From NCBI GenBank assembly GCA_009992235.1, contig JAACVZ010000001.1:197465-261464 (forward strand): a stretch of 64,000 nt of DNA. The letters are read 5' to 3'. The DNA is from Candidatus Saccharimonadota bacterium (lineage in GTDB: Bacteria; Patescibacteriota; Saccharimonadia; Saccharimonadales; Saccharimonadaceae). A program made the translations under genes and the position numbers. A model generated the notes under the pieces. It was not told the origin of the DNA, did not search any database, and saw only the letters and a program-made list of their open reading frames with translations. Positions 1 to 64,000 of the stretch are shown piece by piece (position 1 is the stretch's first letter; each line of letters starts with the position of its first letter).

Positions 1-489
1 ATTGGCACGAACCAGAAATTGTTTATGGAGCTCGCCAACCCACTTAGCCCGTACAGGCACGATAAGGATTTTAAATATTACAGTGACTACATTCTGCCTC
101 AGACAGTTCATGACAAGAAAATCACATATGCGGGTAACATAGCGGGCAAAAGGAAGATGTCGTTTATATCGCATTCGAAGGCTCTTTTATTCCCTATTGA
201 TTGGGATGAGCCATTTGGTATGGCGGTCATTGAGGCAATGGCATGTGGCACACCAGTGGTCGCTATGAATAGAGGCGCAATGCCAGAAATAATTGAACAT
301 GGACGGAACGGTTTCCTTGCTGACACAGAAGAAGAATTTTTTGAGTATATGCAACGAGTCGATGAGATCGATCCAGTCGAGTGCAGGAAGTCGGTTGAAG
401 AGAAGTTCTCAGCAAGTATCATGGCCGATTTATACATTGCGCGATATGAAGCAGTTATTTCTGCCGACAAGAAGGATAAGAGCACTTAG
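1..489 (+). CDS. Glycosyltransferase family 4, C-terminal part (cut by window edge)
   Basis: The frame is open from base 1, so the N-terminal half lies outside the window. What remains is the nucleotide-sugar-binding lobe of a GT-B retaining glycosyltransferase. It has the GT4 E-x7-E signature (EPFGMAVIE) followed by ACGTPVVA and the GxxPEII loop that hold the donor diphosphate and sugar. It probably transfers a sugar from an NDP-sugar to a glycan or lipid; the acceptor cannot be told. It converges on the next gene, and the two stop codons overlap with no terminator visible between them. Confidence 0.85.
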   Translation: MGTNQKLFMELANPLSPYRHDKDFKYYSDYILPQTVHDKKITYAGNIAGKRKMSFISHSKALLFPIDWDEPFGMAVIEAMACGTPVVAMNRGAMPEIIEHGRNGFLADTEEEFFEYMQRVDEIDPVECRKSVEEKFSASIMADLYIARYEAVISADKKDKST

Positions 490-1100
490 CGCAAGAAGTC
501 ATCCCAGTTTACGCCTATTTCATGTGCTTCGATGGCCTTTACTTGTTTTTCGAACATCTCTCCGTCTTTTTTTCTTGCTACCTTTGCTGCATATAATACG
601 AGCCCAAAGCCATCGGTTGTGTACGGTGTATACAGGACGTTTGGCGTTACCTCCGGAGCCAGAAAGGCTATTAGTTTTTCTGCGGCAGGCTCAAGTTTAA
701 TCGGATTGCTTGCGACGCCTCGAACAACATCAGCCCATGTCTCCGGTGGATCGCCTGCACCAATTGTCATTGATTTTACTTCAGAGACAATTTGAGGCAT
801 GCATGCGAAGGTCTGCTGGGTGAGTGTTTCTCCGTATGCATCGTAGATTAAACGAAACCCAAGTAGCTCACCATCATAAAATGCTGTTCCCTCTGGATCG
901 AGCCGAGAAGACGCGTCTTTCGAGTATAAGGCGCTTGCAGTTGCGCGGAGTTCAAACCGCACGGTATTATTTTGACGTGTCGCCTCTTCGCGCAACGTAC
1001 GTATAAAATGCGGGACACCTATATCAAGCGCCTCACCGCGCATTCTATCCGCAGCTGCAGATAGTTTTTCAGATTCACCGTTATTAGGAAGCTGCTCCAT
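486..1100 (-). CDS. Hypothetical protein, 204 aa
   Basis: I do not recognise this family. It is a soluble, acidic protein without signal peptide, membrane segment or obvious metal motif, and it ends in an aromatic tail (VNWDDFLR). Codon use matches the neighbours. It is divergent from the ribonucleotide reductase gene. The 136-bp gap between them holds a CRP-type operator, so this gene could belong to the same regulon, though its own promoter is not clear. The stop codon overlaps that of the convergent glycosyltransferase. Confidence 0.7.
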   Translation of the reverse strand: MEQLPNNGESEKLSAAADRMRGEALDIGVPHFIRTLREEATRQNNTVRFELRATASALYSKDASSRLDPEGTAFYDGELLGFRLIYDAYGETLTQQTFACMPQIVSEVKSMTIGAGDPPETWADVVRGVASNPIKLEPAAEKLIAFLAPEVTPNVLYTPYTTDGFGLVLYAAKVARKKDGEMFEKQVKAIEAHEIGVNWDDFLR

Positions 1101-1163
1101 GTCTATTACATACTATACAAATATAATGTAAAAAATGAATTAAACGTAAAGTACAACATAGTC

Positions 1164-1179
1164 TGTGATGTATATCACC
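1164..1179. promoter_or_regulatory. CRP/FNR-family operator upstream of ribonucleotide reductase
   Basis: The palindrome TGTGATGTATATCACC has the CRP spacing TGTGA-N6-TCAC. A similar site (5048-5063) lies before the DUF4430 gene. The CRP-family regulator at 5067-5714 has the matching recognition-helix residues. The site centre is about 55 bp upstream of the TSS expected from a TATATA -10 near 1213, so activation geometry is not settled. Confidence 0.75.
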
Positions 1180-1236
1180 TACGTTTAGCGTCATAACTCA
1201 TTACACTAACGCTATATATAACGTGAGGGAGCGAAT

Positions 1237-3534
1237 ATGACGGAAAAAACCAACACTAAACGAATAACCGACCCACTACTTGTAACGTATAAGAAATACC
1301 TTCCGAAGACCCAAAAACGAGACGGCCGGACGGTTAGGTTTAATTTCGAAAACATCGTCAATGCTATCGCGAAGGCAATGAAGGAGACGAATGAAGGAAG
1401 CACCGAAGAGGCGCGCGTTGTTGCTCACAAGGTTGCCGGTGAACTGATGGTAACAGCAAAGAAGTATAAAGACTTTACGCCAAACGTAGAGGCTATTCAG
1501 GATGAAGTTGAACGCCAGCTGATGCTTACTGATTACACGCAAGCCGCCAAGGCCTACATTCTATACCGAGAGGAGCATGCTCGAATTCGCGCCCAAGATG
1601 CAACTATCCCGCAGCACATTAAAGACGCCGTGGAAGAAGGTAGCCAGTATTTCAAATCGTCATACCAAGAGTTCATCTTTTACCAATTCTATGCTCGTTG
1701 GGATGACACGCTTGGTCGACGCGAGACATGGGTTGAGGCAATTGATCGATTCATGGGATATATGCGAGGTAAGCTTGGAGAATCACTGACAGAAGAAGAA
1801 TATAACGAGGTGCGCGAAGGAATACTCAAACATGAAGTATCACCCTCTATGAGGCTACTTTGGTCCGCCGGGGATGCTGTTGAGGCTACTAACGTCTGCG
1901 CCTACAACTGTGCGTATATTGCACCGACAAGTTGGCAGGATTTGTCCGAAATAATGTACGTCTCAATGTGTGGAGCTGGTTGTGGCTTTGCTGTTGAGCC
2001 AGAAAACGTCGAGCAATTCCCGCAAATCAAGAAGCAAAATGGAAAAATGAAGCCACCTATTATTGTTGAGGATGACAAAGAAGGCTGGTGTAGTGCATTT
2101 GTCGAGGCGTGCGAGGCGTGGGCTGAGGGATACGACGTTGATATCAACTATACACTTCTCCGCCCTGCAGGTGCTCGACTTCACACGATGGGAGGCCGTT
2201 CATCGGGTCCTGAGCCACTTCAGAATCTTATGCAGTTCACTCGTCGCAAAATGCTATCACGTCAGGGGCGTCGTCTTAGCACGCTTGACCTTCACGACAT
2301 CATTTGCCAGATTGGCTTGATTGTTGTTGCTGGTGGCGTACGCCGCTCGGCGCTCATTTCTCTATCATCACTTGATGATGTTGCTATGCGAGACGCGAAA
2401 AAGGGTGCCTTCTGGCAAACCGAAGGACAGCGCTCTATGGCCAATAACTCCGCCGTGTATGAGACAAAGCCATCGACCGCGGAAATGCTTGAAGAATGGA
2501 CGGCGCTTATTACTTCCGGAACCGGTGAACGCGGCATATTCAACCGCGGTGGTTTCGAAAAGCAATTCCCAGAACGTCGCTGGAAGCTAAACAAAGATCA
2601 ACAGCAGATGGGTGTTAATCCGTGTGGTGAAATATACCTTCGCTCGAAACAGTTCTGCAACTTATCGTCAATTGTGGTTCGCCCAGATGACACTATGAAG
2701 GACCTTAAGCGCAAAGTTCGCGTCGCAACACTTATTGGTACCTATCAGGCAACGCTGACCGATTTCGGCTATCTCGACAAAGCCTGGAAAGACAACTGTG
2801 AGGCCGAACAATTACTTGGGGTTTCTATTACCGGTTATTACGACAATGAAATTGTTCGAAATGACAAAAACCTAGCAGAGCTTCGCGATGATGCTGTGAA
2901 GGCTAATAAATTCTACGCCAAAAAGCTTGGACGACCTCAATCGACTGCAGTAACCTGTGTGAAACCACACGGTAATTCCGGGCAACTACTCGGAGTCGGT
3001 TCGGGTATGCACCCATGGTTCTCTGAATACTACATTCGTCGCGTTAGGATTAGCGCAAATGACCCACTTCTTAAACTTGCGCGTGACCAAGGTGTTCCCG
3101 TGTACCCTGAAGTCGGCTATTCAACTTCTACGGCGACAACAATGGTTCTTGAGTTCCCAATGAAAGCGCCTGACGGAGCAATTACCGCGAAAGATGTAAC
3201 CGCCCTTGAGATGCTTGAAGAGTGGCGACGGCTGAAGGTTAACTTTACTGAACATAACCCATCGGTGACAATTTATGTCGGTGAGGATGAGTGGATTGGT
3301 GTTATGGACTTCGTTTTCAAGAACTGGGACATTATCGGCGGACTATCGTTCTTGCCACGAAATGACCACGTCTACCAACTTGCTCCATATGAAGAAATAA
3401 CCAAGCAAGAATTCGAACAACGTTCAAGGGCTCTAGGCAAAATCGACTTTTCTAAACTATACATTCATGAACAAGAAGATCAGACTACTGGCGCCAAAGA
3501 GCTTGCCTGTGGCGGCGGCGTCTGCGAGCAATAA
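1237..3534 (+). CDS. nrdJ: Adenosylcobalamin-dependent (class II) ribonucleotide reductase
   Basis: It reduces ribonucleotides to deoxyribonucleotides using a thiyl radical generated from adenosylcobalamin, so no oxygen or iron-radical subunit is needed. An ATP-cone (about residues 20-110) precedes the catalytic barrel. NPCGE places the radical cysteine at C463, and C221 and C474 form the active-site redox pair. The C463/C474 spacing of 11 equals that of the Lactobacillus leichmannii monomeric enzyme (C408/C419). The C-terminal tail CGGGVC (C758/C763) is the swinging dithiol. Length (765 aa) fits this monomeric ribonucleoside-triphosphate reductase class. The ATG follows GAGGGAG (1225-1231). 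The cobalamin adenosyltransferase follows directly, supplying the cofactor, and a CRP-type operator lies upstream. Confidence 0.96.
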   Translation: MTEKTNTKRITDPLLVTYKKYLPKTQKRDGRTVRFNFENIVNAIAKAMKETNEGSTEEARVVAHKVAGELMVTAKKYKDFTPNVEAIQDEVERQLMLTDYTQAAKAYILYREEHARIRAQDATIPQHIKDAVEEGSQYFKSSYQEFIFYQFYARWDDTLGRRETWVEAIDRFMGYMRGKLGESLTEEEYNEVREGILKHEVSPSMRLLWSAGDAVEATNVCAYNCAYIAPTSWQDLSEIMYVSMCGAGCGFAVEPENVEQFPQIKKQNGKMKPPIIVEDDKEGWCSAFVEACEAWAEGYDVDINYTLLRPAGARLHTMGGRSSGPEPLQNLMQFTRRKMLSRQGRRLSTLDLHDIICQIGLIVVAGGVRRSALISLSSLDDVAMRDAKKGAFWQTEGQRSMANNSAVYETKPSTAEMLEEWTALITSGTGERGIFNRGGFEKQFPERRWKLNKDQQQMGVNPCGEIYLRSKQFCNLSSIVVRPDDTMKDLKRKVRVATLIGTYQATLTDFGYLDKAWKDNCEAEQLLGVSITGYYDNEIVRNDKNLAELRDDAVKANKFYAKKLGRPQSTAVTCVKPHGNSGQLLGVGSGMHPWFSEYYIRRVRISANDPLLKLARDQGVPVYPEVGYSTSTATTMVLEFPMKAPDGAITAKDVTALEMLEEWRRLKVNFTEHNPSVTIYVGEDEWIGVMDFVFKNWDIIGGLSFLPRNDHVYQLAPYEEITKQEFEQRSRALGKIDFSKLYIHEQEDQTTGAKELACGGGVCEQ

Positions 3535-3535
3535 A

Positions 3536-4087
3536 GTGAGCGGTCAATCACCCGTAATCGCTTACACCGGTGACGGGAAAGGCAAAACGAGCGCCGGTAT
3601 TGGCCTGGTGTGCCGAGCGCTTGGTGCTGGAAAGAAGGTTGCTTTCATACAGTTCATAAAACAGTGGCGCGTTAGTGAAGACGAGTTTTTCGACGCTGTC
3701 GCGCCTGTCTTTGGCGAGAACTTGACCTTATATAAGGGTGGGCTTGGCTTTTTTGAGGCTGGTGCAATGAGCGCAAAGGGTGTCAGTAAGGCCGAGCACG
3801 TCACCATGGCACGCAAAACCTACGACTACGTACTCCGTGAGGCTGTGAGTGGCGACTATGACGTTATCGTGTGCGACGAGATAAACAACGCCGTGCATGA
3901 CGGTCTATTGAGTATTCGGGATATAGATGAGCTTATAGAAAAGCGGAGTTCAAAGACGACACTCTGCTTAACTGGTCGCAACTTTCCTGCCAAGCTCAAG
4001 GCTAAAGCGGACATTATTTCGGACATCCAGAAAGTTAAACACCACTACGACGATGGGGCTATCGCACAGAAAGGTCTGGACTACTAA
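3536..4087 (+). CDS. cobO: Cob(I)alamin adenosyltransferase, CobA/CobO type
   Basis: It transfers the adenosyl group of ATP to cob(I)alamin, making the cofactor of the adjacent reductase. It has the P-loop TGDGKGKTSA near the N-terminus, and VIVCDEINNA and CLTGRNFP as in the CobA/BtuR/CobO family; length is about 183 aa. I chose the GTG two bases after the reductase TAA, because the open frame upstream (ATG at 3467) lies inside nrdJ and would add a low-complexity tail. Translation is probably coupled to nrdJ. No de novo corrin pathway genes are nearby, so it most likely serves salvaged B12. Confidence 0.93.
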   Translation: MSGQSPVIAYTGDGKGKTSAGIGLVCRALGAGKKVAFIQFIKQWRVSEDEFFDAVAPVFGENLTLYKGGLGFFEAGAMSAKGVSKAEHVTMARKTYDYVLREAVSGDYDVIVCDEINNAVHDGLLSIRDIDELIEKRSSKTTLCLTGRNFPAKLKAKADIISDIQKVKHHYDDGAIAQKGLDY

Positions 4088-4616
4088 GCCTCATGCGCTT
4101 TGTAACGGCGTACACGGCAAATGCCTGAAGCCCGAACAAAACACCACTATAGAACAGATCACTGAGAAGTGTCATTCGGAAGAACGGAAGCGCCATAGTA
4201 TAGCACTGAACCAGTCCAGCGAGCGTTTGTGCGTACATCCCACTCGAGACCCATACGCCAAAGTTTGAAACGATAAAGAATATAATTGCCGATGCGAGAC
4301 CACCAAGAACAACTTTCTTGCCTAGACCGGCGCGGCGTAAGGTCATACCGAACGCTGCAATGAGCAAGAACGCGGCCCAGGTGAAGCCAATTCCTGAGTA
4401 AAAGCCTATAAACACATCCGATATGATCATAGCGCCGAGCGGAAGCCAGAGCGCGTATTTCCAGCCAAGCATTGCCCCACCGAACAACGCAATTGCACCA
4501 ATTGGGGCGAAATTTGCCTCGTGCGGTAGCAGACGAGACGCCGCGCCAAGAGTAATCAGGATGACGGCAATAATTAATTGCGGTGAAAGTTTATTCACTT
4601 TGGTACTTCCACTCAA
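4059..4616 (-). CDS. DUF6580-like membrane protein, putative B12 transporter S-component
   Basis: This is a polytopic membrane protein with about five to six hydrophobic segments. The N-terminal SRLLPHEANFAPIGAIALFGGA stretch (around residues 27-48) is the signature region of DUF6580/ECF substrate-binding-like proteins. Its place beside a transcobalamin-like DUF4430 gene and B12-using enzymes suggests it imports cobalamin or a corrinoid precursor; this is inference. The first codon is TTG at 4616 with GGGGAG four bases upstream; GTG at 4598 is an alternative. It overlaps the upstream DUF4430 gene by 26 bp, so the two are one operon, and its 3' end overlaps that of cobO. Confidence 0.8.
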   Translation of the reverse strand: MSGSTKVNKLSPQLIIAVILITLGAASRLLPHEANFAPIGAIALFGGAMLGWKYALWLPLGAMIISDVFIGFYSGIGFTWAAFLLIAAFGMTLRRAGLGKKVVLGGLASAIIFFIVSNFGVWVSSGMYAQTLAGLVQCYTMALPFFRMTLLSDLFYSGVLFGLQAFAVYAVTKRMRLSSPDLSVR

Positions 4617-4989
4617 TTAACTCCCCACCTTCGGCGATGTACGCACCGGCTCCGACGCTGGCCATTTCACCATCAATAAAGAATATCCAGTACGCGCCGT
4701 TGTCGCCGCCTTTTAACCCATTGATGCTGTCCACGTATGTTCCATAGGTCGACTCTTGGGTCACGACCGTGTCATTTAACTCTTGTAGCTGCTCGAGAAC
4801 ATTTTTACCAGCAACAGCCGCGTAAGAAACTATGGTCTCATCTTCTTGCTCCTGGGCTACAACTTCAGTTACTTGAGAGTCAGAGCCGACGTTTCGTGAA
4901 GCAACATACCACCAACCTACTCCGCCAATCATAACTGCAAAAATTACAGCCCCAATAATTAGATTTTTCTTTGAAAGTAGGTTTTTCAT
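4591..4989 (-). CDS. Membrane-anchored DUF4430 (transcobalamin-like) protein
   Basis: An N-terminal signal anchor (about residues 10-28) is followed by an acidic linker and a DUF4430 domain. Recognisable parts are the VLEQLQELN helix, YGTYVDSINGLKGG, AYWIFFIDGE and the ending ELIEWKYQ. DUF4430 is related to the C-terminal cobalamin-contacting domain of transcobalamin/intrinsic factor. It would sit outside the membrane and probably captures B12 for the overlapping DUF6580 protein. The upstream CRP site is centred about 42 bp from the likely TSS (-10 TACACT at 5020-5025), the geometry of class II activation. Confidence 0.88.
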   Translation of the reverse strand: MKNLLSKKNLIIGAVIFAVMIGGVGWWYVASRNVGSDSQVTEVVAQEQEDETIVSYAAVAGKNVLEQLQELNDTVVTQESTYGTYVDSINGLKGGDNGAYWIFFIDGEMASVGAGAYIAEGGELIEWKYQSE

Positions 4990-5047
4990 GTGTTTTCCCC
5001 TCTGTAAGTGTTACCTACAAGTGTAGGCGAAGGAGGAGAAGATAGGC

Positions 5048-5063
5048 TGTGATATAAGTCACA
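5048..5063. promoter_or_regulatory. Consensus CRP operator before the DUF4430/DUF6580 operon
   Basis: TGTGATATAAGTCACA matches the CRP consensus TGTGA-N6-TCACA exactly. It lies between the crp-like stop codon (5067) and the DUF4430 start (4989). With -10 TACACT at 5020-5025 the TSS would be near 5013, so the operator is centred near -42. Confidence 0.85.
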
Positions 5064-5066
5064 TAT

Positions 5067-5714
5067 CTACAAATCTATGCCAATAGCCGCTTCGACTTTT
5101 GCTATGTCGGGAAACTCTATGATGTTTCGACGCACAACCACTAGGCCTTCATTTTTTAGCTCTCGAATCACACGGTTCACCGTTTCTCGTGTCAGACCAG
5201 ATCGCTTCGCAAGGTCATTTTCGCTTATTTTCAAGTAAGCAACTCCGCGTGTGTCTTCATCTCCAAATCGACATACCGCATTAAGCATCTCGAACAGTAA
5301 GCGACTTCTTGCGCTACCGCCCATCAGGTGAGCCGTCCTTCGGATGAGTCCATCCGTACCACGATAAACGCGTTTTAACAGGTCGATAAGGATGTCTGGC
5401 TCGTTTCGCAAATGTGCAACCATCTGTTCTGCGGGAACAAGTCGGGCCGCAACAGGGTTTGCTGCGCAGAAGAAGTATCGATTTGGCACATCGTTTAGGA
5501 TGTTTGACATTGGAATGAACGAACCGGGCTTAAATATATTCAAAATAACTTCGTTTCCGGCCGGGGTAATATCGTATTGAGTGATGGTCCCCTCTTGAAT
5601 GTAAATGGCTTTCGTTACCTCTTCGTCGGGGCGCAAAATAATCTGCCCCTTACCATATCGCGTTAAAGGATACGTACTAAAAAGCTCCTCGCGCCTCAAT
5701 TCACTATCCGCCAT
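5067..5714 (-). CDS. CRP/FNR-family transcriptional regulator
   Basis: It has an N-terminal cyclic-nucleotide-binding-like beta roll (about residues 15-120), a dimerisation helix and a C-terminal winged helix. The recognition helix GLTRETVNRVIRELK keeps the R-E-x3-R pattern with which E. coli CRP reads TGTGA. That fits the two operators at 1164 and 5048. The cysteine cluster of oxygen-sensing FNR is absent, and the effector is unknown. The promoter TATAAT (5723-5728) lies only 8 bp from the ATG, so the mRNA is probably leaderless. It probably controls the surrounding B12 and ribonucleotide-reductase genes. Confidence 0.9.
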   Translation of the reverse strand: MADSELRREELFSTYPLTRYGKGQIILRPDEEVTKAIYIQEGTITQYDITPAGNEVILNIFKPGSFIPMSNILNDVPNRYFFCAANPVAARLVPAEQMVAHLRNEPDILIDLLKRVYRGTDGLIRRTAHLMGGSARSRLLFEMLNAVCRFGDEDTRGVAYLKISENDLAKRSGLTRETVNRVIRELKNEGLVVVRRNIIEFPDIAKVEAAIGIDL

Positions 5715-5831
5715 ATGTATGTATTATAGCCCACTTACACGGTCAGACGCTCTTTTCACACCAGTTGATTCTAAGACCCGCTTATGCTTAACTGTTTGTG
5801 TAATAATGTAAAACAAAGTAAGGACAAGGGT

Positions 5832-6461
5832 ATGCGAAAGATAACAACATTAACGCTGACCTGTTTACTAGTAGTTTTTGCAGCGCCAGTAGCAATTTTT
5901 GCACAGGCACCTAGTGACAACGGCCAAAACACAACAAATCGGCCTGACGTAACAAAAATACGTGAACAAGCCAAAGCAGACGCAGAAGAGTCTCGAACTC
6001 CTGTTGAACAACGAAAAAGTGAAATAGTAAAGCAAGTTGAACAGCGAAGGATCGAGGTTCGAAAAGAGGTCTGCGAACGACATCAGCGTACTCTTTCTGA
6101 CACAATGCCTCGCCTAACGCAGGCTGCTACCTCTGTAAAACAATCGATGGACGGACTCTATTCAAGAGTAGCCGGCTTCTACGAAAGTAGTCAGTTAACG
6201 GTAGCTACCTACGGAGAACTAGTTGCTAACGTTGAGGTGGCAAAGGCGAATTCTGAAGCAGCCATAGCCACAATTGACGGACAGGTATTCACCCTGGACT
6301 GCGAAAATTCGAAAGTTGGTGAGCAGCTCGACGGCTATCGCCTATCGGTACAGGACGCAAAGCCAGCCCTAAAAGAATATAAAAGTGCACTTGTTGAACT
6401 CATAAGTACAATGCAATCTGCCGCTGATAATCAAGATGAAGGAGATAGTGAAAATGCGTAA
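5832..6461 (+). CDS. Secreted coiled-coil protein of unknown function
   Basis: The ATG at 5832 begins a typical signal peptide (basic MRK, hydrophobic core, cleavage probably after IFAQA). The mature protein is highly charged and mostly helical, with heptad-rich stretches such as VEQRKSEIVKQVEQRRIEV. Two cysteines (in KEVCERH and TLDCENS) could form one disulfide. It resembles other small exported helical proteins of CPR genomes, but I cannot name a family. Its stop overlaps the pilin-like gene by 8 bp, and that gene's SD (AAGGAG) lies inside this frame, so the two are probably made together at the cell surface. Confidence 0.8.
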   Translation: MRKITTLTLTCLLVVFAAPVAIFAQAPSDNGQNTTNRPDVTKIREQAKADAEESRTPVEQRKSEIVKQVEQRRIEVRKEVCERHQRTLSDTMPRLTQAATSVKQSMDGLYSRVAGFYESSQLTVATYGELVANVEVAKANSEAAIATIDGQVFTLDCENSKVGEQLDGYRLSVQDAKPALKEYKSALVELISTMQSAADNQDEGDSENA

Positions 6462-6732
6462 CCTAAGAACTAGCCAGCGTGGATTTGCACTTATTGAAAT
6501 CATACTTGTTGTCGCAATACTTGCTGTTATAGGTTTTGTAGGGTGGAGCTTTTATAACTCATTGCAAAACCAGCAAGCCAACGATACGAGTACAACCGAG
6601 CAGACTAGCGCAACCCAACCCCCAGAGGTTGAGACGAGCGATGACCTGAAGAAGGCCAGCGAGTTCATAACGAAAACTGATATCGATAAGCAGCTTGATA
6701 CAAGCGAAATCGATTCAGCACTTAGCGAGTAA
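6454..6732 (+). CDS. Type IV pilin-like (pseudopilin) protein
   Basis: A short basic leader ends in QRG, followed by FALIEIILVVAILAVIG. This is a class III prepilin signal, with Gly at -1, Phe at +1 (the residue that becomes methylated) and Glu at +5, leading into the hydrophobic helix. The remaining 60 residues are hydrophilic and short for a pilin (92 aa in total), so it may be a minor pilin or pseudopilin. AAGGAG lies nine bases before ATG 6454. No pilus assembly ATPase or prepilin peptidase is in the window. Confidence 0.85.
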   Translation: MRNLRTSQRGFALIEIILVVAILAVIGFVGWSFYNSLQNQQANDTSTTEQTSATQPPEVETSDDLKKASEFITKTDIDKQLDTSEIDSALSE

Positions 6733-6765
6733 CAATATACGCACCTGGTGTAGTAAAATGGTGGT

Positions 6766-7083
6766 GTGTCGCACTTCTTCTACCTATTTGCACTACTGCT
6801 CTCGCTAGGAGGACTAGTAGCCCTAGACTTCTATTTTAAGGTTGCCCTTGGTGCAGACTGGCGACGCGGGCTAAAAGTGCTCGGCACCGCGCTTGCGCTG
6901 TTTCTTGTGTGGGATCTTATAATTGTCGCCTTCGGTGTCGTAGAGAATGGCTCAAGCCCTTATTCGCTTCCCTTTACGATTCTGCCAGAGATACCGGTTG
7001 AAGAGGCGCTGTTTCTTGTTCTGCTTTCATACTGCACGCTACTGGTCTACGCGGAGGCCCCACGATGGCGACGTATGCGATAA
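6766..7083 (+). CDS. crtYc: Lycopene cyclase domain protein, subunit c (CrtYc-like)
   Basis: A 105-residue three-helix membrane protein whose PEIPVEEALF sequence matches the P-x-E-E-x-x-F signature of the CarR/CrtYc/CrtYd lycopene cyclase domain. In this family two such small subunits act together to close the beta rings of lycopene. The start is GTG at 6766; a possible -10 (TAAAAT, 6752-6757) is very near, so the transcript may be leaderless. The last 19 bp overlap the second subunit. No phytoene synthase or desaturase gene is in the window. Confidence 0.87.
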   Translation: MSHFFYLFALLLSLGGLVALDFYFKVALGADWRRGLKVLGTALALFLVWDLIIVAFGVVENGSSPYSLPFTILPEIPVEEALFLVLLSYCTLLVYAEAPRWRRMR

Positions 7084-7361
7084 TTGGATTCGTATACATT
7101 GTACTGGCTATAGCTGCGGGCAGGCTGTACAGAATAAAACACAGGCGCGCGGCACTTGCTGCCTTTATAGTCGTTGCTATAATGACGCTCCATTTTGAAC
7201 CAATTATGATTCATCTTGGGCTGTATCAGCACGACGCTACTAAATTACTCGGACCAGAAATCCGCAGTATACCAATTGAAGATTTCCTCTACGTATTGTT
7301 TGCGGCAATTGCCGTGCCGAGTTTGTGGGATAGGTTTTCGGAGACAAGAAGCCGCAATTAA
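7065..7361 (+). CDS. crtYd: Lycopene cyclase domain protein, subunit d (CrtYd-like)
   Basis: A 98-residue membrane protein with three hydrophobic helices. RSIPIEDFLYVLF is the second-subunit form of the cyclase motif (G/S-IPIED-x-x-F/Y), preceded by the FEPIMIHLGLYQ loop. It overlaps crtYc, which strongly suggests stoichiometric synthesis of a heterodimeric lycopene beta-cyclase. The expected product is beta-carotene, which could be an end product or a retinal precursor. A terminator follows within 6 bp. Confidence 0.87.
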   Translation: MATYAIIGFVYIVLAIAAGRLYRIKHRRAALAAFIVVAIMTLHFEPIMIHLGLYQHDATKLLGPEIRSIPIEDFLYVLFAAIAVPSLWDRFSETRSRN

Positions 7362-7366
7362 ACGAA

Positions 7367-7396
7367 AAAGCCTCCCAAACGGAGACTTTCTTTATT
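7367..7396 (+). terminator. Rho-independent terminator after crtYc-crtYd
   Basis: AAAG and CTCC arms pair with GGAG and CTTT around the loop CAAAC (one mismatch), followed by TTTCTTTATT. It ends the cyclase operon. Confidence 0.8.
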
Positions 7397-7401
7397 GTGC
7401 C

Positions 7402-7411
7402 TATGCTTGGC
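7402..7411. repeat. 10-bp direct repeat, possible island boundary (left copy)
   Basis: TATGCTTGGC recurs at 13201-13210, where it covers the 3' CCA end of tRNA-Trp and its flank. The two copies bracket the accessory genes. A single 10-mer match could be chance. The rest of 7397-7603 shows only a small CAGGA-CTA-TCCTG hairpin near 7545 and no gene. Confidence 0.3.
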
Positions 7412-7603
7412 CGGTCCTAGTGGATGAGCTTCGAACTATTTATCTGTCTAGTCCTTAATACATCTGATACGATCATAGCCATTGATTTTATTTGAACTAT
7501 ATATTTCCGCTAGTAAACAGGCATCAGGAGACAATTTTTTATGATCTTGCAGGACTATCCTGTAGATATGCTGAACTAACAGTAAAATGATCGACAAAAT
7601 TTC

Positions 7604-8086
7604 TTATTTTCCCTTTATCTGCCAGCCAATCAATCCAGCGATAATACCAAATAAAGGAGGAATAAAGCCTCCGCCTGTCAGTAACATAAGGACTGATAAT
7701 AATATTAGGTTACGACCACCGTTCTTTCGCTGAATGAACATGGTTGACCACACTATGACAGCCAAAGAAACTAGGATTACTAATATTCCAGTGGCAAGGA
7801 AATTTGGAAAAAACGTAATAGCTGGCCAACCGGTCCATTCGGAAGTTGGCAGATTTAAAAATGATTTTCCCGAAATGGCGTCAAATAGAACCCCATGTAT
7901 AACTCTATCTTGCAGGAGAATTTCATAATATCCATGCATAGCGCCAATAACACCGGCAATTATTCCGATTAATGAGGCTGCTATTCTAGTGGTTTTAGCC
8001 GCCTGGCTACTATGGTGCAGCTTAAGCCAGATTATCTCCAGAATATTGATAGTTATGAGTATGATTACGATGGAATAAATAATCAT
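7604..8086 (-). CDS. Unknown integral membrane protein, 160 aa
   Basis: It has four hydrophobic segments (about residues 2-20, 33-52, 92-115 and 128-155) separated by a polar loop containing SEWTGWPAITFFPNF. The N-terminus lacks a cleavable signal. The last hydrophobic stretch is glycine-rich. I cannot assign a family. The gene and its flanks are clearly more AT-rich than the housekeeping genes, as is the rest of 7.4-9.8 kb, suggesting recent acquisition. Nothing gene-like is seen in 8087-8282. Confidence 0.7.
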   Translation of the reverse strand: MIIYSIVIILITINILEIIWLKLHHSSQAAKTTRIAASLIGIIAGVIGAMHGYYEILLQDRVIHGVLFDAISGKSFLNLPTSEWTGWPAITFFPNFLATGILVILVSLAVIVWSTMFIQRKNGGRNLILLSVLMLLTGGGFIPPLFGIIAGLIGWQIKGK

Positions 8087-8282
8087 TAGTAAACCTTACT
8101 TTATTGCTTTATTAACAGTAACAGAAAGCAATAAAAAGTATAGTTCCGATAACTATTAAGGAGTCGTAGAGGACGCCCCTTTGTGCTAGTTTTAAATTAA
8201 GTGTAACTTGTAGGGCTACACTTCCAACACTTCAATGTCATAATTAATCGTAAAATTATCATGGAGTCCTTCGTGGAAGAGT

Positions 8283-8822
8283 TCAGAACCTTTCGAGTTT
8301 GATGTTCTGAAATATAAGTCCGTTTTCTTCTGCATATGGGGCACCGTCTTTTGCGAATCCTAGGTCGCTAGTGACTCTTGCAATAACATCATTACTCGTT
8401 AGATGTCGACTGTATATTACGTTAGTATGAAATTCTGTGAACGCGTAGTTAATCATGGCTTCCATCACTAGCTTACCTGTCCCCATTCCGCGGGAATCTG
8501 GGTTACCAATCATGATATGTAATGCGGGTGCATTTACGTACTTTGTATCTTCGAGTTCAATCCAAACAGCACCTATTGTCCTGCCTTTCAATTGAATCAT
8601 TCGAGTAATTTGTTTGTTTTATCTTTCAAGTTGAATGAATTCTTCGAGAGTTTTCTTTTCACCCTCAAGGCTGGGCTTCTTAATTTCACTTTCTGAATTA
8701 CCCATTTTTAGTAATGTATCTTTTCCGTATGGCGAATCAAACCATGCCAGAGCAAAATAGGCGTCCCTGTCGGGGTCTGGCGGAACCAGTTCAAGATCGG
8801 GCGATACTTTAATAGTGTTCAT
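8283..8822 (-). pseudogene. GNAT-family N-acetyltransferase split by an in-frame TAA
   Basis: Two pieces lie in one reading frame. The first half starts at ATG 8822 and runs to EEFIQLER, followed by TAA (8619-8621). After the stop the same frame continues as NKQITRMIQLKGRTIGAVW and on through the acetyl-CoA-binding region (PDSRGMGTGKLVMEAM, the R/Q-x-x-G-x-G/A loop). Joined, they make one normal-length acetyltransferase of about 178 residues with nothing missing, so a single substitution (for example GAA or AAA to TAA) inactivated it. The downstream part could still start at ATG 8600 but would lack the first strands. Confidence 0.8.
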
Positions 8823-8987
8823 TAACTCAATAGTATCAGAAAAACAAACGACCTCTGAATTAACAGAGTTGAAAATGCTTATGTCAGGGGCTAAAGGACG
8901 ATTATCAAACCTCGTTCTACAAAGCCTTCCAGTGTGACTTAGAGAAATCACAGTCTCCGCTTAGTAATAAAGGTTACTAATTTGTAC

Positions 8988-8993
8988 TATAAT
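8988..8993 (+). promoter_or_regulatory. -10 element giving a leaderless methyltransferase mRNA
   Basis: TATAAT ends 4 bp before ATG 8998 and 7 bp before ATG 9001. No Shine-Dalgarno is present, so transcription probably starts at the second ATG. The -35 region is weak. Confidence 0.55.
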
Positions 8994-8997
8994 TGTC

Positions 8998-9855
8998 ATG
9001 ATGAATAAATTTCAAAAATTCGAATATTCTAATGACGACCGAGGCGTGACGCCATTCGAGACTTTTCAACGATACAGCAATGAAAAACAACAAACATCGA
9101 TAAAGATAGCGGAAATTATTAACTCCTTTCGTACACATCCCGTATCGCTACTAGACGTTGGCGCCGGAGATGGATTATTGACACAACTATATTTATCGAA
9201 AATAGAATCGGTCCCGCAAAAAATTACACTGATTGAACCTAGCGTTGATTTAATTAACAAATTACGATTAAATCTATCGCAATTTGACGGTTTGTCTACT
9301 ATCAATATTTTAAATGAGCGCTTCCAGGAATATGCAACCGACCAAAAATTTGATGTTATTATCGCGTCGCATGTACCATTTACAGGTGATACCGGCATGG
9401 AGACATTGCCCAGTATATATATGAAGCTGCTTAGCTTGCTTGATTACAATGGCGTGTTAATTCTAATCCAAAGAGCTAATGATGATATTCATAGCTTTAG
9501 AGAAAAATTCAAATCAATTTTGAATGGTCGTATATATAATTCGTATGCAATTAACGATGCCCAGAATGTTTTCGGTAATGTCGTAGCCGACGATCCACTG
9601 AATCATATTACAATTTATCACGCCTCTTCCGAGTTATTATTCCCCAAGGATAACCAACACGATAGAATCGCCATTATTGAGTTCTTGCTAAATACCAAAT
9701 GGAATCAGATTCAAAGGGATGTTAAGGCGCAAATAAATGATTATTTAGCAGTTAGGAATAACAGGCTAGGTCAATCGGATGGCATATTAGTTTTTTCCCA
9801 AGAAATTGAAAACCCGCCCCCTAATAGAGAGGGCGGGGTTTCAGAAAGAAGTTAG
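8998..9855 (+). CDS. Class I SAM-dependent methyltransferase
   Basis: The Rossmann motif I is SLLDVGAGDGLL (about residues 49-60), with the acidic end of strand 2 at LIEPS and motif IV-like DVIIASHVPF. The substrate is unknown. The tandem ATG at 9001 is the likelier start if the mRNA is leaderless. The gene is AT-rich compared with its neighbours. Its last 14 codons run through the hairpin that terminates the opposing operon (NPPPNREGG is encoded by the stem), and it overlaps the radical SAM gene tail-to-tail by 15 bp. The natural C-terminus was probably altered when the operon arrived. Confidence 0.85.
   Translation: MMNKFQKFEYSNDDRGVTPFETFQRYSNEKQQTSIKIAEIINSFRTHPVSLLDVGAGDGLLTQLYLSKIESVPQKITLIEPSVDLINKLRLNLSQFDGLSTINILNERFQEYATDQKFDVIIASHVPFTGDTGMETLPSIYMKLLSLLDYNGVLILIQRANDDIHSFREKFKSILNGRIYNSYAINDAQNVFGNVVADDPLNHITIYHASSELLFPKDNQHDRIAIIEFLLNTKWNQIQRDVKAQINDYLAVRNNRLGQSDGILVFSQEIENPPPNREGGVSERS
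9811..9840 (-). terminator. Terminator of the radical SAM operon, inside the opposing gene
   Basis: CCCGCCC (9813-9819) pairs with GGGCGGG (9831-9837). On the minus strand the hairpin directly follows the radical SAM stop and is trailed by TTTTC. It lies within the plus-strand methyltransferase frame. Confidence 0.8.
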
Positions 9856-10953
9856 CGGCTCAGGAAAGCGGCATCCGAAGAGTTCTTCGTCTGCGAACTT
9901 CAGGAACCACAGCCCACGATAGTTCTCCCAGACAAGAGGCCGCATGTCGGTATCTTGGAAAATTCCCTCGATTCTCTTGCGTGCTTCGAGGTAGTAGTCC
10001 AGCTTATCGGCACCCTCGGCCACCAGTCCCGCATCCATCTGCTGGCGGTGAACTTGCAGCGTGTTGATGGTCGGGAACTTGCTGATGGAACCCTTGAATT
10101 CAGCAAGGTATTTCTCGACCACGTCCAGGGTCTCCAGACCAAGTACGTACGCGATGGACGCACTGAAACCGAGCTCCTTCGCAGTCTCAAGCGTCTCCTT
10201 AATCTGTGCTAGACCAATTGATCGCTTGTTGCGACGCAGGATGTCACGCCTCTCGAACACTTCGACCGAGAAGGTCAGTCCGAACGACCCGATATCACGC
10301 AAACGCTCCAGCGCGTCGGGTGTAGAAAGCTGGGATCCAAGATAAAAAATCTTACCCTTGAACCCATAACCCGTCGCACTTGTCCTCAGGTTGATGAGAG
10401 CCGCGATCAATTCGTCTGTCATCAGGTAGCACCCAGTAACCACCGACAGCTGCCGTATGCCCGCAAGGTCAGTCAGCGAGTACTTGATCATGAAGCCGTC
10501 GAAGAAGTTATTGAAATCTTCGACGGAATTCAGACGATACTCGCCATTTGACACCTGGTAGGCGGTATAGCAGAACTTGCATCCTCGGCAATTGGTACGA
10601 AGGTTCGTGTTGATGTTGATCGCCGTAGCATTCCTCCGCACATAGTGCGAGCTGCATTGGTCCTCGGTTGCGCCGAACGTTTCGCCGATCTTGGTAGTGC
10701 CGAGGAATAGCTGGTTGCCACGGATCTTGAAAGGACTATTTCGATGTACTGGCATAGCCAAGTAATAATCGAGGTCTCCCTTCTTGGTCGCGTACTCGAA
10801 CAACGTGTTGTTGTTGAGACGGAGCAGTGTTCGCATACGATCGTAACCGCATTCGAAATCCACTCCGTTAACGTTGAACGATACGAGCAACGCATCCTCG
10901 AACGGAACGTCGTACTTCAATGCCATGTCCTGTATGGAGCGAACGCTGGTCAT
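9841..10953 (-). CDS. Radical SAM enzyme with unusual CX2CX2C cluster motif
   Basis: C122, C125 and C128 in NCRGCKFCY should ligate the 4Fe-4S cluster that cleaves S-adenosylmethionine. The spacing CX2CX2C differs from the usual CX3CX2C. Downstream segments fit a radical SAM TIM barrel: VVTGCY (SAM-contact strand), FGLTFSVEVFERRD and ASIAYVLGLE. No cobalamin-binding or SPASM domain is evident. The C-terminus ends near GCRFPEPLTSF. It is the last gene of a four-gene operon (16 bp after the methyltransferase) with a split TPP-dependent decarboxylase. The product is unknown; a modified small-molecule phosphonate or sulfonate is one possibility (inference). GC content is visibly higher than in the AT-rich genes to its left. 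Confidence 0.85.
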   Translation of the reverse strand: MTSVRSIQDMALKYDVPFEDALLVSFNVNGVDFECGYDRMRTLLRLNNNTLFEYATKKGDLDYYLAMPVHRNSPFKIRGNQLFLGTTKIGETFGATEDQCSSHYVRRNATAININTNLRTNCRGCKFCYTAYQVSNGEYRLNSVEDFNNFFDGFMIKYSLTDLAGIRQLSVVTGCYLMTDELIAALINLRTSATGYGFKGKIFYLGSQLSTPDALERLRDIGSFGLTFSVEVFERRDILRRNKRSIGLAQIKETLETAKELGFSASIAYVLGLETLDVVEKYLAEFKGSISKFPTINTLQVHRQQMDAGLVAEGADKLDYYLEARKRIEGIFQDTDMRPLVWENYRGLWFLKFADEELFGCRFPEPLTSF

Positions 10954-10969
10954 TCATACCACTTCCTAT

Positions 10970-11800
10970 CTAGTTGCCTGTGATCTGTTGCAGAAAATCA
11001 TTTCGCCTGCGACAGATGATGACTGTGGACAGAACCGGTACCGTTACCTGACCGTGCGCCTTGACGACTTCAGCGATCCGGCGAAGGAGAGCCTCACGGC
11101 GCCCGTCTTCGATATTGATGATCTTCGGATAGGTCGCCAGGAACTTCGGGTAGGTCACTTCGTCGTAGGTGTACCTGACCAAGTACCTGTTCAAGAACAC
11201 CGTCTCGAGCTCCGGGTTGGTCATGATGGCGTTGATACGGCCATCAACCTTGTCGAGGGCAATCTTGTTCACGGCGTCCGTGTCGTTGTTGCCCGGGTAG
11301 ATGTCTTGCAGGTCTTCTCGATAGACCTTCTCGATCTCGTCGGTCACCACTGATTGCTGTTGCATGAAACTGTTCCACGCAACAACCAGCGTTCCATTCA
11401 CGTCCAGCATCTCACCGACGCGACGAATCGTGTCGGAACCGCTGAGCCAATGGAACGAAGTGAACGAGAGAATTGAGCCGAACTTGTGTTCGCTGGTGAA
11501 GTTCTCGAAGGTATCAACGAGAACCTCCACGTTTGGGAAATCCTTCAGCTGAGCTTCGGCAATCTTTGCCAAGTTCTCACCAGGCTCAAGTGCGACAATC
11601 TTGCTGCCGCTAGCAGCCAACTCGATAGTGGCGATACCACTCCCGGCGCCAATCTCCAACAATGTCGATTGGTCGGAAATACCGCACACCCTGACGATGT
11701 CAGCCATCATCTCGTCCGGATAACCGGGGCGAGCCGACTGATAGTTGTCTGCGAACGTATCGAACGAGGCGTTAAACAACTTCTCTCCTCTGAACATCAT
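10970..11800 (-). CDS. Class I SAM-dependent methyltransferase (UbiE-like)
   Basis: The N-terminal FDTFADNYQSARPGYP segment and motif I LLEIGAGSGIAT, then VALEPGENL and SFTSFHWL, are typical of small-molecule methyltransferases related to UbiE/trans-aconitate methyltransferase. I chose ATG 11800 because it forms an ATGA overlap with the upstream decarboxylase stop and has AAAGGA eight bases upstream; an ATG at 11809 is possible. Tight coupling in the operon suggests it methylates the pathway intermediate or product. Confidence 0.85.
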   Translation of the reverse strand: MMFRGEKLFNASFDTFADNYQSARPGYPDEMMADIVRVCGISDQSTLLEIGAGSGIATIELAASGSKIVALEPGENLAKIAEAQLKDFPNVEVLVDTFENFTSEHKFGSILSFTSFHWLSGSDTIRRVGEMLDVNGTLVVAWNSFMQQQSVVTDEIEKVYREDLQDIYPGNNDTDAVNKIALDKVDGRINAIMTNPELETVFLNRYLVRYTYDEVTYPKFLATYPKIINIEDGRREALLRRIAEVVKAHGQVTVPVLSTVIICRRRNDFLQQITGN

Positions 11801-12357
11801 GATGGCCATCCTTTCAGGTGTCGTGTGAATCGATCTTTGATACTTACTAGATCGAGAGGTCTGCTAAAATCTCGTCGTCCGCCGAGTGTAATTTTGGTGA
11901 CGATAAAACCTAACCTTCCTTCTGACTCCAATATAGCATGCTTCAACGAGGACTCATCGAAGACCGTTAGTGAACTTGCGTAGTTTGCTGTGGCGGCAAG
12001 TTTACTAAGAGATACCGAGCCAGACATAGACTCTTCCTCACTGCATGACCCATACGACTCGTTGTCGATGACGATATGCAGGAGATTACGAGGTTGACAC
12101 TTTCCGATTGTGACAAGAGTTCCCAAGTTCATAAGGAGACTCGAATCGCCATCAATCACGATAACCCTTCGGTCTGAACCTAAGGCGATACCGAGTCCGA
12201 TCGAAGAAACCAACCCCATAGCACCAGGGTTATAGAAGTTTCTTGCCGAATCGAACTTCTCGAATATCTCTCTCGATATTAGCCCGGTCGTAGCAACGAC
12301 AATGTCATCTTTATCGATGACGTCCATAATCGCAGCTATAGCACTCTCTCTGTTCAT
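11797..12357 (-). CDS. Phosphonopyruvate/sulfopyruvate decarboxylase-like beta subunit (TPP domain)
   Basis: It matches the C-terminal thiamine-diphosphate-binding half of phosphonopyruvate decarboxylase (Ppd) and the ComE subunit of sulfopyruvate decarboxylase. Visible parts are VVATTGLISREIFE, GAMGLVSSIGLGIALG, VIDGDSSLLMNLG, then NLLHIVIDNESYGS. The GDG-x~27-NN TPP motif appears here as GDS and DN, a mild variant. The partner PYR-domain subunit is encoded just upstream, with its TGA overlapping this ATG (ATGA); that overlap decided the start. Together they should form an alpha/beta 2-oxo-acid decarboxylase that yields an aldehyde and CO2. The true substrate is unknown, and no PEP mutase or sulfolactate gene is nearby. 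Confidence 0.85.
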   Translation of the reverse strand: MNRESAIAAIMDVIDKDDIVVATTGLISREIFEKFDSARNFYNPGAMGLVSSIGLGIALGSDRRVIVIDGDSSLLMNLGTLVTIGKCQPRNLLHIVIDNESYGSCSEEESMSGSVSLSKLAATANYASSLTVFDESSLKHAILESEGRLGFIVTKITLGGRRDFSRPLDLVSIKDRFTRHLKGWPS

Positions 12358-12890
12358 GTCTTGTCCCACCCCCTCTTCAGCAGTAGTACTGCTGGCAGTT
12401 GAGCATCTTCTGCTCTCCTATACAAATTTCGCACCACATCGTAGATATCGTTATCTTGTTCGAATACCACGTATGGTATCCCAAAAGACTCCAGTAGTGG
12501 CATGGTCGCTTTGCCGTTCACAAAATGTTGTGGAGCATCCTCACCCTCACACCCGCGAAGTGACACTATTAATACAAGTGGCATTCGATATGGTATCAGG
12601 AGTGATGAGATGTCGTTCGAAGCAGTGAACAAACCAGAGTTTTGTATGTATATAACAGGCTTCTTTCCCGCCAAGTATGCGCCTGCGGCCACCCCAATCG
12701 CTTCCGGTTCACGATTAACCGTGATGTGCATGATGCGTTCATCGTGTGCCAAAAAATCGATGACACGACGAAGTACTCCACATGGGACACCGACGGAAAA
12801 ATCAATTCCTTCCTCGATTAGGGCTTGCCGTAACTTACCCGCTACAGAAGAATGGGGCTTTTCCAGGTTATTGAAATGACTGTTGTTCAT
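12354..12890 (-). CDS. Phosphonopyruvate/sulfopyruvate decarboxylase-like alpha subunit (PYR domain)
   Basis: This is the N-terminal pyrimidine-binding half of a Ppd/ComD-type enzyme. FSVGVPCG is followed by NREPEAIGVAAGAYLAG, holding the glutamate that activates TPP, then PVIYIQNSG, the PYRMPLVLIVSLRG strand and DAPQH, all family signatures. ATG 12890 follows AGAAAGAAG; an open frame upstream to 12971 would run through the leader hairpins and was not used. It is first in the operon and shares an ATGA overlap with the beta subunit. Confidence 0.87.
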   Translation of the reverse strand: MNNSHFNNLEKPHSSVAGKLRQALIEEGIDFSVGVPCGVLRRVIDFLAHDERIMHITVNREPEAIGVAAGAYLAGKKPVIYIQNSGLFTASNDISSLLIPYRMPLVLIVSLRGCEGEDAPQHFVNGKATMPLLESFGIPYVVFEQDNDIYDVVRNLYRRAEDAQLPAVLLLKRGWDKT

Positions 12891-12915
12891 GAGCTTACTT
12901 CTTTCTGTAAATGTA

Positions 12916-12950
12916 CCTCCGCGTAAGGGGAGCGGAGGCTCGACCCCCGC
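12916..12950 (-). promoter_or_regulatory. Switch-like leader with two mutually exclusive hairpins
   Basis: In the 5' leader of the decarboxylase operon, the segment CCTCCGC (12932-12938) can pair either with the upstream GCGGGGG (12944-12950, loop TCGAG) or with the downstream GCGGAGG (12916-12922, 9-nt loop). Each stem has 7 bp. The arrangement resembles an attenuator or riboswitch expression platform. Neither hairpin is followed by a U-tract, so control may act on translation. Confidence 0.5.
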
Positions 12951-12961
12951 CAGATAAGTAA

Positions 12962-12990
12962 ATTCAAACACAGTTTTAATAATAAGTCAA
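12962..12990 (-). promoter_or_regulatory. Promoter of the split-decarboxylase operon
   Basis: The -35 TTGACT (12985-12990) and -10 TTGAAT (12962-12967) are 17 bp apart. The TSS would be near 12955, giving a leader of about 65 nt. Confidence 0.6.
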
Positions 12991-13091
12991 TTACGCCCGC
13001 TCTCGGATGATAGTTTGAATGATTTCCACCTTGATTAGGAACGATATCGCCTGCGACTCATCCGTATATGATTTATCTCGTATACACCCAT

Positions 13092-13120
13092 AAAAAGAGA
13101 GACACTTTCATGTCTCTCTT
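13092..13120 (-). terminator. Terminator downstream of tRNA-Trp
   Basis: A perfect 10-bp stem (AAGAGAGACA / TGTCTCTCTT, loop of 6) is followed on the minus strand by a T-run. It ends tRNA-Trp transcription and insulates the decarboxylase operon. Confidence 0.8.
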
Positions 13121-13200
13121 CTGGGAAGATTTGCACCAACAGATGTGACCTACGAACTAAATAATGTATCGTCAACACTAATTTATGATTTTACCGCGCT

Positions 13201-13210
13201 TATGCTTGGC
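13201..13210. repeat. 10-bp direct repeat, possible island boundary (right copy, tRNA-Trp end)
   Basis: TATGCTTGGC is identical to 7402-7411. Here its GGC part is the CCA end of tRNA-Trp, a common integration point for genomic islands. No integrase gene is present. Confidence 0.3.
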
Positions 13211-13281
13211 AGGGGCACGAAGAATCGAACTTCGATCTTAGGTTTTGGAGACCCACATACTAGCCGTTGTACTATGCCCCT
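13207..13281 (-). tRNA. tRNA-Trp (CCA)
   Basis: A 75-nt cloverleaf. The acceptor AGGGGCA pairs with TGCCCCT, the discriminator is G73, and CCA is encoded. The anticodon loop CTCCAAA lies in the stem GGT/ACC and reads UGG. The T loop contains TTCGATT. It is the only gene between the decarboxylase operon and the structured RNA. Confidence 0.95.
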
Positions 13282-13338
13282 GTACAGGAGTGAGTTTAGC
13301 AGAAAACTGCAAAAATCGCTAGATTTCCGGCCTAAACA

Positions 13339-13367
13339 TTGCATATTTCATTCATTTGTAGTATAAT
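13339..13367 (+). promoter_or_regulatory. Strong promoter of the 13.4-kb noncoding RNA
   Basis: TTGCAT (13339-13344), a 17-bp spacer and a perfect TATAAT (13362-13367). The TSS is expected near 13374. No start codon with SD follows. Confidence 0.8.
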
Positions 13368-13373
13368 AAGAGC

Positions 13374-13702
13374 TAATCAGTTGGTTGTAAGCAATGATTC
13401 ACTTCTTCGTACATGGTCGCTTGAAGAGTGAGGAGCTAGTAGCGAAACCGGATAACCACTTACTCAATCGATGAGTATACGGTACCGACAACTGAGAAGG
13501 TAACGTAATCATCGCTTATGGCGATAAGGAGCTGTCATCATGCTTTTTGACACCCCATATTCTTTTCGTTCATTATTCCCTACACTCCCAAACTCAAACC
13601 GTGTGGAATAATGAAAGTACCTTTGGCAGCGCATAGGCGATCTCAACAATAGCCTGCTTGCCACAAAGAACGGTCGGAACTGCTCCGGCCGTTTCTATTT
13701 TA
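13374..13702 (+). ncRNA. Unassigned structured RNA, about 330 nt
   Basis: It is bounded by a near-consensus promoter and a strong terminator and has no credible ORF. Many helices are visible: a long-range pairing TCAGTTG with CAACTGA; ACTCA-atcga-TGAGT; ATCGC-ttatg-GCGAT; TGTCA with TGACA around 13530-13550; an 11-bp stem TTCATTATTCC/GGAATAATGAA (about 13571-13615) with inner ACAC/GTGT; and CTTTGGCA...TGCC..CAAAG enclosing AGGC/GCCT. I looked for the conserved cores of RNase P RNA (GAGGAAAGTCC, ACAGAA), tmRNA and 4.5S RNA and did not find them. 6S RNA is not excluded, but the length is large. Confidence 0.7.
13669..13702 (+). terminator. Terminator of the structured RNA
   Basis: AACGGTCGGA and TCCGGCCGTT form a 10-bp stem (one G-U pair) around ACTGC, followed by TCTATTTTAT. 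Confidence 0.88.
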
Positions 13703-13748
13703 TCAAAAACTTGTTAATATACGTAGTAAAGATAGAAGAAGGGATAAC

Positions 13749-14906
13749 ATGCACGTTGTCGTAGTGGGCGGTGGATTTGGTGGAATTAAAGCAGCTCTCG
13801 AGTTGAGTAGACGCAATGTAGGAAAAATCACCCTTATTTCCGACGAGCCGCACTTCCTTCACCACGCCACTCTATATTCAACCGCGACCGGTAAAAGCTA
13901 TGCTGAGTCAGTTATTCCATTGGCAACAATCTTCGCCAGGCACCCTAGTGTGCAGGTCATTCAAGACCGCGCCGTGTCCCTTGACGAACACAGACGACTG
14001 CTAATTTGCAAAAAAGGCCAATACAAGTACGACAAGCTGGTTCTATCGCTTGGTTCGGTGACGACCTTCTTCGGCATACCGGGTATGTCGCAGCGAGCGT
14101 TCGGAATTAAAACCCTCAACGACGTAAAAGAGTTCCAAAACCACATTCACGATGAAGTTATTGAGAAGAAACTCGATAAAGAGTACTTTGTTATTGGCGC
14201 TGGTCCAACAGGTGTCGAACTGGCAGCATCGCTAAACGAGTACCTTAAATCGCTCATTCACACCTACCGCATTAAGGGCGCAAGATCTCGTGTTGTCCTA
14301 GTTGAAGCTGCACCACGCATTCTACCGAGTCTATCTAAAACAGCATCAACGAAAATTCACAAGCAACTACAAAAACAAGGCGTGCGGGTTGTCGTAAACC
14401 ACAAAGTTGAGTCTCTTAAGGATGACGGCATAATTATCGAGGGTAAGAAGCACCCAACGACAACCGCTGTATGGACATCTGGCATGGCAAATAACCCGTT
14501 CTTTGAAAAAAACAAAGACATATTTCAGCTTACGCCAACCGGCTACGTTCACGCGAACGACCACCTAGAGGCATTGCCTAATGTTTATGTCATAGGTGAC
14601 TCGAATTCCGTCAAACACAGCGGCATGGCTTGGCCGGCATTTAAGCAGGCGACCCATGTGGCCAAGCAGATTTCACGATTAGCTCAAGGCAAGCATCAGC
14701 GACGGTTCCATTCGCATTCGGTGCCATGCGGTATTCCGGTTGGCGAAACTTGGGGATATGTTGAATGGCACGGGGTCTACCTTGCAGGGCGCACTGGATT
14801 CTTGGCACGAAGATACATGGAGCTATACGGCTATAGCCAGCTAGTTTCACTGCGAAAAGCAATTCCCGTTTGGCGCGCACACTACATTCTTGAAGTCGAT
14901 CCATAA
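13749..14906 (+). CDS. ndh: NAD(P)/FAD-dependent oxidoreductase, type II NADH dehydrogenase-like
   Basis: An N-terminal FAD Rossmann fold (VVVVGGGFGGIKAALEL) is followed by a second, NADH-binding fold (FVIGAGPTGVELAASL near residue 140) and the flavin-contacting VIGDSNSV near residue 280. The C-terminal ~40 residues (FLARRYMELYGYSQLV) are amphipathic, as in NDH-2 enzymes that dock on the membrane. It probably oxidises NADH with a quinone or other acceptor. The 385-aa length is normal. ATG follows GAAGGGA. It stands alone between the RNA terminator and the alpha-glucan operon promoter. Confidence 0.88.
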   Translation: MHVVVVGGGFGGIKAALELSRRNVGKITLISDEPHFLHHATLYSTATGKSYAESVIPLATIFARHPSVQVIQDRAVSLDEHRRLLICKKGQYKYDKLVLSLGSVTTFFGIPGMSQRAFGIKTLNDVKEFQNHIHDEVIEKKLDKEYFVIGAGPTGVELAASLNEYLKSLIHTYRIKGARSRVVLVEAAPRILPSLSKTASTKIHKQLQKQGVRVVVNHKVESLKDDGIIIEGKKHPTTTAVWTSGMANNPFFEKNKDIFQLTPTGYVHANDHLEALPNVYVIGDSNSVKHSGMAWPAFKQATHVAKQISRLAQGKHQRRFHSHSVPCGIPVGETWGYVEWHGVYLAGRTGFLARRYMELYGYSQLVSLRKAIPVWRAHYILEVDP

Positions 14907-14912
14907 ATATCG

Positions 14913-14941
14913 TTGTAAATCATAACGCTTATCTCTATAAT
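14913..14941 (+). promoter_or_regulatory. Promoter of the alpha-glucan operon
   Basis: TTGTAA (14913-14918), a 17-bp spacer and TATAAT (14936-14941), 68 bp before the glycosyltransferase ATG, which has its own SD (AAAAGGG). Confidence 0.75.
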
Positions 14942-15009
14942 CAGAGGCAAAGCTACAGAAAAGAAAAGGGGTCACAGCGAACCGCCACACGCGTATTCGT
15001 TAAAAGGGT

Positions 15010-16233
15010 ATGAAAATATTGATGCTGGGATGGGAATTACCTCCACATAACAGTGGTGGACTAGGTGTTGCTTGCTATCACCTGTCTAAAGCCTTGGCTC
15101 TGAAGGGCTCGTCAATTGACTTCATCGTCCCCTATTCTGCGCCTCACGATGCAATTGACTTTATGACCGTTCACGGAGCAACGAAGCTGTCTCCGCTTCA
15201 CAAGTTTGGTATGGGTGCGTATGACAGCAAGTTCCTTAAAGAAACAGAAGAGCAAACCGACAGCCAGTCGAGCACAATTCGCCAGATTCAAAAACGATAC
15301 ACGCAGTACGTTGAAGAATTCATCGAAGACAAAGAATTCGATGTAATTCACGCCCACGATTGGCTCACCATGGAAGCTGGTATGCGAGCAAAAGAATTGA
15401 CCAATCTACCGCTCGTTGTCCACGTTCATGCTACAGAGTACGACAGAGCCGGCGGCGCCTCAGGCAATCCTATAGTCCATGAAATTGAATACCAGGGTCT
15501 TATGATGGCCGATCGAATTTTTGCCGTTAGCAATATTACAAAGCAAATCATTGTTGAGAAATATCACATTCCGGCCAACAAAGTCGAGGTTGTTCATAAT
15601 GCCATTGATGTCGCGGACTTAAATGACGGCTACGAATACGACACACGCACCTACAGGTACCTTGAAGGCCTCAAGGATGAGGGCTACACAATACTAAGCG
15701 TTGTTACCCGCCTGACGGTTCAAAAAGGCTTAACCTACCTTATGGAGGCAATGGCGAAAGCAACTAGCAAATACGACCGCATCGCGCTTCTACTGGTTGG
15801 AGATGGCGAGCAGCGCGATGAACTAGTCGAACTTGCGGCTGAATATGGTATTGCCGACAAGATATTCTTTACCGGATTCATTCGCGGTAAACAGTGGCGC
15901 GATGCTTACGGTGTCTCCGATGTCTTTGTGCTTAGTTCAATCAGCGAACCATTTGGCTTAACTGCGCTTGAGGCCGCACACCACGACAATGCGATTATCG
16001 TGACCCACCAGTCTGGTGTCGGCGAGGTGCTTCATAGTATATTTCGCTACGATTTCTGGGATACAGACCGGCTAGCAGATCAAATTGTTGGCATAGCCAC
16101 CTCCGACGCGCTCAAGACCTCGCTCCGAAAGAATATTCGCAATGAGTATGCCCGCCTTTCCTGGCATGATGTTGCCGATTCCTGCATGTCGCACTATAGG
16201 ACATTCGAAAAACAGACGGCGGTATGTGTATGA
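15010..16233 (+). CDS. Glycosyltransferase family 4, alpha-glucan synthase-like
   Basis: The N-terminus MKILMLGWELPPHNSGGLG is the donor-loop signature of glycogen/starch synthase-like GT-B enzymes. VIHAHDWLT and VHNAIDVADL mark the inter-domain region, and EPFGLTALEA gives the E-x7-E catalytic pair. At 407 aa it is a full-length GT4. It is probably involved in making or extending an alpha-1,4-glucan from ADP- or UDP-glucose. It overlaps the GH57 gene by an ATGA junction, so synthesis is coupled to two glucan-acting hydrolases; GT4-GH57-GH15 sets also occur in archaea. Confidence 0.88.
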   Translation: MKILMLGWELPPHNSGGLGVACYHLSKALALKGSSIDFIVPYSAPHDAIDFMTVHGATKLSPLHKFGMGAYDSKFLKETEEQTDSQSSTIRQIQKRYTQYVEEFIEDKEFDVIHAHDWLTMEAGMRAKELTNLPLVVHVHATEYDRAGGASGNPIVHEIEYQGLMMADRIFAVSNITKQIIVEKYHIPANKVEVVHNAIDVADLNDGYEYDTRTYRYLEGLKDEGYTILSVVTRLTVQKGLTYLMEAMAKATSKYDRIALLLVGDGEQRDELVELAAEYGIADKIFFTGFIRGKQWRDAYGVSDVFVLSSISEPFGLTALEAAHHDNAIIVTHQSGVGEVLHSIFRYDFWDTDRLADQIVGIATSDALKTSLRKNIRNEYARLSWHDVADSCMSHYRTFEKQTAVCV

Positions 16234-17459
16234 GTAACCGCGGAATCACACTTTACCTCCACGTTCACCAGCCGTTCCGCGTGAGGAACTATAGTGTATT
16301 CGACACATCAATCGATCACAATTATTTTGTTGATAGCAACCCACTAAGCAAAACAAGCAACGAACAGATTTTTAGAAAAGTTGCCGACAAATCGTACCGC
16401 CCAATGAATGCGCTGCTCGAGAAACTACTGGAAACACATCCAGAGTTTAAGCTTTCCCTGAGTATTACCGGTACGTTCATTGAGCAAGCCGAGCAGTGGA
16501 CGCCCGACGTGCTCGATAGCTTCAAGCGCCTAGTCGATACTGGACGAGTCGAAATTGTTGCCGAAACCTATCACCACTCACTTGCCTTCTTCTATAGCCG
16601 AAGCGAGTTTGAATCTCAGATAGAAGCCCATAAGGCAAAAATCAAAGAAGTCTTCGGGGTCGAGACAGCAGTATTCCGTAACACCGAGCTTGCCTACAAC
16701 GATGAACTAGCCCAATGGGCAGATGAATACGGTTTCAAAGGTATTTTGGCCGAAGGATGGGACAAAGTTCTTGACTGGCGTAGCCCGAACTTTGCTTATC
16801 AGCCTGAGGGTACTAAGAACATTGGTCTGCTTCTAAAGAATTACAAACTTAGCGATGACCTAGCCTTCCGTTTTAGTAACCGATCATGGAAAGAATGGCC
16901 TCTAACGGTCGACAAATTCACTAGTTGGGTTGAAGCATCAGCCAAGGATCAACCGCTCATAAATCTATTCATGGACTACGAAACATTCGGTGAGCACCAA
17001 TGGCATGACACCGGTATCTTTGATTTCTTTGAAGAGTTTGTTCAGAAATGGCTAGCCCAACCAGAGCACGTTTTCTACACCGTATCTGACGCACTTGAGG
17101 CTCACGAGCCAGCTGGAACGCTTAGTATGCCCCAGACCGTCACCTGGGCCGACACCGAACGCGACCTCACCGCCTGGACCGGAAACAGCATGCAACAAGA
17201 GGCAATGCGGTATCTGTACGCCCTCGAAGACGATGTCCTGCGAACTGGCGACGACGAGCTTATTGCTGATTGGCGAAAGCTTCAAACATCCGACCACGCC
17301 TACTATATGTGCACCAAGTGGTTCACTGACGGCGATGTCCACGCTTACTTTAGTCCATACGACTCGCCGTACGATGCGTTCTTGTTTTACTTGAATGCCA
17401 TCCGTGATGTCAGATGGCGTCTCCACGAGTACCACAAAACAGGAGGGCTGGGTGGCTAG
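16230..17459 (+). CDS. Glycoside hydrolase family 57 (alpha-amylase/branching-type)
   Basis: The N-terminal LYLHVHQPFR contains the GH57 motif 1 (HxHQP). FRNTELAYND carries the nucleophile glutamate, and LFMDYETFGEHQ carries the acid/base aspartate. About 409 aa, one catalytic barrel, no signal peptide, so it acts in the cytoplasm. It may cleave or rearrange alpha-1,4-glucans. ATG 16230 overlaps the GT stop (ATGA); an ATG six bases earlier is possible. Confidence 0.93.
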   Translation: MSNRGITLYLHVHQPFRVRNYSVFDTSIDHNYFVDSNPLSKTSNEQIFRKVADKSYRPMNALLEKLLETHPEFKLSLSITGTFIEQAEQWTPDVLDSFKRLVDTGRVEIVAETYHHSLAFFYSRSEFESQIEAHKAKIKEVFGVETAVFRNTELAYNDELAQWADEYGFKGILAEGWDKVLDWRSPNFAYQPEGTKNIGLLLKNYKLSDDLAFRFSNRSWKEWPLTVDKFTSWVEASAKDQPLINLFMDYETFGEHQWHDTGIFDFFEEFVQKWLAQPEHVFYTVSDALEAHEPAGTLSMPQTVTWADTERDLTAWTGNSMQQEAMRYLYALEDDVLRTGDDELIADWRKLQTSDHAYYMCTKWFTDGDVHAYFSPYDSPYDAFLFYLNAIRDVRWRLHEYHKTGGLGG

Positions 17460-19401
17460 ACCGATAGTACTCAGTAACGGTGAACTTCATGTCGGTTTAA
17501 ATAATTATGGGGTGGTTCACGATTTTTACTATCCGTATGTCGGGTTTGAAAATCATGCATCTGGCGATGGCCTGCGTCATAAAGTAGGCGTTTGGATTGA
17601 TGGCGCGATTAGCTGGACGGACAGCGATGAGTGGATATTCTCATATCACTATCCGCATACTGCTCTTATTGGACATACAACCGCACGTAATGAACGCTTA
17701 AAACTTCTCCTTGAGTTTGATGACTTTGTCGATGCCGAAATGAGCGTCTTTATGCGTAACATTCATGTCGTAAACCTCGCTGACGTCGAACGGAATATTC
17801 GCTTGTTCACATACCAAGCTTTCGCTATTGGTGACTCACGAAGCAACACCGATACCGCACAGTACTTACCCGACAGTAACGCCGTGCTTCACTATCGCGG
17901 CCGCCGGGCGTTTGTAATATCTGGTGCATCCCATGACGGCGAGCCTTTTGATCAATACACCATTGGCTTATTCGGCATCGAGAACCACGAAGGCTCGTAC
18001 CGAGACGCAGAAGATGGCGAGCTAGGTAATAATACCGTCGAACATGGCCGAGTCGATTCTATTTTACGTTTCAACCTGACCGTTGCCGCGCATTCATCTG
18101 CCCGGGTTCACTACTGGATAGCCGCGGGCATGTCATCACGTGAGGCGCTCTACATTCATAAACAAGTGCAAGATGATGGACTTCACGCACGCCTACACAA
18201 TACAGCTCAGTGGTGGAAGAAATGGCTTGAGCCAGCAATTAATGCAAGTAAGCGAATGCCAAAGCAGTATCAGGACCAATTCGTAAAAAGCGCAATGATT
18301 GTTAAGTCGCATATTGATAAACGCGGGGCGGTCATCGCCAGCACCGACAGCTCTATGTTGAACTACTCTCGAGATGCCTACGCCTATTCATGGCCTAGAG
18401 ACGGCGCCTACGCTGTATGGCCGCTTATTCGCCTTGGATATTATGAAGAACCATACCGTTTCTTTGAGTTCTGCCGGCGAGGTCTTCACCCTGGTGGCTA
18501 TCTATCGCACAAATACCGTGCCGATGGCGCGCTAGGCAGCAGTTGGCACCCATACGTCCACGGAGACATGGTCGGGCCACCAATTCAAGAAGATGAAACG
18601 GCTCTGGTCGTGTTCATGTTTGTGCAGTTCTACCAAATTAGTAACGACAGCTCGCTTATACGCGACTTCTATCACGCCATGATTCGCCCAATGGCCGACT
18701 TTCTAACTGACTATGTCGACCTGGCTACAGGACTACCAAAGCCAAGCTACGACCTGTGGGAAGAAAGCTACGCAACCTTTACCTACACAGCCGCAGTGAC
18801 CTACGGTGCGCTTGTAGCGGCCTCTGAGCTGGCGCAGTCTGTAGGAGACGACGAACATGCCGTTAAGTGGCGTAGTGCCGCTGACGACATTCAGCACGCT
18901 GCACAAACGCATTTATACAATGAAGAGCGTGGCGTGTTTTATAAAAGCATGTCATTTGTTGACGGAAAGCCTGTTTACGATGAAACAATCGACACCTCGG
19001 CCGTCTATAGCTCGTTCCTGTTTGGACTTTTTGGACCCGATAGTAAAGAGGTAGCTTCTTCAATCAAAAAGGTAGCTGAAGTCTTCAAAACATCGCCTGA
19101 GAATCCAGGCTTGCCGCGCTATGAAAACGATCCTTACAGGCGATCATCTTCGCGCGTTACAGGCAACTGGTGGCATATATGTACTATGTGGCAGGCTCAG
19201 TATGATATCGAAAAAGGTGACGTCGACAGCGCCTACAATATTCTTGACTGGGTCACAAAGCACGCCATGTCATCGACCGGTATGCTAAGCGAACAAGTAA
19301 ATCCAATTGATGATAGTTATGTATCGCCTTCTCCGCTTACTTGGTCACACGCAGAGTATCTTTCTACGCTTATTGACAGCATCGAGGTGAACCATGGCTA
19401 G
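17452..19401 (+). CDS. Glycoside hydrolase family 15 (glucoamylase-like)
   Basis: An N-terminal beta-sandwich (to about residue 270) precedes an alpha/alpha-barrel with SRDAYAYSWPRDGAYA (substrate pocket), PSYDLWEESYATFTY (catalytic acid Glu of WEE) and LSEQVNP (catalytic base Glu). It releases glucose from alpha-glucans; related members cleave trehalose or isomaltose, which I cannot exclude. I chose GTG 17452 over an upstream ATG (17395) because AGGAGG lies at 17441-17446. It overlaps the GH57 stop by 8 bp. Length 649 aa is normal. No secretion signal. Confidence 0.92.
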   Translation: MARPIVLSNGELHVGLNNYGVVHDFYYPYVGFENHASGDGLRHKVGVWIDGAISWTDSDEWIFSYHYPHTALIGHTTARNERLKLLLEFDDFVDAEMSVFMRNIHVVNLADVERNIRLFTYQAFAIGDSRSNTDTAQYLPDSNAVLHYRGRRAFVISGASHDGEPFDQYTIGLFGIENHEGSYRDAEDGELGNNTVEHGRVDSILRFNLTVAAHSSARVHYWIAAGMSSREALYIHKQVQDDGLHARLHNTAQWWKKWLEPAINASKRMPKQYQDQFVKSAMIVKSHIDKRGAVIASTDSSMLNYSRDAYAYSWPRDGAYAVWPLIRLGYYEEPYRFFEFCRRGLHPGGYLSHKYRADGALGSSWHPYVHGDMVGPPIQEDETALVVFMFVQFYQISNDSSLIRDFYHAMIRPMADFLTDYVDLATGLPKPSYDLWEESYATFTYTAAVTYGALVAASELAQSVGDDEHAVKWRSAADDIQHAAQTHLYNEERGVFYKSMSFVDGKPVYDETIDTSAVYSSFLFGLFGPDSKEVASSIKKVAEVFKTSPENPGLPRYENDPYRRSSSRVTGNWWHICTMWQAQYDIEKGDVDSAYNILDWVTKHAMSSTGMLSEQVNPIDDSYVSPSPLTWSHAEYLSTLIDSIEVNHG

Positions 19402-20074
19402 TATGCGAGGACGTCTCCAACGACTCACCCGCCGATACTCTCATGTCGCGAGACAGCGCGGTAGTGCAATCAGAAAGGCCGCAAAAGCATTTGAACTAGT
19501 ATATTTTGGTAACATTCATCATGATGATGATCATAATCCTGTTCTCGGTTTCACGACCTCTATTACACATATAGACCAGCATTTCTCCGTCGGTAACTTT
19601 GAGGGCTATAATATACGGCTACTAGACCGATTCGATACGGTCCGAATGGGCGGAACGAAAGAACATGCACAAAATTGGTGCGTTGTTGAAGTTCAGTTAC
19701 AAGAGCAGACTGATCTTCCGCACATATGCCTTGTACCCACAGGAAACACATCAGGCGAGTATCATCGTCTCTTTACCAGTGTTTATCGGTTGCAGCCACT
19801 AAACAATACGCTATTCCACACACATAGCATGGAAGTACACGGCCGATTCCAGATACTCGCACCCACTTCCAGAACTCGCGACGTCGAAACAACTCTCACC
19901 TCTCCGCTAGTTATGGGAATTGCCGGTCGATTCTGGCCACACGGCATTGAACTTAAAGGCGATACATTATACGTCTATATAACAGATCACCGCCTTTCTT
20001 CGACGGTGATCATGTCTACGATTTCATCTGCCCTGTGGCTTGCACATTCTCTCGATGCCGCCAAAAGCGACTAA
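19394..20074 (+). CDS. Hypothetical protein in the alpha-glucan operon, 226 aa
   Basis: I do not recognise the family. A basic N-terminus (about 30 residues rich in Arg) is followed by a soluble alpha/beta region with a His/Asp cluster NIHHDDDHNPV (near residue 42) and many aromatic strands. No signal peptide or membrane segment. ATG 19394 follows GAGGTG and overlaps the GH15 stop by 8 bp, so it is the fourth coupled gene of the operon; a glucan-related or regulatory role is only suggested by context. Confidence 0.8.
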   Translation: MASMRGRLQRLTRRYSHVARQRGSAIRKAAKAFELVYFGNIHHDDDHNPVLGFTTSITHIDQHFSVGNFEGYNIRLLDRFDTVRMGGTKEHAQNWCVVEVQLQEQTDLPHICLVPTGNTSGEYHRLFTSVYRLQPLNNTLFHTHSMEVHGRFQILAPTSRTRDVETTLTSPLVMGIAGRFWPHGIELKGDTLYVYITDHRLSSTVIMSTISSALWLAHSLDAAKSD

Positions 20075-20080
20075 GAACAA

Positions 20081-20287
20081 CTAACCCTTTCGGGCTTTTA
20101 CTTCGTTGCGTCCAAGGTTTTTCTTGGTTTCAACGTAAAGTGCATGCGTACGAGCAACAGGGTCGTACTTCTTGAGACTAATCTTCTCGGTGGTGTTTTG
20201 CGTATTCTTGGTGGTGTAGTACGTACGGTGACCCGTAAGTTCACTAACGAGACCAACCAACTTCCGCTTTGTATTCTTTTTTGCCAT
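20081..20287 (-). CDS. rpmG: Ribosomal protein L33, zinc-free form
   Basis: The core (RKLVGLVSELTGHRTYYTTKN then KKYDPVARTHALYVETK) is L33. None of the four zinc-binding cysteines of the C+ form is present. It is 68 residues, somewhat long because of a charged C-terminal tail (NLGRNEVKARKG). The promoter TTGCTA-N17-TATAAT (20298-20326) leaves only about 10 bp to the ATG, so the leader is a few nucleotides at most and no SD is seen. Confidence 0.93.
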   Translation of the reverse strand: MAKKNTKRKLVGLVSELTGHRTYYTTKNTQNTTEKISLKKYDPVARTHALYVETKKNLGRNEVKARKG

Positions 20288-20297
20288 ATCAGGGGTA

Positions 20298-20326
20298 ATT
20301 ATAGCAAAATGTATGGCTTATAGCAA
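20298..20326 (-). promoter_or_regulatory. Promoter of rpmG
   Basis: TTGCTA (20321-20326), 17-bp spacer, TATAAT (20298-20303). Ten bases separate the -10 from the start codon. Confidence 0.75.
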
Positions 20327-20338
20327 GGTATCAATTCA

Positions 20339-20616
20339 TGGAGCCACGATCGGGGGTCGAACCCGAGACCTCATCCTTCGCTTACACCTTTTCTTCGATA
20401 TCGCACGAAAAGGGCTAGACTGTATCTTAGGCATATCACATTGTGACGTAGCCTCCCTTGTCAGTCGTTCGGGCGAGTTCTCCTAGGAGACTCCGCCACG
20501 GTCTTACCCACCGAGGGCTTTAACCGTTATTCGGGATTCACTTACAGATTTCTCTGTACGTGGGCAGGGTCATGCGACCTACCATGGATGCGCTCTACCA
20601 ACTGAGCTATCGCGGC
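20339..20616 (-). tRNA. tRNA-Thr (GGU) interrupted by a group I intron
   Basis: Exon 1 (20616-20581, 36 nt) and exon 2 (20378-20339, 40 nt) join to a 76-nt tRNA with encoded CCA. The acceptor GCCGCGA pairs with TCGTGGC, the anticodon stem is CATCC/GGATG and the loop ATGGTAA has anticodon GGT. The anticodon arm and variable region closely resemble E. coli tRNA-Thr(GGU). The discriminator is U73, as in the tRNA-Thr(UGU) at 22572, which supports the identity. The 5' end overlaps the endonuclease gene stop by 10 bp. Confidence 0.93.
20379..20580 (-). other. Group I self-splicing intron, 202 nt, in the anticodon loop
   Basis: It lies between positions 36 and 37. Exon 1 ends in U36, and GGU pairs with the internal guide GCC with the expected U-G wobble at the splice site (P1). 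P2 is ACAGA-gaaa-TCTGT. P7 is GACTG (20462-20466) with CAGTC, the latter inside AAGATACAGTC (20418-20428), close to the conserved S element AAGATATAGTCC. P8 is AGGC/GCCT and P9 CCTTTTC/GAAGAAAAGG. The last base is G, as required. No ORF lies inside. Subgroup IC3 is likely. Confidence 0.92.
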
Positions 20617-21197
20617 GTAACTAATTGATCCACCATCCAGTTCCGCAACTTTGTATTATATACATACACCGTCATCACACCGTACTGGTTTTTCCTTTTG
20701 TACGTACCTATTTTACCACTTTTTATGTAGCTTACGGTAGGCATTATTTGTTCTCTTCCTATTTGGAGCTCACGAAGCCAGTACGAGACAGCTACATCTT
20801 CAGCTATATCGCTAAAAACTTGCAGACCGTATCGTATCTTCCCTGGAGAAACACTGCATATTTTTATCAAGAAAGATACAAAGGTTTTTATAATTCCGGG
20901 GTCAGTGTTACCAAGGCGCACCGCGTTTAAGTTGCGTTTATTTCCTTCACCCCAATACAAGCCGATACCCATACCGTACAATATTGATAGCTCGGCATTA
21001 CGTATAGGTTTTATGAAAAATGGGTCTGCTAGGCCGTTGTTTTTTACATATAGCGCCTCGCTTCTCGTTCGTCTTGGTATACCGTGGGTACGCATCCAGT
21101 AATCTACTTTGTGAACAGAGTAGCTATATCTATGAGCTATTTCGGCCATAGACATGCCTTTTCCGTGATACAACTCAAACAGGCTACTCTTATCCAT
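20607..21197 (-). CDS. LAGLIDADG-like homing endonuclease with N-terminal HTH
   Basis: An N-terminal helix-turn-helix (MSMAEIAHRYSYSVHKVDYWMRTHGIPRR region, about residues 15-44) leads to YGMGIGLYWGEGNKRN (around residue 75), a single LAGLIDADG-type dodecapeptide with its acidic active-site residue. The rest has the beta-strand-rich DNA-binding pattern (AVRLGNTDP, QVFSD, YVYNTKLRNW). It would be a homodimeric endonuclease of 196 aa. The last three codons and stop (CCG CGA TAG after ACG) are the first bases of the tRNA-Thr gene. It probably spreads or once spread the intron, but unusually it lies outside the intron. Confidence 0.8.
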   Translation of the reverse strand: MDKSSLFELYHGKGMSMAEIAHRYSYSVHKVDYWMRTHGIPRRTRSEALYVKNNGLADPFFIKPIRNAELSILYGMGIGLYWGEGNKRNLNAVRLGNTDPGIIKTFVSFLIKICSVSPGKIRYGLQVFSDIAEDVAVSYWLRELQIGREQIMPTVSYIKSGKIGTYKRKNQYGVMTVYVYNTKLRNWMVDQLVTPR

Positions 21198-21213
21198 GCC
21201 GTCTATTGTGGCA

Positions 21214-22500
21214 TTAAACTATTAAATCTAGGATAACCAAATGCTCAGTATGTGGTGTCCTCGGGAAGAAGTTGTACCCTTTGTGCGCTTTTACCGCATA
21301 CTTTTCTTTAAGTAGGGCGACGTCTCGAGCCTGGGTAACTGGATTACATGACAAATAAACAATTCGTTCGGGAAGCACCTCAATAAGTCGGTCAATAACG
21401 TCAGTGTGTAAGCCGGCTCTCGGCGGGTCGACGATAATAGTCTTGTCTGGCGTAATGTACTCAAGTGCTCGCTCACTTGGTGCAAGCACTGCAACGGCAG
21501 AGCTATTAAGTTTCTTAATATTACGTTCCATTTCATGGACAGCAAATTCATTTATCTCGACAAGTGTCGCTTGGTCGCCACCTATAGTAAGGCCAATGGT
21601 CCCGACGCCGCTATAGAAGTCGACAGCGGGCTTGTCTTTTGGTACCCACTCTTCCATGTCGCTAAGTGCTTGGTCGTATACAGGAAGATTAATCTGAAAA
21701 AACCCTTCGGTAGCATAATGAAACTCAATGCCCCGCAACGTATCGCTTAACGGTTCGACACGCTTTGTAAGCGGGGCCGTAATAACACTAGCTGGGCTTC
21801 GAGGGTTTGAGTACATAACCTCTCCCCTTTCGCCACTTACAAGCAGTTCATCAAATATCTTTACAGGAAATGGCTTATCCTTCACGTACAGCTGCCAAGC
21901 TGTCTCACCATCGCTATTACAGCGTATAAGCAAAGTCTTTAGCGCGCGTCCTTCTATATGGTTTTTATTAAGGATTGCTAGCACTTCTTTTGCTTTTTCG
22001 TTAATTGATGGATGAGCGAGGCTTGTCCTGTCAACTGGTATCTTTCCGTGGGTCCCACGACGGAAAAATGCCAAGGACAACGACTCGGTGTCAGTATCAA
22101 ACCAAAAACTATACTCTACTTTATTGCGGTAAGCGTACTCCTTATTGTCGGTGAACACTTCGGTAGCGTCATCGAGCGTTATTCCATGCAACTCGAACGC
22201 CTCGTCGATATGCTGCGCCTTGGCGCCCTGCTCTGTATCAAGAGACATAATTTGCCACGGACTGGTCGAAAGGTAGCTTTCAACGTCTTTTGGCTCAATT
22301 CTCTCTGGGCTTGCATCAATAACCTCAGTAACAACACCTTCGGCGTAGCGAGACTTCTTTTTAGTCACCTCAGCGATGACAGTCTCACCCGGCAGCCCTC
22401 CCCATACAAACATTCTTTGACCATCTTCAAGGGTGCCGATGGCTTGACCGCCGCCGACTATTTTTTCAAGTTTAACTTGTGTTTTTGTAAATTTCTTCAT
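21214..22500 (-). CDS. rlmD: 23S rRNA (uracil-C5)-methyltransferase, RlmD/RumA family
   Basis: An N-terminal TRAM OB-fold (VGGGQAIGTLEDGQRMFVWGGLPGETV) is followed by an RNA-methyltransferase domain with VDFYSGVGTIGL (SAM binding), VDPPRAGL and YLSCNPVTQARD, whose Cys attacks uracil C6. 428 aa is normal. The 4Fe-4S cysteines of E. coli RumA are absent. A -10 TATACT lies seven bases before the ATG, so the mRNA may be leaderless. The endonuclease gene follows after 16 bp. Confidence 0.92.
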   Translation of the reverse strand: MKKFTKTQVKLEKIVGGGQAIGTLEDGQRMFVWGGLPGETVIAEVTKKKSRYAEGVVTEVIDASPERIEPKDVESYLSTSPWQIMSLDTEQGAKAQHIDEAFELHGITLDDATEVFTDNKEYAYRNKVEYSFWFDTDTESLSLAFFRRGTHGKIPVDRTSLAHPSINEKAKEVLAILNKNHIEGRALKTLLIRCNSDGETAWQLYVKDKPFPVKIFDELLVSGERGEVMYSNPRSPASVITAPLTKRVEPLSDTLRGIEFHYATEGFFQINLPVYDQALSDMEEWVPKDKPAVDFYSGVGTIGLTIGGDQATLVEINEFAVHEMERNIKKLNSSAVAVLAPSERALEYITPDKTIIVDPPRAGLHTDVIDRLIEVLPERIVYLSCNPVTQARDVALLKEKYAVKAHKGYNFFPRTPHTEHLVILDLIV

Positions 22501-22571
22501 TACGTCTAGTATATAGTGTCGAGCCTCGTAACCCTAGTATTTGAGGTAAAATATGCTAGAATAAATAAGTT

Positions 22572-22648
22572 GCCGCTTTAGCTCAGCTGGTTAGAGCACC
22601 TCTTTTGTAAAGAGGGGGTCCACGGTTCGAATCCGTGAAGCGGCTCCA
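22572..22648 (+). tRNA. tRNA-Thr (UGU)
   Basis: Acceptor GCCGCTT pairs with AAGCGGC. The anticodon loop TTTGTAA gives anticodon TGT. The discriminator is U73 and CCA is encoded. It lies five bases before tRNA-Tyr; the two are probably one transcript. Confidence 0.97.
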
Positions 22649-22653
22649 AGCGC

Positions 22654-22739
22654 GCTGGGGTAGTGAAGCGGTCAAACACAACAGACTGTAAATCTGTCGG
22701 CTTATGCCTTCGCAGGTTCGAATCCTGCCCCCAGTACCA
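22654..22739 (+). tRNA. tRNA-Tyr (GUA)
   Basis: A class II tRNA of 86 nt with a long variable arm. The anticodon loop CTGTAAA gives anticodon GTA, the T loop is TTCGAAT, and CCA is encoded. Confidence 0.97.
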
Positions 22740-22752
22740 AATAACTTATTAC

Positions 22753-22774
22753 CCGCACCAGTAAGGTGCGGTTT
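22753..22774. terminator. Shared terminator of the tRNA pair and the convergent oxidase gene
   Basis: CCGCACC-agtaa-GGTGCGG, followed by TTTAATT on the plus strand. The minus-strand oxidase stop codon (22773-22775) touches its base. Confidence 0.85.
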
Positions 22775-23441
22775 AATTCATCACTGCAATCATTGCGTAA
22801 CGACCGTCTGTCGACTGTTCGCCCCTAAGAAACGCCGTGTGCGAGTAGTAGCGACCATCGGTCACCGTGTCTTCTGGTGAGTCTGTAATCTGCCCATTGC
22901 CAACACCCGCTTCTTTGAGTTGCGCCATAACGGCATCTTTCATACCAATATTATCTAGCGTGTATATGGGATAAAACTCGCGTGCGGGAGCCGGTGATAG
23001 CCAGATTTGCAGGTCTCGTGCATCGGCACCGTAATTATCGACAAGGTGCTTGACCGATTTATATGCCCCGTTTTGCTCCAAGCTGTGTCGACCAAGATGA
23101 CTTAGCATGAGCGTTTCAGTCTTTGGATCGTATAAAGTGGTAGCGATGCAATCTGCAACCGGCAAAAATAGGATGAGTCCCTTGTCTTTCGTCACTAGAG
23201 CATCGGACATTTCTGTCGCTTCTCGCACTATACCGAGCCCCTTGTCGCTAAACGATACTTCACGGTAGGCACAGTAGTCGCTTCTTTCGTACGACATAAC
23301 AACCCGAACTGTATTATCGAGCGATAAGCCAAGCACTGAAAACCATTTAAGACGGTTCAATTGGACCTGGGGCAATTCCTGGGGGTCAGTAGAATACTGC
23401 GAGCCATCTTTCACCTGTGATATCGCAACCGTGGCAGACAT
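22773..23441 (-). CDS. pgeF: Multicopper polyphenol oxidase / purine nucleoside phosphorylase (YfiH family)
   Basis: It belongs to the YfiH/PgeF/LACC1 family. The zinc/active-site residues lie in FLPVADCIATTLYDP (Asp-Cys) and LSHLGRHSLEQNG (His), and WLSPAPAREFYP replaces the usual GPxI-x5-YEV segment. Members act on purine nucleosides or edit peptidoglycan precursors; which applies here is not known. 222 aa is slightly short. It is one base downstream of the TPR gene. Confidence 0.87.
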   Translation of the reverse strand: MSATVAISQVKDGSQYSTDPQELPQVQLNRLKWFSVLGLSLDNTVRVVMSYERSDYCAYREVSFSDKGLGIVREATEMSDALVTKDKGLILFLPVADCIATTLYDPKTETLMLSHLGRHSLEQNGAYKSVKHLVDNYGADARDLQIWLSPAPAREFYPIYTLDNIGMKDAVMAQLKEAGVGNGQITDSPEDTVTDGRYYSHTAFLRGEQSTDGRYAMIAVMN

Positions 23442-23442
23442 C

Positions 23443-24093
23443 TTACATTATCACGCGACGAGGTTGCTTGACTCGCTTTGGCTGAGATTTCTGAACCAAT
23501 CGTGCAACGTGCTCGCGTACTTTCGCTGCACGCTCTACTTCACCGGTACGCTCTAGCGCATCAGCAAATATCGTCAAAGTTTGAGGAATCGGGTCAAGTT
23601 CGACTGCTTTTTCAAGCGATTCAATCATCTTCTTGGCGTGCCCGAGTTTCTCTTGGACCTTGGCGTAGGCGATGTGACGCGCCGAATGGTCGCTGTCCAT
23701 TGCAAGCGCCTGTTCAAATGCAAGAGCGGCTTTGTCATATTTTTCAGTCTCATAGTAAATAAGTCCAACGTTATGGAGGCTACTAGCGCTTGGCTCAAGC
23801 GACTGCGCAATCTCGAAACATTCAATTGCCTCTTTGAACTGTTGCTGTTTTGCGTACAGAATACCAAGCCGGTTGTACGCGCTGGCGTTTCGTTCATCAA
23901 CACGAAGAATAGTTAGCAGCGCCTTCTCAGCACGAAGGTACTTGCGAGACTGCAGTGACTCATGAGCAATAGACCATAGCTGATCAAGTTTATCTGACAG
24001 TTTGGTCGGTATATCGGCGATGATTTCCTCAACCGCCTGCTTGTGGTATATTACCCACGCGCCAAGAAGCGCAATAACAATAAGTCCTAACAT
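23443..24093 (-). CDS. Membrane-anchored TPR-repeat protein
   Basis: An N-terminal transmembrane helix (LGLIVIALLGAWVIYH) precedes about four tetratricopeptide repeats, for example ASAYNRLGILYAKQQQFKEA and SSLHNVGLIYYETEKYDKAA. The C-terminus is strongly basic. It is likely a membrane scaffold for protein contacts. The start is ATG 24093; TATAAT (24103-24108, extended by TG) is 9 bp upstream, so the mRNA is leaderless or nearly so. Confidence 0.88.
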   Translation of the reverse strand: MLGLIVIALLGAWVIYHKQAVEEIIADIPTKLSDKLDQLWSIAHESLQSRKYLRAEKALLTILRVDERNASAYNRLGILYAKQQQFKEAIECFEIAQSLEPSASSLHNVGLIYYETEKYDKAALAFEQALAMDSDHSARHIAYAKVQEKLGHAKKMIESLEKAVELDPIPQTLTIFADALERTGEVERAAKVREHVARLVQKSQPKRVKQPRRVIM

Positions 24094-24123
24094 TACCAAG
24101 TTATTATAGCATGAACGATACGC

Positions 24124-24954
24124 CTAGAGAGCCGTAGCCAGCTGAAGTCGTATATTACCATTGGCCGCGATTCTATCGTACGCCACAAGCACCTGATTAA
24201 TAGTCTTGAGGGTTCCGGTGTCCTTGGTGTTTGTTGCGGTCATGCGTAGTTGTTTCAGCGCGTCTTCAAGTAGCAAAAGTGCCTGTTCTCGATTATCTTT
24301 GTACGACTGCGCAATTAATAGTCGAGCGTAAGGCGCGCCTGTAATAAACACTCTGGCATCTTGCACGGTAGCAGATCTTGCCTTAAAAGCCTCTTCATCC
24401 TGCAAACGAGACAGCTCGGCCGGCAGACCCTCGGCAATAAACAGTAACTGAGTGCGACGGGTCTTGTCTTTTACTCCTAGTGTATCGAGAAATACTTCAG
24501 ACTGGCCACGGGTAATAGGCTTTATCTCAACTTCCTGAACACGAGACAAGACCGTTGGGAGTAGGTGTCTCGGTTGATGCGACAAAAGAATGAAATGAGT
24601 ATGCGGCGTAGGCTCTTCGAGTAGTTTCAAGAAGGCATTCTGCGCCGCTGCTCCCATGCGTTCAGCGTAGTCGATAATAATAATTCTGCCGTTGGTTTTT
24701 GTACGCGTTTGCGTATATAGCTGACGAATGCTTTTTACTGTAATTGTCCCTTTTTCAATATCAACAACCTCTTGGCGTTCAGGCAGTACGACATGCGTCT
24801 CGTAGCCTATTTCGCGAGATAGCTGCCTAGCCGCAGACATTAGGCCGACACCAGGCTTGCCGGATAACAGCAGCCCGTGAGGAAGATTTTTTGCAAGACC
24901 CTTTAAGCGCAGTTCGGTCGACGGATGCAATACAAGGACACTAGGAGTTGCCAT
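24124..24954 (-). CDS. holB: DNA polymerase III delta' subunit (clamp loader)
   Basis: An AAA+ fold of the delta' type. GLLLSGKPGVGLMSAARQL is the degenerate P-loop region, IIIDYAERMGAAAQNAFLKLLEEP is the SRC-neighbour helix, and HQPRHLLPTVLSRVQEV carries the sensor/arginine region. The Lys-Thr of a working Walker A is absent, which is normal for delta'. It loads the sliding clamp with the gamma/tau and delta subunits. ATG 24954 follows GGAGAGG and lies 14 bp inside the end of the pseudouridine synthase gene. Confidence 0.9.
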   Translation of the reverse strand: MATPSVLVLHPSTELRLKGLAKNLPHGLLLSGKPGVGLMSAARQLSREIGYETHVVLPERQEVVDIEKGTITVKSIRQLYTQTRTKTNGRIIIIDYAERMGAAAQNAFLKLLEEPTPHTHFILLSHQPRHLLPTVLSRVQEVEIKPITRGQSEVFLDTLGVKDKTRRTQLLFIAEGLPAELSRLQDEEAFKARSATVQDARVFITGAPYARLLIAQSYKDNREQALLLLEDALKQLRMTATNTKDTGTLKTINQVLVAYDRIAANGNIRLQLATAL

Positions 24955-26128
24955 AAACCTCTCCAGGAAATAGAACCGTAAATTCATCCGGTAGTGGCGC
25001 GCTAAACGCCTGTCTGTGTGAAGGTGGCGTTGTTATTTCTAGTTTGTAGGCATGAAGAAGTAAGCGGTCGCCCATTTCACCAGAGCCATAAACCCTATCA
25101 CCGACAATCGGCGTATTAATATACTGCATGTGTACGCGAAGTTGGTGAGTTCGTCCGGTTTCGGGCTTCAAAAGAACAAGCGAAAACTCGCCATTACTTG
25201 CCATGACCTGATACGACGTAACCGCCGCCTTTCCTGAAGGATCTACTCGAAACGTGCTTGGTGATGATGGATTTCGGCCGATAGGAAGATCGATTCGCGC
25301 CTGGGACTGTTTTGGCACGCCCTTCACTATCGCAACATACTCCTTATGAGCTGTACGGGCGGCAAACTGCTTCTTTAAAAGAGCCGCAGCATCATCATTT
25401 CGGGCGCCTATAATTAGCCCTGTAGTATCACGGTCAAGTCGATGAACAATGCCAGGCCTGCTCGATGCTAGTCCGTTTGTCGTATATCGTCTAAAGAAAT
25501 CGGCAACCGTAAACTCATCATTCATAACACCCTTGCTGTGGGTTAGCACGCCGGCTGGTTTGCTAACGACAATAACATGATCATCTATGTAAACAATGGG
25601 TAATGCTTGGTCTGAATAATCGATTCTATCCGGAATAGTCACGGCTAGGTTGTCATGAGGTGTGACCTCTTGCTTTGTCTTCGTACACACTTCGCCGTTG
25701 ACTCGCACATAACCTTCTTTAACGTACTTCTGAAGAGTGCTTCGCGATATGTCTGGGTACCGCTGGTTTAGCTCTTTGTCGAGTCTTTGTGTAAGAGGGG
25801 TCACCACGTATAGGTAGGTATCGTGGAACTTATGACGAATACCGTAGGTCTGAAACGATGTTTCGTGTGGATTACGAATAAACTCACCGCTAACATGTGG
25901 CTGATCTTGGGCTATATAGTCTTGGAGCATAGTCGTGTCGTCATCGGCATTGTTGTCGACAATGGCGTAGTATTGTCGAGTTTGAAACATGAATCGAAGC
26001 ATCCGAACTCCAACCTTTGGCTCTTGTTGGCGTATGTCGCTAATTTCTCTGGGAACGGATAACTCACCGGCAACTTCAAATTGTCGCAAGATGCTTAAAA
26101 TCTCTCGCGTAATGTTTTTTGTTGCCAT
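24941..26128 (-). CDS. RluA-family pseudouridine synthase with N-terminal extension
   Basis: After about 120 residues of unknown sequence comes an S4 RNA-binding domain (LDKELNQRYPDISRSTLQKYV) and the RluA catalytic domain, with the nucleophile Asp in HRLDRDTTGL and the LKPETGRTHQLRVHM motif. It converts uridine to pseudouridine in rRNA or tRNA; the target is unknown. The N-terminal extension is unusual. ATG 26128 is immediately after the trpS stop, preceded by AGGG, so the pair is coupled. Confidence 0.9.
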   Translation of the reverse strand: MATKNITREILSILRQFEVAGELSVPREISDIRQQEPKVGVRMLRFMFQTRQYYAIVDNNADDDTTMLQDYIAQDQPHVSGEFIRNPHETSFQTYGIRHKFHDTYLYVVTPLTQRLDKELNQRYPDISRSTLQKYVKEGYVRVNGEVCTKTKQEVTPHDNLAVTIPDRIDYSDQALPIVYIDDHVIVVSKPAGVLTHSKGVMNDEFTVADFFRRYTTNGLASSRPGIVHRLDRDTTGLIIGARNDDAAALLKKQFAARTAHKEYVAIVKGVPKQSQARIDLPIGRNPSSPSTFRVDPSGKAAVTSYQVMASNGEFSLVLLKPETGRTHQLRVHMQYINTPIVGDRVYGSGEMGDRLLLHAYKLEITTPPSHRQAFSAPLPDEFTVLFPGEVYGNS

Positions 26129-26129
26129 A

Positions 26130-27164
26130 TTATGCCCTTGGTCGCAGACCAACCGCTTGTTGTGCTCTTAGTAGCGTCTGGTTTGCAACTTCAGTCATAG
26201 CTCGTTCAGATCGTTCAAGCTTTGCTAGTAGCTCCTCGTCGCTGATGGCCGCAAGACGAGCTTGAAAGTGCTCAAGAAAGTCAGCTACTGCAGAAGCAAC
26301 AACTGCCTTAAATTCACCATACTGCGACTTCCCTTCCCACTGAGCGTTCACTTCTTCTTGCTTACGGCCGGTAAGAAGCGCGTACATCTGAAGCAAGCTG
26401 CTAATACCCGGCTGTGTTTCAAAGTTATAGTGAATTTCGCCGACGCTATCGGTTGTGGCGCTCATAATTTTCTGTTTTGCTACTTCAGGACTATCAGACA
26501 AAAGAATCTTTGATTTTTCATCAGTCGCGCTCTTGCTCATTTTCTTTGTAGGATCACTCAGGCTACGGATACGTAGCCCGCTGTCACGGTTAATAAAGCT
26601 AGTTTGAGCCTTAGTGTCGAGAGGTACCGTAAAGACATCACCAAACTTATTATTAAAGCGCGATGCAATGTCTCGAGTAATCTCAAGGTGTTGGAACTGG
26701 TCCTCACCAACTGGCACGTAAGTCGCGCCGTAAAGTAGGATATCTGCCGCCATAAGTACCGGATAGTTATATAGACCCATTGTGATACTATCGCTATTCT
26801 CACCAGACTTATCCTTAAACTGTGTCATGCGGCTCATTTCACCAACATAGGTGAAGCAATCGAGAACCCATGTCAGCTCACTGTGTGCCGGAATGTAGCT
26901 TTGGCGATATATATAAGTATCCTGGTCGTCTATGTCGAGGCCGGCAGCAATAAAGTACTTAAGATTCATTAAGGTTTTAGCGTATAAGTCGTCGTGATCC
27001 ACTGGTGTCGTGAAGCTATGAAGGTCTGGAACGAACATGTTTATTTGATACTCGCCAGCTAGTTCTTGTTGCATACGCACCATTGGCACAAAGGCGCCAA
27101 GATAATTTGCGATGGTTGGCTCTTCGTTAGATCGAATACCAGTGAGAATTGTTTGCTTTGTCAT
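26130..27164 (-). CDS. trpS: Tryptophanyl-tRNA synthetase
   Basis: A class I aminoacyl-tRNA synthetase for Trp. The KMSKS loop (DPTKKMSKSA) and the PVLMAADILLYGA and PVGEDQFQHLEI segments identify it. The HIGH region reads EPTIANYLGA: compared with the usual T-G-x-L-H-x-G-N-Y-L-G-A, about four residues including the histidine are missing. Start ATG 27164, because the -10 TATACT (27171-27176) leaves only six bases, so the mRNA should be leaderless. An open frame further upstream runs through the promoter and the terminator of the S9 operon. Confidence 0.94.
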   Translation of the reverse strand: MTKQTILTGIRSNEEPTIANYLGAFVPMVRMQQELAGEYQINMFVPDLHSFTTPVDHDDLYAKTLMNLKYFIAAGLDIDDQDTYIYRQSYIPAHSELTWVLDCFTYVGEMSRMTQFKDKSGENSDSITMGLYNYPVLMAADILLYGATYVPVGEDQFQHLEITRDIASRFNNKFGDVFTVPLDTKAQTSFINRDSGLRIRSLSDPTKKMSKSATDEKSKILLSDSPEVAKQKIMSATTDSVGEIHYNFETQPGISSLLQMYALLTGRKQEEVNAQWEGKSQYGEFKAVVASAVADFLEHFQARLAAISDEELLAKLERSERAMTEVANQTLLRAQQAVGLRPRA

Positions 27165-27206
27165 ATATATAGTATAGCGTACTCTGTTGGAAACCCCGAT
27201 ATACAA

Positions 27207-27240
27207 ATGGCTCTCCCGCACAGGAAGAGCCATTTTTGTA
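27207..27240 (-). terminator. Terminator of the ribosomal operon ending in rpsI
   Basis: GGCTCT and AGAGCC arms with extra paired AT and CC (one bulge) form a hairpin. The minus strand continues ATTTGTATAT, the plus strand ATTTTTG. It separates rpsI from trpS. Confidence 0.75.
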
Positions 27241-27257
27241 CCGAAACAGTTAAGAAA

Positions 27258-27656
27258 CTAACGTTTCGAGAATTGTTCGCGCTTACGTGCCGATCGAAGA
27301 CCGTACTTCTTACGCTCTTTCTCGCGAGAGTCTCGCTTGAGAAATTCTGCTTTCTTCAGTGTTGAACGAAGGTCAGAGTGTGCAACAGTCAGAGCCTTTG
27401 CGATAGCAAGCTTAATTGCATCGACTTGTCCAGCGACACCACCGCCTTGTACGCGGATTGTAATGTCGTAGTCCTTTTGCTTGTTTACAAGTGCAAGTGG
27501 GTCGGTAATTTCAGCAAGAAGCGCTTTGTTGTCGCTAAGGTATTCAGCGGCTGGCTTTTCGTTGATTGTTACCGTTCCTTTACCTTTGTAAAGGCGTGCT
27601 CGTGCAGTTGCGCTCTTGCGTCGTCCAAGTCCGTAGAAATAAGTAGCAGTTGCCAT
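27258..27656 (-). CDS. rpsI: Ribosomal protein S9
   Basis: Starts ATATYFYGLGRRKSATARARLYKGKG and ends in the basic RSARKREQFSKR tail that reaches the P-site tRNA (final KR is the family hallmark). 132 aa is normal. Last gene of the infA-rpmJ-rpsM-rpsK-rpsD-rpoA-rplQ-rplM-rpsI operon, one base after rplM. Confidence 0.98.
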   Translation of the reverse strand: MATATYFYGLGRRKSATARARLYKGKGTVTINEKPAAEYLSDNKALLAEITDPLALVNKQKDYDITIRVQGGGVAGQVDAIKLAIAKALTVAHSDLRSTLKKAEFLKRDSREKERKKYGLRSARKREQFSKR

Positions 27657-27657
27657 A

Positions 27658-28098
27658 TTACTTTACCTCAACTTTCTTAGGTTGCTGTGGAGCGTGAGGG
27701 TGATCTTCACCTTCAAACACACGAAGACGGTTAAGTCGCTCTGAAGCGAGCTTGTTACGAGGAATCATCCCCTTGACCGCGGCTTCAATAATGCGCGTAG
27801 GGTTCTTCTCTCGAACGTCTTTTAGCGTTGCATCCTTAATACCGCCAGGAAATCCACTGTGCCGGTAGTATACTTTGCCAATTTCTTTGTTGCCCGTGAC
27901 AACAGTCTTCTTGGCATTAATGACAACCACGTAGTCACCACCATCGATATGGGGGGTGTAGGTTGGCTTGTCTTTACCAATAAGGTACTTAGCCACTTGT
28001 GTCGCTACACGACCAAGGGGAGCCTCTGAGGCATCAATGAGGTACCAATTACGAGTCACGTCAGCTGTTTTTTGACTAAATGTCTTTGGATTTGCCAT
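27658..28098 (-). CDS. rplM: Ribosomal protein L13
   Basis: Family landmarks WYLIDASEAPLGRVATQVAKYLIGK, GDYVVVINAKKTVVTGNK and VKGMIPRNKL are present; 146 aa is normal. Its ATG overlaps the rplQ stop by one base. It assembles early onto the 50S subunit. Confidence 0.98.
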   Translation of the reverse strand: MANPKTFSQKTADVTRNWYLIDASEAPLGRVATQVAKYLIGKDKPTYTPHIDGGDYVVVINAKKTVVTGNKEIGKVYYRHSGFPGGIKDATLKDVREKNPTRIIEAAVKGMIPRNKLASERLNRLRVFEGEDHPHAPQQPKKVEVK

Positions 28099-28547
28099 TA
28101 TGCAGTCTCCTTTTTAGTAGCTTTAGTCGCTGGAGCCTTCTTTGCTACTGGTTTTGCAGCTGCCTTAACCGGCTTTTCAGATTCTTTGATGTCATCAACG
28201 AAAGCGATTGTCGCTAGTTGCGCACCGTCACCAACTCGCAGACGAGTTCGGGTAACGCGTACGTGACCACTGGTTCGGCCGGTAAGTTGTGGCGCGATAA
28301 CGTCAACAAGTCGGTAAGCTGCGTCGTGGGTACTTAGACCAGCAATAACTGCTCGACGGCTTGAAAGGTCGCCCTTCTTAGCCTTTGTAATGAGCTTTTC
28401 TATGTAGCGGACGAGTTCTTTGGCTTTTGGAAGCGTGGTCTCGATCTTCTTGTGCTCTACCAGGCTTGTTGCCAAACCTTTAAGAAGCGCTCGGCGTTGA
28501 TCACGCTCGCGTCCAAATTTTCGTCCTTTATATCCGTGTCGGTGCAT
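28098..28547 (-). CDS. rplQ: Ribosomal protein L17 with Ala/Lys-rich tail
   Basis: The L17 core (GRERDQRRALLKGLATSLVEHKKIETT) occupies residues 10-115. It is followed by a tail of about 30 residues rich in Ala, Lys and Pro, longer than in E. coli (127 aa) and probably disordered and RNA-binding. Two bases after rpoA. Confidence 0.98.
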   Translation of the reverse strand: MHRHGYKGRKFGRERDQRRALLKGLATSLVEHKKIETTLPKAKELVRYIEKLITKAKKGDLSSRRAVIAGLSTHDAAYRLVDVIAPQLTGRTSGHVRVTRTRLRVGDGAQLATIAFVDDIKESEKPVKAAAKPVAKKAPATKATKKETA

Positions 28548-28549
28548 GA

Positions 28550-29473
28550 TTAGATATCCAGTTCTGCCAGTTTATCTTTAACTTCATCAAGCGCCTTGCT
28601 ACCGAATCCCTTTAATTCACGAAGATCTTGCTCGCTCAATGTGACTAGGTCACGAACGGTTCGGATTTCGTTGTTAACGAGGGCGTTAGCTGTTCGAGCA
28701 CTAAGACTAAGCTCTTCAATAGGCGTATTAAGTTCACCGGCGTCGTCGATTGTCTCTTGTCCAAGTGCTGGTGCAGCTTCAACAGTAGTGCTTCCAGCAA
28801 GTGCGGTGTATTGGTTAACGAGGATAGCTGCCGCTTCTTCAAACGCGTCAACAGGGCTCATTGTTCCATCTGTCTCAATAGTAACTTGAAGTCGGTCAAG
28901 GTTAGTTTCTTGGCCAACACGGGTTGCGTCAACCTTGAAACGTACACGGAGCACAGGACTAAATACGGCATCGAGTGCAATGTGGTCGCTGTGAACGCGT
29001 TGCATGCTTGATTCTTCGATGGTGTGGTATCCACGACCAGAGTCGGCAACAAGCTCCATAGTAATAGACTTTTTAGGGTCATCGATGGTTGCAATGATTT
29101 GCTCAGGGTTGATGATTTCGACATCTGCGTGCGCTTTAATGTCGCCTGCAGTTACCGTACCGGCACCCTTTTTCTCAAGACGAAGCTCAACCGGCTCGTC
29201 GGTGTCGACTTTAATACGTACATTCTTGAGGTTAAGCATGATGTCAACGACATCTTCTTTTACACCAGGAATTGTGGTGAATTCGTGACTGGCACCTTCA
29301 ACGCGGAATGAAACAATTGCGCTACCGCGAATACTTGAAAGAAGTACGCGACGGAAACTGTTTCCGAGCGTGTTGCCATAACCAGCTTGCAATGGCTCAA
29401 TAACGAACGATGCGCTCGTTGTGCTGTGCTCATCGACACTAGCGAGTGCGGGGTTGTGAATGACTTTTGACAT
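28550..29473 (-). CDS. rpoA: RNA polymerase alpha subunit
   Basis: The N-terminal assembly domain (GYGNTLGNSFRRVLLSSIRGSA) and the C-terminal DNA/activator-binding domain (IEELSLSARTANALVNNEI, LKGFGSKALDEVKDKLAEL) are both intact; 307 aa. An alpha-CTD is consistent with class II-type activation by the CRP-family protein. Preceded by rpsD at an 18-bp gap with SD AAGGAGAT. Confidence 0.98.
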   Translation of the reverse strand: MSKVIHNPALASVDEHSTTSASFVIEPLQAGYGNTLGNSFRRVLLSSIRGSAIVSFRVEGASHEFTTIPGVKEDVVDIMLNLKNVRIKVDTDEPVELRLEKKGAGTVTAGDIKAHADVEIINPEQIIATIDDPKKSITMELVADSGRGYHTIEESSMQRVHSDHIALDAVFSPVLRVRFKVDATRVGQETNLDRLQVTIETDGTMSPVDAFEEAAAILVNQYTALAGSTTVEAAPALGQETIDDAGELNTPIEELSLSARTANALVNNEIRTVRDLVTLSEQDLRELKGFGSKALDEVKDKLAELDI

Positions 29474-29491
29474 ATATAGATCTCCTTGCCC

Positions 29492-30109
29492 TTACCGTGA
29501 GTAATACTCAACGATTAATTGTTCGTTAATTTCTGGTTCAGCTTCTTCTCGAGTTGGCTTGCCAGTGATGGAAATGGTCATTTTCTTCGGGTCGCTCTTC
29601 AACCAACCTAATGTCGGCTGCGAAGAAGTCTTAACAACTTCGTCGAGGTTCTTGAAATACTCAGACTTCGTACTCTTAGCGCGGACTTCAAGCTCATCGC
29701 CAGGCTTCATGCGAATTGATGGAATATCGACTCGACGGCCGTTAAGCATAAAATGTCCATGACCAACAAGCTGACGAGCAGCACGGCGACTTGGTGCAAA
29801 TCCTGCACGGTAGACCGCGTTGTCCATACGCTGTTCAAGCATTTGAAGGAGGTTTTCGCCAGAGAGTCCCTCTTGACGAGTCGCTTCATCCATAAGACGA
29901 GCAAACTGCTTCTCAAGAAGACCATACAAACGACGGACCTTCTGCTTCTCGCGAAGCTGTGTCAAGTATAGACTTGGCTTGCCCTGACGCGCGTTTGGAG
30001 CTTGTCCAGGTGCGCTAGTTTTGCGAGCCATGATTTTATGAGCCTTCGGATGAAGGGCGTAACCTTCGCGACGACTCTGTTTAACAATAGGTGAAACGTC
30101 TCGTGCCAT
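29492..30109 (-). CDS. rpsD: Ribosomal protein S4, zinc-free form
   Basis: The N-terminal [14 protein letters not shown] region replaces the C-x-C...C zinc knuckle of C+ S4 proteins and has no cysteine. The S4 RNA-binding domain ([26 protein letters not shown]-like, about residues 90-150) follows. 205 aa is normal. Confidence 0.97.
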   Translation of the reverse strand: [205 protein letters not shown]

Positions 30110-30112
30110 AGT

Positions 30113-30499
30113 CTAGCCTCTCCGCACTTTCCGTGGTCGTACGCCGCCGTGAGGGACGCCAGTTACTTCCTTAATGCTATCAATACTGATTTCAAAACTG
30201 CCAAGTGATCGAATCGCCGCATCGCGACCTTGTCCGACGCCCTTTACGAATACATCAACCGATTTCATACCAAAGCCTTTTGCAGCTTCAGTTGCTTTCT
30301 CGGCTGCGATTTGTGCAGCGTAGGCGGTACCTTTTTTACTTCCACGGAATCCATTAGCGCCTGCACTTGACTGAGAAACAATGTTTCCCTTCTTGTCAGA
30401 AAAGCTAATAATTGTGTTGTTGAAGGTTGCCTGAATGTGTAGCTGACCAGAAGGAACTGATCGCTTTTGCTTCTTCTTGGTTGAAGGTGAATCTGCCAT
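30113..30499 (-). CDS. rpsK: Ribosomal protein S11
   Basis: A basic N-terminus, then QLHIQATFNNTIISFSDKKGN, and the C-terminal TGVPHGGVRPRKVRRG typical of S11. 128 aa. Follows rpsM after 12 bp. Part of the 30S platform at the Shine-Dalgarno helix. Confidence 0.98.
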   Translation of the reverse strand: MADSPSTKKKQKRSVPSGQLHIQATFNNTIISFSDKKGNIVSQSSAGANGFRGSKKGTAYAAQIAAEKATEAAKGFGMKSVDVFVKGVGQGRDAAIRSLGSFEISIDSIKEVTGVPHGGVRPRKVRRG

Positions 30500-30511
30500 C
30501 TTGTTCCTTTC

Positions 30512-30898
30512 CTAGGTCTTACTTGCTGATTTAGGTTGCGCTCCACCGACAGCGACCGCTCGACCCTTACGAGTTCGTGCATTCGTACGAGTACGTTGGC
30601 CGTTTACCGGAAGACCTGCTTTGTGTCGTAGGCCACGGTAAGCGCTAATGTCTTTGAGACGCTTGATATTGTTTGTTACCAGACGCTGGAGGTCGCCTTC
30701 GACAGTGTGATCGGTATCGATAACATCTCGCAAGCGTTGTTCTTCAGCCTCGGTGAGATCTTTCACCCGAGTGGTCGGCTCGATTTTAGCCGCCGCAAGG
30801 ATGGTCGACGCAAGTGTTGGTCCGACGCCGTAAATATACGTCAACGCAACAGCAACTTGCTTTTCTGCGGGAATAACTACCCCTGCAATTCGAGCCAT
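30512..30898 (-). CDS. rpsM: Ribosomal protein S13
   Basis: [24 protein letters not shown] and the helix-hairpin-helix region, then [18 protein letters not shown], define S13. 128 aa. It contacts the P-site tRNA and L5 across the subunit bridge. Two bases after rpmJ. Confidence 0.98.
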
Positions 30899-30900
30899 AC

Positions 30901-31017
30901 TTAACCCTGCCTTTGCTTATTCTTAGGTTTCTTCTTGTTGATCACCCGGAGATGGCCTTTACGGCGCACCAACTGGTCATCTGGACTGATTTTTTTGACA
31001 CTCGCACGAACTTTCAT
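30901..31017 (-). CDS. rpmJ: Ribosomal protein L36, zinc-free form (38 aa)
   Basis: A 38-residue gene between rpsM and infA. It begins [17 protein letters not shown] and ends KPKNKQRQG, aligning end to end with L36. The three cysteines and histidine of the zinc ribbon (K-C-x-x-C...C...H) are replaced, so this is the C- form. It is too short for most gene callers with a length cut-off. Confidence 0.95.
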
Positions 31018-31039
31018 GAGCGTTTGAAATCTCCTCCAG

Positions 31040-31270
31040 TTAAATTTGATCCTTGTGGCGGTACGTGATTCTTCCCTTCGAGAGATCGTAAGGGGTCATC
31101 TCAACGTCCACCTGATCACCAGGCACGAGGCGGATGTAGTGCTTGCGCATTTTACCGCTAATGTGTCCGATGATGCTTAGGCCATTTTCAAGTTCGATCT
31201 TAAATTGAGTATTAGGCAGTGCTTCCACCACCTTGCCACGCATTTTAATCACTTCCTTTGTATTGACCAT
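31040..31270 (-). CDS. infA: Translation initiation factor IF-1
   Basis: An OB-fold protein of 76 aa: [34 protein letters not shown] and the closing [13 protein letters not shown] are IF-1 landmarks. It blocks the A site during initiation. First gene of the alpha-type operon, about 90 nt after its TSS. Confidence 0.98.
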
Positions 31271-31368
31271 AAGTTACAGTAGTGAATTATACACCAAAAC
31301 AGAGAGCAAGTAAAGCATTTTTAAGAATATAACACCGAGAAACTCGGAGCAACTAAGTTTGTACTTAT

Positions 31369-31396
31369 ATTGTAGCAAATATGGTGCTACCGTCAA
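31369..31396 (-). promoter_or_regulatory. Promoter of the infA-rpsI operon
   Basis: TTGACG (31391-31396), 16-bp spacer, TACAAT (31369-31374). The leader of about 90 nt holds a CCGAG/CTCGG hairpin; a similar one is in the rpsJ leader. Confidence 0.8.
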
Positions 31397-31400
31397 GATT

Positions 31401-31450
31401 TCCTACTCTTCCACGATGAAGCAATTGTTCATCGCATAAGAGTAGGGACA
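31401..31450. terminator. Large nested hairpin between the 152-aa gene and infA promoter
   Basis: Outer stem CCTACTCTT/AAGAGTAGG (9 bp), a 3+3 internal loop, inner stem CGATGAA/TTCATCG (7 bp), loop GCAATTG. It follows the 31485 gene on the minus strand and directly precedes the infA -35. Only a short AAATCTT follows, so it may be a terminator or an RNA end-protecting structure. GTAGGG/CCCTAC (about 31444-31470) competes with the outer arm. Confidence 0.5.
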
Positions 31451-31484
31451 GAGGATAAGTCTGGCCCTACACTGCTGGCGTCAG

Positions 31485-31943
31485 CTAGCGCGGGTCAAAT
31501 GTCAGCGTTCTGGTATCGACGGCGACCCAGATTGAGTGTAGGCGCACGTATGCGCCTCGTGCCGCGATCTGCACCTCAAGGCCGCCGATGAACCAAGCCA
31601 TTGAAGCGTTGTGCCCAAGGGTATACTTCATCGCCTCCTTAACTACGCGGCTTGCCCACGACAGTCGTGTGTCAACGCCAAAGCGCGCAGCGGAGAACGT
31701 GTTCTCCAGCCGATAACAGGTAAGTAGCCAATCTTCGTAGGAAGGCCGTGGCTCTTCGTGCCTTACATGCGCGCGGTAGCGCTGATACAACCGCGCTTCC
31801 GTTTCAATAATGAGCTCTTCTTGAATGCGTTGAAGCACCCTCCTGAGCTCGACCGTGTCCTGAGCGTAGCGCCGCAACTTATTGCGGCGAAGCGGCTTCG
31901 GTTCACTGGCCACTGTAATCACCATCCTCTGTCTAATGTACAT
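31485..31943 (-). CDS. Hypothetical protein between secY and infA, 152 aa
   Basis: Unrecognised. The N-terminal half is helical and charged (RRVLQRIQEELIIETEARLYQRYRA region), the C-terminal half contains SWASRVVKEAMKY and GGLEVQIAARGAYVRLHSIWVAVD, which looks like paired beta strands. No signal or membrane segment. It occupies the place where adk and map stand in many bacteria. It has its own consensus promoter (31987-32015). The start chosen is ATG 31943 with GGCGG upstream; GTG 31955 is possible. Confidence 0.75.
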   Translation of the reverse strand: MYIRQRMVITVASEPKPLRRNKLRRYAQDTVELRRVLQRIQEELIIETEARLYQRYRAHVRHEEPRPSYEDWLLTCYRLENTFSAARFGVDTRLSWASRVVKEAMKYTLGHNASMAWFIGGLEVQIAARGAYVRLHSIWVAVDTRTLTFDPR

Positions 31944-31986
31944 CGTTCCGCCCACTGCGAAACAATGGGGTACTTGATATACTCTT

Positions 31987-32015
31987 ATTATACCACTATT
32001 TTAGTGAATAATCAA
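31987..32015 (-). promoter_or_regulatory. Consensus promoter of the 31485-31943 gene
   Basis: TTGATT (32010-32015), 17 bp, TATAAT (31987-31992), only eight bases after the secY stop codon. Confidence 0.78.
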
Positions 32016-32022
32016 TGGAAGG

Positions 32023-33435
32023 CTATTTATAGTCATCGTAGGTGACCATGAGGGCACGGGAGTTGATCTGGCGGAGCACTTCAAGCGCAACAGATACAAC
32101 AATGAGGATACCGGTACCACCAATAGATAAGTTCGTATTGGTAACGCCAAGCGTCTGGAAGATGACAAACTCACCTATGAATGGCGTTATAGCAACGAAC
32201 CCAAGCACCAAGGCTCCGAAAAGAATGAGACGATTCATGGTTGTTGCAAGAAACTTCTGTGTAGTTTTACCTGGACGAATGTTTTCAATGAAGCCGCCTT
32301 GCTTCTGAAGGTTCTCAGCAATTTCGTGCGAGTTGAAGACGATTCCCGTGTACATGTAGGTAAAGAAGATAACTAAGAAGAAGTACGTCAAAGGATAAAT
32401 AAACGCTTGCAGCTCGGAACCAGTGAAGGAACCGGGGTTTGGTGCCTGGAACCAAACGATGAGGTTATTTGCTAAATCGGTAAACGCAGGGTTACCAGCG
32501 GCTTTTATAACCTGCCCGGCAAACGCAGGAAGTGACAGAAAGGCGACTGCGAAAATAACAGGAATAACACCGGCCGCAATTAGCTTAATAGGCAAAACAC
32601 TCTTGATTCCACCATAGTTAGTGTTTCCGTGCACCCGCTTAGCATAATTTATAGTGATGATTCGCTGCGCCTCGTTGATTTTCACCAAGAGGTATAACAG
32701 CGCCAGCGAGGACGCCAGCAACCCTAATATAATCCAGAAGACCGTCGGATTGAGCGGAACAACAAACCAGTTAAAGATACCTAGCCCCCCCGCAGACGTA
32801 TCGAACAAAGAACCACCGAGTGAGGCAAACATTGTTGGCAGTTGGCTAATAATACCAGCGAAAATTAGCAGGCTTATACCGTTACCTATTCCCTGCTCGG
32901 TAATAAGCTCTCCAAGCCACATAAGAAGTGTCGCACCGGCTGTCATAGCGGTTACGGCCACAATCCACTCGAGCGCTGTAGGATCGGCCAAAACCGTCGT
33001 ATTACCAGCCAAAACTGTCTGCCGTAAGATGAATATGAAAGCAATTGACTGCACGATAGCCAGTGGAATGGTGCTCATGCGAGTCCATTGGTTAATTTTA
33101 CGACGGCCCGACTCACCATCCTTGTGAAGCTCTTCCATTCGTGGAATAGCTTTAGTAAGCAGCTGCGAGATAATTGAAGCGGTAATGAAAGGCGTCAAGC
33201 CAACCAGAACAATCGAGAAACTAGCCAATGCGCCACCAGACAATAGGTTTACGAACCCACCGAAGTCAGTGCCGCTAACAACGCTGTTAATGACCTCCTT
33301 TAGCTGTGTTGGCTCGGCCAGTGGAATAGGAACGTGCGCCAAAAAGCGATAAGTAACAATAATACCAAGGACAATGAGAAGACGCTTTTGCATCCCTCTG
33401 TTTTTTAGTGATCGAAAAATTGTTTTCCAGTTCAT
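32023..33435 (-). CDS. secY: Preprotein translocase subunit SecY
   Basis: Ten transmembrane segments form the protein-conducting channel. Landmarks are TYRFLAHVPIPLAEP at the N-terminus, the plug region GGALASFSIVLVGLTPFITASII, and the ribosome-contact loop near KRVHGNTNYGG. 470 aa is slightly longer than in E. coli. It is separated from rplO by a strong terminator, so it is not expressed from the spc operon promoter alone. Confidence 0.98.
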   Translation of the reverse strand: MNWKTIFRSLKNRGMQKRLLIVLGIIVTYRFLAHVPIPLAEPTQLKEVINSVVSGTDFGGFVNLLSGGALASFSIVLVGLTPFITASIISQLLTKAIPRMEELHKDGESGRRKINQWTRMSTIPLAIVQSIAFIFILRQTVLAGNTTVLADPTALEWIVAVTAMTAGATLLMWLGELITEQGIGNGISLLIFAGIISQLPTMFASLGGSLFDTSAGGLGIFNWFVVPLNPTVFWIILGLLASSLALLYLLVKINEAQRIITINYAKRVHGNTNYGGIKSVLPIKLIAAGVIPVIFAVAFLSLPAFAGQVIKAAGNPAFTDLANNLIVWFQAPNPGSFTGSELQAFIYPLTYFFLVIFFTYMYTGIVFNSHEIAENLQKQGGFIENIRPGKTTQKFLATTMNRLILFGALVLGFVAITPFIGEFVIFQTLGVTNTNLSIGGTGILIVVSVALEVLRQINSRALMVTYDDYK

Positions 33436-33481
33436 CAGACTATGTAGATTACCCTGCCGTTATTAGTATCAATTGTTTTCT

Positions 33482-33487
33482 ATTATA
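33482..33487 (-). promoter_or_regulatory. -10 element for secY
   Basis: TATAAT between the rplO terminator and the secY ATG (33435). The -35 is weak (TTTCAC at a 15-bp spacing). Confidence 0.5.
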
Positions 33488-33525
33488 CACCATGCCGCGT
33501 GGGTGAAAGTGATGTTTTATGATGA

Positions 33526-33556
33526 AAATACCCTCGTGGTAAATACGAGGGTATTT
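33526..33556 (-). terminator. Terminator after rplO (end of S10-spc operon)
   Basis: A perfect 12-bp stem (AAATACCCTCGT / ACGAGGGTATTT), 7-nt loop, followed on the minus strand by TTCATC within a T-rich run. Confidence 0.85.
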
Positions 33557-33575
33557 CATATCAACAGATGATAAT

Positions 33576-34058
33576 CTATTTATCGTCTGATTCGGCTTCT
33601 TTTGTGCTCTTCTTGAGTGGTGTTGCAGTCTTCTCGAACGTTCCACCAGCCTTTACGATTGCTTCTTGGGCATATTTACTTGCTCCAGAAACCTTTACGG
33701 TCAGCATTGCGGTCAGCTCACCACGAGTGATGATCTTTACGCTGTGAAACGGTGTTGAGATGTAGCCCTGCTCAAACAAGCTGGCGTGATCGACAACCTT
33801 ACCTTTAAAGGTGTTCAGTGTGTCTAGGTAAACAACCTGAGCTGCAGTACGAAGGCTCTTGAATCCACGAGCCTTTGGTACGGCACGAACGAGTGTTCGC
33901 TGTCCACCTTGGAAGGTTGGTCGAAGTTTCTTACCGGTTCGAGAGTTCTGACCTTTTGTACCACGACCAGCAGTTTTACCCTGCCCAGCAGCAATACCAC
34001 GACCAACTCGTTTGCGGTCTTTACCGGCAACTACGTCGAGTTCGTTATACTTTGTCAT
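33576..34058 (-). CDS. rplO: Ribosomal protein L15
   Basis: The Gly/Arg-rich N-terminus (KRVGRGIAAGQGKTAGRGTKGQ) and FKSLRTAAQVVYLDTLN are L15 landmarks. 160 aa, with an acidic/basic tail. It follows rpsE directly (one-base overlap): the L30 gene that normally lies between them is missing. Confidence 0.97.
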   Translation of the reverse strand: MTKYNELDVVAGKDRKRVGRGIAAGQGKTAGRGTKGQNSRTGKKLRPTFQGGQRTLVRAVPKARGFKSLRTAAQVVYLDTLNTFKGKVVDHASLFEQGYISTPFHSVKIITRGELTAMLTVKVSGASKYAQEAIVKAGGTFEKTATPLKKSTKEAESDDK

Positions 34059-34585
34059 TACTTCTTCTCCTTTGATGCCTTGTGCATTTTAGTCGTGTGC
34101 CACTCTTCACGAGGAACGAGTGCACGAAGCGCCTCAATAGTTGCGTAGGCAATGTTCACCTTGTTAGTCGAGTTAAGTGACTTTGAAAGAAGGTTACGAA
34201 TACCTGTTACGCCAATGATTGATCGGACAACACCACCAGCAATAACACCAGTACCTGGAGCTGCCGGCTTTAGAAGCACGCGAGCACCAGAGTATTTAAC
34301 TTCGCTATCGTGTGGGATAGTTTCGTTAACAAGTGGAATAGTGATGAAGTTCTTCTTAGCAACTTCTGTAGCCTTCTGAATAGCAACTTGAACATCGGCG
34401 CCCTTAGCGACACCAACACCAACTTTGCTCTTACGGTCACCGACGACAACTAGTGCCTTAAAGCGGAAACGGCGTCCACCTTTTACAACACGCGAGACAC
34501 GGTCAATGTTAATGACAAGCTCTTCGTACTGCTTTGGTTCAGCAGGTCCTTGATCTCGTCGATTACGATTATTTGGTGCAGGCAT
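34058..34585 (-). CDS. rpsE: Ribosomal protein S5
   Basis: KGGRRFRFKALVVVGD (dsRNA-binding fold), VLLKPAAPGTGVIAGG and SIIGVTGIRNLLSKSLNSTN are S5 landmarks. 175 aa. It guards decoding fidelity at the mRNA entry. Confidence 0.98.
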   Translation of the reverse strand: MPAPNNRNRRDQGPAEPKQYEELVINIDRVSRVVKGGRRFRFKALVVVGDRKSKVGVGVAKGADVQVAIQKATEVAKKNFITIPLVNETIPHDSEVKYSGARVLLKPAAPGTGVIAGGVVRSIIGVTGIRNLLSKSLNSTNKVNIAYATIEALRALVPREEWHTTKMHKASKEKK

Positions 34586-34587
34586 AA

Positions 34588-34941
34588 TTAAAACTCCAAT
34601 CCTTCTTTACGAGCAGCATCGGCAAGCGCACTAAGGCGCTTCGCATAACGTCGACCATTCCGGTCAAACACAACTGCGGTAATTTTAGCCTTCTTTGCCT
34701 TCTTTGCAATATCGGCACCGACAAATGCAGCGAGTTCTGAAACAGGTCCCGTCTCTTTTGTTCCGATAGTCGTTGAAGATACAATGGTGTGTTGCTTTAC
34801 GTCGTCAATAATTTGAGCGCTAACGTGCTTGTTGCTAATAGATACTGTCATGCGAGGACGTTCAGACGTTCCTGTTACTCGAGCTCGGACACGCGCAGCA
34901 CGAAGGCCGCGGTTAAGCAATTTCTTTGTTTGGTTACTCAT
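34588..34941 (-). CDS. rplR: Ribosomal protein L18
   Basis: RVRARVTGTSERPRMTVSISNKH and ALADAARKEGLEF at the end identify L18, the 5S rRNA binder. 117 aa is normal; two bases after rplF. Confidence 0.98.
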   Translation of the reverse strand: MSNQTKKLLNRGLRAARVRARVTGTSERPRMTVSISNKHVSAQIIDDVKQHTIVSSTTIGTKETGPVSELAAFVGADIAKKAKKAKITAVVFDRNGRRYAKRLSALADAARKEGLEF

Positions 34942-34943
34942 GA

Positions 34944-35477
34944 TTACTTACCTGCCTTTCCTGCCTTGCGAAGCACAACTTCGTCAGCATATTTAATACC
35001 CTTACCTTTATATGGTTCAGGCTTTTTAAGTGAACGAATTTCAGCGGCAGTATGTCCTACTAGCTGTTTGTCGATTCCCTTAACGGTGATGGTCATCTTC
35101 TCAACAACAAGCTCAATACCCTCTCGTGCAGAATACTTAACGGGGTGAGAGAACCCAAGTGACATATCGATTTCGCGTCCGCCACCACTAATGCGGAAGC
35201 CGACACCATTTACTTCTAGTTTCTTCTCGTAGCCTTCAGTGACACCAACAACCGCGTTGTTAAGCAGTGCACGTTGAAGACCGTGTTGTGAACGAGCAAT
35301 GCGCTCGTCGTCTTTACGGGTAACAATAGCGTTACCATCCTCCACGACAACAGTAACGTCGGAGAGATGCGGTACTACGAGCTGGCCTTTAGGGCCAACA
35401 ACAGTAATAGCATCATCAGCGACCGTGATTGTCACGCCTGAGGGGATTTGAATTGGTAGTTTTCCGATTCGACTCAT
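34944..35477 (-). CDS. rplF: Ribosomal protein L6
   Basis: MSRIGKLPIQIPSGVTI at the start, two alpha/beta repeats, and the RSLKKPEPYKGKGIKY motif at the sarcin-ricin loop. 177 aa. Confidence 0.98.
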   Translation of the reverse strand: MSRIGKLPIQIPSGVTITVADDAITVVGPKGQLVVPHLSDVTVVVEDGNAIVTRKDDERIARSQHGLQRALLNNAVVGVTEGYEKKLEVNGVGFRISGGGREIDMSLGFSHPVKYSAREGIELVVEKMTITVKGIDKQLVGHTAAEIRSLKKPEPYKGKGIKYADEVVLRKAGKAGK

Positions 35478-35508
35478 GATCTATTCCTTTCTTAAATAAT
35501 TCTTCTGA

Positions 35509-35910
35509 CTAATATACCTGAAGCAATAGTTCACCGCCAAGCTTCTGCTTGATTGCTTCATTACCGCTAAGGATACCCTTTGATGTACTCACGAGGACAA
35601 CACCACGGCCACTCTTCACGCGAGGGATGTCGGTTGCACTAACGTACACGCGACGTCCAGGCTTGCTGAGGCGCTTGATTTCGCTGATGACAGCATTTTC
35701 TCCGGGCTCGTTGATGGTGACGACAAGTGTATCGCGAGGCTTTGACGGCTCGACTTTCACACCGATGACATAACCAGCTTTTTGTAGCTCTTTGGCAACC
35801 GTTACCTTCAATTTGCTTGAGGGAACAGTTATTTCATTTTTACCAACCATGACGGCGTTACGAATACGGGTCAGGAGGTCTGCGATTGGGTCTGTAGATT
35901 GTAGTGACAT
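35509..35910 (-). CDS. rpsH: Ribosomal protein S8
   Basis: DPIADLLTRIRNAVMVGK at the start and RGVVLVSTSKGILSG near the end identify S8; 133 aa. In E. coli S8 represses the spc operon; no such mRNA site was resolved here. Confidence 0.98.
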   Translation of the reverse strand: MSLQSTDPIADLLTRIRNAVMVGKNEITVPSSKLKVTVAKELQKAGYVIGVKVEPSKPRDTLVVTINEPGENAVISEIKRLSKPGRRVYVSATDIPRVKSGRGVVLVSTSKGILSGNEAIKQKLGGELLLQVY

Positions 35911-35925
35911 ATGCGTTCTCCTTTC

Positions 35926-36195
35926 CTACCAACTACTCTTTGTAATACCGGGAATTTGTCCCTTTGATGCTTTTTCACGGAAATTGATACGGCTAAGGCC
36001 GAAGCGTCGCATGTATCCTCGTGGTCGGCCGTGAAGCATGTCACGGTTCTTCCAGCGAGTTGGTGAGCTATTAAGGGGAAGTTTAGCAAGACCTTCGAGG
36101 TCACCGAGTTCCTTCAATTCAGCACGCTTCGCAGCATACTTTAGAATCATTTTCTTTCGTTTCTCGTCGCGAGCGACTGCAGATGTTTTAGCCAT
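35926..36195 (-). CDS. rpsN: Ribosomal protein S14, zinc-free form
   Basis: The 89-residue C- type: no CxxC pairs, with [20 protein letters not shown] as the conserved C-terminal block. It abuts rplE with a one-base overlap. It fits the general absence of zinc ribbons in this genome segment. Confidence 0.97.
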
Positions 36196-36782
36196 TAGCG
36201 TACTCCTCCCTGTTTTTCAAACGGCACACCGAACTTCTCAAGAAGTGCACGGCTTGCTTCTTTGTTTCCAGATGAAATCACAAATGTAATTTGTAGACCG
36301 TGTGAGTGCTGTGTTTCTTCAAATGACAGTTCTGGGAAGATTGATTGCTCAACCACACCAACGTTGTAGTTGCCGCCCTTGTCAAATGCCTTTGCGCTAA
36401 CACCATGAAAGTCACGAACGCGCGGTAAAGCAATGTTTACGAAACGATCAAGGAATTCGTACATACGCGCACCACGAAGGGTGACGTTGATACCGACCCG
36501 GTTCATTCCAGCACGAATTTTGAATCCGGCAATTGATTTACGAGCCATACGATCGACTGGAGCCTGTCCGGTGATTTTAATGATGGTATTCTTTACGACT
36601 TCATAGTGACGCTTGTCATCTTTATTCTTACCGATTCCTGCGCTGACGATAATTTTTTCAAGCTTTGGTACTTGGTGAATGTTGTCTAAACCGAGTTCGG
36701 CTTGAAGTTCCTTGGCGTACTGCGTACGGTACAAGGCTTTCAGGCGAGGAGCGGTAGCTGTTGGCGTATTCTTAGTAGCCAT
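36195..36782 (-). CDS. rplE: Ribosomal protein L5
   Basis: [38 protein letters not shown] and [19 protein letters not shown] are L5 landmarks; 195 aa including a short N-terminal extension. It binds 5S rRNA and bridges to S13. Confidence 0.98.
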
Positions 36783-37111
36783 TACTTAATCTCCTTACTA
36801 TTTGCCTGACGAGCTAGGCGAACCTTCGCTCCATCAGCATTTTTAATATATCCAACACGGCTGGTCTTGCCTGATTTTTCATCAATAACAAGGGCAACCT
36901 TGTGAAGTGGAACAGGGATGTGAACATCCTTCTTACCACCGTACGGGTTGAGTTGGGTTGGCTTCACGTGACGGTGGCGCTCACCGATGCCTTCAAGAAG
37001 AACTGCGTTCTTTCCGTTTAGAACACCAAGAACCTTGGCGGTTGTGCCCTTTTGTGCACCGCTGATAAGCTTTACGGTGTCGCCTTTTTTAATTCGCTTG
37101 ATACCAGGCAT
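36782..37111 (-). CDS. rplX: Ribosomal protein L24
   Basis: A KOW motif protein: IKKGDTVKLISGAQKGTTAKVL near the N-terminus and GERHRHVKPTQLNPYG. 109 aa. Early assembly initiator of the 50S subunit. Confidence 0.98.
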   Translation of the reverse strand: MPGIKRIKKGDTVKLISGAQKGTTAKVLGVLNGKNAVLLEGIGERHRHVKPTQLNPYGGKKDVHIPVPLHKVALVIDEKSGKTSRVGYIKNADGAKVRLARQANSKEIK

Positions 37112-37112
37112 A

Positions 37113-37481
37113 TTAGAGTACCTCCGGTGCTAGGCTAATGATCTTTGAGTAGCCCATGTCGCGTAGTTCACGTGGAACGGGACCAAAGACACGAGTTCCT
37201 TTAGGTGATTTGTCATCGTTGATGATAACCGCAGCATTGTCGTCAAAGACAATAGTGCTTCCATCTTTACGTTGAATTTGGTCACGGGTTCGAACAACAA
37301 CAGCCTTAATGACAGATTTCTTCTTAACCGTACCGGTTGGGTTTGCATCTTTTACGGTTGCAACAATAACGTCACCAACGCGAGCGTATCGTCGACGAGT
37401 ACCACCGAGAACACGGATACAAAGGATTTCCTTTGCGCCACTGTTGTCAGCAACCTTAAGTCGTGATTCTTGTTGGATCAT
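37113..37481 (-). CDS. rplN: Ribosomal protein L14
   Basis: [20 protein letters not shown] and the C-terminal [19 protein letters not shown] are diagnostic; 122 aa, exactly the usual length. Confidence 0.98.
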
Positions 37482-37483
37482 GG

Positions 37484-37756
37484 TTACGCCTCCTCGTCCT
37501 TTAGCTCAATAGAGCCGTGTGAACGTTCGTCGATTTTGAGTAGCGTGAATGTCTTTGTCTTCGAAATAGGTCGTACCTCTGTAATTGTGACACGGTCACC
37601 CGTGTGCGCTTCATTCTTCTCGTCGTGTGCTGTATATTTACGGTTCACAGAATACTGCTTTCTATAAATAGGATGCGTTTCACGACTTGTCACCGTAATA
37701 GTGATCGTCTTGTCGGCCTTGTCAGAAGTGACAACGCCAGTAAGTGTCTTAGCCAT
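37484..37756 (-). CDS. rpsQ: Ribosomal protein S17
   Basis: The OB-fold core [18 protein letters not shown] and the [20 protein letters not shown] block identify S17. Start ATG 37756 fits the family start MAKTLTG; the frame upstream lies inside rpmC. 90 aa. Confidence 0.97.
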
Positions 37757-37757
37757 A

Positions 37758-37973
37758 CTAGTTCTCCTCCTTCTGGCTTGCTCGTTGCGCATGGTTAATT
37801 GCAGTCAGCGTACGAGCAATTGATTTACGTTGGTTAGTTAATACACGGTGGTTAACGAGTTCACCCTGAGCGTGACTCTTGCGAGACTCTAGGTGTTCGC
37901 CTCGGAGCTTGGCAAGCTCTTCGTGAAGTTGTTCAAGTGTCTTCACTTCTTCTGCCTTTTTTGCGGTTGCCAT
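37758..37973 (-). CDS. rpmC: Ribosomal protein L29
   Basis: A two-helix protein of 71 aa (LHEELAKLRGEHLESRKSHAQGELV, RKSIARTLTAINHAQ). Lies at the exit tunnel, where trigger factor docks. Overlaps rplP by one base. Confidence 0.97.
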   Translation of the reverse strand: MATAKKAEEVKTLEQLHEELAKLRGEHLESRKSHAQGELVNHRVLTNQRKSIARTLTAINHAQRASQKEEN

Positions 37974-38386
37974 TATGATTGCTCCTTAACGATGAACTTA
38001 GTTTTCACGGGAAGCTTGTGTCCGGCGAGGCGCATTGCCTCTCGGGCAACAGATTCGTCTACACCCTTCATTTCAAACAGGACAGTTCCGGCTTTCACTT
38101 TCGCAACGAAGAACTCTGGGTTACCCTTACCACCGCCCATTTTGACGTCTTGTGGTTTACGAGTTCGTGGAATGTGCGGAAAGATGCGAATCCAGATTTT
38201 ACCACCACGCTTAATGTGACGAGTCATTGCCTGTCGAGCTGACTCAATTTGGCGAGAAGTGATATCGTCGTTCGACTGTGATTGAAGTCCATACTCACCA
38301 AAGGCTAGGTAGTGACCTCGCGTCGCAACACCAGGATTCTTACCTTTGCGAACCTTTCGATACTTCATTTTCTTAGGTAACAACAT
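37973..38386 (-). CDS. rplP: Ribosomal protein L16
   Basis: [19 protein letters not shown] and the [20 protein letters not shown] block are L16 signatures; 137 aa. It shapes the A-site tRNA cradle. Confidence 0.98.
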
Positions 38387-38391
38387 ATCGA

Positions 38392-39024
38392 TTAGCTCCT
38401 TTCACCTTTGTAAATCCATACTTTCACTCCGACAATACCTGCACCCGGAAGTGCGGCGCGTGCGCCATGATAGTCGACATCTGCACGAAGCGTATGAAGC
38501 GGAACAGATCCTTCGCTTACTCGTTCTCGACGTGCCATCTCGGCACTGTTAAGACGACCAGCTACTTGAATACGAACACCTTTTGCTCCGGCAGCCATAA
38601 CATTCTGTGCGGCCATTTTAGTAGCACGACGGAAGTTAGATCGGCGAGAAAGTTGGTGAGCGATATTCTCGGCAACCAATTTAGCGCTTAGGTCTGGGCG
38701 TTTAATCTCTTCAATGTTAATACGTACTGGAAGGCTAGCGATTTTTTCAAGCTCTGTCTTAAGCTCAGTCACACCTGCGCCGCCGCGTCCAATAACGACA
38801 CCAGCTTTTGCTGTATGAATAGTGACAGTAACTAGGTTAGCTGAACGCTCGATTTCGATACGTCCAATAGTTGGGCGGCTTTCGAAACGTTTTTCAATAT
38901 GATCACGAATCTTCACATCTTCAATAAGAAGACGCGCGAAGTCTTTCTTCGGTGCGAACCAGCGAGAGTCCCAGTTCTTGTGAACTTGAAGACGGAAGCT
39001 GATTGGGTTTACTTTTTGTCCCAT
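38392..39024 (-). CDS. rpsC: Ribosomal protein S3
   Basis: [20 protein letters not shown] at the start, a KH domain with [18 protein letters not shown], and the C-terminal [19 protein letters not shown]. 210 aa. Confidence 0.98.
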
Positions 39025-39440
39025 TATTTCTTCTCCTCTTCGGCCACTTCAGCGACGGGTGTTTTCTTCTTCGCGACAGGTGCCTTCTTAGGTTTCAAAT
39101 CACCACTTACCTCAACCAAGATGTTCGATGACTTCTTCTGGAATGGAAGGGCACGACCACGACTGGCTGGCTTGAATCGCTTAATGCGAGTTCCGGTAGT
39201 AACTGAAAGTGTCGTAATTTGAAGTGTTTTGCCATCAAGCCCGTGGTTGTTAACCGCATTCGCTTGAGCGCTCTCGATTGCCTTTTGGACAGAGAGTGCT
39301 GAACGCTTTGGTGTGTGCTGAAGGATAACAAGTGCATCAGCGACAGAGCGACCGCGAACTAGGCTTGCGACAAGGCTCACCTTTCGAGGAGGCAAGTCAA
39401 CATTTTTCGCATAAGCGCGTACTGTTGTCATGTCAGCCAT
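39024..39440 (-). CDS. rplV: Ribosomal protein L22 with charged tail
   Basis: The L22 core (RKVSLVASLVRGRSVADALVIL, SAQANAVNNHGLDGKTLQI) ends near residue 110; a tail rich in Lys, Ala and Glu follows, longer than in E. coli (110 aa). Confidence 0.98.
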   Translation of the reverse strand: MADMTTVRAYAKNVDLPPRKVSLVASLVRGRSVADALVILQHTPKRSALSVQKAIESAQANAVNNHGLDGKTLQITTLSVTTGTRIKRFKPASRGRALPFQKKSSNILVEVSGDLKPKKAPVAKKKTPVAEVAEEEKK

Positions 39441-39706
39441 TACTTCCTATCCTTTCCACCATGCTTGCGGAACTTGCGAGTTGGGCTAAACTCACCGAGT
39501 TTGTGTCCAACCATGTTCTCCGAAACAAGCACAGGTACGTGCATTTTGCCGTTATGAACAGCGATGGTGCGACCCACCATTTCAGGGCTAATCGTGCTAG
39601 CACGGGCCCATGTCTTGATAATTGTTCGGTCATCGAGACTGAGCGCAGCCACTTTCTTGGCGAGCTTGAAGTCTACAAATGGACCTTTTTTCAATGATCG
39701 ACTCAT
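39440..39706 (-). CDS. rpsS: Ribosomal protein S19
   Basis: [19 protein letters not shown] and [21 protein letters not shown]-type blocks identify S19. ATG 39706 is the family start; an in-frame codon further upstream lies within rplB. 88 aa. Confidence 0.97.
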
Positions 39707-39707
39707 A

Positions 39708-40547
39708 TTACCTCTTCCTCTTCGCGTCGTGGCGCGTTTTAACAATTAACTTCGACGTATACTTACGACGACGAGTTCGATATCCAAGGGTAAGTTGTCC
39801 CCACGGTGTACGAGGTGCCTTACCAGGACCGTGTGCTCCACCGTCTCCACCACCATGTGGGTGATCGGTTGCGTTCATAGCTACACCGCGAACGCTTGGG
39901 CGAATACCCTTGCGACGGTTGCGTCCAGCAGAACCAATCTTCACATTTTGGTGTTGGACGTTACCAACAATACCAATTGCGGCAGTTGCTTCAAGTCGGA
40001 ACTTGCGAACCTCTCCGGATGGCATACGCACTTGAGCGTAATCGCCCTCTTTTGCCATTAGCTGTGCTTTTGTACCAGCAGAACGAACCATTTGGGCTCC
40101 CTTACCGGGGTTAATCTCAATGGCGTAGATTTGCGTACCAACGGGAATGTTAGCAAGTGGCATACGGTTGCTTGACTCAACAGGAGCTTCAGCACCACTT
40201 TTGATAACTTTTCCAACCGTCATTGAGGTGTCGGCAAGAATGTAGTGGTAAAGACCGTGCTGGTCCTTCACGCGGGCAATACGAGCTGATCGGTTAGGAT
40301 CGTACTCAATTTGCTCGATTGTCACCGTCAAGCCAGCGGCAAGGTTGTGGTTCATAAGACGATAGTGTCGCTTTACGCCACCACCACGGTGTCGAACAGT
40401 AATACGTCCGGTGTTGTTACGACCAGCGTTTTGCTTCTTGCTTTTGACAAGACTCTTGAGCGGTTTACGAGTCGTAATGCTACTCACGTCTTGCGTTGTC
40501 ATACCGCGACGGCCAGGAGTTGTTGGGTTGTATTGTTTAATAGCCAT
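39708..40547 (-). CDS. rplB: Ribosomal protein L2
   Basis: [20 protein letters not shown] at the start, [22 protein letters not shown], and the catalytic-centre block [16 protein letters not shown] containing the conserved histidine. 279 aa. Confidence 0.98.
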
Positions 40548-40858
40548 TATTTCTTCTCCTCGGCAGGTTGCTCAAAGAACGAAAGCGAGTCACCAGTAGC
40601 AAGCGTGACATATGCCTTCTTGCTGTCTGAACGATGTGTTGTACCTGGGTAACGGTTCTTGCCTCGTGAAAATCGCATTGATTTTCCGCTCTGAACAAGT
40701 GTCTTTACCTCAACAACACGAACGCTATACTGACTTTCAATTGCTTTGACGATTTCGTTTCGGTTAGCGCTGACCGGAACATTAAAAACGTAGACGTTCT
40801 TAAGGCTCTGGGCATACGCTTTTTCAGTCGTAATAGGGGTAACAAGTAAAGTATTCAT
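40547..40858 (-). CDS. rplW: Ribosomal protein L23
   Basis: LLVTPITTEKAYAQSLKNVYVFNVPVSANRNEIVKAIE is the L23 exit-tunnel protein; 103 aa. It is a docking point for trigger factor (encoded at 59560). One-base overlap with rplB. Confidence 0.97.
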   Translation of the reverse strand: MNTLLVTPITTEKAYAQSLKNVYVFNVPVSANRNEIVKAIESQYSVRVVEVKTLVQSGKSMRFSRGKNRYPGTTHRSDSKKAYVTLATGDSLSFFEQPAEEKK

Positions 40859-40859
40859 G

Positions 40860-41477
40860 TTACGCCTCCTTCCTTACGAGCCAGTCTTTAAGAGCTGGAA
40901 CCGATGTTTTTGATAGAACAATGTGATCAGCATTTAGAATGTGATACACGCTTAAGTATGTTGTACGAATAAGTAACACGTTTTGGATGTTATTGGTTGC
41001 GCGAATCAACTCGGGAGTCTTTTCATCTACAACAATAAGAGTTTTACGGGTAAGCTTGTTGTCCGCAAGGAATTTAACTACTTCTGCAGTCTTTCCGGTC
41101 GTCTTAACATCAAGCACTTGGACTTTCTTTGCTTCATCAGCGAGTGTCAAAGCTTGGCGGATGGCCTGTCGCTTCGCAGTAACAGAAATCTTCTTGACGT
41201 AGTTTTCGTTTCCTAGTGGACCGAAGACGATACCACCACCGCGCCAAATAGGGTTACGAGATGAACCAAATCGGGCTCGTCCAGTTCCCTTTTGCTTCCA
41301 AGGCTTTCGGCCACCGCCACGAACTTCGCCGCGGGTTTTAGTCGTCGCACTTGCTTGGCGAGAGTTTGAAAGATACGCATCGTAGGCAAGCTTCAAGAGC
41401 TCATGATTTTTTACTTCAACGCCAAACACTTCTTTTGGAAGCGTTGTCTTTGGTGCTGTTTTTACTGTATCAGCCAT
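40860..41477 (-). CDS. rplD: Ribosomal protein L4
   Basis: The extended loop RQASATTKTRGEVRGGGRKPWKQKGTGRARFGSSRNP region (about residues 40-75) reaches into the exit tunnel; 205 aa. In E. coli L4 also represses the S10 operon; the hairpin leader at 42113-42178 would be a place to look for such control. Confidence 0.98.
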   Translation of the reverse strand: MADTVKTAPKTTLPKEVFGVEVKNHELLKLAYDAYLSNSRQASATTKTRGEVRGGGRKPWKQKGTGRARFGSSRNPIWRGGGIVFGPLGNENYVKKISVTAKRQAIRQALTLADEAKKVQVLDVKTTGKTAEVVKFLADNKLTRKTLIVVDEKTPELIRATNNIQNVLLIRTTYLSVYHILNADHIVLSKTSVPALKDWLVRKEA

Positions 41478-42091
41478 TATGCTTTTCCTCCGATGACGAT
41501 CAAGCCCTTTTTAGGACCAGGGACAGCGCCGCGAAGTCCAATGAGATTCTTTTCAGCGTCAATATAGCTGACGACAAGATTCTGCACAGTGACTTGCTCA
41601 TGACCCATACGACCGGCCATACGCTTACCTTTAAAGATCTTTTGTGGGTACATTGAACCAATTGATCCGGGCTTACGAGTGTTACCCTTACCACCGTGCG
41701 ACTTGCGCTGCCTAGTGAAGTTGTGTCGCTTAATTGTTCCAGCGAACCCCTTACCTTTACTAGTGCCGGTTGCATCGACGATGTCGCCGATTTCAAATGC
41801 AGTCACATCAATAGTGCTGCCAATGGTCATATCTGCTGGAAGTTCTTCAACGCGAAATTCGCGCATAAACTTAGGTGTCGTTTCCGACTCCTTTACGTGT
41901 CCAGCCACGGCCTTGCTCAGGTTCTTACCTAACTCAAAACCTACTTGGACAGCGTTATAACCATCGGTGTCGATGGTTTTTACCTGAGTCACTGTCACAG
42001 GTCCAGCTTTAATGAGCGTGACAGGAACTGCCTTGCCATCTTCGCTGATGAGTTGGGTCATACCAATTTTGGTACCGAGAAGTGCTTTCAT
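41477..42091 (-). CDS. rplC: Ribosomal protein L3
   Basis: LLGTKIGMTQLISEDGKAVPVTLIKAGP at the start and SHGGKGNTRKPGSIGSMYPQKIFKGKRMAGRMG in the central loop (about residues 130-165). 204 aa. First gene of the S10-spc operon here, because rpsJ is split off upstream. Confidence 0.98.
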   Translation of the reverse strand: MKALLGTKIGMTQLISEDGKAVPVTLIKAGPVTVTQVKTIDTDGYNAVQVGFELGKNLSKAVAGHVKESETTPKFMREFRVEELPADMTIGSTIDVTAFEIGDIVDATGTSKGKGFAGTIKRHNFTRQRKSHGGKGNTRKPGSIGSMYPQKIFKGKRMAGRMGHEQVTVQNLVVSYIDAEKNLIGLRGAVPGPKKGLIVIGGKA

Positions 42092-42112
42092 GCTCTTCGT
42101 TCTCCCACTTAA

Positions 42113-42178
42113 AATTCTTGGTGGCTGGTAGTATCTTGCAGGTTTTACCCCTTAAGACTTGCCAATTCACCAAGAATT
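42113..42178 (-). promoter_or_regulatory. S10-operon mRNA leader with long-range hairpin
   Basis: AATTCTTGGTG (minus strand 42178-42168) pairs over 11 bp with CACCAAGAATT (42123-42113), enclosing 44 nt. The structure ends about 21 nt before the rplC ATG and is a candidate autoregulatory site. Confidence 0.65.
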
Positions 42179-42210
42179 GCTTGTTATATATTCGTAAAAG
42201 TTACCCCCGA

Positions 42211-42239
42211 AGTATACCAGACGCCACCTCAAGAGTCAA
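42211..42239 (-). promoter_or_regulatory. Promoter of the S10-spc operon
   Basis: TTGACT (42234-42239), 17-bp spacer, TATACT (42211-42216). The leader to rplC is about 110 nt. Confidence 0.85.
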
Positions 42240-42354
42240 GAGGTTGCAGGCGCTTCATACACGTAGGAATAATGGGGTTGAATCGCTTGTGCTTTTCTTG
42301 CATACTGTAAGGTATATAGAATATGGAATTCTTGACCATAGAAAGGTTATTCTC

Positions 42355-42639
42355 ATGGCAATTGCAAAGAAAAAGACACCGACTAAACGAGCAGCACCTC
42401 GCAAGGCACCGGCGAAGCGAAAATCCATAAAGGTCACGGTCCCTAGGTATAAATACGAATCGTTCAAGCTCAGCCGTGACGTCCCACCTCTCATGACCTT
42501 TAAAATAACCCGTCAAACACTATACTGGCTGGTTATTGTCAGCTTCCTCATTTTCTTCCAACTATGGATTATCAAGCTACAGCTGCAAGTTGCCCATGTC
42601 GTCAATCAACAACAGGAGCAAATACAGCAAGATCTGTAG
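42355..42639 (+). CDS. Small membrane protein with basic N-terminus, 94 aa
   Basis: About 45 residues rich in Lys, Arg, Ala and Pro (KKKTPTKRAAPRKAPAKRKS region) precede a single transmembrane helix (LYWLVIVSFLIFFQLWII) and a short coiled C-terminus (NQQQEQIQQDL). The basic part would face the cytoplasm and could touch nucleic acid or the membrane. No known family. It runs against the ribosomal genes and separates rpsJ from rplC. Its TAG lies in the left arm of the terminator shared with rpsJ. Confidence 0.75.
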   Translation: MAIAKKKTPTKRAAPRKAPAKRKSIKVTVPRYKYESFKLSRDVPPLMTFKITRQTLYWLVIVSFLIFFQLWIIKLQLQVAHVVNQQQEQIQQDL

Positions 42640-42654
42640 CCCACTTCGGGCTAC
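42636..42654. terminator. Shared terminator with both stop codons in its arms
   Basis: GTAGCCC-acttc-GGGCTAC. The plus-strand gene's TAG (42637-42639) and the rpsJ TAG (42651-42653, minus strand) are both part of the 7-bp stem. Short T-tracts only (ATTC / AGATC). Confidence 0.7.
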
Positions 42655-42974
42655 ATTCGGATTTCAGCGTCAACACCTGCTGGCAGGCTGAGGTTCTGTA
42701 GACTATCAATAGTCTTTGGAGTAGCATTCGTAATGTCAATAAGGCGCTTGTGAACACGCATCTCAAAGGCTTCACCGCCCTTTTTGTAGACATGTGGTGA
42801 CTTCACGACCGTAAACGTGCTACGACGCGTTGGAAGCGGTACTGGACCGGCAACACTTGCACCGGTACGAATAGCTGTGTCGATAATTTGTTTTGCTGAT
42901 TGGTCGATAACCTTGTGGTCATACGCCTTAAGACGAATGCGAATGCGCAATCCGCCATCTGTTGCTTCTGCCAT
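42651..42974 (-). CDS. rpsJ: Ribosomal protein S10
   Basis: [23 protein letters not shown] at the start and [19 protein letters not shown] identify S10; 107 aa. It has its own promoter (43078-43106) and terminates before rplC, unlike the usual S10 operon where rpsJ leads. Confidence 0.98.
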
Positions 42975-43077
42975 GAGAAAGCTCCTCTTTTGATGCTCCG
43001 TAACCTCTGCTCGAATCCTATCCTTTAAAGGCTTACGTTCGGCCGAGTTCTCGGTGCGATTAGTTAAATACCGTAGT

Positions 43078-43106
43078 AGTATACCTCAAACCTCTCGTTC
43101 TTTCAA
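43078..43106 (-). promoter_or_regulatory. Promoter of rpsJ
   Basis: TTGAAA (43101-43106), 17-bp spacer, TATACT (43078-43083). The roughly 100-nt leader holds a CCGAG/CTCGG hairpin. Confidence 0.8.
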
Positions 43107-43114
43107 GCCAGCAA

Positions 43115-43143
43115 TTGACTATTTATGCTGTATATGCTATAAT
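43115..43143 (+). promoter_or_regulatory. Consensus promoter of the 43201 gene
   Basis: TTGACT (43115-43120), 17 bp, TATAAT (43138-43143). The transcript begins with the hairpin ACGTAC-accccc-GTACGT-like (about 43153-43171). It is back-to-back with the rpsJ promoter. Confidence 0.85.
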
Positions 43144-43200
43144 AAAGATATGCACGTACACCCCCGTACGTAGTACCTAGGACAATAAGAAGGGAGGGTG

Positions 43201-43557
43201 ATGATGAATCACCCCACTCTACAGCCGCAAGCCGAGCTTTCGCTGATTCCAGCCGAGCGCCTCTGGGTAGTTCGCAGTCTTCGTGACGAGATCCTGTCAG
43301 ACGACATCGCAGACATGCGTGAAATGCGCTACCCTGCCTACTTCATGGCACACCTCAGCTTTCTTCAACGTCAGCAGGTGATCAAGTTCATCGAAGCGAT
43401 TCCGCTTCGCGACAGCGCGACCGCCACCTTTCGTCCGGCACCAAGGAAGATGCTTTTTTTCACGGTCCAGCCCGCACCTCGTCCCGCAAAACGGACGATG
43501 CAATGGATCGAAGAACAGCAGTGCTTCGTGGCTAGCACAGAGATCCCTCAGTCCTAG
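43201..43557 (+). CDS. Hypothetical protein, about 118 aa, strongly expressed
   Basis: Not recognised. A short, soluble protein with a helical N-terminal half (LWVVRSLRDEILSDDIADM) and a Pro/Arg-rich C-terminal half (RPAPRKMLFF, PAPRPAKRTMQW). No signal or membrane segment. AAGGGAGGG precedes the tandem ATGs at 43201/43204. A near-perfect promoter and a strong terminator make it a stand-alone gene inserted between rpsJ and tuf, with higher GC than many neighbours. Confidence 0.7.
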   Translation: MMNHPTLQPQAELSLIPAERLWVVRSLRDEILSDDIADMREMRYPAYFMAHLSFLQRQQVIKFIEAIPLRDSATATFRPAPRKMLFFTVQPAPRPAKRTMQWIEEQQCFVASTEIPQS

Positions 43558-43560
43558 TCC

Positions 43561-43620
43561 AACCCCGCACCTCGAGTCGCAGAAACCCACGTTTCTCCTC
43601 GGAGGGCGGGGTTTTTGCTT
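43561..43620 (+). terminator. Terminator of the 43201 gene
   Basis: AACCCCGC (43561-43568) pairs with GCGGGGTT (43606-43613), with inner GAAAC/GTTTC pairing, followed by TTTTTGCTT. Confidence 0.82.
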
Positions 43621-43621
43621 T

Positions 43622-43760
43622 ACCAAGTAGTTTCTGACACTGCCCGAAGAGTGTGTGAAATGCGAAATGTTGAGCATTTCAGCCCAACGCCAAAGGAGAC
43701 TTCCGGTGGAAGTCTCCTTTGAGAGAGTACTCTGAGGGCAATCGTCAGAAACTACTTGGT
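43622..43760 (-). other. Long structured 3' end of the tuf mRNA
   Basis: ACCAAGTAGTTTCTGAC occurs on the minus strand at the tuf stop (43760-43744) and its exact 17-bp complement at 43638-43622. Within the enclosed 105 nt are a perfect 13-bp hairpin (AAAGGAGACTTCC/GGAAGTCTCCTTT, about 43691-43719) and GAAATGC/GCATTTC. The tuf TAG is inside the closing helix, so the RNA would form a branched structure around the stop codon. Confidence 0.75.
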
Positions 43761-44933
43761 TACTTTAGTAACAACACCAGCACCAACCGTCTTACCACCT
43801 TCACGAATAGCAAAGTTAAGACCTTGGTCCATAGCAATTGGAGCGAGCAACTTAACGGTGAAAGTTACAGTGTCGCCAGGGATGACAAGTTCTTTGTCAG
43901 CTGGAAGTTCAACTTCACCAGTTACGTCAGTTGTACGGAAGTAAAACTGTGGTTTGTAACCCTTTGAGAATGGAGTGTGGCGTCCGCCTTCTTCTTTCTT
44001 AAGGATGTAAACCTCTGCCTCGAACTCGGTGTGTGGAGTAAGCGAGCCAGGCTTTACAAGCACTTGGCCGCGCTCGATTTGCTCACGCTCGATGCCACGA
44101 AGAAGAAGTCCGGCGTTGTCACCAGCTTGACCGCGGTCAAGGTTCTTCTTGAAGGCTTCAATACCGGTAACGACAGATTTCTGTGAGTCTTTAAGACCGA
44201 CAATTTCGATTTCGTCGTTGATGTTAATAACACCAGTTTCGATACGTCCAGTTGCAACTGTTCCACGTCCCTTAATAGAGAAAACGTCTTCAACAGGCAT
44301 AAGGAATGGCTTGTCAAGGTCGCGCGTTGGCTCAGGAAGGTAGTCGTCCATAGCCTTAACGAGTTCCATGATAGCGTCTTCGCTAGCTGCATCGCCCTCT
44401 AGAGCCTTTGTTGCAGAACCCTTGATAATAGGCGCGTCTTCGTCGTAACCGTTCTTGGCAAGAAGCTCACGAATGTCCATTTCAACTAGTTCAACTAGTT
44501 CTGGGTCAGCTAGGTCCATCTTGTTAAGGAAAACAAGAATCTTTGGAACACCAACTTGGCGAGCAAGAAGAACGTGCTCACGAGTTTGTGGCAAAGGTCC
44601 GTCGTTTGCGGCAACCACAAGAATAGCACCGTCAATTTGGGCTGCACCAGTGATCATGTTTTTAACGTAGTCGGCGTGTCCTGGCATGTCAACGTGAGCG
44701 TAGTGACGAGCTTCAGACTCATACTCCTGATGAGAAGTAGCGATAGTAATACCACGCGTACGCTCTTCAGGTGCGTTGTCGATCATGTCATAAGCGATTG
44801 GTTTGTTTACTTCGGTTGGAAGCTTCTTAGCAAGCACAGTAGTAATTGCTGCGGTTAGCGTTGTTTTTCCGTGGTCAACGTGACCCATAGTACCAACGTT
44901 AACGTGAGGCTTGGTTCGATCGAAATCTGCCAT
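43752..44933 (-). CDS. tuf: Elongation factor Tu
   Basis: GTPase motifs GHVDHGKTT (G1), DMPGHADY (G3) and NKMD (G4) are intact, as is the RGITI switch. Domains II and III end with [12 protein letters not shown]-like sequence. 393 aa is normal. It delivers aminoacyl-tRNA to the ribosome. Its own consensus promoter lies just upstream. Confidence 0.99.
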
Positions 44934-44995
44934 TTAATATTTCTCCTTTAATTATTTTCGCACAGGTATAGTTAACCCCATGACGTATAGGGATG

Positions 44996-45024
44996 ATTAT
45001 ACAAGTGTAGGCGCAAAATGTAAA
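44996..45024 (-). promoter_or_regulatory. Promoter of tuf
   Basis: TTTACA (45019-45024), 17-bp spacer, TATAAT (44996-45001); SD AAAGGAG before the ATG. Confidence 0.82.
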
Positions 45025-45030
45025 CAGGGA

Positions 45031-45471
45031 TTAGTATTCACTCCGCCTGACTATCTCGTGCATATAAATGTTTAGAGTCTCGTAGGCAAGATGGACATAC
45101 GCCGAACGTATAGGGACGCCATGAACCACCATGCAACGGACTCTATACCAATACTCGACCAACGACGGCCAATCGTGTACGCTCGACACCTCCCCTCCCC
45201 AGTGCGGAGTGACGTGCGAAACGGGCTCTCTTTGAGTGCACTCCACCAACAAGCACATCGGATGCCTTAGCTGACGGAGTGATGTACCGTCAACGTATTC
45301 GTCCCAAAGCACATTCCTCTTGCGAAGCTTATTAAGCGCCTCGCGGTCGTTGCTGCAACCTGTTGTCTTGCGATACCACGCATTAAACGCAGCGTACAGA
45401 GACATGTAGTGCTGCAGATAATCAATCTGCGCCTTCCGATGCCAATACAGAACCTGCTCGTTGGCATTCAT
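45031..45471 (-). CDS. HEPN-domain protein, putative RNase
   Basis: A helical protein of 146 aa. The C-terminal YWYRVRCMVVHGVP contains R-x4-H, the catalytic motif of HEPN ribonucleases, in the form typical of Apea-like HEPN domains (YRxRCxxxHG). The N-terminal helix YLQHYMSLYAAFNAWY is also common in this group. The start ATG 45471 overlaps the TGA of the RadC-N gene (ATGA), so the two are translationally coupled, like toxin-antitoxin or effector pairs. RNA target and function are unknown. It sits between fusA and tuf. Confidence 0.75.
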   Translation of the reverse strand: MNANEQVLYWHRKAQIDYLQHYMSLYAAFNAWYRKTTGCSNDREALNKLRKRNVLWDEYVDGTSLRQLRHPMCLLVECTQREPVSHVTPHWGGEVSSVHDWPSLVEYWYRVRCMVVHGVPIRSAYVHLAYETLNIYMHEIVRRSEY

Positions 45472-45734
45472 AGCGAGCCCAACCGACCAGCAAGCTCTAC
45501 CAAGGCCAGCACACGGCAAGCTTTGGCATCACCAATTCCGTCGGTTTGAACCAAAGAGTCGTAACCGAGAGGGCCGTCTTTAATCAACACTTCAACTCGA
45601 CGGGCGACTATAGCACCAGACGAGCTTGAGCTTCCAGGACCAAGAATTAGCTGCAGCAGCTCGGCATCATTGAGCGCCGATGGACCATGCTGCACAAGCT
45701 TTTCACGAGGGCGCAGATAAGTATCGAAGTCCAT
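45468..45734 (-). CDS. RadC N-terminal (UPF0758) helix-hairpin-helix protein, JAB domain absent
   Basis: RPREKLVQHGPSALNDAELLQLILGPG is the N-terminal block of RadC proteins, and VQTDGIGDAKACRVLALVELAGR is a helix-hairpin-helix DNA-binding motif. The usual C-terminal JAB/MPN metallopeptidase-like domain (about 120 residues) is missing: the frame ends at 88 aa exactly at the HEPN gene start. It may be a stand-alone DNA-binding partner of the HEPN protein. Confidence 0.82.
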   Translation of the reverse strand: MDFDTYLRPREKLVQHGPSALNDAELLQLILGPGSSSSSGAIVARRVEVLIKDGPLGYDSLVQTDGIGDAKACRVLALVELAGRLGSL

Positions 45735-45819
45735 GTTTTAATCATAGGCTTCAAAGGTTAACTTGTCTTTTACTTGCCTGGTGTTTCTTGCGTATTGTCT
45801 ATGCTAGGTCCAATGGGAT

Positions 45820-47916
45820 CTAGTTGTTAGTTCGCTTGGCAATGATTTCCTGAGCAACGTTTGGCGGTACTTCTTCGTAGTCGGCAAGTTCCATAGTAGA
45901 GGCTGCGCGACCTTGGCTCATTGAGCGAATATCGTTCGTGTAGCCAAAGAGGTTTGCAAGGGGAACGTAGGCACGAACAAGCTTTGCGCCACCTGGAATA
46001 TCTTCCATAGCGTCGATTCGTCCACGGCGTGAGTTAAGGTCGCCGATAATATCGCCCATGAAATCTTCTGGGGTAGATACTTCAACGCGCATAACAGGCT
46101 CGAGAATAACCGGCTTAGCCTTTGGAATACCTTCTTTTACAGCAAGAACTCCAGCAAGGTTGAAGGCGAGCTCACTTGAGTCGACATCGTGATATGTTCC
46201 GTCGTAAAGTGTTGCTTTCACGCCAATCATTGGATATCCGGCAATAACACCACTTTCGAGTGTGTCCCTTATACCCTTCTCGACTGGCTTGCGGTATTCC
46301 TGAGGAACCACACCACCTTTAATTGCGTCGACGAACTCAAAGCCTTCGCCAGATTCTGTTGGCTCGAAACGAATCCAGACATCACCATACTGACCGCGTC
46401 CACCAGTTTGCTTGGCGTGTTTTCCTTGGGCTTCGGTCATACCACGGATAGTTTCACGGAAGGCAACTTGCGGTTCACCAACGTTAGCTTCGACGTTAAA
46501 TTCACGCTTCATACGGTCGATAAGAATTTCAAGGTGAAGCTCACCCATTCCTGACATAATCGTCTGGCCTGTTTCGTCGTCGGTGTGAATGCGGAAAGTT
46601 GGGTCTTCTTCAGCGAGTCGTTGCAGTGCGATACCCATTTTTTCTTGGTCGGCCTTCGTCTTTGGTTCAACGGCAATAGATACGGGCGGTTCAGGGAACT
46701 CAATTGACTCAAGGAGAATTGGATGAGCTGTGTCAGCCAGGGTGTGACCAGTAAAGGTGCTCTTAAGGCCAACAACGGCCGCAATGTCACCTGCTCCCAC
46801 AGACTCAATTTCCTCACGCTTGTCGGCGTGCATACGCACAATACGGCCGATACGTTCCTTTTCACCAGTGGTGGCGTTTAGTATGTAGCTACCGGCGGTC
46901 AGCTTACCGCTATAAACACGAATGAAGATTAGGCGACCGACGAATGGGTCGGTAGCAATTTTGAAGGCAAGCGCAGAAAGTGGTTCAGCGTCAGACGGCT
47001 GGCGCTCAACAAGGTCGCCAGACTTAGGGTTTGTTCCCTTAATCGCATCAACGTCAAGCGGTGAAGGAAGGTAGTCGGCAGCAAGGTCAAGAACCTTCTC
47101 GACAATAACACCACGACCATCGCCACCAGTAACAAGGAAGAAATCTCCAGCAAGCACGCGCTTACGGAGAGCCCGCTTCAAGTCTTCAATAGTAATAGAT
47201 TCTTCGCCTTCTTCAAGGAATCGTTCGAATAACTCATCCTCAGCTTCAACGGCTGCTTCAACAAGTAGGCTTCGAGCATTCTTAGCTTTTTCAAGCATAT
47301 TTGCAGGAATCTCACCGGCAACAAGCTCGTGGTCTGCAAAGTCTCCGTAAGTGTAGGCTTTCATGTCAACGAGGTCAACGACACCGTTAATTTCCTTTTC
47401 AAACCCAATAGGCAGGTGAATTGGAAGTGCGTGTTTCGAAAGACGGTTGTGAATAGAGTCAAGAGATTTGTAAAAATCACCACCAATTTGGTTGATTTTG
47501 TTAACAAAACAGATACGAGGCACACCGTATTTGTTTGCTTGGCGCCAGACGGTTTCGGTCTGAGCTTCAACGCCCATTTTGCCGTCGAAGACAACAACTG
47601 CGCCGTCAAGTACACGAAGCGAACGTTCCACTTCGGCCGTAAAGTCAATGTGGCCAGGCGTGTCGATAATGTTAATCTTGCAGCCCTTCCAGAAACAGGT
47701 CACTGCAGCAGAGGTAATAGTAATACCGCGCTCTTTTTCTTGCGCCATCCAGTCAGTCGTTGCGCTATCGCCATCGGCACCACGGACTTCACCAATTTTG
47801 TGGTTAATACCCGTTCGGTACAAAATACCCTCAGTCGTCGTGGTCTTTCCCGCGTCGATGTGAGCAATAATACCAATATTTCGATAGTCCTTTAGGGGGA
47901 CGTTCTGCTGTGCCAT
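45820..47916 (-). CDS. fusA: Elongation factor G
   Basis: Translocation GTPase with [25 protein letters not shown] and NKI(N)Q-type G motifs, followed by domains II-V ([39 protein letters not shown]). 698 aa. It has its own extended -10 (TGC-TATAAT, near 47975) and therefore need not depend on rpsL-rpsG transcription. Confidence 0.99.
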
Positions 47917-48014
47917 GAAACAATCTCTTTTCTGTGATTAATTATTTTTTGCCATAAAAAATAGCGCTTTAACTACAATTATAGCATATATCACCTACGA
48001 GGAACAGCCGTCAG

Positions 48015-49088
48015 CTAGGCCGCCCGAACTGGTGTAGGCTGATATCGGTCTATGGGTGCCCCTTTGTAATAACTCATCTGGCTTTTTGATCGTATAAGTG
48101 GTTTGTGCTTCCCGCTTTTCTTGTACTCAGATATCAAATCTCCGATTGTACTCTGTATTAATAGAACAGTTTCTTTTTCGGCATCAGTAGCTTCGCCGCT
48201 CCGATACTTATTCAACGCCTGCCGTGTAGGAGAAGGGTCACGCTGATCAACAGAGCCACCCACTCCAAGGTGGACCCTCGCACCGACAAGCATAGCCCTG
48301 TACCTCTTTGCCGTTCTATTCGACATGCGCGCTTTAACTTCTATCGGAAGAATGTGTCGCACTTTACCGTAGTGTTGACTGATGAGTTCAATATCATGTG
48401 TCTGTTCGGGATAGTAGTAGCCTGTTCCGGCACGATGGAACGAGGGTATAGCAATAAAACGAGGATCTTTTCGATACATAAGCGAAATAAGAGCGTTTAT
48501 CTCATGCTGAACGCCCACAAGCATGTTCGCAGAATCAATTCTTCCAACACTCCTATCTAACTCCTCTTCAGCGCCACAAACATCACCAATTCCGATTAAC
48601 TTCTCAATAGATTCGTCTATAACTTCAGGCATCACGTCGCCGGTGAACATTGCCCTAACCATTGGAAGACAAGCAAGGTTCATGGCTATCCTGTATTGGG
48701 CGTCGTTCTCAGATTGATTAACATCTCCAAGCGTGCTTTCATTTCGCAGAGCTTGTTCCCACAGCATCTCTGCTTTACCGGCAAGGACCAATTTGCTCGT
48801 AACATCTAGCGAATCTCGCACAATACCAGATTCGAGATACGCAGATGCGGCAGCAGACAAGAACAGCGGATCGGTCTCAGCGCTCAACACGCCTGCCATA
48901 GCTTCGAGACGCCTAGCACCACCCTCACCCGGAGACATTTTATGCATTAGGAGGTAGTGCCTATAGGTGGCGTGGTCCAAATAATCATAGTAATGCGACG
49001 AAAATCGCTCAGGACGAGTATGCTTCTCTGTCAACAAGGGCAGAGTATACTGCTCGGGTGCATCAGCGCACGACCCAAGCCGCTCCAT
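48015..49088 (-). CDS. Hypothetical protein, about 357 aa, possible nuclease-like motif
   Basis: No family recognised. The N-terminal two thirds are helical. The later segment THDIELISQHYGKVRHILPIEVKAR (about residues 225-249) resembles the D-x(n)-E-x-K core of PD-(D/E)xK nucleases, with a preceding Tyr-rich loop GTGYYYPEQ; this is only a pattern-level similarity. Basic C-terminus. The start is uncertain (ATG 49088 or TTG 49100). It separates fusA from rpsG. Confidence 0.7.
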   Translation of the reverse strand: MERLGSCADAPEQYTLPLLTEKHTRPERFSSHYYDYLDHATYRHYLLMHKMSPGEGGARRLEAMAGVLSAETDPLFLSAAASAYLESGIVRDSLDVTSKLVLAGKAEMLWEQALRNESTLGDVNQSENDAQYRIAMNLACLPMVRAMFTGDVMPEVIDESIEKLIGIGDVCGAEEELDRSVGRIDSANMLVGVQHEINALISLMYRKDPRFIAIPSFHRAGTGYYYPEQTHDIELISQHYGKVRHILPIEVKARMSNRTAKRYRAMLVGARVHLGVGGSVDQRDPSPTRQALNKYRSGEATDAEKETVLLIQSTIGDLISEYKKSGKHKPLIRSKSQMSYYKGAPIDRYQPTPVRAA

Positions 49089-49155
49089 ATCAGCAGCCAA
49101 TTCCCTGTGTGTTTGTTTCTACTCCCATATTACCCTTGTTATAGCACGAGCAATT

Positions 49156-49425
49156 TCATGTTTGCAAGCCTTTCGCACTACAAACGGTATAATCACTTGT
49201 TCCCGGACAGTTCGCTACGAAATCATCAAACTTTTCAATCGCTTCAGTACTGGTCATCTCTCCTCGCAAAGCAGACCTCGTCGCAAGACGCATTCTATAC
49301 ATGGTGCAGTCACTGCAACTAGAGCAAAGTTCTGGCGTACGCTCCTGTAACTGGAGCGATAGCTCGGTACGCTCCTGATTAGCCCTCGCCTCCTCATAAC
49401 GATCTCTTTGCCGGGTTTGCTCCAT
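49156..49425 (-). CDS. Small cysteine-rich hypothetical protein, 89 aa
   Basis: A charged helical N-terminus (RQRDRYEEARANQERTELS) is followed by CSSCSDC and two further cysteines (ANCPG, TVCSA). The cysteine pattern could bind metal, which stands out in a region otherwise stripped of zinc ribbons. ATG 49425 has a good SD (GAGGTGGAGG), and a -10 TATACT lies upstream, after the rpsG terminator. Family unknown. Confidence 0.6.
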   Translation of the reverse strand: MEQTRQRDRYEEARANQERTELSLQLQERTPELCSSCSDCTMYRMRLATRSALRGEMTSTEAIEKFDDFVANCPGTSDYTVCSAKGLQT

Positions 49426-49487
49426 GTCGCCTCCACCTCACTAGTTACATACTAACTACTTAAAGTATACATAACTTTCAGCCATAC

Positions 49488-49514
49488 AAAAAGCCCCATA
49501 CACAACATATGGGG
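49488..49514 (-). terminator. Terminator after rpsL-rpsG
   Basis: CCCCAT (49494-49499) pairs with ATGGGG (49509-49514), followed on the minus strand by CTTTTTG. Confidence 0.85.
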
Positions 49515-49539
49515 TGTTTTGTAAGCACAAGAGCGCTAT

Positions 49540-50019
49540 TTAGGTACGGGCAAAGTGAGCAAACGCGCGGTTTGCTTCTGCCATCTTGTGAGTGTCTTCC
49601 TTCTTCTTGAAGGCCGCACCGGTTTCATTGTAGGCATCAACGATTTCCGCAGAGAGTCGTTGTGCGTATGGCATACCTGAGCGAGATCGAGCAGATTGAA
49701 CAAGCCAGCTGAATGCGTAATGAAGCTGGCGATGACCAGCAACCGGGAAAGGAATTTGGTAGTTCGCGCCACCGACACGGCGTGATTTCACTTCAAAGTT
49801 CGGAGCAACGTTCTTCAATGCTTTCTCGAACACTTCGAGAGGGTTTTCACTGTCGAGCTTCTTAGCTGCTGTTTCGAGGGCTTCATACACAGCACGCTCA
49901 GCAAGTAGTTTTTTGCCGTCTAGCATAGACTTGTTAATAAGCCGCTGAACAAGTACGCTTTGGTATTTACGATCTGGAGTAAGTTGGCGCTGAAGGCTAA
50001 CTGTCTTCTTACGTGGCAT
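49540..50019 (-). CDS. rpsG: Ribosomal protein S7
   Basis: MPRKKTVSLQRQLTPDRKYQS at the start and VGGANYQIPFPVAGHRQLHYAFSW with the C-terminal EDTHKMAEANRAFAHF identify S7. 159 aa. Two bases after rpsL; primary organiser of the 30S head. Confidence 0.98.
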   Translation of the reverse strand: MPRKKTVSLQRQLTPDRKYQSVLVQRLINKSMLDGKKLLAERAVYEALETAAKKLDSENPLEVFEKALKNVAPNFEVKSRRVGGANYQIPFPVAGHRQLHYAFSWLVQSARSRSGMPYAQRLSAEIVDAYNETGAAFKKKEDTHKMAEANRAFAHFART

Positions 50020-50021
50020 GG

Positions 50022-50435
50022 TTATTTACTCTCTTTCTTGGCACCGTATTTTGAGCGGCCCTGTTTGCGGTTGGCAACGCCCTGAAGGTCCAATGCACCA
50101 CGAACAATGTGATAACGGACACCCGGAAGGTCTGGTACACGTCCACCACGGACAAGCACGACGGCGTGCTCCTGGAGGTTGTGACCTTCTCCGCCAATGT
50201 ACGCCCATACTTCATGACCGTTAGTAAGACGAACACGAGCAACCTTACGTAACGCGGAGTTCGGCTTTTTCGGTGTTTTTGTCGTCACCTTAATACACAC
50301 ACCTCGCTTGAGTGGTGCATCTTGGTTGTAGTAGCGTGTCTTGAGCGCGTTATGAATGCGTCCAAGTGCTGGCGACTTACCTTTTTTCCCAGCGGTCTGC
50401 CGAGGCTTCCGCACGAGTTGATTGATTGTTGGCAT
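50022..50435 (-). CDS. rpsL: Ribosomal protein S12
   Basis: [13 protein letters not shown] at the start, [20 protein letters not shown] with the lysine whose changes give streptomycin resistance, and the [24 protein letters not shown] loop region (about residues 83-105). 137 aa. ATG 50435 follows AAGGAG. Start of a short rpsL-rpsG unit. Confidence 0.98.
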
Positions 50436-50600
50436 TATGAAAAAATTCTCCTTAAGAATTTGGTTGTGTTGGCCATCCGGCAGCAATCCGTAAGACCGAT
50501 GTTTACTCGTTTATGCGTCTTGTACACGGTTCGCATAATAGTAAACGGAAACTCACTCTTTATTATAGCAATAATTACTCTAAATGTCGAGAGGGGTGCA

Positions 50601-51404
50601 CTACACCCACTCGTAACCACCTCGACACATCACTGGATAAGCGGATTGCCACGGAACATTACCAAAGAAACCAGAGAGAAACTTAGTAGAGCGACTCACT
50701 TCACCCGTATACTCATTAATGATCTCAAGTGTATAGTTTGTATCAGACCCAATACTGTTCATTAGGTCTTGAGCGGAGAAAAGGAGTGTCTTTTCACCGT
50801 TAGCGTACGCAAGTGTTACGGGCGATAGGTCTGGGCTACGCGAGGAAAGCGAGTTTCGAAGCGGCACCTCAATACCAATCGGTGGCTGTTGACTCATATC
50901 TCCAGCAAGGAGGTCCATTACTGATACGTCGTGTATGACAGGCGCTAATGTATTACGCAACCCGCCACCACCTGTCCTTTGATAAAGAAGAACTGCTCTC
51001 TTCTCATCTGCCTCGTGCTTATAGGTCAAGGCGACAGAGGGATCGACGCCCTTCCCGCCTAGCATTTCCCGCGCAGCTTCATCAAGAGCATTGATGTTCC
51101 TTAAGAAGACGTTGATACTCGGAATCTCCATTTTTTCTGGTCCCTCGGTAGCGTTAAGCCGCGCCTCAGACGCAGAAAGCATACCTGTATCCGCAGTATC
51201 GAGTATAATGACGCGACGGTGTGGGGTAATCAGGCGATATCGCGCATTCCATAGCGGATCTTCCGGCTCACTCAGGTCGGTTTTTCTTGCAGCATGTATC
51301 AAACCTGCATCAATACCGTACTCTTCGCCAAACTGCCGGACAGCAACTTGACGCTCGTTTTCCATCGCCTGTGCCTCTGAGGACTCTCCTATTCGCTCGC
51401 TCAT
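50601..51404 (-). CDS. Hypothetical protein between rpoC and rpsL, 267 aa
   Basis: Not recognised. Charged N-terminus, then alternating strands and helices (RVIILDTADTGML, RAVLLYQRTGGGGLRN, VTLAYANGEKTLLFSAQDL). No signal or membrane segment. A terminator after rpoC separates it from rpoBC. It interrupts the usual rpoBC-rpsL order. Confidence 0.7.
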   Translation of the reverse strand: MSERIGESSEAQAMENERQVAVRQFGEEYGIDAGLIHAARKTDLSEPEDPLWNARYRLITPHRRVIILDTADTGMLSASEARLNATEGPEKMEIPSINVFLRNINALDEAAREMLGGKGVDPSVALTYKHEADEKRAVLLYQRTGGGGLRNTLAPVIHDVSVMDLLAGDMSQQPPIGIEVPLRNSLSSRSPDLSPVTLAYANGEKTLLFSAQDLMNSIGSDTNYTLEIINEYTGEVSRSTKFLSGFFGNVPWQSAYPVMCRGGYEWV

Positions 51405-51459
51405 AGCTCAATACGTCCTTCTCCACACCCATTTCATTATGTATTGATAATAGCATATA

Positions 51460-51482
51460 AAGAAACCCCTCGTATAAGGGGC
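51460..51482 (-). terminator. Terminator after rpoC
   Basis: CCCCT (51466-51470) and AGGGG (51477-51481) form the stem; the minus strand continues TTTCTTTAT. Confidence 0.75.
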
Positions 51483-51515
51483 TCCTTTATAGCTTACAGG
51501 CGGTATGCTAAGGGC

Positions 51516-54500
51516 TTATACGTCGATATCACCAAGGATATCAGACGCAATCTCTTCATCGCCCTCGAGCGTATCAAGCGCAAGTGCACTGTCAACACCG
51601 GTACCGACTGGGATCTTACGTCCAATGATGACGTTTTCCTTCAATCCGTGCAAGCGGTCCATTCGTCCACTTACTGCTGCGTTGATAAGCACGCGAGTCG
51701 TGTCTTGGAACGATGCGGCTGAAAGCCAACTATCGGACCAAATGGAGACCTTTGTGATACCAAGAAGCAGTTGTGTGTAGGTAATCTCGTCTTTACCGCT
51801 CTTTGCGAGCTCGGCGTTTGCTTCAACAACCGCAGCCTTCGAGACAATGTCACCGGTAACAAAGGTGCTGTCGCCAGGATCTTCAATTTGAACCCGGCTA
51901 AACATCTGTCGTACGATGATCTCAAGGTGCTTATTCGCAACATCTTGACCCTGCGCTGCGTAAATACGAAGCACTTCGTTAATGATGTAGCGTTGCGTAG
52001 CTTCAACACCCTTAAGGCGCATGAGGTCGTGAATATTTAACGATCCGTTGGTAAGTCGGTCACCCGCCTCAACAGCGTCACCATTCTTCACAACAAGTTG
52101 CATAGTACCAGGAACTTCGTATCGAACCGGTGAGCTCGGTGCCGCTGCAATGATTATGTAGTCGTCCGTTACCTCTACTACACCGTCAAATGGCGCAATA
52201 ATCGGCTTGCTTTCGCTCTCGCCTGTTGCAAGTACGTCCCCGGCCTTCACGTCCGCACCGTTCTTAGTGTTAGACGTTCGTCCCTCGAGCGCGATTCGCT
52301 CAATGTGTCCAGCTTCCGGTGTTACCTGAACTATGTACTTCTTGCCATCTTCCCAGGTTTCAACGTGTCCTGTTACTTCGCTCATGTACGCTTGTCCCTT
52401 TGGATTTCGAGCCTCAAACAGCTCTTCAACACGTGGAAGACCCTGCGTGATGTCGCTTTCGGCCACACCAGATGCGTGGAAGGTTCGAAGTGTCAACTGT
52501 GTTCCAGGCTCACCGACAGACTGTGCGGCAATAACACCAACAGGCTGAGCAGCTTTCACAAGCTCGTTTGTTGCCATGTCGATACCGTAGCTTCGACGAG
52601 GCACGCCACGAAGATTCTTAGCGCTGAGCACTGACATAATCTTCGCTTCAGCAATATCAGTATCAGCATCAATTGCGGTTGAAATCTCGCGGGTAATAAG
52701 CTTGCCCTTGCCTACGTAGCTAGCAATGTCTTCAGCTGCGTAACGTCCGTATAGACGGTCGGCGAAGCTAATCATTGTTAGTTCAGTTTCAGAGCGATAG
52801 ATAGTGAACCCATCATCGTTGTCATCTGTATCTTCAACCGTAAAGACATCCTGAGACACGTCGACCAAACGACGGGTCAGGTATCCTGAGTCGGCTGTCT
52901 TAAGCGCGGTGTCGATAAGTCCCTTACGAGAACCGCGAGTCGCCACGAACTGCTCAAGGCTTGAAAGACCCTTCTTATAGCTCGATCGAATAGGAAGCTC
53001 AATGTCGCGGTTTGTTGCGTCAACCATGATACCAACCATGGCACTTGCAAGCATGACGTTCGAAATATCACCACGGGCACCAGAGTTAACCATGACTGAA
53101 ACGCTTGTATCCATGTCTTTTAGCTTACCCTGGAGGAATGCCTCAAGCTTACGAACAACTCCGCGCCAGTTAGACACAGTAAGCGTGTAGCGCTCGTCTT
53201 CGGTAATAAGCCCTTGATCGTACTGTTCGCTAATGAGGGTCGCTTTCGCGTCACCTTCAGCAATGAACTCGTCGATTTCAGGGAAGACGATGTAGTCGTC
53301 CTTACCGGTAGATACAGCAGAAATTGTCGCAAATCGGAACGCGAGTCCCTTCATACGGTCGGCTGTCTTCGCCGTCTCTTCTGGACCGTACTGTTGGAAG
53401 ATGTTGTTCAACACCTTCTTAATTTGCTTCTTGTTCTGAACACCGTTGTCGTACGGGTAGCCTTCAGGAAGAACTTCGTTGAAGAATACGCGACCAAGTG
53501 TTGTGTTGCGGATTTCACCCTTCGCGAACACGCGAATTGGGGTCTGAAGCTGTAGCTTACGGTGTTCGTATGCCATTTCCGCTTCATAAACCGAGCTATA
53601 CGCCTTGACGTTATCTGTCTGAGCGGCTGGCTTGTCGTATGTAAGGTAGTAGTTACCAAGCACGACGTCCTGGGCAATCGAAAGCACTGGCGCACCATCG
53701 GCTGGCTTCAAGAGGTTTGCTGTCGCACTCATGAGCTCACGAGCTTCCTGTTGCGCTTGACGGCTCAAAGGAAGGTGAACTGCCATCTGGTCACCGTCGT
53801 AGTCGGCATTGAAGCCGTTGGCAACAAGTGGGTGAAGCTGGATAGCTTTTCCTTCAACAAGTCGCGGCTGGAATGACTGAACGGACAAACGGTGAAGTGA
53901 CGGTGCACGGTTAAGAAGAACGTATTTGTCCTTAATAACTGCATCAAGGGCGTCCCATACAACTGATTCACCCGCTTCAATAAGACGAGTTGCCGAACGG
54001 ATGTTGTGAGCATGCTCACCACGTATCAACCAGCTAATTACAAACGGCTTGAATAGCTCAAGCGCCATTTGCTTTGGAATTCCACACTCGTTAATTTTGA
54101 GCTTTGGACCAACCACAATGACTGAACGTCCAGAATAGTCGACTCGTTTACCAAGAAGGTTCTGACGGAATCGTCCTTGCTTACCTTTTAGCATGTCGCT
54201 AATCGACTTAAGCCGACGACGGCCACCAGTTGCGTTAACGGCACGGCCACCACGGGCCGCCGAGTTATCGATGAGGGCGTCAACCGCTTCTTGAAGCATA
54301 CGCATTTCGTTGCGACGAATGACTTCAGGAGCGTTTAGGTCAATAAGCTTCTTGAGTCGGTTGTTTCGGTTAATGACACGACGGTAAAGGTCGTTAAGGT
54401 CACTTGTTGCAAAACGACCACCCGTAAGCTGCACCATTGGACGTAGGTCCGGAGGAATAACCGGTAGGACCGATAGCGCAAGGCTACCAGGCTTAATACC

Positions 54501-55361
54501 AGCAGAATCCATACCTTCAAGCACCTTGAGGCGTTTGAGAAGCTTCTTCTCACGTTGTCCCTTAGCACTTTCGACTTCTTCTGTAAGTTCAGCAATAAGT
54601 TGCGTAAGGTCGATGCCATCAAGCAAAGTCTTCAATGCCTGTCCACCCATACCAACGGTGACAATATCCTGGTATTCTTCGGGAAGGTTTCGGTAATCAA
54701 CTTCGCTAATAAGCGCACTTTTTGCGAGGCTGTCGAGTTGTGTCTTCTTAAGCGTGTAGCTTTCCTCTAAATCGGTTAGCTCACGGGTCTGGGACTCCGC
54801 TAGCGCCTTAACATCGGCATCGTCAGCTTCAGCTTCCTTTTCGTAGCGCATTTTTATTGCAATACGACCGGCATCAGTTTCGGCTTCAAGATCGGCCAAG
54901 AACTTTGCTCGAGCTTCTTCATCGACACTAAGGACGACGTAAGTAGCAAAGTAAGCAATGCGTTCGAGGTTTCGTACGGTGATGCCAAGAATAAGGCTCA
55001 TCGCACTTGGCGTTCCGCGCATAAACCAGATGTGTGCAACTGGGGCTGCAAGTGTAATATGTCCCATTCGCTCACGTCGAACAATTGACTTCGTCACGAG
55101 GTCGCCGTTTTTATCGACGGCCGCTTCACGAGAACGAACTCCCTTGAGTTTGTTGTCGTGCGGGTTTATGTCTTTTACTGGACCGAAGATTCGTTCACAG
55201 AAAAGTCCGTCTCGCTCTGGCTTTTGAGTACGATAGTTAATGGTTTCTGGCTTGGTGACTTCACCGTAGCTCCACTTCATGATGTCGTCTGGGCTTGCGA
55301 CACTAAGACGAATTGCGTCGAAGTCAGCTATCCCGGTGTTTGTTGTAGTAATCCGCGACAT
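51516..55361 (-). CDS. rpoC: RNA polymerase beta' subunit lacking both zinc sites
   Basis: The catalytic NADFDGDQMA-type motif appears as [19 protein letters not shown], with the Mg-binding aspartates intact. The bridge-helix/trigger-loop region [16 protein letters not shown] is also intact. In the N-terminal zinc ribbon, the segment between ERIFGPVKD and [12 protein letters not shown] has no cysteine, where four are normal. The second zinc site (C-x6-C-x2-C before YG) reads [14 protein letters not shown], again without cysteine. 1281 aa. One base after rpoB. Confidence 0.98.
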
Positions 55362-55362
55362 A

Positions 55363-58300
55363 TTACGCCTCCTCCTTGATTTCGTCTACTTCATCTATAT
55401 CCTGAATACTCACACCGTCTTCCACGAGATCGGCCATTTCTTCATCGGCTTCATCAAGAACTATCTCAACGTCGTCACCATCGACTTCTTTCGCCGATAC
55501 CGGCTGTCCGTTGATGACACTTCCGATAACTTGTTCTGCGTCGATTGCACCAACGCCTGCTTCATCGACAAGGTCGACACGAAGGCCAAGACCTTGAAGT
55601 TCTTTCACGAGGACGTTAAAGCTTTCTGGAAGCTTTGGACCAACAATTGGCTCGTCTTTAATGATTGCCTCGTACGCTTTTGCACGACCGTAAACATCGT
55701 CAGACTTAATGGTGAGCATTTCCTGCAAAGTTGCCGAAGCACCATATGCCTCAAGCGCCCATACTTCCATCTCTCCAAATCGTTGACCACCGTTTTGCGC
55801 CTTACCACCAAGCGGTTGCTGGGTAACCATGGCGTATGGTCCGGTTGAGCGAGCGTGAATCTTGTCGGCAATCATGTGGTGAAGCTTCAAGATGTGCATG
55901 ACGCCAACCGTTGTTCGCTCTTCAAATGGTTCACCGTTTCGGCCGTCAAATAGTTGGCTCTTTCCGTCTCGGGCAAATCCGGCCTTTTCAAGCTCGTCGG
56001 AAATTGTTTCGTCAGTTACTCCGTTAAACGGAGGGGTTGCAACCTTGTAGCCAAGCGCTCGGGCTGCCATACCAAGGTTTGTCTCAAATAGCTGTCCAAT
56101 GTTCATACGACTTGGCACACCAAGTGGGTTCAATACGACGTCGACAGGAGTTCCATCTTCTAGGAATGGCATGTCTTCAATTGGAAGAATCCGCGCAACC
56201 ACGCCCTTGTTTCCGTGACGTCCGGCAAGCTTGTCACCAACGCTAATTTTACGGAATTGTGCGACGAAAATTTGAATTTGCATGAGGACACCAGCTTTAA
56301 GCTCGTGACCGTTCTCTCGTGAGAAGATTTTCACACCAACAACTTTTCCGCCACCAGCGTGGTTCATGCGCTGTGAGGTATCGCGAACATCTTTCGCTTT
56401 TTCACCAAAGATTGCGCGAAGTAGGCGCTCTTCAGAACTTAGTTCCTGTTCGCCCTTAGGTGTAATCTTACCAACAAGTACATCACCAGCCTTAACCTCA
56501 GAACCAAGTTGAACAATACCGTTCTCGTCAAGGTGGCGAAGCGATTCTTCGCTAACGTTCGGAATGTCTCTAGTGACAATTTCTGGACCAAGCTTGGTTT
56601 CACGAACTTCAATAGTAAAGTCTTTGATGTTGATTGAGGTCAACGTGTCATCTTCAACAAGTCGCCTTGAAAGAACAATTGCGTCGTCCATGTTGTATCC
56701 AGCCCAAGGCATGAAGGCAACCACAAGGTCTTTTCCAAGGGCAATTTCACCATCGGCAATAGATGCACCTTCAATGAGCACATCGCCAGTCTTAACTTTG
56801 TCGCCACGGTGAACGCGGACTTTCTGGTTGATCGATCGGTCATCGTTACTTTTCACGAAGTGAGCCGGAACGTATGACTTTACGCCGTCTTTGTACTTAA
56901 CCTGAACTTCATCGGCATCGGCACGAATGACTTCACCGGCACCTTCCGCGACGAATAGTTGGCTTGAGTTACGCGCGATAACCTCTTCGATACCAGTTCC
57001 CACAACAGGAGATTCTGGTTGAAGAAGTGGCACAGCTTGCTTCTGCATGCTTGAGGCCATCAAACTACGGTCAACACGGTTTTTCTCAACAAATGGCACA
57101 AGTGCAGCAGTCGATCCAAGGATTTGCTTGTTTGCAGCGTCCATATAAGTAATTTCAGCGGCGTCCACTTGTTCTGGCAATAGACCATTTCGGGCGCTAA
57201 CGCGTTCGTCCCTAAAAGTACCGTCATCATTCACAGCAGCACCGGCGTCGGCGATAACTTCAGTCGACTCCTGTGATGCGTCTAGGTAGACGACCTCGTC
57301 AGTAACTTTGCCGCCAACAACCCTTAGGTATGGCGTCTCAATGAATCCGTATTCATTAACGCGAGCATAGGTCGCAAGGTTAAGCACAAGACCAATGTTT
57401 GCGCCTTCAGGTGTTTCAACAGAACAGAGACGACCATAGTGAGTCGGGTGAGCGTCGCGAACATCGAATCCGGCACGTTCACGGCTAAGTCCACCAGGAC
57501 CCATTGAACTCAAGCGTCGCTTGTGGGCAAGTTCTGATAGTGGGTTGATTTCGTCCATAAGCTGTGAAAGTTGTGAACTTGCGAAGAACTCACGAACAGC
57601 CGCTACGACGGGTCGGGCGTTAATAAGCTGTGCGGGTCCAACAGTTTCTAGGTCGCTCATGCTCATGCGGTCCATAGCGTTGCGTTGCATACGAAGCATA
57701 CCAACACGGAACTGACGAGCAACAAGCTCACCAACGAGTTTTACGCGACGGTTAGAAAGCGCGTCAATATCATCGGCTGGCTCCTGTGAGTTGTTCAAAC
57801 GAACCATTTCACGAACGATTGCCGTAAGGTCGCTTACTTGGAATGATCGGAATTCTGTCGTGTTTGGCAAATCAACGCCAAGACGTTGGTTTAACTTGTA
57901 GCGTCCAACTCGACTGTAGTCGAATCGCTTAAAGTCGAAGAACATTCGTTCAATCATACTGCGAGCGTTGTCAACGGTGGCAAGGTCACCTGGTCGAAGC
58001 CGGCGATACACTTCAATAAGTGCTTCATTAGTTGTTTTAGCTGTGTCTTTTTCAAGTGTTGCGTCAATGTGCTTAACTTCACCTGTGTCAACATCATCAA
58101 AAAGCGCCTTGATGTCTGTTGTTTTGTTGTAACCAAGAGCACGGAAAAGCGTCGTAACTGGCAATTTACGACGGCGGTCAATTTTCACAAATAGCGCACC
58201 GTTGCTGGCTGTTTCAAATTCAAGCCATGCACCGCGACCAGGAATAAGCTTGGCACCGTATGAATTTCGGACACCGGAACGATCGGCGGTGAAGAATACA

Positions 58301-58722
58301 CCAGCACTACGAATAAGCTGCGATACAACAACGCGCTCTGTACCGTTAACAATAAACGTTCCTCTATCGGTCATCCATGGATAATCACCGAGGTAGATTT
58401 CTTGCTCTTTTACTTCACCGGATACCTTGTTAGTAAGTTCAACTACTGCGTGAAGCGGTGCGTCGAAGGTAAGGTTGTTTTCTTTTGCGAACTGTTCAGT
58501 AGTTTTTGGTTCCTGGAACGCATACGAACCGAAGCGAAGCGAAAGCTTTTGTCCGGTGTAGTCATCAATCGGGTTAATTTCGGCGAAGATTTCACCAAGC
58601 CCAGTCTCAACGAACTCTTTCCAGCTCTCTCGTTGATGTTGAATTAAGTTTGGTATTGGTAGTGAGGTGTCGTCTTTTGTAAAAAAAACACGCTTCGTGG
58701 TTGCACGTTTTGCACTTGCCAT
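55363..58722 (-). CDS. rpoB: RNA polymerase beta subunit
   Basis: The rifampicin-pocket region SSQLSQLMDEINPLSELAHKRRLSSMGPGGLSRERAGF (about residues 380-418) and the C-terminal switch (RFGEMEVWALEAYGA) are intact. 1119 aa, shorter than the E. coli protein because the lineage-specific insertions are absent. The acidic tail (DEADEEMADLVEDG) is notable. Confidence 0.99.
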   Translation of the reverse strand: MASAKRATTKRVFFTKDDTSLPIPNLIQHQRESWKEFVETGLGEIFAEINPIDDYTGQKLSLRFGSYAFQEPKTTEQFAKENNLTFDAPLHAVVELTNKVSGEVKEQEIYLGDYPWMTDRGTFIVNGTERVVVSQLIRSAGVFFTADRSGVRNSYGAKLIPGRGAWLEFETASNGALFVKIDRRRKLPVTTLFRALGYNKTTDIKALFDDVDTGEVKHIDATLEKDTAKTTNEALIEVYRRLRPGDLATVDNARSMIERMFFDFKRFDYSRVGRYKLNQRLGVDLPNTTEFRSFQVSDLTAIVREMVRLNNSQEPADDIDALSNRRVKLVGELVARQFRVGMLRMQRNAMDRMSMSDLETVGPAQLINARPVVAAVREFFASSQLSQLMDEINPLSELAHKRRLSSMGPGGLSRERAGFDVRDAHPTHYGRLCSVETPEGANIGLVLNLATYARVNEYGFIETPYLRVVGGKVTDEVVYLDASQESTEVIADAGAAVNDDGTFRDERVSARNGLLPEQVDAAEITYMDAANKQILGSTAALVPFVEKNRVDRSLMASSMQKQAVPLLQPESPVVGTGIEEVIARNSSQLFVAEGAGEVIRADADEVQVKYKDGVKSYVPAHFVKSNDDRSINQKVRVHRGDKVKTGDVLIEGASIADGEIALGKDLVVAFMPWAGYNMDDAIVLSRRLVEDDTLTSINIKDFTIEVRETKLGPEIVTRDIPNVSEESLRHLDENGIVQLGSEVKAGDVLVGKITPKGEQELSSEERLLRAIFGEKAKDVRDTSQRMNHAGGGKVVGVKIFSRENGHELKAGVLMQIQIFVAQFRKISVGDKLAGRHGNKGVVARILPIEDMPFLEDGTPVDVVLNPLGVPSRMNIGQLFETNLGMAARALGYKVATPPFNGVTDETISDELEKAGFARDGKSQLFDGRNGEPFEERTTVGVMHILKLHHMIADKIHARSTGPYAMVTQQPLGGKAQNGGQRFGEMEVWALEAYGASATLQEMLTIKSDDVYGRAKAYEAIIKDEPIVGPKLPESFNVLVKELQGLGLRVDLVDEAGVGAIDAEQVIGSVINGQPVSAKEVDGDDVEIVLDEADEEMADLVEDGVSIQDIDEVDEIKEEA

Positions 58723-58862
58723 AAGCTCAAATTGTCCTTTGGGTTTGGTTTATATAAGGGGGTCTTGGCGCCGAAGATTCCCTTAACCCTGCTCGTCTCA
58801 ATGGATGGCCAGATCCGTTTTTGAGACATAAGATAACAGGGCTACACTACTTCTTACTAAAG

Positions 58863-58891
58863 AGTATGGCTTAATGTTGTAAATAATTCAA
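58863..58891 (-). promoter_or_regulatory. Promoter and structured leader of rpoBC
   Basis: TTGAAT (58886-58891), 17-bp spacer, CATACT (58863-58868). The roughly 130-nt leader contains GTCTCAA/TTGAGAC with inner GGAT/ATCC, and AAGGG/CCCTT with inner CTT/AAG. No ribosomal protein gene precedes rpoB here. Confidence 0.7.
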
Positions 58892-58908
58892 GGGGTAATT
58901 GTGATTTT

Positions 58909-59496
58909 CTATATGACTTTATCGATAATGCCGTAGGCCTTAGCTTCGTCGGCGCTCATCCAGAAATCGCGATCGGCATCTTTTTCAATTTTCGCGAGCT
59001 TCTGACCGGTGTTTTTGGCAAGAATTTCGTTCAATCGTTTCTTCAGGAATACACCCTCACGGAGAGTAATTTCTTGATCGGAAATCTTGCCCCGGGTACC
59101 ACTTGATGGCTGATGAATCATAATACGGCTGTTCGGCAAGGCAAATCGTTTGCCTTTTGTGCCGCTCGAAAGCAAAAATGCTCCCATACTCGCCTGCAAA
59201 CCAATACCGATAGTCTGAATATCGGGTTGTATGTGCTGAATTGTGTCATAGATAGCCAGGCCATCATAAACACTTCCTCCTGGACTATTAATGTATAGCT
59301 TGATGTCCTGCTTTGGGTCATCGTAGGCCAAGAACAGAAGCTGGGCAATAACAATATTTGCCGTATGCTCATTCACCTCTTCACCAAGGAAAATTATACG
59401 GTCTTTGAGTAGTCGTGAATAAATGTCGTAGGCTCGCTCGCCCTCGCGACTATTCTCTATGACAGTTGGGACAAGGTAGTTTGAAGGTTTTATCAT
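58909..59496 (-). CDS. clpP: ATP-dependent Clp protease proteolytic subunit
   Basis: The catalytic Ser is in [14 protein letters not shown], the His in [10 protein letters not shown] and the Asp in the [13 protein letters not shown] region. 195 aa is normal, with a short propeptide-like N-terminus. It degrades unfolded proteins with a Clp ATPase. A CIRCE operator overlaps its promoter, suggesting heat-shock control by HrcA. Confidence 0.97.
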
Positions 59497-59524
59497 TATA
59501 TATGCCTTTCTTTTCTAACCTTAT

Positions 59525-59552
59525 CGTATACCACGTCTAGCACTCTAGTCAA
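59525..59552 (-). promoter_or_regulatory. Promoter of clpP
   Basis: TTGACT (59547-59552), 16-bp spacer, TATACG (59525-59530). The -35 lies in the spacer of the CIRCE element. Confidence 0.7.
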
Positions 59553-59563
59553 TAGAGTGCTAA
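59537..59563. promoter_or_regulatory. CIRCE element (HrcA operator) before clpP
   Basis: On the minus strand TTAGCACTC, nine bases, then GAGTGCTAG: the CIRCE consensus TTAGCACTC-N9-GAGTGCTAA with one mismatch. It covers the -35 and overlaps the last bases of tig. Confidence 0.9.
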
Positions 59564-60840
59564 TTTAGTTCAATAAGCCGCGCTATCGCCTTTTCTATAA
59601 CGTAGTGGTTTGCAATATCAGCTCGGGCCTCATCGGCCTCAAGTTGCTTTAATACCTCGGGATTATTCGCGTATTGCTTTTTATGCAATTCGACGTGCTC
59701 CTCGAGCTCGTTGTCGGTGATAGTAATCTTCTCCACACGCGATAGCTCATTCAGGACAAGACTCGATTTAACTCGGCGCTCGGCGGCTGGACGGACTTCT
59801 TTCTTGCGCCAGTCATCTTCATCCTTGAACTTATTGGTTCGAAGATAGTTTTCAAGCGTCAAACCACGGTATAGTAGGTTCTGTGCGAAATCTTGTTCGA
59901 TAGATCGAGCGGCATCGTCAACCATTTTCTCAGGTGCTATAACTTTGCTTTTTGCAACAAGCTCATCGATGAGCGCATTCTTGAGCTGCTCCTGTGCTTC
60001 ACGATCTTTGTTGGCTGCAATTTCTCGTCGAATATCTTTCTTGAGGTCATCGAACGTCTCGAAGGGTCCTGCTTTTTTCGCGAGTTCATCGTTCAACTCG
60101 GGAAGGGTCGCTTCTTGAACCTCTTTCAGCGTCGTAGTGAAGACTACCTTTTCGCCAGCAAGCTCCTCGGCGTGATAATCTGCAGGGAAAGTTAGCTCAA
60201 CATCAATAGTTTCTCCCGCCTTGTGCCCAATTAGACCTTCCTCAAAGCCAGGAATAAACTGGCCCGAGCCAAGTTTAAGCGTGAAGTCTTTTGCTGTACC
60301 GCCGTCAAAAGCGACGCCGTTCTTTTTACCCTCAAAGTCGATGATGACATCGTCACCTTCTTGCGCTTTGCGGTCTACTGTTTTCTTCTCAGCAAACCCC
60401 TGCTGCATGCGCTCAATAACTTCGTTAACGTCGTCGTCTGATACTTCAGCGACCTCAGGTTTTGCAGTCAAACTCTTGTAGTCACCGAGTGTGACCTTTG
60501 GCAAAATGTCAGCTTCGGCCTTGCACTCTAGTACATCCCCGGGTACATATTTAATAACTTCAACGGAGGGTCGTTCAATCGCCTGAAGGTTTTCAGACAA
60601 AAATGCATCGGCAACTGCTTTACTAATAGCGGTATCAAGTATTTTTTCTTGCAATTGCTGTGGATCGACATGTTTAGCCACCATGCTTAGTGGCGTTTTG
60701 CCCTCCCGGAAGCCAGGGACTTTTGTCGTCTTACTAAGGCGACTAAGTGCCACCTGTTCGGCGTTAGCGAGCTCGGCTGAATCGAGCGAAATAGTAACTT
60801 CAACGTGTGTGTCGGATGTGTGGTTTACAGTAGTCTTCAT
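59560..60840 (-). CDS. tig: Trigger factor chaperone
   Basis: An N-terminal ribosome-binding domain (VPGFREGKTPLSMV holds the FRxGKxP signature), a FKBP-type prolyl isomerase domain (EGDDVIIDFEGKKNGVAFDGG, FIPGFEEGLIGHKAGE) and a helical C-terminal cradle. 426 aa. TTGTCC (60871-60876), 17 bp, TATAGT (60848-60853) leaves seven bases to the ATG: a leaderless mRNA. Confidence 0.97.
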   Translation of the reverse strand: MKTTVNHTSDTHVEVTISLDSAELANAEQVALSRLSKTTKVPGFREGKTPLSMVAKHVDPQQLQEKILDTAISKAVADAFLSENLQAIERPSVEVIKYVPGDVLECKAEADILPKVTLGDYKSLTAKPEVAEVSDDDVNEVIERMQQGFAEKKTVDRKAQEGDDVIIDFEGKKNGVAFDGGTAKDFTLKLGSGQFIPGFEEGLIGHKAGETIDVELTFPADYHAEELAGEKVVFTTTLKEVQEATLPELNDELAKKAGPFETFDDLKKDIRREIAANKDREAQEQLKNALIDELVAKSKVIAPEKMVDDAARSIEQDFAQNLLYRGLTLENYLRTNKFKDEDDWRKKEVRPAAERRVKSSLVLNELSRVEKITITDNELEEHVELHKKQYANNPEVLKQLEADEARADIANHYVIEKAIARLIELN

Positions 60841-60847
60841 CTAAACC

Positions 60848-60876
60848 ACTATAACAAAGCTGCTAACCTAGGACAA
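60848..60876 (-). promoter_or_regulatory. Leaderless promoter of tig
   Basis: TTGTCC (60871-60876), 17-bp spacer, TATAGT (60848-60853); seven bases to ATG and no SD. Confidence 0.75.
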
Positions 60877-61567
60877 CCGGAGGCTTCTCGCGATGCTTAT
60901 CTCTAAACATGCGTTCGTTAGCACGCATAAGCAGCTTACTTAATGGTTCGCCCTTAGAATCGGTCGTACTCATAATATCAATACCGACAGATAGTTTCAG
61001 TGCTTCGTGCAGCTTCTTTTTTACTTTTTCGAGCTCTTGTTCTGATAATTCGTCATCTTTAAGCTGCTCGAATGTGCTTCGAGCAATCGTCTCTACTATA
61101 TAATCGCGCAACCTATCTTCGTTTCCCTCGCCCCTAATCCTTAAGTCGCTAGGCACCTCTTCGTTGTCGCAATCTTTAGGAATTAGAACTGCAAACTCAT
61201 CACCATAAATACGAGATGTCGCTTCATCTTCACGATTAAATGCTGCGCCGATACCCCGTCCAACAAGACGCAATATTTCGTCAGCCCCCGCATGGCCATA
61301 GCGCGTGTTAATCTCTTTAAATTTGTCTAGGTCAATAAACACCAGGGCAAACGCTTCATCTGGGTGACTCTCTATAAATGAGTTGACGTGCTTCTCAAAA
61401 GCATCTCTATTCAATAGGCCGGTCATCGTATCAAAGTTACGCTCATTGAACATTCCTCGCGCCACCTCAACATATCGATCGACACCGTGCAGATCTTCAT
61501 CGCCAGCTATCCTGGTATTTCTCTCTATTGTGCCGAAAGATGGAACTTGTTTTCGTTCATTTGTCAT
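60863..61567 (-). CDS. GGDEF-domain protein with degenerate active site
   Basis: The diguanylate-cyclase fold is clear: DTMTGLLNRDAFEKHV, FIDLDKFKEINTRYGHAGADEIL with the metal-binding aspartate, and the signature loop. That loop reads RIYGDEF, so the first Gly of GGDEF is Tyr, which should hinder GTP binding. No sensory or membrane domain is attached. It may be a receptor or an enzyme with altered activity. Start ATG 61567; 234 aa. Confidence 0.88.
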   Translation of the reverse strand: MTNERKQVPSFGTIERNTRIAGDEDLHGVDRYVEVARGMFNERNFDTMTGLLNRDAFEKHVNSFIESHPDEAFALVFIDLDKFKEINTRYGHAGADEILRLVGRGIGAAFNREDEATSRIYGDEFAVLIPKDCDNEEVPSDLRIRGEGNEDRLRDYIVETIARSTFEQLKDDELSEQELEKVKKKLHEALKLSVGIDIMSTTDSKGEPLSKLLMRANERMFRDKHREKPPVVLG

Positions 61568-61595
61568 ATACAAATATTATTATAGTGTATACAAA

Positions 61596-61625
61596 AAAAT
61601 AAAACAGCCCGTTTCACAGACTGTT
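61596..61625 (-). terminator. Terminator of tRNA-Leu
   Basis: On the minus strand AACAGTC pairs with GGCTGTT (one G-U), followed by TTATTTTTTTG. Confidence 0.82.
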
Positions 61626-61641
61626 CTAAGTTTTGACTATT

Positions 61642-61726
61642 TGGTGCGCGAGAAAGGACTTGAACCTTCACGCCTTACGGCACTAGTTCCTAAGACTAGC
61701 GTGTCTACCAATTCCACCACTCGCGC
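61642..61726 (-). tRNA. tRNA-Leu (UAG)
   Basis: An 85-nt class II tRNA with a long variable arm. Acceptor GCGCGAG pairs with CTCGCGC. The anticodon loop CTTAGGA gives anticodon TAG. CCA is encoded. Confidence 0.97.
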
Positions 61727-61822
61727 ATTAACATGAATTATACCACACTCACCGCCGGCTTGGCTATTACAACCTGACCCGCTTGTGCTATTATTATAGG
61801 CAAAGAGACTAAGGGGAGAATA

Positions 61823-63412
61823 ATGAACAAAGTCGCAAGTTACTTGAACGAACACCTACTCGGTGAAGTAAGCAGTGCCCGAGCGCTACGCACCCATTTC
61901 GCAACCGACGCCAGCGTACTTAGCATGACACCAGAAAATGTCGCTTTCCCTAGAGTCACGAACGATATTCGCAAAATCGCTCGTTTCACCTGGCAACTTG
62001 CTGAAAAAGGCCATGTTATTGGCATCACCGCCCGCGGATTTGGACACGATACAACCGGTGCGGCTATCGGCAAAGGTGTGATTATCAACACAGCCCCATA
62101 TCTCAACTCTATTCTTCAGATTCTTCCAAAAGATCGTCTTATCCACGTACAGCCCGGCACTGCTGTCTCGACCGTTCAGCAAGCACTCCGATGGCACGGC
62201 CTGACCGTCCCTTCGACCACAGAAGACGTTAGCCTTGGTGGCGCCATCGCCGGAGACGCACTTGGAGACAAGAGTGCTCTTGCCGATACTATCGAGAAGC
62301 TTGAAGTTATCCTCGCTAACGGCGACGTCATCGAGACTGGTCGCATTAATAAACGCGAACTAAATAAAAAACTCGGCCTTCAGACGTTTGAAGGCGAAAT
62401 CTACCGAAAACTCGAAGGCATCATAGAAGACAATCAAGAACTTATTAATAGACTCGCGAAAGAGAATGTACGAGACAATACCGGGTATGCTCGTGTCGCC
62501 GATGTGCGAGCAAAAGACGGCTCATTTGACCTGACGCCACTGTTCATTGGCAGCCAGGGAACATTAGGTATTATTTCAGAAATTGTTCTTCAAACTGATT
62601 TCTACGCCCAAGATGAAACACTTGTTGCACTTACAGCCGACTCATTTGCTTCAGCTCGCGACGTCGCCGACCGTATTATCGATCTCGACCCAGCCGCGTT
62701 AACTATATATGACGGCGCGTTGTATCGTCGGGCAACCGCCCATGGCACCCGCTTTACGCTACTCGGTGATGTCGAACAAATCGGTGCAGTTGTATACGTC
62801 CGATTCAACGATTTCAGCGATCGGGCACGAGGACACAAGCTTAAAAAGCTTCGAAAAATGCTCAAGAATTCAACAGTTGGTATTATTAGCTCAGATGAAC
62901 ATCCTGCTGATGACTTCATTGAGGTACGTTCCGTATCGTCATATCAGTTACTATCAGAAAAAGAAGGTAGTGACCTGCCTATTATTAACGGTGCCTACGT
63001 TCCCGAAGATCGCCGTGAAGAGTTCGAGCAAGCAGTCAGCGATATGGCAAGAACACAGCACATTGAACTTCCGCTTGTCCTCAACCTACTAACCGGCACC
63101 TATGACGTCTACACCGAACTTAAATTGTCCGTCGTAAGTGACAAACAAAAACTATTCCGGCTTATTACCGACTACTCAGCATTAGTCCATATTCACAATG
63201 GTGCCTGCGTGAGCGATGGCGCAGAAGGTCGCTCAAAAGCTAATGCCGCCTGGGCAAACCTTGATGATGAAGAAATCGCCCTTTACGAAGCAGTCCGAAG
63301 CGTCTTTGATCCATTCTCGACGCTCAATCCTGGCGTAAAACAAAAGAACGAGTTGCGCTCACTCGTTTCGTCACTTCGCTCATCATACGATCAGCTCAAC
63401 TATCTCTCATAA
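61823..63412 (+). CDS. FAD-linked oxidase (GlcD / D-lactate dehydrogenase type)
   Basis: A PCMH-type FAD-binding domain (GHVIGITARGFGHDTTGAAIG with the flavin-contact glycines; SLGGAIAGDALGDKS; FIGSQGTLGIISEIVL) precedes a substrate cap. 529 aa. The family oxidises 2-hydroxy acids such as D-lactate or glycolate; the substrate here is not certain. SD AAGGGGAG before ATG. It could feed electrons to a shared acceptor pool with NDH-2 (inference). Confidence 0.9.
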   Translation: MNKVASYLNEHLLGEVSSARALRTHFATDASVLSMTPENVAFPRVTNDIRKIARFTWQLAEKGHVIGITARGFGHDTTGAAIGKGVIINTAPYLNSILQILPKDRLIHVQPGTAVSTVQQALRWHGLTVPSTTEDVSLGGAIAGDALGDKSALADTIEKLEVILANGDVIETGRINKRELNKKLGLQTFEGEIYRKLEGIIEDNQELINRLAKENVRDNTGYARVADVRAKDGSFDLTPLFIGSQGTLGIISEIVLQTDFYAQDETLVALTADSFASARDVADRIIDLDPAALTIYDGALYRRATAHGTRFTLLGDVEQIGAVVYVRFNDFSDRARGHKLKKLRKMLKNSTVGIISSDEHPADDFIEVRSVSSYQLLSEKEGSDLPIINGAYVPEDRREEFEQAVSDMARTQHIELPLVLNLLTGTYDVYTELKLSVVSDKQKLFRLITDYSALVHIHNGACVSDGAEGRSKANAAWANLDDEEIALYEAVRSVFDPFSTLNPGVKQKNELRSLVSSLRSSYDQLNYLS

Positions 63413-63426
63413 TAAAAGAAAAGCCT

Positions 63427-63972
63427 CTACTCAGAAGCCTCTAGGCGGTAGAAGGCGAGCGCCGCAGTTCCGTAACTACGATTGTCCACCACAACAACTC
63501 CCAATTCGGTCGGCATCTCACCCCTACCTGGGTATGATAATACCATAAGCCCGTTAGGCCGTAATAGCCCTATTAATTCCATGGCTGTGGATAACTGTGG
63601 ATCGTGATACGGCGGATCGACAAAAATAATATCGAATGTTTGCTCGGCCGTCTTCATATACGAACTCACCTGCGCCTTTATTAGTTTTGCCTGTTTGTTT
63701 ACTCGCAGCGTATCGATATTCTGGGTTATAACGTTCTGGGCTACTCGATCTTTTTCAATAAACACCGCACTTTTTGCTCCACGACTTAATGCTTCAAGGC
63801 CAAGCGATCCACTTCCGGCAAAAGCATCGAGCACATCAGCCCCTTGTATTTCATTTCCGATTTTATTAAAAATTGCATTACGAATACGCTCACTCATAGG
63901 GTGAGTCCGGTTAGTCCCCGACCCTTCAATGGTTCGGTTGCCGTATATGCCTGAAATAATGCGTATCTTCAT
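63427..63972 (-). CDS. rsmD: 16S rRNA (guanine966-N2)-methyltransferase RsmD
   Basis: IISGIYGNRTI at the N-terminus, VLDAFAGSGSLGLEALSRGA (SAM-binding) and FVDPPYHDP, the D-P-P-Y motif of amino-methyltransferases. 181 aa is normal. Convergent with the FAD oxidase gene; the 14-bp gap and following bases carry a repeated AAGCCTCTA but no clear terminator. Confidence 0.95.
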   Translation of the reverse strand: MKIRIISGIYGNRTIEGSGTNRTHPMSERIRNAIFNKIGNEIQGADVLDAFAGSGSLGLEALSRGAKSAVFIEKDRVAQNVITQNIDTLRVNKQAKLIKAQVSSYMKTAEQTFDIIFVDPPYHDPQLSTAMELIGLLRPNGLMVLSYPGRGEMPTELGVVVVDNRSYGTAALAFYRLEASE

Positions 63973-64000
63973 AATATATTCCTAATTTAGCGTCGTAATT

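Follow-up and report, generated by a model that had tools for sequence, protein, structure and literature searches.

A four-gene operon on the minus strand of a Candidatus Saccharimonadota genome (positions 9841-12890 of the window, i.e., of the 64,000 nucleotides of contig JAACVZ010000001.1 that were analyzed) combines a split TPP enzyme with a methyltransferase and a radical SAM enzyme, and raises the question of what such a set of proteins does. In order, the genes encode an alpha subunit of 178 aa, the PYR (N-terminal) half of the TPP enzyme (12354-12890), a beta subunit, its PP (C-terminal) half (11797-12369), the class I SAM-dependent methyltransferase MT1 (10970-11809; PF13649/PF08241), and a radical SAM enzyme whose family is uncharacterised (9841-10953; PF04055 and a predicted barrel). 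These families, first named in a sequence-only reading of the DNA, were confirmed by matches in Pfam and NCBIfam. The ATGA coupling of alpha and beta noted there was also confirmed (overlap at 12357-12354); a second ATGA overlap joins beta and MT1 (11800-11797), and 16 nt lie between MT1 and the radical SAM gene. A GTG at 12971 would extend alpha into the leader, and this start is not conserved. Beta has 186 aa from the ATG at 12357 or 190 aa from the GTG at 12369, while the conserved start of MT1 is at 11800, with an alternative ATG at 11809. All members of the proposed four-gene set are present, but that reading overlooked both an unusual cysteine motif (see below) and a fifth member of the unit, the second class I methyltransferase MT2 (8998-9855), which converges on the radical SAM gene from the plus strand.

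The operon leader (12891-12960, minus strand) contains a GC-rich stem as well as a ribosome-binding stretch rich in AG, and a similar leader precedes alpha in L035, another patescibacterial locus. A riboswitch or structured leader was rejected, as the leader had no Rfam match and no excess of predicted folding strength compared with shuffled sequences (z = -0.9). Downstream of the radical SAM gene, an intrinsic terminator is predicted at 9813-9837 (minus strand; stem of 10 pairs, 8 of them GC, followed by TTTT), resembled in L035 by a GC-rich stem and subsequent T-rich sequence. Positions 9839-9856 and 12893-12910 form a near-inverted repeat (16/18 bases) with no further copies in the genome. 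Its interpretation as the terminal inverted repeats of a mobile element was rejected, because one arm coincides with the ribosome-binding stretch and the other with the end of the radical SAM gene; the match amounts to 13/18 in L035 and to control level in other loci, and probably reflects coincidence plus shared descent.

Scanning of genome contigs yielded no matches with the single radical SAM protein as query and 13 loci with an alignment as query. The alpha-beta-methyltransferase-radical SAM order was found again in four other Patescibacteria (L035, L036, L037, and L039). This recurrence, despite a radical SAM identity of only 39-79% to the protein in the window, is far beyond chance, and the genes hence represent a conserved unit and not a chance neighbourhood. 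That the genes might be unlinked in all relatives, which the sequence-only reading had named as a sign against its proposal, is contradicted by their linkage in these four distant genomes. Between the window and L035, the four genes showed pN values of 0.11-0.21 and, at synonymous sites near saturation, pS values of 0.63-0.75; with pN well under pS, they are under purifying selection. MT2 accompanies the operon in two of the four other genomes, with a homologue of 55% identity in the same convergent position in L035 and one of 41% identity directly after the radical SAM gene, on the same strand, in L036.

The radical SAM gene occurs sporadically (the own genome and one relative with 31% identity among 61), which fits horizontal transfer. 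This agrees with part of an earlier suggestion that the operon is a horizontally acquired natural-product fragment, whereas no exporter or precursor gene was found that would mark it as a natural-product cluster; the view that its presence in such a genome is remarkable has to be qualified, since the operon recurs across Patescibacteria. Acquisition from actinomycete hosts was rejected because the radical SAM gene of the window groups with genes from Clostridia and archaea, apart from those on actinomycete plasmids. A phage origin was likewise discarded: the radical SAM protein had no phage match, and alpha matches phage proteins weakly.

The alpha subunit, 49-66% identical to its counterparts in the four other operons, scored 130.6 bits against TIGR03845 (cut-off 147.95), and beta scored 46 bits against PF02775 and 145.4 bits against TIGR03846 (cut-off 221.5). 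TIGR03297 spans both halves, so that a split enzyme is disadvantaged against its cut-off of 312.5 bits, which alpha (115.9) and beta (153.7) missed, as did the subunits of the other operons. In the test against the two ComDE models, a Leisingera ComE reached 244.5 bits and its alpha 147.6 bits. The closest solved structures by sequence are 9iz3_A (RhiE) for alpha and 9iz3_B (RhiF) for beta. In alignments with relatives, the catalytic Glu61 of alpha is invariant across operons, and Mg-binding Asp71 and Asn99 of beta are retained in all five operons, including L035, where Asn99 is kept although the preceding Asp is replaced by Asn. By these residues (PYR Glu; PP Mg-binding Asp and Asn), alpha/beta has the make-up of a TPP-dependent enzyme. 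The altered GDS/DN motif had been considered a possible sign of inactivation, but it is no such sign, given the retained Asp and Asn and the occurrence of S or A in third position throughout the clade. The pocket itself differs: GDG, present in all 15 aligned relatives, is replaced by GD[SA] in all five operons; the STGGQ-like stretch after DN, which ends in Q in 15/15 relatives, reads SC[SN]EE; and alpha has SGLFxASND in place of an SGLG-type stretch. All three changes are shared by the five operons and missing from every relative compared. The operon betas form one separate clade (support 100/100).

If the operon were a partial phosphonate or sulfonate route, alpha/beta would decarboxylate phosphonopyruvate or sulfopyruvate obtained from the host or neighbours, and MT1 would methylate the phosphonate. 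NCBIfam models of both decarboxylase families match with E-values of 1e-33 or better, the nearest solved structures are those of RhiEF, a phosphonopyruvate decarboxylase (PMC12141560), and the best structural match of MT1 is HvrF, solved with pantaphos. However, none of the operons tested reached the curated cut-offs, while Leisingera ComE passes the same test, and the pocket motifs differ in both subunits. PEP mutase (PF13714), reported missing from the neighbourhood, was absent from the entire own genome (96.7% complete) and from eight genomes with relatives, including all genomes with the operon, with control genomes being positive; for the coenzyme M genes, similarly reported missing nearby, ComA (PF02679) was found in none of six genomes and in no genome with the operon. 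Furthermore, other members of the radical SAM family occur with a TPP enzyme that is phosphoketolase-like. A phosphonate or sulfonate route is therefore quite unlikely, and the altered pocket together with the absence of PEP mutase and ComA argues against both phosphonopyruvate and sulfopyruvate as the substrate.

The radical SAM protein matched PF04055 with 36.8 bits (cut-off 29.5) and had no matching family in NCBIfam. Its predicted model (pLDDT 84) contains a radical SAM barrel and matches radical SAM structures, which are scattered over many families at similar score, so that the closest function is not readable from the fold. The cluster motif is CX2CX2C (C122, C125, C128), found in all 20 distinct family members, compared with 0/20 for canonical CX3CX2C; the model is least certain exactly here, with pLDDT <50 at residues 120-124. 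Non-canonical cluster motifs are known in the radical SAM superfamily (PMC4389238), and no description of proteins with CX2CX2C was found in the open literature searched. This motif is the most unusual feature of the locus. Most family members escape the Pfam model, and such enzymes are thus probably undercounted.

Every subclade of the radical SAM tree retains its own gene context. Among the matches listed, a pair of MT1-type methyltransferase and radical SAM genes in a Clostridia genome adjoins a phosphoketolase-like TPP enzyme, and on actinomycete plasmids, annotated loci contain a methyltransferase and a phosphoketolase-like gene alongside a member of the radical SAM family. This modified enzyme is unrelated to alpha/beta, and the fact that either one can occupy the same place offers a clue to a shared intermediate. 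Phosphoketolases generate a two-carbon unit that is activated on TPP; acetolactate synthases decarboxylate a 2-oxo acid and attach the resulting activated unit to another carbonyl. Alpha/beta could act as such a carboligase, with the radical SAM enzyme rearranging the resulting skeleton, and the phosphoketolase-like partners elsewhere as well as the pocket changes, which suggest a changed reaction, are in line with this. We nevertheless regard it as a possible but doubtful explanation, because the matches to acetolactate synthase models that speak for it are weak (E about 1e-5) and because the characterised enzymes closest to alpha/beta are simple decarboxylases.

MT1 is 42-78% identical to its counterparts in five other loci. 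Its predicted model (pLDDT 83.5) had HvrF (9e72, E 8e-16) as top Foldseek match, which also ranks second by sequence, and trans-aconitate methyltransferases were also among the best structural matches. HvrF belongs to a PEP-mutase-based phosphonate cluster (PMC7858074), a membership that counts against our pathway proposal insofar as it leaves the phosphonate reading slightly open. The actinomycete methyltransferases are only 15-19% identical to MT1, and class I methyltransferases are easily recruited; both points likewise tell against the proposed pathway. The N-terminal part of MT1 matches rRNA dimethylase models and MT2 weakly matches a phage tRNA methyltransferase family. Radical SAM enzymes frequently act on RNA and peptides, and the operon might accordingly modify a macromolecule (tRNA, peptide, or cell wall) instead of making a free small molecule. 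This is improbable, given that small-acid methyltransferases are the best structural matches of MT1, that a TPP enzyme in the set is indicative of a small 2-oxo acid or sugar, and that the surroundings of the operons showed no conserved short precursor gene.

Our main reading, with a probability of roughly 50%, is a horizontally moving operon of four to five genes for a small molecule, in which carbon-carbon chemistry on TPP is combined with methylation and a radical reaction. Of this, the sequence data establish which genes are present and in what order, that they are under purifying selection, and that the cofactor residues are retained, and we infer the chemistry of the steps. Alpha and beta would jointly build a single TPP active site, attacking a 2-oxo acid with release of CO2; the outcome would be an aldehyde or transfer of the activated unit. 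MT1 may methylate the intermediate at an acidic oxygen. The radical SAM enzyme, its [4Fe-4S] cluster held by CX2CX2C, would generate a 5'-deoxyadenosyl radical, and the reaction that lends the product its character would be a hydrogen abstraction, a rearrangement, or a carbon-carbon step; MT2, where present, may add a second methyl group. The outline given in the sequence-only reading is supported in part, including its idea of a small undescribed pathway. More tentatively, and at slightly less than even odds, the new radical SAM family with its CX2CX2C-held cluster, spread over Patescibacteria, Bacillota, Actinomycetota, and small-genome archaea, would work together with a methyltransferase and with a TPP enzyme that can be swapped, as a module for an unfamiliar metabolite class. 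As ultrasmall Patescibacteria have lost most biosynthesis, a conserved dedicated pathway points to something worth keeping, perhaps useful in dealings with hosts or rivals, and its chemistry is testable with four small proteins.

Among known systems, RhiEF, the two-subunit phosphonopyruvate decarboxylase of rhizocticin biosynthesis (PMC12141560), shares with the operon a split alpha/beta TPP enzyme encoded by adjacent genes with the TPP residues in place, and is the best solved-structure match by sequence for both subunits (9iz3/9iz4). In contrast to its GDG, STGGQ stretch, and alpha SGLG, the operon has GDS/GDA, SCSEE, and SGLFxASND, lacks PEP mutase, and has its beta in a separate clade. The sulfopyruvate decarboxylase ComDE resembles alpha/beta in its split subunits of the same size and in the TIGR03845/TIGR03846 matches, but differs in the sub-cut-off scores of every operon tested, the missing ComA, and the pocket motifs. 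HvrF and the trans-aconitate methyltransferases, although among the best structural matches of MT1, are only 14-19% identical to it. Biotin synthase, lipoyl synthase, and MqnE have the radical SAM barrel in common with the operon protein, which differs from them in its CX2CX2C instead of CX3CX2C, 12-20% identity, ~100 extra N-terminal residues, and the lack of an NCBIfam family. In the actinomycete plasmid clusters L001-L005, the same radical SAM family and motif occur together with a class I methyltransferase and a TPP enzyme that is, however, phosphoketolase-like; the clusters carry additional enolase-like, HAD, and sometimes GGDEF-like genes, and their radical SAM proteins form a clade of the tree separate from that of the window.

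Four closely packed genes occupy the minus strand of the window from position 12890 to 9841. These genes encode the alpha (12354–12890) and beta (11797–12357) halves of a split TPP enzyme, a class I methyltransferase termed MT1 (10970–11800) and a radical SAM protein (9841–10953), and ATGA overlaps are found at both the alpha/beta and beta/MT1 junctions. Pfam and NCBIfam yielded the same protein families for the four genes as the sequence-only reading, whose operon coordinates were exact. The plus strand carries a second methyltransferase gene, MT2 (8998–9855), in convergent orientation to the radical SAM gene. An 18-base inverted repeat (9839–9856 and 12893–12910; 16 matching bases) has one arm at each end of the operon and no further copies in the 691 kb, 96.7% complete genome. 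MT2 is adjoined by a GNAT acetyltransferase gene (8283–8951, minus strand) that is interrupted by an in-frame stop and is likely a pseudogene or a sequence error.

Other features were also observed in the window. A Cyclic di-GMP-II riboswitch aptamer (RF01786; 13378–13462, plus strand; 59.3 bits, gathering score 53.5) is located upstream of an NADH dehydrogenase-like gene and glycogen-type glycosyl genes. Since the sole GGDEF-domain protein found in the genome is encoded in the same window (60863–61573, minus strand), this single diguanylate cyclase may serve the riboswitch. At 1237–4087 (plus strand), an ATP-cone protein that weakly resembles ribonucleotide reductase precedes a corrinoid adenosyltransferase, which suggests a divergent B12-dependent reductase. 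Weak lycopene cyclase matches of two small overlapping genes (6766–7361, plus strand) hint at carotenoid synthesis in this streamlined genome.

The four genes constitute a real and conserved operon that is undescribed, and their radical SAM protein belongs to an unusual family. A scan across genomes with the radical SAM alignment as query retrieved 13 loci, four of which contained the whole order alpha-beta-MT1-radical SAM: L035 (Saccharibacteria), L036 (Komeilibacteria), L037 (Patescibacteria REEB140) and L039 (Parcubacteria; identical to locus L023). The operon relative nearest to the window carries the label Candidatus Saccharibacteria. Identities to the window's proteins in these four operons were 39–78% (radical SAM protein), 44–78% (MT1), 55–78% (beta) and 50–66% (alpha). 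As MT2 homologues occur in L035 (position and orientation as in the window) and L036 (directly downstream, same strand), the set comprises four or five genes. Between the window and L035 the four operon genes are under purifying selection (pN 0.11–0.21, pS 0.63–0.75, with synonymous sites near saturation). The flanking genes differ from locus to locus. Occurrence is patchy: in a set of 61 genomes (own and relatives), a single genome besides the window's own carries the radical SAM gene, as a 31% homologue, and a close beta was found in one of 287 genomes of the phylum (G152, which carries the L039 locus, also designated L010). This distribution and the GC3 of 0.67–0.71 in MT1 and the radical SAM gene, compared to 0.42–0.54 in the window's other long genes, are compatible with horizontal transfer without proving it.

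The window's radical SAM protein scored above the Pfam Radical_SAM cut-off and matched no NCBIfam family, and four of six further members run against Pfam had no Radical_SAM match at E 0.001. Its structural model (pLDDT 84, least certain at residues 120–124) shows a radical SAM barrel with an additional N-terminal part. The cysteine motif CxGCxxC (CX2CX2C), preceded by a conserved Asn/Arg-rich stretch, is present in each of the 20 distinct family members, which come from Patescibacteria, Bacillota, Actinomycetota and two archaea, and CX3CX2C occurs nowhere in these 20 proteins. Described non-canonical motifs include those of ThiC (CX2CX4C), HmdB (CX5CX2C), QueE (CX14CX2C) and PhnJ (CX2CX21CX5C) (PMC4389238); CX2CX2C is not in this list, although literature coverage is incomplete and an earlier description may exist.

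The radical SAM tree divides by gene context into the four-gene operons, a Clostridia genome, two archaea, six GrpB-associated loci and actinomycete plasmids. In the GrpB-associated loci (L042–L047; gut Saccharibacteria, Nomurabacteria and Bacillota) a GrpB-like gene, Pfam-confirmed in L044, lies downstream of the radical SAM gene, and this pairing in gut bacteria is a second uncharacterised context. L043, L045 and L047 also have a histidine phosphatase-like region. A 150-aa protein encoded upstream of the archaeal radical SAM genes (L040, 160–609; L041, 262–705; 39% mutual identity) had no Pfam match and by eye recalls diadenylate cyclase domains.

In the Clostridia locus L038, whose genome contains no beta, a phosphoketolase-like gene of 687 aa immediately precedes the homologues of MT1 (42%) and the radical SAM gene (43%). 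The five annotated of six actinomycete plasmid loci (L001–L005, L003 and L005 being near copies; the neighbours of unannotated L006 were not read) contain phosphoketolase-like, methyltransferase, enolase-like and HAD genes. Thus, two unrelated TPP enzymes adjoin one radical SAM family and a methyltransferase; we infer that the actinomycete methyltransferases, 15–19% identical to MT1, are its counterpart. The phosphoketolase-like enzymes of L001–L004 and L038 are a modified subfamily: all share a three-residue gap relative to a solved phosphoketolase, and the histidine of SIHEGGELGY is missing from four of these five proteins. Because a full-length phosphoketolase (802 aa frame) is encoded elsewhere in the window's own genome, the exchange of TPP enzymes is not exclusive at the genome level. 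Small GGDEF-like proteins (38–48% mutual identity) are encoded within the actinomycete clusters L001 (12819–13445), L002 (12929–14092) and L004 (9267–9983).

Alpha and beta match phosphonopyruvate and sulfopyruvate decarboxylase models, yet under all curated cut-offs, as in the other operons tested, whereas a Leisingera ComE tested alongside them exceeded the beta cut-off. PEP mutase was detected neither in the window's genome nor in eight genomes with related loci, and ComA in none of six genomes searched, while control genomes were positive. Several of these genomes are MAGs of unstated completeness, so single absences are weak, but jointly they are not, and a phosphonate or coenzyme M route is unlikely.

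The five operon betas form a single clade (support 100/100; tree with 15 relatives). Alpha Glu61, beta Asp71 and beta Asn99, which we take to be the residues that activate TPP and bind its metal, are retained. In all five operons, the beta GDG of compared relatives is replaced by GDS or GDA, the invariably Q-ended beta STGGQ or its variants by SCSEE or SCNEE, and the SGLG-type alpha stretch by SGLFxASND. The cofactor site is thus intact, with the presumed substrate side altered. The earlier concern that the GDS motif might preclude activity is not decisive, since oxalyl-CoA decarboxylase works with GDS.

The proposed pathway likely acts on a 2-oxo acid through a TPP-bound carbanion and likely includes SAM-dependent methylation; it would also involve a radical step in which hydrogen abstraction is accompanied by rearrangement or formation of a carbon-carbon bond. 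The best structural match of the MT1 model (pLDDT 83.5) is HvrF, and trans-aconitate methyltransferases also rank among the top matches, which weakly favours a small acid as the putative methyl acceptor. HvrF, encoded in the pantaphos cluster and putatively an O-methyltransferase, was itself compared with trans-aconitate methyltransferase by its authors (PMC7858074). Among solved structures, alpha/beta is nearest to RhiEF, which consists of two subunits and acts as the phosphonopyruvate decarboxylase in rhizocticin biosynthesis (PMC12141560).
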